From Porticoccus sp. (GTDB lineage Bacteria; Pseudomonadota; Gammaproteobacteria; Pseudomonadales; Porticoccaceae), in the NCBI GenBank assembly GCA_002733125.1, contig NVUM01000020.1:1-35338 (forward strand): a DNA stretch of 35,338 bases, in the 5' to 3' direction. The notes below the pieces were generated by a model, which was not told the origin of the DNA, made no database searches, and was given only the letters and a program-made list of their open reading frames with translations. Shown one piece after another: positions 1 through 35,338 of the stretch; the first letter of the stretch is position 1, and each line of letters begins with the position of its first letter. A program made the translations under genes and the position numbers.

Positions 1-588
1 ACGATATTCAAGCACACTATTATCGCCAATCAATGGTGCATGTTGTAACTCCGGATCAATATGTGATTGTTGGCAACGGCGCCAGGAATCCTCGACCACC
101 GGCCTGATAAAATCACTTGGATAAGATTGGTCGACGACAAACTTTTCCCAGACCGACAACAGTTGATTGTGCTGTTCCGGGTTGCTCAGCATTTGTGTGC
201 GATCACGCATTTGTGCGGTGGCCAAGGCGGCCTGCTCTCGGGTATAAAAACGATCCTTCTGGACGAAGCCCGAGATTACGCCGGGTTTCACCGAGTTGAC
301 TTTGCCATTTTTCTGGCGGGAGACAATCAGCTCGGCGGGCAGACCGTCCAGAACATGCATGGGTGCTTCGCTGCCGTTGGGAAATTTTGAGGGATGAACC
401 GTGGCAGTTTCCATATCGTAAAACGCCGGTTTGAAACCCCAGATCCGGCTTTCTTCGCTGATGCCCCCGGTACCCCGGAATGCATCGTTTTCATCCCGCA
501 AAGCATCGACGGTTAGTTCGCCTTTGTAGAGTTTTTGCCCTTTTTTCGGGGGCTTGCTCTCTTCTTTTTGTGAATAATTGGCAGACAT
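1..588 (-). CDS. AcoR-like transcriptional regulator with an extra N-terminal domain (partial, cut by window edge)
   Basis: The minus strand is open without a stop from the ATG at 588 to the first base of the window, giving 196 residues and no end. A Shine-Dalgarno-like AGAGG lies about 10 bases upstream of the start. Residues 1-20 are a charged, probably disordered tail. Residues about 20-125 form a compact segment with motifs such as GGISEESR, GFKPAF, HVLDGLPAEL and FYTREQAA. Residues about 145-196 contain RPVVEDSWRRCQQSHIDPEL, which resembles the first segment of AcoR/Fis-type activators (the 'SWxRC' helix that precedes a GAF domain). The GAF, AAA+ and HTH parts would lie outside the window. 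The gene diverges from tilS, where accA is found in many relatives. Function and ligand cannot be stated; calling it a regulator is an inference from the last 50 residues. Confidence 0.6.
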   Translation of the reverse strand, partial: MSANYSQKEESKPPKKGQKLYKGELTVDALRDENDAFRGTGGISEESRIWGFKPAFYDMETATVHPSKFPNGSEAPMHVLDGLPAELIVSRQKNGKVNSVKPGVISGFVQKDRFYTREQAALATAQMRDRTQMLSNPEQHNQLLSVWEKFVVDQSYPSDFIRPVVEDSWRRCQQSHIDPELQHAPLIGDNSVLEYR

Positions 589-791
589 AGGGAAATACCT
601 CTAGCCCAACGTAAACCATATAAAAATTTACGTCTCTGTAAAAGTATAGACTAGCAAGCTCGCTTATCGTTGACAGTGTTATTCTGCCAGACAGGAATAT
701 GGCGAAATTGCCAGTGGTGCCGTATTCGGTAGCCTTGCCTTGGCTGACGGTAGCCATTAACGTAGGGAACTGACCTCTACAGATCTCAACC
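589..791. promoter_or_regulatory. Divergent intergenic region between the regulator and tilS
   Basis: This 203-base gap separates two outward-facing genes and should hold both promoters. On the minus strand a TATACT -10-like hexamer lies at 643-648 without a good -35. On the plus strand TTGACA lies at 670-675, but the hexamer at a proper distance is poor. No clear operator is visible. Confidence 0.3.
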
Positions 792-2123
792 ATGACCTAT
801 ATCCCAGACCTCCTTATTCCCTATTTGCCCAGGCTGCGCGAGGCCAGCCATTGCTATGTAGGTTATAGCGGTGGTCTCGATTCTCATGTTTTGCTCGTGT
901 CGCTGGTTAAACTATTGGGGATGGAAGCGGTCAGTGCCATTCATGTCAATCATCAGTTATCGGCAAATGCGGAAAGCTGGGAGCAGCATTGTCAGAAGGT
1001 TTGTGATGGGCTCGGAGTGACCTTAATCATTGAGCAGGCTTCTGTCATTGAGAGCGGTCGGGGTGTTGAGGAGGCCGCCCGAACTGCCCGCTATAGGGTT
1101 TTTGAAAAGCTCCTCCCACAGGATTCTCTGTTGCTGCTGGGTCACCATGCGGATGACCAGGTTGAAACTGTCCTCTATCGGCTGCTGCGAGGCAGTGGGC
1201 CGAGAGGCTTGGCCGGAATGCCTGCCTCGCGCCACTTGGGTAACGCAGAGTTATTGAGACCACTGTTACCTTTCCCCCGGTCAGACCTGAAACAATATGC
1301 CCTTGCTGAAGGGATGGTCTGGATAGAAGATGAGAGCAATGAAGATGTGTCCTTTGACCGCAATTTTCTGCGCCACAGAGTGATCCCGGCTCTGGCTGAA
1401 CACTGGCCGGATTATGCCACAAGGGTCGCCCACAGCGTCCGACTGTGTCGTGAGAGTGATCGGTTATCCGATATGCTGGCAGCACAGGATTTGATAGCCG
1501 TTTATGAACACAGGGAGCGGCTGGGGTGGAGCATCAGTCTCGAGGCATTGATGTCTTTTGATGAGTTGCGCCAGGCGAATTTGTTGCGACACTGGGCGAG
1601 TCAACATGATCTGGCACAACCGGGTCATAAAATCATCGATGCTGTGCTTCACGAGCTGTTGCCTGCGAAAGCCGATGCCGAACCCCTGGTAAGCTGGGCA
1701 GGCATTCAGTTGCGCCGGTACCAGCGCCGCCTTTTTTTGCTGCCCGATGACCCAAATATCCCTGATCATCTACCGGTCTCGCTTCAATGGGATGGCAGGG
1801 GCACGTTGGGCTTGCCAGATAAGAGCACATTGAGTTTGCGTCTGGAGCACGGACGTGGAATCAGGTTGAAGGCAGATATTGATACCTTTGAAGTGCGTTT
1901 TCGCAATGGTAGTGAACGCTGCAAGCCGGTCGGGCGCAGCGCATCCAATACACTCAAGAAGTTGTTTCAGGAATATGGTCTGGAGCCCTGGTTGCGTGGC
2001 CGGGTACCCCTGCTTTATCGCGATGATGTATTAGTGGCGGTTGGTGATTTATGGGTTTGCGAGGGCTTCGAGGTGTCCCCGGATGAGCAGGGTTACTCGG
2101 TGCAGTGGGGCTTCAGGTCGTAA
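792..2123 (+). CDS. tilS: tRNA(Ile)-lysidine synthase TilS
   Basis: TilS attaches lysine to C34 of the CAU-anticodon tRNA(Ile), using ATP, so that it reads AUA as isoleucine; it is cytosolic and essential. The 443-residue product has the N-type ATP-pyrophosphatase P-loop SGGLDS at residues 26-31, and further family motifs such as GHHADDQVETVLYRLLRGSG. A middle helical tRNA-binding domain follows. The C-terminal TilS domain contains RSASNTLKKLFQEYGLEPW and ends in LVAVGDLWVC. Length is close to the E. coli enzyme. A TGA in frame at 771 leaves the ATG at 792 as the only reasonable start, yet no good Shine-Dalgarno precedes it. In many gammaproteobacteria accA lies upstream; here it does not. 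Confidence 0.95.
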   Translation: MTYIPDLLIPYLPRLREASHCYVGYSGGLDSHVLLVSLVKLLGMEAVSAIHVNHQLSANAESWEQHCQKVCDGLGVTLIIEQASVIESGRGVEEAARTARYRVFEKLLPQDSLLLLGHHADDQVETVLYRLLRGSGPRGLAGMPASRHLGNAELLRPLLPFPRSDLKQYALAEGMVWIEDESNEDVSFDRNFLRHRVIPALAEHWPDYATRVAHSVRLCRESDRLSDMLAAQDLIAVYEHRERLGWSISLEALMSFDELRQANLLRHWASQHDLAQPGHKIIDAVLHELLPAKADAEPLVSWAGIQLRRYQRRLFLLPDDPNIPDHLPVSLQWDGRGTLGLPDKSTLSLRLEHGRGIRLKADIDTFEVRFRNGSERCKPVGRSASNTLKKLFQEYGLEPWLRGRVPLLYRDDVLVAVGDLWVCEGFEVSPDEQGYSVQWGFRS

Positions 2124-2306
2124 TATTCATTGAGCGATTCAAGGGTTTCTGGTAGTCTGATTCCCCATCTCGAAACCGGTGGGCGTCACTCTGAATCATC
2201 TCCTGATTAAATAAAAAATCGCTCTATTTTTCATAAGCATACCTGTTCTTTTTGGTATGAGTTCGGCATTCTTGACGCAGTATCCAAAATGTTCGGAAGG
2301 GTCTAA
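2124..2306 (+). promoter_or_regulatory. pyrG leader region with a small hairpin
   Basis: The 183-base gap contains an inverted repeat CATACC (2238-2243) / GGTATG (2254-2259) around a T-rich 10-base loop, and TTGACG at 2272-2277 that is too close to the start codon to be a normal -35. An AAGGG ribosome-binding site lies near 2296-2300. No convincing sigma-70 promoter or terminator was found. Confidence 0.3.
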
Positions 2307-4793
<2,487 letters not shown>

Positions 4794-4833
4794 CACCGCC
4801 CGGTGTGTTTAATCCCCGTGTCGAACGTGTTGA

Positions 4834-6153
<1,320 letters not shown>

Positions 6154-6171
6154 CTCGGTCGACAGAGAGCG

Positions 6172-6203
6172 AAAAGGGGTAGCCTTGTGGCTATCCCTTT
6201 TTT
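6172..6203 (+). terminator. Rho-independent terminator after eno
   Basis: A 13-base-pair stem (6172-6184 with 6189-6201) has one G-T wobble and a TTGT tetraloop. The 3' arm runs into six Ts. This is the clearest intrinsic terminator in the window. It lies 18 bases after the eno stop and separates pyrG-kdsA-eno from ftsB. Confidence 0.93.
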
Positions 6204-6393
6204 ATATCTTCAATCCGCGATCTGAGCTTGTCAGTGCACCCCCTGCATGCTCAGCATTATGCCATTTGTCCCACGAAAATAAGACCGGACCGTCAGTAAT
6301 AGACGGGTTGCACTCTGATGATGTCGATATTTCCTTGCAACTGATTGAGTGGATTGGTTGGCCAGTCGTCATTGGAGAGCGAGCAGCTTTCCG

Positions 6394-6422
6394 CTGACGC
6401 CGTTTATTTTGTTCTGTAGAAT
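6394..6422 (+). promoter_or_regulatory. Candidate sigma-70 promoter for ftsB (possibly leaderless)
   Basis: CTGACG (6394-6399) and TAGAAT (6417-6422) are separated by exactly 17 bases and resemble the -35 and -10 hexamers. Transcription would begin around 6428-6430, at or next to the ftsB ATG (6429). No Shine-Dalgarno sequence precedes that ATG. Confidence 0.45.
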
Positions 6423-6428
6423 CCCGTC

Positions 6429-6710
6429 ATGCGCTGGCTCCTAATTGTTCTCACAGGTCTTCTTGCCGTTCTCCAATATCAATTGTGGTTGGGTGAGGGC
6501 GGTTTCTCTAAAAAGTTGATGCTGCAGCGTCAAGTTGAACAACAGCGTCAGGAAAATCAGGGACTGCAACTGAGAAACAGTATTCTGGAAAATGAGGTTG
6601 CCAACCTGAAAGACGGTTTTGACAGTATTGAAGAGCGAGCCAGAAAAGATCTTGGCATGATTAAAGAAGGTGAGACGTTTTATATGGTCGTTGAAAAGGA
6701 AGATCAGTGA
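6429..6710 (+). CDS. ftsB: Cell division protein FtsB
   Basis: FtsB is a small bitopic inner-membrane protein that forms the FtsQ-FtsB-FtsL complex of the divisome and helps activate septal peptidoglycan synthesis. The 93-residue product has a short cytoplasmic start, one membrane segment at residues about 3-20 (WLLIVLTGLLAVLQYQLWLG), and a periplasmic coiled coil at residues about 30-65, rich in Q, E, L and N. It ends with the FtsB-typical segment EERARKDLGMIKEGETFYMV. Length matches the family (about 90-105). It lies between eno and ispD as in E. coli and Pseudomonas. A promoter directly at its start suggests it begins a new transcription unit after the eno terminator. Confidence 0.95.
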   Translation: MRWLLIVLTGLLAVLQYQLWLGEGGFSKKLMLQRQVEQQRQENQGLQLRNSILENEVANLKDGFDSIEERARKDLGMIKEGETFYMVVEKEDQ

Positions 6711-6776
6711 TTCATCACCTTTTTTCTTCCCAATGGTTTTGTTGCCAGCCTATGTTCCTGCTGTCGGGGCAGTAAA

Positions 6777-7502
6777 ATGGCCACTAATTGGATTGTGGTG
6801 CCAGCGGCAGGGCAGGGTAGACGCTTTGGCGAGATACTCCCAAAACAATACCAGATGCTGGCGGGTCGAACGGTGATCGAACATACCCTTGAACGCCTAC
6901 TGCAGATTGATCAATCGATTGTCGTTGTAGCAATTCATCCAGCCGATAGTCAGTGGAGGCGATTGCCCGTCTTTTCGCACCCCCGTATCCGCACTGTGCA
7001 TGGTGGAAAAGAGCGCTCGGATTCCGTCAGGCTGGCACTGGACTGCCTTCAGCGCGAGGCACACGTGGATGACTGGGTGCTGGTGCATGATGTGGCAAGG
7101 CCCTGTGTCCGTGTCACGGATATCAACAAGTTGATGGCCGCCCTGAAAACGCACACTGTTGGTGGCATATTGGCGGTGCCCGTCAGTGATACGGTAAAAC
7201 AGGTTGATCAGCAGGCGGGGATAAGTGCGACTGTCAGCCGCGCTGATCTGTGGCTCGCTCAGACGCCGCAAATGTTTCGTTATGGTTTGCTCAGCTGGAG
7301 TTTAAACTCGGCCTATCGACAGCAATGGCAGCCGACTGATGAGGCATCTGCAGTTGAGAAACTCGGCCATTGTCCTCTCGCCGTCGAGGGTAGTAGCGAC
7401 AATATCAAGATTACCCGGCGCGAAGATCTGGCCATAGCTGAGGCCATTATTAAATTTCAGAACGAGTCCTCGAGACAGTCCGGGGGATTGGAGTTGCCAT
7501 GA
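6777..7502 (+). CDS. ispD: 2-C-methyl-D-erythritol 4-phosphate cytidylyltransferase IspD
   Basis: IspD transfers CMP from CTP to methylerythritol 4-phosphate, the third step of the MEP isoprenoid pathway. The 241-residue product has the nucleotide-binding motif [17 protein letters not shown] at residues about 9-25, VHDVARPCV for the metal/CTP site, the LAQTPQMF motif, and the C-terminal [18 protein letters not shown] segment. A GGGG-containing ribosome site lies about 8 bases before the ATG. ispF starts one base after its stop, so the two consecutive-pathway enzymes are surely cotranslated. The step that lies between their reactions (IspE) is not encoded in this window, which is normal. Confidence 0.97.
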
Positions 7503-7503
7503 T

Positions 7504-7998
7504 ATGAGAATAGGTCAGGGTTACGATGTTCACGCCTTTGGCGTGGGCGATCATATTATTATAGGTGGCGTGACCATCCCCTTTGGTCATGGACTGATTG
7601 CGCATTCAGATGGTGATGTGCTGATTCACGCATTGTGTGATGCCCTTCTGGGTGCCTCGGCGCTCGGTGATATCGGGCAGCACTTCCCCGACTCTGACTC
7701 CCGCTATTGCAATGCGGATAGTCGGGGGTTACTGCGACTGGTTAAATCACTGGTGGCAGAAAAAGGCTATCGCATGATTAACGCCGATATCACCCTTGTT
7801 GCCCAGGCCCCAAAAATGTCGCCGCATCTTGAGGCGATGCTTGCCAATCTCGCCCAGGATCTTGATTGTGATCGCAGTCAGTTAAATATCAAAGCCACTA
7901 CCACGGAAAAACTCGGTTTTGAGGGGCGTGGCGAGGGGATTGGCTGCCAGGCAGTGGTCCTGCTTGACCACATCGTCAGGCCAACCGCTCTAACCTAA
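7504..7998 (+). CDS. ispF: 2-C-methyl-D-erythritol 2,4-cyclodiphosphate synthase IspF
   Basis: IspF cyclises the diphosphate intermediate of the MEP pathway with release of CMP. The 164-residue product (family about 157-162) begins [11 protein letters not shown] with zinc ligands D8 and H10, and has H42 in the [18 protein letters not shown] motif. It also contains [10 protein letters not shown] and the C-terminal [17 protein letters not shown] loop that contacts CDP. The protein is a cytosolic homotrimer in known cases. It follows ispD with one base between stop and start. ispG, which acts on IspF's product, is encoded further along in this window. Confidence 0.97.
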
Positions 7999-8246
7999 AG
8001 CGGTGGTCAGACAGCATCTACCCGATGACCGGTATTTAGACGTCGTCCGACCATCATTCATCACCTGTTGCTTCAGCATTTCCGCGAACTGCCAACAATA
8101 TTGATGCGGGTAAAGCGATTTCCCTATCGGTGCGAATCAGTTTATGCACGCTCTCTCCAGGCACGTGTGAACAGCAGCCATTTATCTTTGCGTTGCGGGG
8201 AGTGGGCTGTAAACTTGCCGCCACCCAAACCCTGCCCTGAGACAAT
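7999..8246. other. Intergenic gap between ispF and truD
   Basis: The 248-base gap has an imperfect inverted repeat (about 8003-8013 against about 8043-8053) without a T-run, so it is not a typical terminator. TTGCGT and TAAACT, 16 bases apart, lie about 30-60 bases before truD and could be a weak promoter. A 60-codon open frame on the plus strand shows no recognisable protein. No trace of surE or of an RNA gene was seen. Confidence 0.4.
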
Positions 8247-9266
8247 ATGAACATCCGACAGTTTTCCCTCGAATTTCCTTATGCTATTGCTCCGCCTTCG
8301 GTCAGCGCGCTGTTTCGCAGTGTCCCCGAAGACTTTCAAGTGACGGAGCAACTGGGTTTTGAGTTGTTGGACGAGGGTGAGCATCTCTGCCTCTATGTAG
8401 AAAAACGGGGTCAAAACACACGCTGGGTAGCCGGATTGCTGGCGAAGTATTTTGGTGTTGATGATATGGCCGTGGGCCACTGTGGTATGAAAGACCGGCA
8501 CGCTGTGACCCGGCAGTGGTTCAGTGTGCACCTACCTGGTAAATTACCGGAAAGCCTCGAGCAACCATCGATACTGGAGGGTTGTCAGGTGCTTGCACAG
8601 CGTCGCCACCCTAAAAAGTTGCGGCGGGGGCAGCATGCGGGCAATCAGTTTGTTATCCGGTTGCGCCAGATTGAAGGGGACGTTTCAGTGCTGGAGCATT
8701 CCCTGCAGCAAGTCGTGAATGGTGTCCCGAATTATTTTGGCGAACAGCGTTTTGGTTGGGCCGCTGGCAATCTTGTCGAGGCCGATCGATTGCTGTCGGT
8801 GTGGGGCGATACCTCTGCAAACAGAAAGCAACACAGTGGACGCAGAAGGCAGCGGTCTCCTATCGACGGAATCTATCTGTCGGCGGCCCGTGCCTACCTG
8901 TTTAATCTGGTGTTGGCTGAAAGGGTGAGGTTGGGGAATTGGAAGACGATAATGGCTGGAGAAGCTGTCCCCGAAGGCCCGCTTTGGGGGCGCGGACGGA
9001 GTGCAGCGCCTCATTCAGTTCAGTTGCTCGAAGATCAGGTTCTCTCATCGTGGGGTGATTGGACGAATTCACTGGAATACAGCGGGCTGCAGCAAGAGCG
9101 AAGATCTTTGCTGCTAACGCCTTCCAATATGCAATACCGATGGTTGAACCGTGGTGACCACACGGACCTAGAGTTGTCATTTGAGCTGATTTCGGGTTGT
9201 TTTGCCACTTCGGTATTGCGAGAGCTGGTGACACTTCGACCGATTTGCGGCGATGGCGCCACTTGA
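8247..9266 (+). CDS. truD: tRNA pseudouridine(13) synthase TruD
   Basis: TruD converts U13 of tRNA(Glu) to pseudouridine. The 339-residue product (E. coli 349) has the TruD catalytic motif GMKDRHAVTRQW with the nucleophile D83. It also has the conserved EDFQVTE and EGEHLCLYVEKRGQNT near the start, and HPKKLRRGQHAGNQF and GVPNYFGEQRFG in the middle. The TruD insertion domain is present with the usual order. The start codon ATG has only a weak upstream TGAGA. In E. coli and Pseudomonas surE comes directly after truD; here pcm follows after a short gap, so surE is absent from its normal place. Confidence 0.96.
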   Translation: MNIRQFSLEFPYAIAPPSVSALFRSVPEDFQVTEQLGFELLDEGEHLCLYVEKRGQNTRWVAGLLAKYFGVDDMAVGHCGMKDRHAVTRQWFSVHLPGKLPESLEQPSILEGCQVLAQRRHPKKLRRGQHAGNQFVIRLRQIEGDVSVLEHSLQQVVNGVPNYFGEQRFGWAAGNLVEADRLLSVWGDTSANRKQHSGRRRQRSPIDGIYLSAARAYLFNLVLAERVRLGNWKTIMAGEAVPEGPLWGRGRSAAPHSVQLLEDQVLSSWGDWTNSLEYSGLQQERRSLLLTPSNMQYRWLNRGDHTDLELSFELISGCFATSVLRELVTLRPICGDGAT

Positions 9267-9272
9267 GCGCTG

Positions 9273-9281
9273 TGGTATAGT
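9273..9281 (+). promoter_or_regulatory. Candidate extended -10 promoter for pcm
   Basis: TGGTATAGT (TGN followed by TATAGT) lies at 9273-9281, just after the truD stop and about 18 bases before AGGGG. No -35 is visible at the right distance, as extended -10 promoters allow. It could start a pcm-popT-nlpD-rpoS transcript. Confidence 0.35.
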
Positions 9282-9340
9282 TCGATTTTATTTTTATCAG
9301 GGGTGGAAGGGTGAATTCGATTGAGCTAGGTGGCATCGGT

Positions 9341-9982
9341 ATGACCTCTCAGCGGACTCGCGAACGCCTTATCCAGCGACTCAAGGAGCAGGGTATATCC
9401 AATCAGAAAGTTCTGGATGTGATGCGCGTAACCCCCCGTCATTTATTTCTCGACGAAGCCCTGTCTCATCGTGCCTATGAAGATACGGCTCTCCCGATAG
9501 GTTATGGGCAAACCCTTTCCCAGCCCTACATTGTTGCGCTGATGACGGAATTGCTCTTATCTTCGGGACCACGTCGTAAGGTGCTTGAGATTGGCACTGG
9601 CTCCGGATACCAGACAGCGATTCTTGCCCAGCTGGTCGACCAGGTTTACGGTGTTGAGCGAATTAAACCGCTGATTGATAAAGCGCGGGCCCGGTTGCGT
9701 CTGCTTGGGCTTAGAAATGTGCGATTAGCTCACAGTGACGGTGGTTTTGGCTGGCCTGAAAATGCGCCTTACGATGGCATTCTCAGCGCGGCTGCCCCAA
9801 ACATGGTCCCCGATGAGTTGCTGCATCAGTTGGCCCCCGATGGTGTTCTTGTTATTCCCGTTGGTTCAGGAGAGATTCAGGAATTACGGGTTATTACTCG
9901 GCAAGGGGATAGCACAAATTTTGAAGAGCGAGTAGTTGAGCAGGTGCGGTTTGTGCCCTTGCTCAGTGGCCTCAGCCGTTAA
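9341..9982 (+). CDS. pcm: Protein-L-isoaspartate O-methyltransferase Pcm
   Basis: Pcm methylates isoaspartyl residues in aged proteins with S-adenosylmethionine, starting their repair. The chosen ATG gives [18 protein letters not shown], the beginning I recall for Pseudomonas Pcm, with AGGTGG seven bases upstream. An in-frame GTG at 9311 with AGGGG is an alternative adding ten residues. The 213-residue product has [20 protein letters not shown] at residues about 52-71 and the SAM-binding [17 protein letters not shown] near residues 85-101. VYGVERI and LVIPVGSG follow. It precedes nlpD-rpoS as in other gammaproteobacteria, linking protein repair with stationary-phase genes, but with a DUF368 gene in between. 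Confidence 0.95.
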
Positions 9983-9999
9983 CCTTTCCGGGCTTTTTG

Positions 10000-10938
10000 A
10001 TGGTTTTATTTAAACGCTGGCTGTTGCTTTTCCTGAAAGGTATGGCAATGGGGGCTGCAGATGTCGTGCCCGGGGTTTCCGGCGGAACGATTGCCTTCAT
10101 TAGCGGTATTTATGAAGACTTGCTGGACTCAATCCGCTCGATTAATCTCCACTCACTGAAATTGCTGAAAAATGAAGGTCCCACCGCATTTTGGCGGGCT
10201 ATTAATGGCAATTTCCTGCTGGCACTGTTCAGTGGCATTTTACTGAGTATTGCGTCTTTTGCTTCGCTGGTTAGCCATCTTCTGGAGAGTCAGCCAATCT
10301 TGGTATGGTCCTTTTTCTTTGGTCTGATTGTCGCGTCCATCGTTTACATATTTCGTCAGTTGCCCCGTCTGCGGTGGCAGGAATGGACGTTTTTATGGCT
10401 GGGGACCCTGATGGCCCTTGGCGTTTCACTGGCCCCTCCGATCCAGGGGTCGACCGACTGGCTGATGGTCTTTATGGCGGGAATGGTTGCCATCTGTGCG
10501 ATGATTCTGCCGGGTGTTTCCGGTAGCTTCATCCTGCTGCTGTTGGGTATGTATCCTGTCATGATTGACGCGATCAGCGGTTTTCAATGGCAGATTATAT
10601 TAATTTTCATGCTGGGGTGCGTGACGGGCCTGATGGTTTTTTCCCGCTTTCTGTCTTGGCTTTTGCGTCATTATCATTCCTGCACCATCGCCCTGTTGAC
10701 CGGATTCCTACTTGGCTCACTGTATATTGTCTGGCCCTGGCGGGAGACACTGGAGGTGATAATAGATAGCCGTGGTCGTGAAACCATATTATCGTCCCGA
10801 TTGCTGCTACCAGCAGAATTTGCCCGTGTAACAGGTTTGGATCCCAAGATGTTGATGGCTACACTCTGTATGTTCGCGGGCTTGTTTTTGGTTCTGGGCC
10901 TGGAATATCTTGGTGGCCAGCAGCGCAAAAAACTCTGA
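10000..10938 (+). CDS. popT: DUF368 membrane protein, PopT-type undecaprenyl-phosphate translocase family
   Basis: The 312-residue product is very hydrophobic, with about eight to ten predicted membrane segments. Two related motifs mark the DUF368 fold: GAADVVPGVSGGTIAFISGI near residues 18-37 and ILPGVSGSFILLLLGMYP near residues 170-190, consistent with an internal inverted repeat. DUF368 proteins (PopT) were reported to return undecaprenyl phosphate from the outer to the inner leaflet for reuse in cell-wall and surface-polymer synthesis, and to matter in alkaline or sodium-rich conditions. Membership is inferred from these motifs. ATG at 10000 is preferred to the adjacent TTG at 9997. Its place between pcm and nlpD is not the E. 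coli or Pseudomonas arrangement; NlpD also works on the envelope. Confidence 0.82.
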   Translation: MVLFKRWLLLFLKGMAMGAADVVPGVSGGTIAFISGIYEDLLDSIRSINLHSLKLLKNEGPTAFWRAINGNFLLALFSGILLSIASFASLVSHLLESQPILVWSFFFGLIVASIVYIFRQLPRLRWQEWTFLWLGTLMALGVSLAPPIQGSTDWLMVFMAGMVAICAMILPGVSGSFILLLLGMYPVMIDAISGFQWQIILIFMLGCVTGLMVFSRFLSWLLRHYHSCTIALLTGFLLGSLYIVWPWRETLEVIIDSRGRETILSSRLLLPAEFARVTGLDPKMLMATLCMFAGLFLVLGLEYLGGQQRKKL

Positions 10939-10974
10939 ATCGAGAGGTGTGACATTAGAGGGGGGAGTGAGCGT

Positions 10975-11769
10975 TTGATCTATCCGTCTTGCCGAGGTAT
11001 CAGACTGCGTTTTTTTCTCCTCTGTGTTGGTTTTTTCCTGGTATCCTCCTGCCATGCCCCACCTCCTGCACCAGTGGACCAGCGTCCGCCACCACCCAGC
11101 CAGAAAATCAACTTTCATGTGGTGTCCAGTAACGAGACGCTTTTTGCTATTGCTTGGCGATATGAAAAAGATCTTGAAAAACTTGCTCGCGCCAATGGGT
11201 TATCGCCACCCTATACCATTTACCGTGGTCAGCGGCTAACGTTGGACACCAATCGTCTCCCACCGGTTGTCAGTGCTGCTCCTCCAGTAAAAAAACAACT
11301 AAAAACAGCGACTGCTCCCGCTTCGACAGAAAAAAAAGGTTCCCCGTCGCCGGTTAAAGTGACTAAACCAGCCCCTAAGCTCCCTGAATCGTTACCTTCA
11401 GTCTGGCGCTGGCAGTGGCCTACGCAAGGACGTGTGGTCCGATACTTCAATAGTACAGAGTTGTTCAAGGGAGTTGATATAGAGAGTTATTCCGGCCAGG
11501 CGGTAGTGGCTGCGGCACCCGGGGTGGTTGTTTATTCAGGCAGTGGTCTGCGTGGTTATGGGGAGCTCATTATCGTCAAGCACAGTGAGGAATTTCTCAG
11601 TGCTTATGCTCATTCCCGGCAAATTTTTGTTAAAGAGGGGCAAATGGTTAAAGGGGGTGAGAAAATTGCAGAAGTGGGTGGAGATCCCGCGAATAGTAAA
11701 AGACTTTATTTTGAGATTCGCCAAAAAGGTAAACCGGTCAACCCACTGAACTTTCTTCCACGGAAGTGA
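10975..11769 (+). CDS. nlpD: Lipoprotein NlpD with LysM and degenerate LytM (M23) domain
   Basis: NlpD activates the amidase AmiC during daughter-cell separation. The 264-residue product starts at TTG, preceded at about eight bases by a purine-rich GAGGGGGGAG; the GTG at 10967 is out of frame and soon stops. A signal peptide ends in the lipobox VSSC with C26 as lipid anchor. A LysM domain lies at residues about 46-92, a Lys/Pro-rich linker at 100-140, and a LytM domain at about 150-262. The first zinc ligand position reads FKGVDI in place of HxGxD, and HFEI is replaced by YFEIR. It is therefore expected to be non-hydrolytic, as in known NlpD proteins. It lies directly before rpoS, whose promoter often overlaps nlpD. 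Confidence 0.92.
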   Translation: MIYPSCRGIRLRFFLLCVGFFLVSSCHAPPPAPVDQRPPPPSQKINFHVVSSNETLFAIAWRYEKDLEKLARANGLSPPYTIYRGQRLTLDTNRLPPVVSAAPPVKKQLKTATAPASTEKKGSPSPVKVTKPAPKLPESLPSVWRWQWPTQGRVVRYFNSTELFKGVDIESYSGQAVVAAAPGVVVYSGSGLRGYGELIIVKHSEEFLSAYAHSRQIFVKEGQMVKGGEKIAEVGGDPANSKRLYFEIRQKGKPVNPLNFLPRK

Positions 11770-11961
11770 CGATTTAACAAGCACTGACGTACGCTGAATA
11801 TTTATTGGGGGGGCGTTGTTCCAAGTTAAGATGACGTGGCCTAATGAGAGACAACGCGTTAATCTAGCTGTGTTGTTTCTACTTGAATTAATCCAAGCGG
11901 AAACGTAGGTTGTTGTGCTTATTGGATGTTAAGACTTTTTGTTGAATAAGGACGCCGGATT
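11770..11961 (+). promoter_or_regulatory. nlpD-rpoS intergenic leader with an imperfect palindrome
   Basis: The 192-base leader contains a 16-base near-palindrome at 11882-11897 (CTTGAATTAATCCAAG, seven of eight pairs matching). No confident -35/-10 pair was found. The Shine-Dalgarno AAGGAC lies at about 11948-11953. A long rpoS leader is usual in gammaproteobacteria, where it is a site of post-transcriptional control, but no specific structure can be claimed here. Confidence 0.4.
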
Positions 11962-12891
11962 GTGTCAGACGATGATGATTTTCTCGACCCTGAAGAAGCC
12001 GATGAAGAAGCGATCGAGGCTGAAGCGATTCCTGTTCACAGTCAGAACAAAGAAGTGTTGGATGCGGCGAGTCTTTATCTAAAAGAAATTGGCTATGCGC
12101 CCCTTCTCTCGGCTGAAGAGGAGGTTTTTTATTCTCGGGCGCTCAGGAACGGTGACGACTCTGCCCGTAAAAAAATGATTGAAAGCAACCTGCGCCTAGT
12201 GGTGAAGATTGCCCGCCGTTATATCAACCGGGGTTTATCGTTACTGGATCTGATCGAAGAGGGCAATCTCGGGTTAATGCGCGCCGTTGAAAAATTTGAT
12301 CCCGAGCTGGGTTTCCGTTTCTCTACCTATGCCACATGGTGGATTCGTCAAGCCATTGAGCGCGGGTTAATGAATCAGACCCGTACGATTCGTTTGCCTA
12401 TACATGTGGTAAAAGAGCTCAATGTGTACCTCAAGGCATCCCGTAAACTTGCACAGGAGCTGGATCATGATCCAACAGCGGAGGAGGTTGCTCGCTCACT
12501 GGATAAAAGTGTCGATGTGGTATCGCGCATACTCAGACTCAATGAAAAGACCAGCTCTACCGACGTTCCGATGGGCGGTGACGACGGCAGGATGTTGATC
12601 GATACACTGAGGGATGAACATCCCAATGATCCCGAAGAGCTAGCTGAAGATGACGACATACATCATGCCCTGACCCTGTGGCTGTCCCAGCTTACCGACA
12701 AGCAGCAGGAAGTGATTGCACGTCGCTTTGGCCTTTTCGGTTACGATTCTGCAACTCTTGAAGAAGTGGGTATTGAGGTAGGGTTAACCCGAGAAAGGGT
12801 TCGTCAGATTCAGGTCGAGTCTTTGCGCAGGTTACGGGAAATCCTCAAAAAACAGGGTATCGATAGCGCTATGTTGTTCGAGGAAAAGTGA
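11962..12891 (+). CDS. rpoS: RNA polymerase sigma factor RpoS
   Basis: RpoS is the master sigma factor of stationary phase and general stress. The 309-residue product starts at GTG with AAGGAC about nine bases upstream. An acidic N-terminus (residues 1-30) is followed by region 1.2/2 with [54 protein letters not shown] and [18 protein letters not shown]. Region 3 includes [11 protein letters not shown], and region 4 includes [20 protein letters not shown]. The pcm-...-nlpD-rpoS context and the sequence DALTLWL-type region 4 start support RpoS over the related housekeeping sigma RpoD, which is much longer. It is slightly shorter than the typical 330 residues, with the difference at the N-terminus. 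Confidence 0.96.
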
Positions 12892-12938
12892 AGTTGCCCC
12901 GTGTGTCTCACCGCCTGTGTCCGGATTGCAGTCTGTTG

Positions 12939-13757
12939 TCAGGTGGTTGTTGTTTTCTCGAGAAATCCAAGATGTTTCTGTACCAATTGCAGGGTTGGCT
13001 TAAACAGTTTCGGTGATGCACAGACTATATTTCCGCTCTCCATGAATCCGTTGCCTCCCCTGAAATCGCTGACCAGTCCGCCCGCTTCTTTTACCAGCAA
13101 TACCCCGGCCGCAATATCCCAAGGCTTCAGGTTCATTTCCCAGAAAGCATCGAAACGGCCAGCAGCCAGATAGGCTAGGTCGAGTGAGGCAACCCCGAGG
13201 CGCCTGATACCCGACGACTCTTTGGCCAGATCGGACAAGCAGCCCAGATAGGGCTCCATAAACGCTATTGATGGCTGGTTGAAGGGTATACCTGTAGCAA
13301 CCACTGCGCCGGCCAGTCCAACCCGACCCGACACCCGCAGACGTTTGCCGTTCAGAAATGCGCCATGGCCACGACTGGCAGTAAACTCCTCAAGGCGCAT
13401 TGGATCGAAAACGACACCGTGTTCAAGGCGACCTTTGTGTCGGCAGCCAATGGATACCGCAAAATGTGGAATGCCGTGAATGAAATTGGTCGTGCCATCC
13501 AGTGGATCAATAATCCACTGGTAGTCATTGTCATTGCCTTCAAGCAGCCCTGACTCTTCTCCAAGGATGGTATGATCCGGAAATGCTTTGCGAAGATGGT
13601 AGATGATTTCCTTTTCTGCAGCATGATCAATTTCGGTGACGAAATCGTTGCGGCCCTTCTCGTCAATCCTGATCAGGTCCACTCGTTCCGTGGCACGGGC
13701 GATCATTTCACCGGCCTTACGTGCAGCGCGGAGGGCGATATTGACCATAGGTTCCAT
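12939..13757 (-). CDS. suhB: Inositol-1-monophosphatase family protein SuhB
   Basis: SuhB is an Mg-dependent inositol monophosphatase-fold protein; in E. coli it also joins the rRNA transcription antitermination complex. The 272-residue product has the metal-site motifs GEESG (residues about 67-71), IDPLDGTTNFIHGIPHFAVS (about 83-102) and WDIAAGVLLVKEAGG near the C-terminus, all intact. It converges with rpoS, 47 bases apart without a visible terminator, and diverges from trmJ across 188 bases, the same suhB/trmJ divergence as in many gammaproteobacteria. Confidence 0.95.
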   Translation of the reverse strand: MEPMVNIALRAARKAGEMIARATERVDLIRIDEKGRNDFVTEIDHAAEKEIIYHLRKAFPDHTILGEESGLLEGNDNDYQWIIDPLDGTTNFIHGIPHFAVSIGCRHKGRLEHGVVFDPMRLEEFTASRGHGAFLNGKRLRVSGRVGLAGAVVATGIPFNQPSIAFMEPYLGCLSDLAKESSGIRRLGVASLDLAYLAAGRFDAFWEMNLKPWDIAAGVLLVKEAGGLVSDFRGGNGFMESGNIVCASPKLFKPTLQLVQKHLGFLEKTTTT

Positions 13758-13789
13758 CGTAAAAGATTCCAGTCTGGGTAAAGCGCGGC

Positions 13790-13798
13790 ATTGTACCA
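13790..13798 (-). promoter_or_regulatory. Candidate extended -10 promoter for suhB
   Basis: Read on the minus strand, 13798 to 13790 is TGGTACAAT, an extended -10 (TGN plus TACAAT). It lies about 33 bases before the suhB ATG. No -35 is recognisable. Confidence 0.45.
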
Positions 13799-13850
13799 GA
13801 GACGGATAGGGGGCGGGGAGGGTAAAAGCGGTGAATTCGTGTCCTCATGC

Positions 13851-13859
13851 TGCTAGAAT
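13851..13859 (+). promoter_or_regulatory. Candidate extended -10 promoter for trmJ
   Basis: TGCTAGAAT (TGN plus TAGAAT) is followed by a GC-rich stretch, a common layout in gammaproteobacterial promoters. A weak -35 (GTGAAT, 13831-13836) lies 17 bases upstream of TAGAAT. The trmJ ATG is about 87 bases downstream. Confidence 0.45.
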
Positions 13860-13945
13860 TCGCGCCTCCGGCAAACAGTTGTCGGGTAATACATTATTAA
13901 TGAACGACTCGGAAAGTTTATCGATCTCGCCTGCTGGAACCCCCT

Positions 13946-14716
13946 ATGAGTTATTTTGATAGCGTGCGAATTGTGCTGGTTAATAGCACTCATCCCGGAA
14001 ATATCGGCGGGGCTGCTCGCGCCATTAAAAATATGGGATTGTCCAGGCTGTATCTGGTTGCGCCCAGAGACTTCCCTGCTGACCGGGCAGTCTGGCGGGC
14101 GGCAAATGCTGTCGATGTGCTGGATAACGCGATTGTGGTCGACAATCTTGATGAGGCTATAGCCGGTTGTGGTCTGGTGGTGGGCACCAGCGCCCGAGAG
14201 CGTCGTATTCCCTGGCCGTTATTGAACCCCCGTGAGTGCGGCGAACGCGCCTGGTTGGAGGCGGCACACCACGATGTGGCAATCGTTTTTGGCAGGGAGG
14301 ACCGAGGGCTCACCAATGAGGAGCTGCAAAAGTGTAACTATCATGTGCATATTCCCTCCAACCCGGAATACAGTTCGTTGAACCTGGCTGCGGCCGTTCA
14401 GGTGCTGTGCTACGAAGTACGTATGGCGTCATTGTCCGCAGCCCAGAGTGAATCGCCTCCATTGCCCGACTGGGATATGCCCCCTGCCAAGGCAGAAGCT
14501 CTCGAGTTGTATTTTCAGCATTTGGAGCAGGCGTTGGTTGATCTCGGCTTCCATGACCGTGAAAACCCCCGTCAAACCATGACCCGTTTGCGCCGTTTGT
14601 ATGGCCGAATCCGATTGGATGAAATGGAATTGTCGATTCTCCGAGGTGTACTTACTTCCATTCAGAATGCGGTGCATCGCATGCACTCTGCCTTGCAGAA
14701 AAAAACCGATTCATGA
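13946..14716 (+). CDS. trmJ: tRNA (cytidine/uridine-2'-O-)-methyltransferase TrmJ
   Basis: TrmJ is a SPOUT-class methyltransferase that 2'-O-methylates position 32 of several tRNAs. The 256-residue product has the SPOUT motif 1 stretch STHPGNIGGAARAIKNMGL near residues 13-31, AIVFGREDRGLTNEEL in the middle and HIPSNPEYSSLNLAAAVQVL forming the trefoil-knot SAM site. A C-terminal helical extension of about 90 residues includes ENPRQTMTRLRRLYGR. It sits directly upstream of iscR as in E. coli and Pseudomonas. Its stop lies only 20 bases before the first IscR-type site. Confidence 0.95.
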   Translation: MSYFDSVRIVLVNSTHPGNIGGAARAIKNMGLSRLYLVAPRDFPADRAVWRAANAVDVLDNAIVVDNLDEAIAGCGLVVGTSARERRIPWPLLNPRECGERAWLEAAHHDVAIVFGREDRGLTNEELQKCNYHVHIPSNPEYSSLNLAAAVQVLCYEVRMASLSAAQSESPPLPDWDMPPAKAEALELYFQHLEQALVDLGFHDRENPRQTMTRLRRLYGRIRLDEMELSILRGVLTSIQNAVHRMHSALQKKTDS

Positions 14717-14735
14717 TGTTCCAGTCTGCGATGAA

Positions 14736-14785
14736 GTAACCTACTAAATTAGTATGTTATTTAATTGACTGAAATACTTGGTTTT
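14736..14785 (+). promoter_or_regulatory. Two abutting IscR type-1-like operator sites upstream of iscR
   Basis: I compared 14736-14760 and 14761-14785 with the IscR type 1 consensus as I remember it (ATASYY-GACT-RWWWY-AGTC-RRSTAT). Each 25-base block matches at about 19 of 25 positions. The cores are ACTAAATTAGT in the first and GACTGAAATACT in the second. The second overlaps the -35 of the iscR promoter, which fits autorepression by [2Fe-2S]-IscR. Confidence 0.65.
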
Positions 14786-14793
14786 TACATAAT
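14765..14793 (+). promoter_or_regulatory. iscR promoter
   Basis: TTGACT (14765-14770) and CATAAT (14788-14793) are separated by 17 bases, a good sigma-70 match. Transcription would start near 14800, leaving a leader of about 37 bases before the iscR ATG. The -35 lies inside the second IscR-type site. Confidence 0.7.
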
Positions 14794-14836
14794 AGCCGCA
14801 CTTGGGTTTTTAATTCGTCATTGCAGGAAAAACATT

Positions 14837-15304
14837 ATGCGGCTGACAACTCGTGGTCGATACGCGGTCACAGCCATGCTGGATTTGGCGTTAAATAACG
14901 AAAGCGGGCCAATTAGCCTGGCGGACATTTCCCATCGGCAGGAAATCTCGCTTTCCTATCTGGAGCAATTGTTTGCCAAATTGCGCCAGAACAATCTGGT
15001 GAGTAGTGTTCGTGGCCCCGGTGGTGGCTATTGTCTGGCTCGAAGCAGTGATGCCATCAGTGTTGCCGAAATTATTGATGCTGTGAATGAGTCGATTGAT
15101 GCGACCAGTTGTAGTGGCAAGGGTAATTGCCACAACGGTGATATATGTTTGACCCATCACCTCTGGGACGATTTGAGTCGTCAAATTCATCGTTTCCTCA
15201 GCGGTATTTCCTTGGATAGTCTGGTCCATCAACAGGATGTGCAAGTCGTCATGTTGCGCCAGAGCGATCAAGCTGATGCCAATTCAGGCTGCGCAAAAGT
15301 CTAG
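14837..15304 (+). CDS. iscR: Rrf2-family iron-sulfur cluster regulator IscR
   Basis: IscR is a winged-helix repressor that senses Fe-S status through a [2Fe-2S] cluster and controls the isc operon. The ATG at 14837 is chosen because the protein then begins [18 protein letters not shown] like other IscR proteins, and AGGAAA lies about six bases upstream; upstream codons in the same frame do not resemble the family. The 155-residue product (E. coli 162) has the helix-turn-helix with [13 protein letters not shown] and RGPGGGY. The cluster ligands C92, C98, C104 and H107 are all present at the E. coli positions. Because the local iscU is broken, maturation of this IscR would depend on another scaffold (inference). 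Confidence 0.96.
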
Positions 15305-15314
15305 GAGCCTTTGC

Positions 15315-16529
15315 ATGAAATTGCCTATATATCTCGATTATGCTGCTACCACGCCGGTTGATCCACGGGTGGCTGCCAAGATGTCAGAGTGCCTTACCAA
15401 TGACGGTATCTTTGGCAACCCGGCCTCGCGTTCGCACGCCTTTGGCTGGCAGGCAGAGGCAGCGGTCGAAGCGGCCAGGAGCCAAGTGGCAGAGCTTGTT
15501 AATGCAGACCCAAGGGAGATTATCTGGACTTCTGGTGCCACCGAGGCCGATAACCTGGCGATTAAGGGTTGTGCCCACTTCAACCAGAAGAAGGGCAAGC
15601 ATATTATTACTTCAAAAATCGAGCACAAGGCTGTTTTGGACACTTGTCGACAGTTGGAGCGTGAGGGCTTCAAGGTGACTTATCTCGACCCTGATGCTGA
15701 CGGCATTATTCAGCCACAGGTCGTCGCCGATGCCATTCGTGAAGATACAACGCTGGTTTCGCTAATGCATGTCAATAATGAGATTGGCACGATTAACGAT
15801 ATTGCCGCTATCGGTGAGATCTGTCGTGACCGGAAAGTATTTTTTCATGTGGACGCCGCCCAGAGTACCGGCAAACAGCCGATTGATCTGCAGGCAATGA
15901 AAGTCGATTTAATGGCGTTTTCCGCCCATAAAACCTACGGCCCAAAGGGGATCGGTGCCCTTTATGTCCGTCGGAAACCGCGTGTGCGCATTGAGGCGCA
16001 AACCCACGGCGGTGGTCATGAGCGGGGCATGCGCTCCGGTACGCTGCCTACCCATCAGATTGTCGGTATGGGCGAAGCTTTTCGGATAGCCAGGGAAGAA
16101 ATGGCCGAGGAAAACAAACGGGTACTGGCGTTACGCAATCGTCTTTGGGATGGCATTCGTGACCTGGACGAGGTGCATCTCAATGGCTCCATGCAGCAGC
16201 GCATTGCTGGCAATTTAAATGTTAGTTTTGCCTTTGTCGAAGGGGAGTCGTTGATCATGGCGTTGAAAGACCTGGCCGTTTCTTCCGGGTCTGCCTGTAC
16301 TTCAGCGAGCCTGGAGCCCTCCTATGTATTGCGTGCGCTGGGGCTTGACGATGAGTTGGCGCACAGCTCTATTCGCTTTTCCATTGGTCGCTTTACTACC
16401 GCTGAAGAAATTGATTATGCGATTGTCAAAGTGCGTGAGGCGGTTACCAAATTGCGTGAGTTATCTCCGCTTTGGGACATGTTTAAGGACGGTGTCGATC
16501 TCAGTCAGGTCGAATGGGCCGCACATTAA
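15315..16529 (+). CDS. iscS: Cysteine desulfurase IscS
   Basis: IscS is a PLP enzyme that removes sulfur from cysteine for Fe-S clusters, tRNA thiolation and other sulfur uses. The ATG at 15315 has AGGAGC overlapping the iscR stop, and the product is 404 residues, exactly the E. coli length. It has [20 protein letters not shown], the PLP lysine in [31 protein letters not shown] and the catalytic cysteine of the mobile loop in [14 protein letters not shown] (E. coli C328). The C-terminal segment used to dock IscU and other acceptors, [19 protein letters not shown], is preserved. It therefore looks fully functional although the adjoining scaffold gene is broken, consistent with its wider duties such as tRNA modification. 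Confidence 0.97.
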
Positions 16530-16546
16530 CGTTGAGAAGTTGAATC

Positions 16547-16964
16547 ATGGCTTACAGCGAAAAGTTCTGGACCATTACGGAAATCCCCGCAATGTCGGCA
16601 AGCTGGACGACAAATCCAGCAATGTCGGGACCTGCATGGTCGGAGCCCCGGCTTGTGGTGATGTGATGCGCTTGCAGATCCAGGTGAATGACCTCGGCAT
16701 CATCGAAGATGCCAAATTCAAGACCTACGGCTGTGGTTCAGCGATCGCCTCCAGTTCCCTGTTGAGCGAGTGGGTCAAGGGCAAAACCCTCGAACAGGCC
16801 GCTGAAATCAAGAACACCCAAATTGCAGAGGAGCTGGCACTTCCCCCGGTCAAGATACATGTTCTGTATTGGCAGAAGATGCTATCAAGGCCGCTGTCGG
16901 CGATGTGTGTCGCAAACGGCAAATGGGTACCGAACAGACAGAACCTGGTCTCGGAGAAAAGTAA
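16547..16964 (+). pseudogene. iscU: iscU, Fe-S scaffold, broken by two single-base frameshifts
   Basis: IscU is the scaffold on which IscS and iron build clusters. The ATG at 16547 gives MAYSEK as expected, but one base (a G in GTT) is missing after 16564, so the frame moves. In the shifted frame a nearly perfect IscU follows: [45 protein letters not shown] and LPPVKIH. One T is then missing between 16860 and 16861, so the frame shifts again just where the third essential cysteine ([13 protein letters not shown]) should be read. The final frame runs to a TAA that overlaps the iscA ATG. An in-frame TTG at 16540 could restore the N-terminus, but the critical third cysteine would still be lost. 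Sequencing error is possible for this gene alone; the state of hscB, hscA and fdx argues for true decay. Confidence 0.85.
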
Positions 16965-17287
16965 TGGCAATTACGATGACCCCCGCCGCTGAGCAATACA
17001 TAATCAGGCATTTATCTCACCGTGGGCATGGGGTGGGTATTTGCCTGGGTCTTAAAACCACCGGGTGCTCGGGACTCTCCTATGTTCTTGAGTTTGTGGA
17101 TCAGCAGGGTGAAGACGATCAGGTTTTTAGTCGTGGTGAGGCAAAATTGTTTATCGATCCGAAAAGTCTGGCCTATTTGGACGGTACCGAGCTGGATTTT
17201 TTCAAGGAAGGACTCAATGAGGGTTTTCAGTTCAGAAACCCCAATGTCAAGGAAGAGTGTGGTTGCGGCGAAAGCTTCCATATCTAG
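16964..17287 (+). CDS. iscA: A-type iron-sulfur carrier IscA
   Basis: IscA is an A-type carrier that helps deliver clusters, notably [4Fe-4S], to target proteins. The 107-residue product equals the E. coli length. The three conserved cysteines are present: [15 protein letters not shown] near residue 35 and EECGCGESF at the C-terminus. The ATG overlaps the final base of the ancestral iscU stop (TAATG), so in the ancestral operon it was translationally coupled to iscU; the frameshifts upstream could now reduce its expression. The reading frame itself shows no damage. Confidence 0.95.
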
Positions 17288-17381
17288 AGTGCTTTGCACA
17301 GAATGACTGAACGGCATTATTCTACGGTGCCATCCCTGTTCACTGCTGTCAGCAGCCCGATGTCATAACCAGAATTTCTTC

Positions 17382-17912
17382 GTGGATATCACCAGCAACT
17401 ATTTTGAGGTGTTTGGGTTGCCTGTTGAACACGACATCAATCCCAGACTATTGAGCGAGCGATATCACGATTTGCAGCGACAATTTTACCCTGATCGGCA
17501 TGTGGCCAGAACTGCCCGTGAAAGACGGCTATCGGAACAATACACCACGTTTATCAATCAGGCTTACGGTGAACTGAAATCACCGTTGCATAGGGCTCTG
17601 TATCTATTGGGAATGACGGGAATTGACCCTGGGAATGAGTTGCTCTCGACATTGGAGCCCGATTGTCTGATGCAGCAAATGGCTCTCAGGGATGCGCTTA
17701 CCGCAGTGCGTACTGCAGGTGATCCGGAGATCAGATTACGGGAAATCGCAGACATTGTGACAGGCCAATATGCAGCATTCCAGCATGAATTTAGTGAACA
17801 ATACAGCAGGACCGATGTTTCCGGTGCCACTGATACAGTGGCCAAGATGTAGTTTTTTTAAAGGCTCCTGAGAGAAGTTGAGCAGCTTGAACATGAACTA
17901 GGCGATTATTGA
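17382..17912 (+). pseudogene. hscB: hscB, J-domain co-chaperone, with HPD lost and two nonsense codons
   Basis: HscB brings IscU to the Hsp70 HscA and stimulates its ATPase through the J-domain HPD motif. From the GTG at 17382 the J domain is recognisable (YFEVFGLP, LSERYHDLQRQF, FINQAYGELKSPLHRALYLL), but the motif reads YPD at residues 36-38: TAC where CAC is expected. The frame then stops at TAG 17850-17852 and again at TAA 17859-17861. Beyond these stops the same frame continues as RLLREVEQLEHELGDY to a TGA at 17910-17912, the typical HscB end. With the stops read through it would be 176 residues, close to the family's 171-175. The Y in YPD and the TAG each equal one C-to-T change; TAA could also be. 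A truncated 156-residue product might still be made, but it could not be expected to work. Confidence 0.88.
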
Positions 17913-17925
17913 GTGGTAAATCATT

Positions 17926-18352
17926 GTGGTCCTGCTACAGATTTCTGAACCTGGCCAGTCGCCAGAATCCCATCAGCATCTGCGCGCAGTCGGTATCGAC
18001 CTCGGCACTACCAATTCACAGGTGGCTACTGTGAGGAGTGGTACTCACTAGATACTGACGGACAGTGCCGGCAATCAACTTCTACCCTCTGTCGTTCGCT
18101 ATCAGGCAAATGGTGCTGTCGCAGCGCCAGGCGACCAAGGATGCTGCTACGTTAGCCGGATTGAAAGTATTGCGCTTGCTCAACGAGCCTACCGCAGCGG
18201 CCGTTGCCTATGGTCTTGACCAGCAGGGAGAAGGATTGGTCGCCGTCTATGATCTGGGTGGCGGGACATTTGATATCTCTGTTCTGAGATTATCCCTAGG
18301 TGTCTTTGAGGTTTTGTCTACGGGTGGTGATTCAGCCCTCGGTGGTGTAGAC
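17926..18352 (+). pseudogene. hscA: hscA remnant, Hsp70 of the ISC system, with stop and deletions
   Basis: The start reads (V)[35 protein letters not shown], the typical HscA beginning with the Hsp70 nucleotide-binding motif. A TAG interrupts at 18049-18051, after which the frame resumes with [15 protein letters not shown]. Near 18115-18124 the sequence jumps, with a frame change, to [20 protein letters not shown], which in intact HscA lies about 80 residues later. It then reads [30 protein letters not shown] and [16 protein letters not shown] before being cut at about 18350. Roughly 400 residues, including all of the substrate-binding domain, are missing. The open frame at 18065-18451 is a by-product of this rearrangement and not a gene. 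Confidence 0.92.
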
Positions 18353-18451
18353 CCTGATTCGCGTCTCAGTTGTCAGGCGCTTGTGACTGACCGGGATTTA
18401 GTTGTAGAAATACCCAAGTACACGATAAATACGGTTTCGGAACAGCATTAG
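18353..18451 (+). pseudogene. fdx: fdx remnant, C-terminal end of the ISC [2Fe-2S] ferredoxin, fused to hscA
   Basis: Directly after the hscA piece, in the same frame, the translation becomes [20 protein letters not shown] followed by [12 protein letters not shown] and a TAG. This is the C-terminal end of the ISC ferredoxin Fdx, which has (E)PESRLSCQARVTDEDLVVEI in E. coli. The first roughly 80 residues, carrying three of the four cluster cysteines, are gone; only the last cysteine (RLSC) remains. One deletion, estimated at about 1.4-1.5 kb from family lengths, would explain the join. iscX starts 15 bases after this stop, so the downstream gene is untouched. Confidence 0.9.
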
Positions 18452-18466
18452 CACGGGAGGGTGACG

Positions 18467-18667
18467 GTGTCGCTAAAGTGGACGGATGTAATCGATATTG
18501 CGATTGAGTTAACAGAAGCCCGGCCAGATGTGGATCCCCGTACCGTGAATTTTGTCGATTTACGAGATTGGGTGTTGGCGCTGGATGAGTTCGATGATGA
18601 TCCGGCCCATTGTGGTGAAAAAATCCTTGAAGCCATCCAGATGGCATGGATTGAAGAACTCGATTAG
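18467..18667 (+). CDS. iscX: IscX (YfhJ) family protein
   Basis: IscX is a small acidic protein that binds IscS (and iron) and modulates cluster assembly. The GTG at 18467 is chosen because GGGAGG lies six bases upstream and the protein then begins MSLKWTDVIDIAI, like E. coli MGLKWTD; an in-frame GTG at 18461 is too close to the ribosome site. The 66-residue product (E. coli 66) has the family features DPRTVNFVDLRDWV and DEFDDDPAHCGEKILEAIQM with its acidic end. It is intact although the four upstream scaffold/chaperone/ferredoxin genes are broken, suggesting that its link to IscS is still under selection (inference). Confidence 0.93.
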   Translation: MSLKWTDVIDIAIELTEARPDVDPRTVNFVDLRDWVLALDEFDDDPAHCGEKILEAIQMAWIEELD

Positions 18668-18705
18668 AATGAACCACAGCTTCAATATGCTACCAAGGGG
18701 TGTTA

Positions 18706-20538
18706 ATGAGCTCAAAAGAAGAGCTTTATAAAGTACTGGTTGAATCAGTTCCTTACGGCACCCTTTTCTTTGCTTACGGCGTCTGTATCGATGCCAACAA
18801 AAATGCACTTGCCCTGTTGGGCTGCGATCTCAAGCAGCTGGTGGGCGCTTCAGTGGACAGCATTACCGGTGACGAATCCACCGCGCTTGTCGATCTCAAG
18901 TTGCAACTGAAAAAGGCCTTGCGGGACCGTACTGAAAAGCTGGACTGGTCATGTCCCGGTCGTCCCGAAACTGTGGCTGTCAGTATTGTTTATGTGAGTG
19001 ACGACAATAGAGAACTGGTGGTGATGCTGCACACTCAGGAATTGGCCTGCGATGTTGCTTCACCCTCTGTCAGTGAGCCGGGATTCGTTGCCGGTGCTGA
19101 ATCACTCGAAAATGTCGAAGTTAGCTCCCCTGATGTGATATTGCCCGCCAGCGATATTTATGAGGGTGCTGGTGTTGTTGTCGATGATAGAGATGCCAGC
19201 AATCCAGGCGTCAAGCCTTGGGAGGAGTCTGCCAGGGATCACTATTATGACAGTCTTACCGGTTTGCCCAATCGGCAATTGCTGATTCAGTCCATCAGCC
19301 GGTATCTGGCTCTCCATGACAATCAGCCGATATGTGGTGCCCTGATGATTGTCGACCTTGATCACTTCAAGGATATTAATGATTCCTGGGGCAATGCTGT
19401 GGGAGATCAGGTGATCAAGAAGATTGGTCAGACGTTGTCTCGCCTTGCTACTGGGGGTAACGTGGTCGCCCGTATGAGCGGCGACGAGTTCGTGCTTTTC
19501 ATTCCCCATCTGTCTGATGACTTGTCAAAAGCCGCCTGGAGTGCGCAGTCGTTGGCCGAAAAGCTGGGTGAAATGGTTGCGAGCCCTCTGTTTCTCGATG
19601 GCCATGAAGTCATACTGACTGCAAGTGTCGGTATTGCACTTATTTCGGACAGCGGCATCAGTGCCGAGCGCGTACTCCAGTTTGCCGATACGGCCATGTA
19701 CGAGGCGAAGCGCAAGGGCCGCAACAGCATCGCTTTTTTTGATCCGTGCATCACGGAGAAAGCGCAACGACAGATTGGCATGAATACCCGATTGCGGAAG
19801 GCTATGGATAACCACGAGTTTGTGCTCTATATTCAGCCGCAAATTTCTGTTGAGACAGGACAGTTATTGGGTGGTGAGGCGCTATTGCGTTGGATGAACT
19901 CAGATAAAATAACCAACATGCCTTCGGAGTTTATTCCGGTACTTGAATCTTCCGGTCTGATCGTAGACGTGGGTCGGTGGGTCATTCGGACCTCTTGTGA
20001 GTACATCAGGAATTTTATTGATCAGGGAATCTGGCAAGACCACATGCGGCTCGGCATCAATATCAGCCCACGCCAGTTTCGCGATCCCCAGTTGCTGGAC
20101 ATCGTCCAGCACAGCATGAGCAGCTACAACATAGACCCGAGCTTCCTTAATTTCGAAGTGACTGAAAATCTGGTCATTGAGGATGTGGATGAGGCCATTC
20201 GCAAGATGGAGGCAATCAAGTCGCTGGGCTCCATGTTTTCAATTGATGACTTCGGCATTGGCTATTCCTCCATGATATACCTGAAACGTCTGCCGTTTGA
20301 CCAACTGAAGATTGATCGTGAGTTTATCCGAAATATTCATCGCGACCCCGAGAGTCGGGGTATCGTGGAAGCTATCATGGCTGTGTCAAAGCAGTATGGT
20401 TTGAAAGTTACCGCGGAAGGTGTCGAGACACCGGAAGCCCTTGAGATACTTCGGGAGCTGGGTTGCCATTCCTATCAGGGTGCCCACTTTAGTATGCCTA
20501 TTTCCTGTGAGCGTTTTACCAAACTGCTGGCTGCCTGA
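18706..20538 (+). CDS. PAS-like/GGDEF/EAL cyclic-di-GMP signalling protein
   Basis: This protein probably makes and/or degrades cyclic di-GMP. The ATG at 18706 has AAGGGG five bases upstream; the GTG at 18700 overlaps that site. Of 610 residues, 1-110 form a PAS-like sensor without membrane segments and 110-175 an acidic linker. The GGDEF domain at about 180-345 starts DSLTGLPNRQLL and has the signature as SGDEF (258-262) instead of GGDEF. The EAL domain (about 365-605) has intact metal and catalytic motifs: EALLRW at 391, NISPRQF, FEVTEN, DDFGIGYSS, QLKIDREF and TAEGVET. Phosphodiesterase activity is therefore likely. Cyclase activity is uncertain, although some SGDEF variants are active. 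It begins 38 bases after iscX, where ndk normally follows, so it may be expressed with the isc operon. Confidence 0.92.
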   Translation: MSSKEELYKVLVESVPYGTLFFAYGVCIDANKNALALLGCDLKQLVGASVDSITGDESTALVDLKLQLKKALRDRTEKLDWSCPGRPETVAVSIVYVSDDNRELVVMLHTQELACDVASPSVSEPGFVAGAESLENVEVSSPDVILPASDIYEGAGVVVDDRDASNPGVKPWEESARDHYYDSLTGLPNRQLLIQSISRYLALHDNQPICGALMIVDLDHFKDINDSWGNAVGDQVIKKIGQTLSRLATGGNVVARMSGDEFVLFIPHLSDDLSKAAWSAQSLAEKLGEMVASPLFLDGHEVILTASVGIALISDSGISAERVLQFADTAMYEAKRKGRNSIAFFDPCITEKAQRQIGMNTRLRKAMDNHEFVLYIQPQISVETGQLLGGEALLRWMNSDKITNMPSEFIPVLESSGLIVDVGRWVIRTSCEYIRNFIDQGIWQDHMRLGINISPRQFRDPQLLDIVQHSMSSYNIDPSFLNFEVTENLVIEDVDEAIRKMEAIKSLGSMFSIDDFGIGYSSMIYLKRLPFDQLKIDREFIRNIHRDPESRGIVEAIMAVSKQYGLKVTAEGVETPEALEILRELGCHSYQGAHFSMPISCERFTKLLAA

Positions 20539-20574
20539 CTTTCCAGAAGAATCGGAATTTACTTTTGCTCTTTC

Positions 20575-20603
20575 TTGTAACCCTTTGTACCAAAGCGTAA
20601 AAT
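20575..20603 (+). promoter_or_regulatory. Candidate sigma-70 promoter for ndk
   Basis: TTGTAA (20575-20580) and TAAAAT (20598-20603) are exactly 17 bases apart. Transcription would begin near 20610, about 78 bases before the ndk ATG. It would give the ndk-rlmN run independence from the damaged isc operon. Confidence 0.6.
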
Positions 20604-20687
20604 GGCGCCTTTTTAAACAGGCGTGTACGGTCGTATTTTGCGACCCTTTTCGCTTCTTTACCTGCCGCCATCTTTTGGAGACCCTAA

Positions 20688-21113
20688 ATGGCTATAGAAC
20701 GTACCCTTTCCATCATCAAGCCTGATGCTGTGAGCAAAAATGTTATTGGTCAGATTTATTCACGGTTTGAAAAGGCCGGCCTGAAAGTCGTTGCGGCAAA
20801 AATGATGCACCTCTCCGAAGAAAAAGCTGGTGGCTTTTATGCAGAGCACAAGGAGCGCCCGTTTTATGCCGATTTGGTGGGTTTTATGACCTCTGGTCCC
20901 GTCATGATTCAGGTGCTTGAAGGCGAAAATGCCGTGATTGTTAACCGCGACCTTATGGGCGCAACGAATCCGAAAGAAGCGGCAGTGGGCACTATTCGTG
21001 CAGACTTTGCCGAATCGATCGACGCCAATGCCGTGCACGGCTCAGATTCACCGGCCTCAGCTGCCCGTGAAATATCCTATTTCTTTAATGATGGTGAAAT
21101 TTGCCCACGCTAG
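20688..21113 (+). CDS. ndk: Nucleoside diphosphate kinase
   Basis: Ndk transfers the terminal phosphate of ATP to nucleoside diphosphates to balance NTP pools. The 141-residue product starts [14 protein letters not shown], has the phosphohistidine H117 in NAVHGSDS, and ends with [19 protein letters not shown] site lies before the ATG. Length and all motifs are ordinary. In Pseudomonas-type genomes it directly follows iscX; here a c-di-GMP gene separates them and ndk has its own likely promoter. Confidence 0.98.
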
Positions 21114-21150
21114 TTTCTGTCATTTCCGGTATCGCCGAGCAGAATAAGCC

Positions 21151-22317
21151 ATGAGCCCAATTCTTGCCGACGTCAATACCGCCGTTGAGCCCCAGGGGTT
21201 GAAAACCAATCTGCTGGGGCTTTCTGCTGAAAAATTGTCAGACTTTTTTGTTAATACGCTGGCAGAAAAGCCCTTCCGTGCTTCGCAAATATTGAAGTGG
21301 ATACACCAATTGGGTGTGGATGACTTTGATCAGATGACCAATCTGTCAAAACCCCTGCGGGAGAGACTCAAGCAAGTTGCCGAGATTCGCGCTCCGGAGG
21401 TGGTTTCCCAGCAGGATTCCACGGACGGTACTCGAAAATGGCTGATTCGCGTTGCTGGTGGCAGCTGCATTGAAGCAGTGTTCATTCCGGAAAAGGACCG
21501 AGGTACGCTCTGTGTCTCATCTCAGGTGGGCTGTTCGCTGGACTGTAGCTTTTGTGCAACCGGGAAACAGGGATTTAACCGAGACCTGACGGCCGCAGAA
21601 ATTATTGGTCAGGTCTGGATAGCTGCCAAATCTTTTGATTCCCTGGGTGCCGGAAAAGACCGGGTGGTGAGTAATGTTGTCATGATGGGAATGGGCGAGC
21701 CGCTACTCAACTTTGAGAACGTGGTCGACGCCATGGGTCTGATGCTTCATGACAATGCCTATGGACTGTCAAAGCGCCGGGTGACCTTGAGCACATCCGG
21801 TGTCGTTCCGGCACTGGATCGGCTCGGCGATGTTTCGGATGTCTCGCTGGCTATTTCTCTTCACGCACCCAACGATGCGTTGCGCGACCAGTTAGTGCCG
21901 ATTAATAAAAAATACCCGATTGCCATGTTGCTTGACTCCGCCCGTCGCTACCTTGACAAGATGCCTGACGTGCGCCGCAAGATTACTATTGAATATACGA
22001 TGATGGACCGGATAAATGATCGCGATGAGCATGCGCGGGAGTTGGCCATATTGCTGAAAGACATTCCCTGCAAAATCAACCTGATTCCGTTTAACCCGTT
22101 TACCGGTTCGTCCTACAGGCGAGTTACCAACACCGCGCTGAATCGTTTCAGGGATATCCTTCATCAGGAGGGATATACCGTGACTGTCCGAACGACTCGT
22201 GGAGACGACATTGCAGCAGCCTGTGGCCAGCTCGCCGGTACGGTGAACGACAGGACCCGTCGCAGTCAACGCTATCAACAAGAACAGCAAGTAGTGCCCG
22301 TGAGGTTTGTGGGTTGA
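21151..22317 (+). CDS. rlmN: Dual-specificity 23S rRNA (A2503) / tRNA (A37) C2-methyltransferase RlmN
   Basis: RlmN is a radical SAM enzyme that methylates C2 of A2503 in 23S rRNA and A37 of some tRNAs, using a protein-bound methyl carrier. The 388-residue product has the radical-SAM cluster motif CxxxCxxC at C128, C132 and C135 ([20 protein letters not shown]) and the second catalytic cysteine at C358 (AAACGQLAG). It also has [16 protein letters not shown] and [10 protein letters not shown]. The shortened upstream region shows only a weak ribosome site. The [4Fe-4S] cluster needed by this enzyme makes it one of several clients in this very window (with ispG and iscR) whose cluster supply is put in question by the broken ISC core. 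Confidence 0.97.
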
Positions 22318-22351
22318 TTATAACGTCGAGTGGGTCACAGGCGGCATGCGT

Positions 22352-23134
22352 ATGAAGCTGAAATTGTCCTCGGTATTTGTTGTTGTCGGGCTGCTGGCTG
22401 TGTTGCTTTCCGTCGGTTGTGCGACGACAAAGAGTAGTACCGGTGTTGATAAGCAGAAGGTACTGGAAAATCGCCTTGATCTCGCGATGGGGTATTTGAC
22501 GGGGGGTGATCATGAGCGCACCCGTTTCCATCTCAACAAAGCGATGGAGGTAGACAGTAGTTCTCCTGCTGTGCACGACGCCTGGGCATTGTTATATCAA
22601 CAGGAAAAAGAGTTTGAAGAAGCAGAGAGTCATTTTCGGAAGGCACTGAGCTACGACCCGGAATTTACCCGAGGGCGCAATAACTACGGTATGTTCCTGT
22701 TGAACATGGATCGCTTCGAAGATGCCTATGATCAGTTTCTGAAAGGCTCCGAGGACCTCGGTTACCCCAGGCGAGCTGAACTTTTTCTCAAGGTTGGTGT
22801 GACGGCGCTACAGCTAAACAAGCTGTCAGAGGCTGAATCTGCTTTTGAGAAAGCGCTGGATCTGGATTCACGAATGTCTCTGGCACATATCGAGTTGGCT
22901 GATCTGGCTTTCAGGCGGGGTGACTATCAACTGGCACAGCAACGGTTAAACCAATACAACAGTACCAGAAACAGCCCTACTCCCCGGGGTCTTTGGCTGG
23001 GAGTCAGGCTTGCGGATAAACTGGGTAATAGTGATGCAGAGGCTAGTCAGGGGCTGGTGTTGAGGAACCTTTTTCCTGATTCGCGGGAGAATCAGGAATA
23101 CAAAAACTGGTTGAATAATGAGCAAAAACCTTAG
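22352..23134 (+). CDS. pilW: Type IV pilus assembly lipoprotein PilW/PilF (TPR protein)
   Basis: PilW/PilF is an outer-membrane lipoprotein that helps the secretin PilQ assemble for type IV pili. The start at 22352 is chosen because AGGCGG lies seven bases upstream; ATG 22346 is possible. The 260-residue product has a signal peptide ending in the lipobox LSVGC and several tetratricopeptide repeats across residues about 35-190 (for example EEAESHFRKALSYDPEFTRG and AESAFEKALDLDSRMSLAHI). It lies between rlmN and rodZ as in Pseudomonas. Its end overlaps the rodZ start by 17 bases. Confidence 0.9.
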   Translation: MKLKLSSVFVVVGLLAVLLSVGCATTKSSTGVDKQKVLENRLDLAMGYLTGGDHERTRFHLNKAMEVDSSSPAVHDAWALLYQQEKEFEEAESHFRKALSYDPEFTRGRNNYGMFLLNMDRFEDAYDQFLKGSEDLGYPRRAELFLKVGVTALQLNKLSEAESAFEKALDLDSRMSLAHIELADLAFRRGDYQLAQQRLNQYNSTRNSPTPRGLWLGVRLADKLGNSDAEASQGLVLRNLFPDSRENQEYKNWLNNEQKP

Positions 23135-23951
23135 CGAAGAACCATTGCAGCAACCTGTGCCGGAAAAAACTTCGCCAGGGGAAGTCCTGCGTCGGACCAG
23201 AAGGGAGCGCGGGCTAAGTATCGAGGACGTCATTGGGGGAATCGGTATAACGAGGGCGACCTTGAATGCGCTGGAAAATGATGATTTTGACCGTTTGCCA
23301 TCGCCTCTTTTCGTCAAAGGTTACGTCAAAAGCTACTGTGCCTTATTGGGCCTCCCTGATCAGGAGTTGCTTCTAAACCTCGAGCAGTCGATGAGTGAGC
23401 AGGGTATTTATCAGCGAGAACCCGCCATAAAATTCCCGCCCGCACCAAATAGAATCGGCCGTTTCTTAAAAAATGTCCTTCCTATGGTGGTGGTGACCAT
23501 TTTGATTTTGATTGCATTACTGCTGGTCATTCAAGTGGCTGATAAAGTTAAATTACCTTTTTTGGACAGTGGCAAACCGTTGCTCGGTTCAGCAAAATCC
23601 ACTGTTCTCAGTATGAAACCGGCAATGGCCTCAATGATGGATCAGGAGGTCAAGATCAAGGGGTCATCCGATGCGATAGATAAGCAGGATAATCCGCAGA
23701 CGATGACGATCAACGTCACCCAACAGAGCTGGATAGAGGTGTTCGATGCCGCTGGTGATCTTTTGCTTGCTGACCTCCAGCCATCGGGAACACGACTAGA
23801 GGTAACCGGTGATGCACCTTTTAAAGTGAACTTGGGTTATGCGCAGGGTGTGGAAATTCATTACGGCGGTAAAGTGGTGCCGGTATCCAATATCGCTGCA
23901 GATAATACGGCTTTTATTAACGTCGGTCTTGAATCTGATCTGGAAAATTGA
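23118..23951 (+). CDS. rodZ: Cytoskeleton protein RodZ
   Basis: RodZ is a bitopic inner-membrane protein that links MreB to the elongation machinery and so sets rod shape. The 277-residue product has a cytoplasmic helix-turn-helix domain at residues about 15-95 (SPGEVLRRTRRERGLSIEDV, LENDDFDRLPSPLFVKGYVK), one membrane segment at about 118-140 (VLPMVVVTILILIALLLVI), and a periplasmic linker. The DUF4115 domain starts with VTQQSWIEVFDAAGDLLLAD. It overlaps pilW by 17 bases and precedes ispG by six, in the conserved pilW-rodZ-ispG-hisS order. Confidence 0.95.
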   Translation: MSKNLSEEPLQQPVPEKTSPGEVLRRTRRERGLSIEDVIGGIGITRATLNALENDDFDRLPSPLFVKGYVKSYCALLGLPDQELLLNLEQSMSEQGIYQREPAIKFPPAPNRIGRFLKNVLPMVVVTILILIALLLVIQVADKVKLPFLDSGKPLLGSAKSTVLSMKPAMASMMDQEVKIKGSSDAIDKQDNPQTMTINVTQQSWIEVFDAAGDLLLADLQPSGTRLEVTGDAPFKVNLGYAQGVEIHYGGKVVPVSNIAADNTAFINVGLESDLEN

Positions 23952-23957
23952 AAGGTT

Positions 23958-25070
23958 ATGCAATCCCTGTCACCCATTGTAAGAAGAAAATCACGTCAGA
24001 TTATGGTGGGCAATGTGCCTGTGGGTGGTGATGCGCCTATAACCATTCAAAGCATGACTAATACAGAAACTACTGACGTGGCGGCCACGGTCTCACAGAT
24101 CAATCGGCTGATTGCCGCAGGTGCTGACATTGTCAGGGTGTCCGTGCCCTCTATGGAGGCGGCAGAGGCGTTTGGCGCTATCCGCAAACAGGTTGCGGTG
24201 CCTTTGGTGGCCGATATTCACTTCGATTATCGTATTGCCCTCAGAGTGGCAGATCTCGGGGTGGACTGTCTACGCATAAATCCGGGCAACATAGGACGTG
24301 AAAAACGTGTTCAGGCTGTCGTTGATAAAGCGCGGGACCTGAATATTCCGATCCGGATTGGTGTCAATGCTGGCTCGCTGGAAAAAGATCTACAAAAAAA
24401 ATACGGTGAGCCGACGCCGGACGCACTGGTTGAGTCCGCGATGAGGCATGTTGAGATTCTCGACAAGCTCAACTTTCATAACTTCAAGCTGAGCCTGAAA
24501 GCTTCAGATATTTTCATGGCTGTGGCCGCGTATCGAAAAATTGCCACTATGATTGATAACCCCTTGCATCTGGGGATCACTGAAGCAGGTGGCTTGCGTG
24601 GTGGAACGGTCAAATCCTCTATTGGTCTTGGTTTGCTTTTGATGGATGGTATCGGTGATACCATCCGCGTATCGCTTGCCGCCGACCCCGTGGAGGAGGT
24701 TAAGGTCGGCTGGGACATGCTGAAAAGTCTCAGATTGCGTAGCAAAGGGGTTAACTTTATAGCCTGCCCCAGCTGTTCCCGACAAAATTTTGACGTCATC
24801 AAAACCATGAATGAATTGGAGTTACGTCTTGAAGATATTACGACTCCGATAGATGTGGCTGTTATCGGCTGTATCGTCAATGGCCCGGGAGAAGCAAAGG
24901 AAGTCGACCTCGGCCTGACTGGAGGTACGCCCAATAACCTGGTTTATATCGATGGCAAGCCAAGCCAGAAGCTTTCCCAGAACAATTTGGTGGATGAGCT
25001 TGAAAACTTAATTCGCAACAAAGCTGCCCTCAAAGCGGCACAACAAGAAAATCTGATAGCGAAATCCTGA
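23958..25070 (+). CDS. ispG: 4-hydroxy-3-methylbut-2-en-1-yl diphosphate synthase IspG (flavodoxin/ferredoxin-dependent)
   Basis: IspG reductively opens the cyclic diphosphate made by IspF to HMBDP, the sixth step of the MEP pathway. The 370-residue product has a TIM-barrel domain starting [19 protein letters not shown] and a C-terminal ferredoxin-reductase-like domain. The three [4Fe-4S] cysteines are C270 and C273 ([11 protein letters not shown]) and C305 ([10 protein letters not shown]), and the cluster glutamate is E312. It is intact. This essential Fe-S enzyme needs cluster delivery, so the cell must have working Fe-S assembly elsewhere. Its stop overlaps the hisS start by one base. Confidence 0.97.
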
Positions 25071-26356
25071 TGAAAAAAATGCAATCCATTCGGGGTATGA
25101 ATGATCTACTCCCCGAAGAGTCACCTGTTTGGCAATACCTCGAACGCTCAGTTGCGGATTTACTGGCACGATATGGTTACCGGGAAATTCGTTTTCCGGT
25201 CATTGAATCGACTGATCTGTTCAAGCGTTCAATAGGGGAGGTGACGGACATTGTCGAAAAGGAAATGTATACCTTTAATGATCGCAATGGTGAGAGTCTT
25301 ACCCTGCGTCCTGAAGGTACAGCAGGTTGTGTTCGTGCCTGTGAACAGCACGGCCTACTTTATAATCAGACTCAACGGCTTTGGTATCAGGGACCGATGT
25401 TCCGTTATGAGCGTCCTCAAAAAGGTCGTCTTCGACAGTTTCACCAGATAGGTGTCGAAGTGTTTGGCCTCAATGGTCCCGATATCGATGCCGAATTGCT
25501 GGCAATGACATGGCGACTTTGGCAACAGCTTGGCATTGACCAGCAGGTTATCCTTCAGATCAACTCTCTGGGCACAACGGCATCGAGGGCGCTCTATCGT
25601 GATGCGCTGGTCGAGTATCTGATGCGACACAAGGGCAGTCTGGATGAAGACAGCCAGCGGCGGCTGCACAGCAATCCGATGCGTATCCTCGACAGCAAAA
25701 ACCCGGCAGTTCAAGCCGTTCTTGATGGAGCGCCCGTTCTGGACGATTTCCTGGATGAGGAATCATTGTTCCATTTCCGGCAATTGCAGGCATTGCTCAA
25801 TCAGGCCGGTGTGCCCTATCAGATAAATAATCGCCTTGTCAGAGGTCTTGATTATTATGGCAAGACTGTCTTTGAGTGGGTTACCGATGCGTTGGGGGCC
25901 CAGGGAGCCGTCTGTGCCGGTGGTCGCTATGATGGCCTGGTTGAACAGTTAGGAGGCAAACACACCCCTGCCGTTGGTTTTGCCATGGGGCTGGAGCGGT
26001 TGGTATTGTTGCTTGACGCGGCTGGTGTGGTGCCGGATAGTATCGCCCGGCAACTGGACGTCTATCTGGTTGCAGTAGGTGACGTGCAGGGTAAAGCCAT
26101 TCAATTGGGTGAAAAGCTGCGGACTCAGTGCCCACAATTGCGCCTACTTAACCACTGTGGCGGTGGTGGTTTCAAGGCACAAGTGAAGAGAGCTGACAAG
26201 AGTGGCGCGCTGGTGGCCCTGATCCTTGGTGAGGATGAAGTGGTCAACGATTGCGTTACGGTTAAATTTCTGCGTGAAGACAGACCGCAGGAAAGCATTG
26301 CCATTGATAGTGCGGTGGCGTTTTTAAAGCGTATTTTTTTGGTTAACAGGAGCTAG
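25070..26356 (+). CDS. hisS: Histidyl-tRNA synthetase HisS
   Basis: HisS charges tRNA(His). The 428-residue class II synthetase starts [20 protein letters not shown] and has motif 2 ([20 protein letters not shown]), the histidine-binding [12 protein letters not shown] and [14 protein letters not shown], and motif 3 ([12 protein letters not shown]). The C-terminal anticodon domain begins near residue 330. The ATG overlaps the ispG stop (TGATG). In-frame ATG 25079 is possible but the first is kept because of the overlap. Confidence 0.98.
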
Positions 26357-26358
26357 TT

Positions 26359-27063
26359 GTGGCGGAACATCTCAGTGATGAGGAACAGCTTGAAAGTTTT
26401 AAACGCTGGTTTAAAGAAAATGGTCTTTCCACGATTGTCGTTGTCGTATTGGCTGCCGGTGGTTATTTCGGGTGGGAGTTCTGGAAAGGCTATAGTGAGA
26501 AAACGGCGCAGGCTGCTTCCATTATCTATCAGCAAATGATGGACACTGCGCTGGTTGACCCTGGTAAGCGCCTCAATGATAGCCAAAAAGATGAAATCAG
26601 TGATCTGGCTGTTCAGCTAAAAAAAGATTATTCAGGAACACAGTATGCCCGTTATGCCGCTATGTTATTGGCCAGGCTGGCTGTCGAAGATGGTGAGTTT
26701 GAAACAGCTGCCGAGCAGCTACACTGGGCAGACAAAGGAGCTGATGAGGGGCTGTCACTGGTGATAGGGTTGAGATTGGCACGTATTGAAGCTGTCCGGG
26801 GAAATATAGATGCTGCCATAGAAATGCTGAATATCAAGGATGCAAAAACGATGACCAGTGCCTATGCCGAAGCGCGGGGTGATTTTTATTTGATGAAAGA
26901 TGATCGGGATTCTGCTCACAGCGCTTACCTGCAGGCTTTGCAGTCTGTTGCACAAAATGACAACCAGAGCCGCTCCATTATCGAACTCAAGCTGAAGCAT
27001 GTGGCTCCGGCTTCAGAAAACGAGGCTATTTCGATGGGTGCTTCCTCGGAGAACAAGGAATGA
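26359..27063 (+). CDS. yfgM: YfgM family ancillary translocon protein
   Basis: YfgM is an inner-membrane protein associated with the Sec translocon and periplasmic chaperones. The 234-residue product begins at GTG with AGGAG six bases upstream. It has a short acidic cytoplasmic end (DEEQLESFKRWFKENG), one membrane segment at about residues 23-42 (STIVVVVLAAGGYFGWEFW), and a periplasmic TPR-like helical domain. It sits between hisS and bamB as in E. coli and Pseudomonas, with a four-base ATGA overlap with bamB. Confidence 0.93.
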   Translation: MAEHLSDEEQLESFKRWFKENGLSTIVVVVLAAGGYFGWEFWKGYSEKTAQAASIIYQQMMDTALVDPGKRLNDSQKDEISDLAVQLKKDYSGTQYARYAAMLLARLAVEDGEFETAAEQLHWADKGADEGLSLVIGLRLARIEAVRGNIDAAIEMLNIKDAKTMTSAYAEARGDFYLMKDDRDSAHSAYLQALQSVAQNDNQSRSIIELKLKHVAPASENEAISMGASSENKE

Positions 27064-28220
27064 GAAACCTGTTATGCCTTTTTCTTGCCTCATTACTGGT
27101 TTCAGGCTGTGGCCCCTTAAAAAATCTCGGCAGTAGCGGCAATGCGTCAGAAAAAACCGGCCCGGCGGCACTCGTTGCTTTTGAACAGGAAGTAAACATA
27201 ACCAAACTGTGGTCGACCAACACCTTGGGTGAGTATACGTCCATCAACGGCGGGATTCGCCCGGTATTGGCTGCTGGCGTTATCTATGCCGCAGATAGTG
27301 GTGGTAATGTTGTTGCAGTTGATGCGGGCACAGGTAAGCAGATTTGGAAAAAAAGCCTCGATTCACCACTGGCTGGTGGAGTTGGCCTCGGCGGTAACCT
27401 GCTGGTTGTGGCGGGCACAGATGGTGATGTATTTGCGTTGGAAGCCGAAACCGGCGAACAACGATGGAGTGCCCGGGTTACGAGTGAAGTTTTGGCCGCT
27501 CCGGCAGTGAATAACGCCGTTGTCGTCGTGCAAAGCCATGATGGAAAGCTGGTGGGCTTACAAGCCTCCAATGGTGAAAGGCGATGGCAGTATGAAATTG
27601 ACTCCCCTATTCTAACCCTGCGAGGCACCAGTCCCCCGATTCTGTCAGACGATATGCTGATAGCCGGTTTTGCAAATGGAAAAATCGTGGCGTTGGCAGC
27701 TGACTCCGGTTCTCTCCTTTGGGAGAATCGGCTGGCCATTCCTCAGGGCCGAACCGAGCTTGAGCGACTGATTGATATTGATGGACGTGCTGTGCTGGTG
27801 GATGAGGTGGTCTATGCCTCTTCTTATCAGGGGCGGGTTGGTGCTATTGCAAAGGCCACAGGACGTGGTATCTGGTACCAGGATTCTTCTTCAGTTCATG
27901 ACTTGGCCTACGGTCTTGGACAGGTGTATTCAGTGCAGAAAGACGATGAAGTCCGTGCAATCAGAGGTAATAGTGGACAGACACTCTGGAGTAATGATCA
28001 GCTGAGATTACGTAAGTTAAACAGTCCGGTTACCATTGAAGCCAATCTGGCAGTGGCAGATGCAGAGGGTTACCTTCATTTGCTATCACAAACTGATGGC
28101 CGATTTGTTGCACGGGTGAAAGTTGATGGTGATGGGGTTACTGCTCCCATGATTGCTGACGGACAAAAACTTTATGTGCAAGATAACGGTGGCGGGTTGA
28201 CCGCTTATCAGTTTGACTGA
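27060..28220 (+). CDS. bamB: Outer-membrane assembly lipoprotein BamB
   Basis: BamB is a lipoprotein of the BAM complex that inserts beta-barrel proteins into the outer membrane. The 386-residue product has a signal peptide with lipobox LLVSGC (C17). An eight-bladed PQQ-like beta-propeller follows, with repeats such as VVAVDAGTGKQIWKKSL, VFALEAETGEQRWSARV, LVGLQASNGERRWQYEI and IVALAADSGSLLWENRL. Length is standard. It starts on the yfgM stop (ATGA). Confidence 0.96.
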   Translation: MRNLLCLFLASLLVSGCGPLKNLGSSGNASEKTGPAALVAFEQEVNITKLWSTNTLGEYTSINGGIRPVLAAGVIYAADSGGNVVAVDAGTGKQIWKKSLDSPLAGGVGLGGNLLVVAGTDGDVFALEAETGEQRWSARVTSEVLAAPAVNNAVVVVQSHDGKLVGLQASNGERRWQYEIDSPILTLRGTSPPILSDDMLIAGFANGKIVALAADSGSLLWENRLAIPQGRTELERLIDIDGRAVLVDEVVYASSYQGRVGAIAKATGRGIWYQDSSSVHDLAYGLGQVYSVQKDDEVRAIRGNSGQTLWSNDQLRLRKLNSPVTIEANLAVADAEGYLHLLSQTDGRFVARVKVDGDGVTAPMIADGQKLYVQDNGGGLTAYQFD

Positions 28221-28351
28221 AACCGCCATTGAACAGCCGATCTGTTTGATACTTTGAGATCTCTGCATAGGCAGTCCTTGCCGGCCAGTTGTATGCTGGT
28301 GTTGCTAATAGCCATTCACCGAGCTAAGAAACCATCAATGGGTATAAATAA

Positions 28352-29743
28352 ATGATTCCGGTAATTGCTCTGGTTGGACGGCCCAATGTAGGAAAATCTA
28401 CGCTTTTTAACCGTCTGACGAAAACCCGCGATGCCCTTGTTGCCAATTACCCGGGGTTAACCCGAGACCGTAAATATGGTGAAGGGGAAATGTTTGGCCG
28501 CAGGTATATGTTGATTGATACCGGCGGCATAACAGGAGAAGAAGAGGGTATTGACACGGCGATGGCGGCACAGTCGATGCTGGCTGTTGATGAAGCAGAT
28601 GCTGTGTTGCTTATCGTGGATAGCCGTGATGGTCTGACTCCCGTTGACCGGCGTTTAGCCACCTATCTTCGTGAAAAAGGCCGCCTGGTCTATCTGGTAG
28701 CGAACAAGATTGACGGGGTGAATGCCGATGTCGCCATTGCTGAATTCTACGAACTGGGGTTTTCGGATGTATTTCCCACCACAGCTACCCATGGGCGCGG
28801 TGTCAGGCACCTTATGGAGACGGTACTGGAGCCCTTTCCCGAGTTAGAGGAGCCGATTCAGGCCGATATAGAGCGGCGCATCAAGATTGCCGTTGTCGGT
28901 CGTCCCAATGTGGGTAAATCCACTCTGGTAAACCGCTTGCTCGGCGAGGATCGCGTCATTGTCTTTGATCTGCCTGGCACCACCCGGGACAGCATTTATA
29001 TCGACTACGAGCGGGATGGAAAATCCTATACGCTGATTGATACCGCGGGTATCCGACGCCGTAAAAATGTTTCTCAGACGGTGGAGAAATTCTCCATCGT
29101 AAAGACCCTGCAAGCGATTGAAGATGCCAATGTGGTGGTGTTGCTGATTGATGCTCATGAAGGGCTTGTCGATCAGGACATGCATCTTATGGGCACTGCG
29201 ATCGAGTCGGGCAGAGCATTAGTGGTGGCGGTAAACAAATGGGATGGTTTGGATGCTGATGCCAAGGCCAGAATCAAAACAGAATTACAACGCCGTCTGA
29301 GGTTTGTCGAATTTGCGGATATTCATTTTATATCAGCTTTCCATGGGACTGGTGTCGGGCATCTCTACAAATCCATCGAGAAGGCGTACGCTTCGGCAAC
29401 GGACAAGTTGGGCACTAACCGTCTAACCCGGATTTTGCAGGATGCTGTGACTGAGCATCAGCCTCCCCTGGTGAGAGGGCGTCGCATCAAACTCCGATAT
29501 GCCCATGCTGGTGGACAGAATCCTCCATTGATCGTCATACATGGTAACCAGACAGCGGACGTGCCCAGTCACTATGCCCGTTACCTGGAAAAAGTGTTTC
29601 GCAAGGCCCTCGACCTGCAAGGCACACCGATTAAGATTGAGTTTCGTTCGGGAGAAAACCCGTTTGCGGGAAAAAAGAACCAACTAACGACTCGACAGTT
29701 AGCCAAAAAAAGGCGGTTGATGAAACACGTTAAGAAGAAGTAA
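28352..29743 (+). CDS. der: Ribosome-associated GTPase Der (EngA)
   Basis: Der has two consecutive GTPase domains and is essential for 50S ribosome maturation. The 463-residue product has GRPNVGKS at residues 9-16 and again at 183-190, each with switch elements ([15 protein letters not shown]) and NKxD motifs ([15 protein letters not shown]). A short acidic linker joins the domains and a KH-like C-terminal domain ends in the basic tail [16 protein letters not shown]. The ATG has only a modest GGG upstream. It closes the conserved hisS-yfgM-bamB-der order; the next gene, on the minus strand, is unrelated. Confidence 0.97.
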
Positions 29744-29775
29744 TAGTTTTCCTGTCTATGACCATTGCTTATCAA

Positions 29776-30261
29776 TCAGGCTGCAGCCTGCGGTCTATCT
29801 TCAACTAACAATGCATAGCTAGTCACGAAATCATCAGGGGATCCTGGGTATTTCGGGTGGAAGTGACGTAACCAGTATGCTCCAAGTCCTTTGATATCAT
29901 GGGCCTTAGGTAGTGCCTGCTCCGAGCGACGATAAATCATCCAGGCAATGGCTGTAGCGTACTTGAGATTTGTAATCAATTCTGCATGGGGATCCTTCAG
30001 GAAACTATGCTGGCCCGCCAGTCCACGGATTTCACTGGCCATGTGCGGGTGATGGATCAAATATTTGTCCCAAACTGCCTGATGTCTTGCTGGCGTAATG
30101 CGATAGAGACCAACGCGTTTTCCCTGGTGCCATCCACCGAGACCGGATTCCTGTGCGGCTGTACCAACCAGAAGATTTTCTTTGGCGGCGCTCCATTCGT
30201 TAAGATAACGAAGTGTTTCTCTGATGACCAAGTAACGTAGGTCTTCTGTCGTAAAAATCAT
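29776..30261 (-). CDS. Phage-like SLT/lysozyme-fold hypothetical protein
   Basis: The ATG at 30261 is chosen because GGGAG lies five bases upstream; an in-frame upstream start (30324) adds a hydrophobic stretch without ribosome site. The 161-residue product has TAAQESGLGGW followed by GLYRITPARHQAVWDKYL. This resembles the SLT-type pattern of catalytic Glu-Ser and GLxQIxP, and small proteins I recall in phages and prophages ('GLYQIEPATHxDxWxNYL'-like). Residues 70-150 are mostly helical. No signal peptide or membrane segment is seen. It could be a phage-derived peptidoglycan-binding or structural protein, but function is not known. No neighbouring phage genes are visible. It is convergent with der, 32 bases apart. 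Confidence 0.6.
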   Translation of the reverse strand: MIFTTEDLRYLVIRETLRYLNEWSAAKENLLVGTAAQESGLGGWHQGKRVGLYRITPARHQAVWDKYLIHHPHMASEIRGLAGQHSFLKDPHAELITNLKYATAIAWMIYRRSEQALPKAHDIKGLGAYWLRHFHPKYPGSPDDFVTSYALLVEDRPQAAA

Positions 30262-30587
30262 GGTGGCTCCCAGTATGACTATTCGCCTGATTGATACATC
30301 AAAAATTATTATTGCTTTTAGCATGTTAAGAGTGAAAATTCAATTTAAAATAACAATACCTATTTAACTGTCATCGTCGAAAATAAACAAAGTGCATAAT
30401 AATCGATCAATTCTGACGATCTGGTCAATTCTACTGATGATGAAGTTACGTTATGACCTCTATGGGAGATCATAGGTGCCAGTATTATTACTCTGAGCTA
30501 TTACTCAGATTGTGAATGCTTAATTTGAAAACATCGCAGTACCTCTGTTATTGGTCCATGCTAGTCAATGAAAAGGGAGAAATTGGC
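30262..30587. other. 326-base AT-rich gap between divergent SLT-like gene and fumC
   Basis: This gap holds the start regions of both genes. It contains an exact direct repeat TCAATTCT at 30407-30414 and 30425-30432, 18 bases apart. It also contains an inverted repeat TATGACCTC (30452-30460) / GAGATCATA (30466-30474) with one mismatch, and CTGAG...CTCAG at about 30493-30508. No tRNA, insertion sequence or clear promoter is seen, though repeats of this sort may be operators. Confidence 0.45.
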
Positions 30588-31973
30588 ATGACATCTAGAA
30601 CTGAGAGTGATTCCCTGGGAGAGATTCAAATTCCTGAAGACGCACTTTGGGGTGCGCAAACGCAACGGGCAATAGGACACTTTCCCAATCTTGGCTACTC
30701 AATGCCTCGCGGCGTCATTCACTCACTTGCCCTGGTAAAAAAGGCTGCCGCCCTGGCCAATCTGGAACTTGCTGAACTGCAGTCCGAGCAGGCCTCACTG
30801 ATTGTTGCGGCCTGTGACGAAGTGCTGAGTCACAGGCATGATGAGCAGTTCCCGCTGCCCGTCTGGCAAAGTGGCAGTGGTACACAGAGCAATATGAATA
30901 TGAATGAGGTGGTTGCCAACCGTGCCAATGAACTGGCGGGCCACAAGCGCGGCGAGAAAACGCCGATTCATCCAAATGACCACGTCAATCGTTCCCAGTC
31001 CTCGAATGATGTGTTTCCAACTGCTATGCATCTGGCCGTCCTGTCAGCTTTGGAAAAAGTGCTGCTGCCAAATTTGACAACTCTCCGGGATGCCCTGGCC
31101 AAAAAACAGCACGAATTCTCAGCGCAGTGGAAAGTGGGGCGAACCCATATGATGGATGCGACGCCCATGACATTGGGCCAGGAGTTCAGCGGTTATGTTG
31201 CACAGCTGGACTTCAGTCTGAAGCAGTTACAGCAGGCAAAACAGGATCTGCTGCCACTGGCTATTGGCGGTACAGCTGTCGGTACCGGGTTAAATACGCC
31301 TGGTGGTTGGCAGGAGGCTGTGATAATGCAGTTGCGGGAGTTGACGGGTATGCCTGTCGTGACGGCACCTAATAAGTTTGCTGCCCTGTCGACGCATAAT
31401 GCGATGTTGCGTGTCAGCAGCGCCTTGCGCCAGATTGCTGCTGATTTTATGGTGATCGGTAATAATTTGCGGATGCTGGCCAGCGGCCCTAGAGCAGGGC
31501 TTTCTGAAATACAACTGCCGGCAAATGAACCTGGCAGCTCGATTATGCCCGGCAAGGTAAATCCAACCCAGATTGAGTCACTGACCATGATTGCGGCTCA
31601 GGTGATTGGTAATGATGCGGCCGTTGCCATGGCCTGCTCCCAGGGGCATTTGCAGTTAAATGTATTCAAACCATTGATTGTCCATAACGTGTTGACCTCA
31701 GTTGAGCTGTTGGGCAGCGGTGCGGATTACTTTAGCCGCTATTGTCTGACTGGGATGGGCTGTAACGCCGCTCAGTTGGCAAACAATGTAGAGCGATCCC
31801 TGATGATCGTGACAGCATTGGCCCCTGAATTGGGATACGACAAGGCAGCCGAGATCGCCAAACATGCCCAGCAACAAAACCAGACTATCCGTGAAGTCCT
31901 GATAGAGCAGGACATTCTCAGCGGTGAGGCTTTCGATACATTAATCAGGGAGCATGTATTGGTTAATCGCTAG
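30588..31973 (+). CDS. fumC: Class II fumarate hydratase FumC
   Basis: FumC hydrates fumarate to malate in the TCA cycle without an Fe-S cluster. The ATG at 30588 has GGGAG eight bases upstream and gives the family beginning TESDSLGEIQIPEDALWGAQ; an in-frame start at 30516 has no support. The 461-residue product (E. coli 467) has WQSGSGTQSNMNMNEV, the active-site VGRTHMMDATPMTLGQE and the signature SSIMPGKVNPTQIESLTMIA. Unlike the class I fumarase it needs no [4Fe-4S] cluster, which fits a cell with impaired ISC function, but this may be coincidence, as many bacteria carry only FumC. Confidence 0.95.
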   Translation: MTSRTESDSLGEIQIPEDALWGAQTQRAIGHFPNLGYSMPRGVIHSLALVKKAAALANLELAELQSEQASLIVAACDEVLSHRHDEQFPLPVWQSGSGTQSNMNMNEVVANRANELAGHKRGEKTPIHPNDHVNRSQSSNDVFPTAMHLAVLSALEKVLLPNLTTLRDALAKKQHEFSAQWKVGRTHMMDATPMTLGQEFSGYVAQLDFSLKQLQQAKQDLLPLAIGGTAVGTGLNTPGGWQEAVIMQLRELTGMPVVTAPNKFAALSTHNAMLRVSSALRQIAADFMVIGNNLRMLASGPRAGLSEIQLPANEPGSSIMPGKVNPTQIESLTMIAAQVIGNDAAVAMACSQGHLQLNVFKPLIVHNVLTSVELLGSGADYFSRYCLTGMGCNAAQLANNVERSLMIVTALAPELGYDKAAEIAKHAQQQNQTIREVLIEQDILSGEAFDTLIREHVLVNR

Positions 31974-32009
31974 TTCGATTGCCAGGTCGGCAGATTTATT
32001 AGCGAGTAT

Positions 32010-32369
32010 TCAGCCGAACCAGTGAGCAAGACGTTGTTGCGCACGATCTTTCACCTGTTGATCGATATAACCGGCAAGGGTGGCAACCGCGCCAGCGATA
32101 ACCGCAAGGTCATCCGTGTAGCCTCCGGGGATGAAATCCGGAATGGTGTCTGTAGGTAGAATAAAGTAGGCCAAGGCACTGTATACCGTTGCCTTGGCCC
32201 AGGCCGGAGTATCCGGCCTTCTGGCGGCATAATGGAGCCACAAACACTTCTCAATTAATTCACGGCCAGCTGTTTTTGCTGCATGCCTGACTTTGATCCA
32301 GAAGTCAGTACCGGAATAGCGGAGCTTTTTTTCCACCTTGATAGGTGCTGTGCCTGTTTCTGTCACCAT
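32010..32369 (-). CDS. YkvA/DUF1232 family membrane-associated protein
   Basis: The 119-residue product has the DUF1232 signature AYFILPTDTIPDFIPGGYTD at residues about 67-86, inside two short hydrophobic segments (about 58-75 and 86-104), following a basic amphipathic N-terminal half. The family is widespread and of unknown function. The ATG at 32369 is the first in frame. It is convergent with fumC and lies 87 bases downstream of argS on the same strand, so it may be cotranscribed with argS. Confidence 0.85.
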   Translation of the reverse strand: MVTETGTAPIKVEKKLRYSGTDFWIKVRHAAKTAGRELIEKCLWLHYAARRPDTPAWAKATVYSALAYFILPTDTIPDFIPGGYTDDLAVIAGAVATLAGYIDQQVKDRAQQRLAHWFG

Positions 32370-32456
32370 AATTAAAGGTTAGTCGGATCCTGAGCGAAGT
32401 CAAAAACAGTTTGGAGAACCAAAAGTCATTCCCGGTCAATATTTCTTCGAACAGCC

Positions 32457-34193
32457 TTACATTTTCTCCATTACCTCAATGCCCAGCAGATCGAGGCCCT
32501 TGGCCATGATCTTGGCGGTGAGCTGGGCAATGGCGAGGCGGCTTGATCGAGTGTCTTCTGCCACATCTTGCTTAAGGATCGGACAGTGCTCATAGAATGT
32601 CATGAAACTGCTGGCTAGTTCGTAAAGATAATTACAAAGAATATGGGGATAGCCATCAAGGACCAGTTGTTCAAGAGTCGTCCCAAACTGTAGAAGTTTC
32701 AGAGCCAAGTCTTTTTCCTGTTGTGTCGTGAGAGCAATGTTTCCTGTCGAACAATCGAAGTTGATGTCAGCTCGGCGGAAAATACTGCGGATTCGGGTAT
32801 AGGCATATTGTAGATAGGGAGCGGTGTTGCCCTCGAAGCTGAGCATGCTGTCCCAGTCAAAAATGTAGTCGTTGGTGCGTGTTTTACTCAAATCTGCGTA
32901 CTTGATGGCACCAATGCCCACTTTTCGTCCAATGGCGGCAACTTCATCGATGCCGAGTTCGGGGTTCTTTTCTCTCACTAGCGTGCAGGCGCGCTCGATA
33001 CCTTCCTGGAGTAGTTCTGTGAGCTTGACGGTCCCTCCAGTACGGGTTTTGAACGGTTTGCCGTCCTTCCCCATCATGGTGCCGAAGGGGAGGTGTTCCA
33101 ATGTTATCTCTGTATTCACAAATCCGGCCTTCTTTGCCAGTGTAAATACTTGTTTCATATGCAGTGATTGCCTGGCATCGATAAAGTACAGAATGCGATC
33201 CGCATGTAATGTCATGCTGCGGTGACGCAGTGCAGCAAGATCAGTTGTTGCGTAGAGAAAACCCCCGTCAGATTTCTGCACAATGACGGGGCTGGGCTTT
33301 CCTTCTTTGTCTGCAAGTTCCTCCAGAAAGACGACTTTGGCGCCCTGGTCTTCAACGAGCAGTCGCTGTTGCTCTAGCGATTCAATAATCCCTGCCAGAT
33401 CGTCGTTGTAGGCGCTTTCTGCCTTGATATCACTGTGCTTCAGCGTGATATTAAGATTCAGGTAGACGGCCTCACTGTGTGTGATTGAAATGTCGATAAA
33501 ACGCTGCCAAAGCTGGCGACAGTGGTGGTCACCCGATTGCAGTTTGACCACGTATTGACGAGCCTTCTGCGCAAATTGTTCATCTTTGTCAAAATGCTGT
33601 TTGGCCTGTTGATAAAAAACCTCCAGATCTCCCAGAGCCAGTTCAGGCCGCTCCCCTTCACCCAAATGTTCCTCAAGCTCGGCGATCAGCATGCCAAATT
33701 GGGTGCCCCAATCCCCCATGTGATTTTGGCGAACTACGTCGTGGCCCAGGAACTCGAGGGTGCGAACCACAGCATCGCCGATAATCGTGCTGCGCAGATG
33801 GCCCACGTGCATTTCCTTGGCCAGGTTGGGCCCGGAATAGTCAACGACAATTTTTTGTTGATTCGACACCTGTACGCCGAGCTTTTCATCTTCACTCAGT
33901 GTTTGTAGTTGGTCGGCAATGAAGCGGTTTGACAAGCGAATATTAATAAATCCGGGGCCGGCAATATCCACATGATCGGCAATATCATTCAGGTTGAGAT
34001 GCTTGACAATCCCGGCTGCCAAGTCCCGCGGGTTGCTTTTTTGTCGCTTGGCCGCCGCCATGGCGCCATTGGCCTGAAAGTCACCAAACTCGGGTCTGGT
34101 GCTGAGTGTGATATTGGTTGGGCAATCATCAGGAATGCCCGATGCCGACATGGCAGCCCTTACGCGTTGTTCAATCAGGGTTTTAATACTCAT
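32457..34193 (-). CDS. argS: Arginyl-tRNA synthetase ArgS
   Basis: ArgS charges tRNA(Arg). The 578-residue class I synthetase has the HIGH-type motif HVGH in [16 protein letters not shown] and the N-terminal 'Add1' domain (residues 1-110). The KMSKS region is replaced by the [17 protein letters not shown] stretch common in ArgRS. The C-terminal DALR domain begins with [13 protein letters not shown]. The start is ATG at 34193. A TACAAT element lies upstream on the minus strand (34232 to 34227), a possible -10 sequence about 34 bases before the start. Confidence 0.97.
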
Positions 34194-34451
34194 ATGGCAG
34201 GGTGTGTCTTGTTAAATGAAAACGGGATTGTAGCCCCCCGTATCCAAAAAGCCAGTGGTTGCTGTTGATGGATACAGGGCCTGCCAGTATAGTCGAAGAG
34301 CATGGGTATACCTGACAGGAATCCGGTGTTGACTGGCTTTCTCCTGATCGAGGTGTGAGTTGACACCAATTCCCCGACCATGACCCTGCTCGAATAGTCG
34401 TCGCATTTATGCTGTTCCGCGTTAAACAATTCATATTCATCCGAGGTGACC
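34194..34451. promoter_or_regulatory. Divergent region between argS and bolA
   Basis: The 258-base gap includes a minus-strand TACAAT (34227-34232) that could be the argS -10. It also has a nine-base inverted pair AAAGCCAGT / ACTGGCTTT (about 34249 and 34333), and GGTGT (34352-34356) / ACACC (34363-34367) with a TTGACA beside it. The ribosome site GAGG of bolA is at 34443-34446. No gene was recognised in it; the short open frames look like chance. Confidence 0.35.
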
Positions 34452-34760
34452 TTGCAAGTTCAACAGACCATCGAAAACAAACTGACTGCGGCGTTTACAC
34501 CGGATTTCCTGCAAGTGCTCAACGAGAGTTACATGCATGCAGTCCCCGCAGATTCAGAAACGCACTTTAAACTGGTCATCGTCTCTGATTTATTTGGGGG
34601 GATGCGGGCCGTACAGCGCCATCAGCGGGTGTACCAGCTGCTATCTACTGAGCTGGCTGGCGGCGTCCATGCTCTGTCACTGCATATCTTCACACCTGAC
34701 GAATGGCGAGAGCAGGAGAGTGCGCCTTCGTCACCGGCCTGTATGGGAAAAAATGGTTGA
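34452..34760 (+). CDS. bolA: BolA family protein
   Basis: BolA proteins are small class II KH-like factors that bind glutaredoxins through [2Fe-2S] clusters and act as transcription or iron-homeostasis modulators. The product (102 residues from TTG 34452, preceded at five bases by GAGG; GTG 34446 overlaps that site) contains the BolA pattern LNESYMHAVPADSETHFKLV, VSDLFGGMRAVQRHQRVYQLL and HALSLHIFTPDEW. The HF/His at the ETHFKLV position is a typical cluster ligand. The window therefore contains a second Fe-S-linked protein gene unrelated in position to isc. Confidence 0.9.
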   Translation: MQVQQTIENKLTAAFTPDFLQVLNESYMHAVPADSETHFKLVIVSDLFGGMRAVQRHQRVYQLLSTELAGGVHALSLHIFTPDEWREQESAPSSPACMGKNG

Positions 34761-34849
34761 TTTCGGAAAATCGCATTTCTACGCATCCCTCTCATTTGCA
34801 ATGCTGTATAGCTAACAACGATTCGTGGATGACGATAACGAGGTATAAG

Positions 34850-35272
34850 ATGAAAAAAATAACAGGTATTTTGATTGCAGCACTGGTGATTTTGTCACCG
34901 ACAATCCATGCGGGTGGAGCGACAGACTCTGGTGGTGTGAAGGCCTACATTATTTCGCCCAAAGACGGAGAAACTGTGAGCAGTCCGGTAACGGTACGAT
35001 TCGGCCTGCGTGGTATCGGTGTTGCTCCTGCGGGTGTGCTACGGGAGCATACAGGGCACCATCATCTATTGGTCAACGTCCAACAGTTGCCAGATATGGA
35101 TAAGCCGATCCCGGCTGACGATCAACACCGTCATTTTGGTGGTGGCCAGACTGAAGTGAGTATTGAGCTGCCCCAGGGAGAGCATAGACTACAATTATTA
35201 CTCGGAGACCATTCCCATGTCCCGCACAAGCCTCCAGTACTTTCTGAGCCAATAATCATTAAGGTGTATTGA
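34850..35272 (+). CDS. Secreted DUF4399 family protein
   Basis: The ATG at 34850 has AGG about seven bases upstream and opens a signal peptide (MKKITGILIAALVILSPTIHA), so earlier in-frame starts are rejected. The 140-residue product has the DUF4399 pattern: VRFGLRGIGVAPAG, TGHHHLLVNVQQLPD, HFGGGQTEVSIELPQGEHRL and LLGDHSHVPHKPPVLSEPI. The many histidines could bind metal, but the function of this family is unknown. It probably acts in the periplasm. It follows bolA by 89 bases. Confidence 0.85.
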   Translation: MKKITGILIAALVILSPTIHAGGATDSGGVKAYIISPKDGETVSSPVTVRFGLRGIGVAPAGVLREHTGHHHLLVNVQQLPDMDKPIPADDQHRHFGGGQTEVSIELPQGEHRLQLLLGDHSHVPHKPPVLSEPIIIKVY

Positions 35273-35338
35273 TCTAGCGCAAGTCGATGATTCTGTTTAC
35301 TTAATCCAGATCAAATGGTGGTAGTGAAGCTCTTGGTT
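35273..35338. other. Right-edge tail with no recognised feature
   Basis: The last 66 bases show no recognisable gene, terminator or repeat. Confidence 0.6.

Follow-up and report, generated by a model that had tools for sequence, protein, structure and literature searches.

The Fe-S cluster assembly (ISC) operon of the Escherichia coli type is ordered iscRSUA-hscBA-fdx-iscX. The same order occurs in the window, i.e., the whole stretch of 35,338 nucleotides analysed here, which constitutes one entire contig of a Porticoccus MAG (G000; 2.26 Mb, 86.8% complete, 4.3% contamination), but the core of the operon is broken there. Lesions were defined by comparison with G011, a very close relative which possesses the complete operon and displays the same succession of genes as the window, consisting of trmJ, iscR, iscS, iscU, iscA, hscB, hscA, fdx, iscX and a GGDEF-EAL-type gene. 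All the features described below are located on the forward (+) strand. The syntenic anchor upstream of iscR (13946..14716) is presumably trmJ, a name given by homology, and the downstream neighbour (18700..20538) encodes a GGDEF-EAL-type protein, whose domains we take from the sequence to be of these two kinds.

Four genes of the operon remain open. The iscR gene (14837..15301) encodes an intact protein of 155 amino acids with its three-Cys region (TIGR02010, 215.1 bits for a cut-off of 207.55; 98% to G011), and the iscS gene (15315..16526) an intact desulfurase of 404 amino acids complete with its IscU-docking tail (TIGR02006, 744.1 bits for a cut-off of 643.2). The iscA gene (16964..17284; 107 amino acids, 93.5% to G011) and the iscX gene (18461..18664; 68 amino acids) are also matched by their profiles (TIGR02011, 157.2 bits for a cut-off of 150.6, and TIGR03412, 114 bits for a cut-off of 40.4, respectively).

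The four other genes are disrupted. The iscU pseudogene (16547..16964) contains two frameshifts, the first near codon 5, within a short homopolymer, and the second between positions 16859 and 16860, where the codons for His105 and Cys106 lie, such that the scaffold does not stay open through its conserved Cys. The hscB pseudogene (17382..17852) exhibits a change of the HPD motif to YPD and ends after codon 156 of 176 with a TAG followed by a TAA. The hscA gene is reduced to a first fragment (17926..18123) covering codons 1-66, with one internal stop, and a second fragment (18119..18370) covering codons 164-247, with deletions of about 0.3 kb and about 1.4 kb on its two sides; as read by eye, the first of these deletions is flanked in G011 by two copies of a 7-base direct repeat. 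Only a 3' remnant of fdx (18344..18448, codons 78-112) persists, the 5' two thirds being gone. The profile search of G000 for IscU (NifU_N) gave a single match corresponding to the broken iscU, with no other copy. Similarly, no HscA over the cut-off was found in G000, the full-length Hsp70s of which score below the HscA cut-off, and no Isc-type ferredoxin (fdx_isc) over the cut-off, the matches other than the 3' remnant falling below it. The genes suhB, trmJ, GGDEF-EAL, ndk and rlmN, i.e., the flanking genes of the window that were compared with relatives, contain neither stop nor frameshift.

An earlier note, drawn from this DNA alone, had claimed a selective decay of iscU, hscB, hscA and fdx next to intact iscR, iscS, iscA and iscX, through frameshifts, nonsense codons, a changed HPD motif and deletions, within undamaged surroundings. 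The comparison with G011 confirms the contrast between broken and open genes and recovers each type of lesion, the compared flanking genes are open as stated, and the second iscU/hscBA/fdx set for which the note proposed to search the genome did not appear among the matches over cut-off.

Losses of the ISC core in the genus

The clade of six genomes to which G000 belongs, from marine bacteria related to an oil-degrading species, was compared for the same lesions, as the note had also suggested. The ISC core is complete in G011 and has been lost in the five others (G000, G002, G005, G009, G015), four of which lost it by lesions other than those of the window. In G002, one deletion begins at iscU codon 45 and reaches the start of iscX, a gene which in addition contains a stop. 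G005, G009 and G015 have a common iscU nonsense codon and common deletions, which leave a 5' piece of iscU, a small piece of hscA and codons 44-68 of iscX. In all four, iscA is lost and iscX is broken or truncated. The five decayed genomes thus contain at least three different lesion sets, G000, G002 and the G005/G009/G015 group each having breakpoints of their own, and no deletion or nonsense change is common to the three. A change of the iscU start codon occurs in G002 and G015 and is absent from G005 and G009, and the 5' parts of iscU show no disabling change common to all three lineages. The clade therefore contains three separate deletion histories. Both iscR and iscS are open in all five decayed genomes, and IscS scores over its cut-off in all six members of the clade.

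No ISC lesion was detected in the remaining 11 Porticoccus genomes; seven possess the whole operon on one contig and G001 on two, the ISC region of G004, G008 and G014 being cut by contig ends. A few apparent lesions were discarded: the split iscU of G001 corresponds to two contig ends, the break in iscS of G015 to a run of N, and the stop in iscR2 of G011 to a reading frame that closes a little sooner, after the conserved part. The missing HscB profile match was also rejected as a marker of ISC loss, because G006 has no profile match yet contains an open hscB by tblastn, and IscU together with the whole-operon comparison was used instead. The genome of G009 is a single contig of 2,474,654 bp and is apparently that of the isolate P. 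hydrocarbonoclasticus MCTG13d, whose published assembly used PacBio reads with a coverage of 291x (PMC4472908).

In a tree built from six flanking genes, G011 branches outside a clade made up of the five decayed genomes (support 91/98), and the same grouping is obtained with the four non-isc genes only (support 56/70). The flanking genes disagree on the nearest kin, so that recombination is likely.

Distribution of the SUF system

The earlier note had proposed a whole-genome search for suf genes, and G000 turned out to possess a sufBCDS-sufA-sufT-sufE cluster located behind an IscR-like gene, away from the isc locus. The SufB and SufD core is present (SufB equivalog, 891.7 bits for a cut-off of 717), SufS is recognized by its subfamily model (565.4 bits for a cut-off of 475.1), and the SufE-like protein matches the CsdE/SufE models below their cut-offs. 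Both sufS and sufE are open in all six genomes of the clade. The sufC gene is open in G005, G009, G011 and G015 (249 amino acids); in G000 it is frameshifted in a G run, the last 29 or so codons being affected, which represents either a sequence error or an impairment of SUF there too. In G002 only the part from sufD to sufE was seen, on a contig of 4.3 kb, sufC not being among these genes.

SufB or SufD occurs in exactly 6 of the 17 Porticoccus genomes, namely the clade of G000, and in none of the other 11. At the level of the family, SUF is present in 15 of 112 Porticoccaceae, three of which have a full-length open IscU (G011, G017, G119), compared with 89 of the 97 SUF-less genomes (one, G001, split over contigs). 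The association yields Fisher p values of 1e-8 (family) and 0.001 (genus), which ignore shared ancestry. G029, which possesses SUF, has no better candidate than a weak NifU-like match within the suf region. Among the eight SUF-less genomes without an IscU match, five are less than 80% complete and the IscS of G030 runs into a contig end, while G094 and G117 (91 and 94% complete) are also devoid of a full IscS. The three genomes possessing both SUF and IscU indicate that SUF need not remove ISC. The note had read the locus as a step in the replacement of the Fe-S machinery, with the IscU/HscBA/Fdx cycle gone; the presence of SUF, and its tracking of ISC loss in the genus and the family, bear this out.

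The clade's SufB shares 84% identity with SufB from other families of the order and about 82% with that of G022 and G033, from the same family. The entry of SUF into Porticoccus was probably a single event. No empty insertion site was found in Porticoccus, the upstream mgtC-like neighbour being fully matched in only 4 of the 17 genomes. A few of these observations sit less easily with a replacement, i.e., the state of sufC in G000, the partly seen SUF of G002, and G094 and G117, which lack IscU without SUF. To these can be added the wide distribution of SufB matches (160 of the 293 genomes of the order), the absence of TusA, and the retention of IscU in three SUF-bearing genomes.

Constraint on the retained genes and the docking surface of IscS

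Between G000 and G011, the dN/dS values of the open genes are 0.047 for iscS, 0.058 for iscR, 0.12 for iscA and 0.18 for iscX, those of the remnants 0.09 for iscU, 0.10 for the hscA fragments, 0.14 for fdx and 0.31 for hscB, and those of the intact neighbours trmJ, GGDEF-EAL, ndk and rlmN 0.03-0.15. The values of iscS and iscR mostly lie at 0.04-0.08 in pairs of the clade, the iscS value of 0.19 for G005-G015 being spoiled by the N run of G015. The low dN/dS of most remnants suggests that the break is recent relative to the split; hscB evolves fast in the genus anyway, with 39-60% identity to G011 outside the clade. Changes were also counted in G000 and G011 at the sites which are invariant among the ISC-intact outgroups. 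They are equally frequent in both genomes for iscS (13/304 each), iscR (5/107 each) and iscX (5/45 each), and amount in G000 and G011, respectively, to 3/104 and 0/107 for iscU, 7/82 and 3/82 for iscA, 19/74 and 10/74 for hscB, and 15/127 and 30/429 for hscA. These equal counts, together with the low dN/dS, indicate that IscS and IscR are constrained. From the sequence comparison, and on small counts, IscA may be relaxing in G000. IscR is absent between trmJ and iscS in G112 and G113 and is accordingly not always kept.

The earlier note had taken the retention of the four open genes to suggest that the cell still uses the desulfurase and the cluster carrier, and had proposed dN/dS as a check. 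A retention under constraint is supported for IscS and IscR, which are open in all five decayed genomes; for IscA and IscX, a retention due to use is weakened. The reading according to which IscA and IscX persist in G000 through a continued role alongside IscS and SUF finds some backing in the fact that both genes are open with profile matches over the cut-off, in dN/dS values below 1 (within the range of the intact neighbours in the case of iscA), in the identical counts of iscX changes in G000 and G011, and in G029, from another genus, which retains iscA without iscU. However, both genes are lost or broken in G002, G005, G009 and G015, the changes at invariant sites of iscA are more numerous in G000 than in G011, and SUF has its own SufA, which makes such a continued use rather unlikely.

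The IscS protein offers another view on the loss of its partner. The contacts of E. coli IscS with IscU involve residues 309-316, residue 347 and the helix 379-391, an IscS devoid of residues 376-404 does not bind IscU, and TusA and ThiI dock at other sites (PMC2854127). The E. coli numbering (404 residues) was transferred to the IscS of G011, the Cys328 loop being in register, and 111 iscS loci were reduced to 96 by dropping 15 duplicates, each of which shares exact 200-base stretches with its twin. Among these, the 70 loci with an IscU match above 150 bits, some of which may still come from near-identical genomes, all have a tail score of at least 105 (full score 137), and the 20 loci without any IscU match have a score of at most 52. 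The six loci with partial IscU matches (G001, at a contig break, G002, G005, G009, G015 and L135) were set apart; L135 combines a 48-bit IscU match with an absent IscS tail. The window was counted among the 70 IscU-bearing loci and not among the 57 unique IscU-bearing sequences. With respect to unique IscS sequences of the trmJ-iscS loci, the tail is degraded in 20 of 20 without IscU and in 0 of 57 with IscU.

The identity of these unique sequences to the consensus of the IscU-bearing group falls from 0.94 with IscU to 0.21 without for the helix 379-391, from 0.83 to 0.07 for residues 392-404, from 0.95 to 0.57 for residues 309-316 and from 1.00 to 0.50 for position 347, compared with 0.84 to 0.65 for the rest of the protein, 1.00 to 0.90 for the Cys loop and 0.94 to 0.91 for the six TusA-contact positions. 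At two of the latter, positions 49 and 52, this group has residues other than those of E. coli, which agrees with the missing TusA.

In the recent Porticoccus clade the docking tail has not been lost, and IscS is over its cut-off in all five decayed genomes. The tail is complete in G000 (137/137) and in G002; L386R occurs in G005 and G009, together with H404R in G009, at sites at least 97% conserved in IscU-bearing IscS, and L386R was also read by eye behind the N run of G015, which spoils two of the changes listed for that genome. The seven other SUF-bearing Porticoccaceae without a standard IscU all keep an IscS-like gene, only that of G029 being over the IscS cut-off and that of G112 containing one TGA in the profile span. 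In a tree built by a quick method, G029 and L095 fall within the tail-bearing IscS, which suggests at least two independent losses of the tail; the remaining tail-less IscS, on long or weakly placed branches, may represent old losses or foreign genes. No suf gene occurs within the iscS loci of L095 and L136.

Probable replacement of ISC by SUF

The window is best understood as an intermediate stage in the replacement of ISC by SUF in Porticoccus, a reading to which we assign a probability of about 0.85. That the lesions merely reflect sequencing or assembly errors in the MAG, the true operon being intact, could draw on its completeness and contamination, on the frameshift of sufC in a G run and on the short homopolymer at the first frameshift of iscU, which, as with sufC, may be a sequence error. 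Stops and large deletions are not of the homopolymer kind and are not explained by such errors; slips in base calling do not produce cleanly joined deletions hundreds of bases long, in-frame stops or the change of HPD to YPD. The flanking genes that were compared are open, and the same core was lost by other lesions in four relatives, one of which is apparently a PacBio isolate. Assembly error as the whole explanation is thus rejected on the deletions, the stops and the different lesions of the relatives, and an intact operon is extremely improbable. A general erosion of the genome, instead of a replacement by SUF, would agree with the size of the clade genomes (2.2-2.7 Mb), which are among the smaller ones sampled in the order, but hardly deserves credit, since the smaller SUF-less G001 (1.3 Mb) retains the whole operon, the SUF-less G014 (1.2 Mb) retains it as far as its contig reaches, and the compared flanking genes are undamaged.

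Within the replacement of ISC by SUF, the core may have been inactivated once, in an ancestor that all five decayed genomes share to the exclusion of G011, and eroded separately afterwards, rather than lost at least three times. The grouping of the five genomes in the flank tree, at either level of support, the change of the iscU start codon common to G002 and G015, and the highest dN/dS among the remnants, that of hscB in G000, are compatible with such a single event; hscB is deleted in the four other decayed genomes, so that a shared first lesion located there would be invisible. Against it stand the deletion breakpoints and nonsense changes that differ between the three lineages, the iscU 5' parts with no disabling change in common, the unchanged iscU start codon of G005 and G009, and the conflicting kinship of the neighbouring genes, a sign of recombination. 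A single inactivation is therefore a serious possibility, to which we give somewhat less than an even chance.

The replacement of ISC by SUF presumably proceeded as follows. SUF would have reached the ancestor of the clade by horizontal transfer and taken over cluster assembly, which would have rendered IscU, HscB, HscA and Fdx dispensable, and IscA and IscX next. IscS would have been retained as a sulfur donor for functions outside SufS, such as tRNA thiolation and other sulfur transfer, and IscR as an Fe-S-sensing regulator, and over a longer time the IscU-binding C-terminus of IscS would be lost. In E. coli, SufS is said to be restricted to Fe-S work, and the retention of IscS for other sulfur transfer would fit this restriction. 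The search for TusA in the 17 Porticoccus genomes gave no match, so that the route of sulfur from IscS is not the E. coli one, and a delivery to tRNA remains presumptive.

Loci of a related organization are found elsewhere in the sample. In L097, L104 and L105, the order trmJ-iscR-iscS-sufBCD-...-sufE-ndk places SUF where Porticoccus has the ISC core, and sufB directly follows iscS in G018, G022, G033 and several Cellvibrionaceae; in G112 and G113, trmJ-iscS is followed by a GGDEF-type gene, with no match of either system between. The hybrid trmJ-iscR-iscS-sufBCDS loci of Cellvibrionaceae and of Porticoccaceae outside Porticoccus (Gilvimarinus L097/L104, G018, G022, G033) resemble the window in that iscR and iscS are kept, the IscU core is absent and SUF is present, but they have SUF directly behind iscS, whereas the suf genes of Porticoccus occupy another genomic site and ISC remnants are left. 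Mycobacterium tuberculosis possesses a complete SUF and an ISC truncated to iscS, without iscA, iscU, hscA and hscB, SUF performing cluster assembly (PMC10848736); unlike it, Porticoccus displays remnants, an intact sister and intermediates in one genus, with iscR beside iscS. Most bacteria carry one Fe-S system, most often SUF (PMC11559095). The Porticoccus genomes, which have ISC only, both systems or SUF only, agree with this rule, which describes a pattern only, whereas they show the transition at the level of the sequence.

A fixed order of events is, in our opinion, an evenly balanced proposition. SUF would enter, IscU, HscBA and Fdx would leave through idiosyncratic lesions, followed by IscA and IscX, IscS would stay as a platform, mostly with IscR, and its IscU-docking surface, comprising the helix 379-391 and the tail, would erode last while the catalytic loop and the docking residues for tRNA thiolation hold, SUF being placed in some lineages exactly at the former site of the ISC core. 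If this order is true, the IscS tail of any genome would reveal by its condition how long ago IscU was lost.

The replacement of ISC by SUF in these bacteria is real and recent, and possibly repeated; it is of an ordinary kind, and unusual in how much of the process can still be seen. No paper on Fe-S assembly in Porticoccus was found in the open-licence literature, and, as far as this literature shows, the series of stages within one genus and the correlated loss of the surface on which IscU docks are new. The exchange of an essential machinery and the preference for a single system are usually inferred from distant genomes. The occurrence of intact, half-decayed and deleted versions in close relatives, one of them apparently cultured, makes this exchange directly testable, and the comparison of the IscS proteins represents a natural test of which surface of a hub enzyme serves which partner.

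Gene kinship and order at the isc locus

The nearest relative within the SUF-bearing Porticoccus clade varies between adjacent genes at 13946-22317 of the window, ndk being closest to that of G011 and trmJ to those of G002 and G009, and such conflicting kinship is a sign of recombination. Outside Porticoccus, in two Gilvimarinus genomes and one Cellvibrionaceae MAG (loci L097, L104 and L105), the suf genes immediately follow iscRS, ahead of ndk, at the very place occupied by the ISC core in Porticoccus. G029, from another genus of Porticoccaceae, displays the order trmJ-iscR-iscS-iscA-GGDEF (L205) with iscU missing. Its IscS tail has been worn down through point changes, a single example in which such decay is cleanly seen.

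Uncertain genes and gene sets

The sufC gene of G000, the genome containing the window (L081:10844-11599, contig C2), carries a frameshift in a G run close to its end, which may be a sequence error or a real lesion; the gene is open at 249 aa in G005, G009, G011 and G015. Two full-length Hsp70 genes of G000 (C24:12808-14610 and C28:208-2013) score below the HscA cut-off and presumably encode DnaK. Relatives show at most one such gene each, and the second copy may come from the 4.3% contamination of the genome. SUF, IscU and a full IscS match are all missing from G094 and G117 (each >90% complete), which may stem from a gap in the assembly or from a different Fe-S solution.

TusA and tRNA thiolation

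No TusA (PF01206) match occurred in any of 17 Porticoccus genomes, the control being matched in 11 of 14. The presumed IscS-dependent tRNA thiolation of Porticoccus must therefore follow a route other than TusA.
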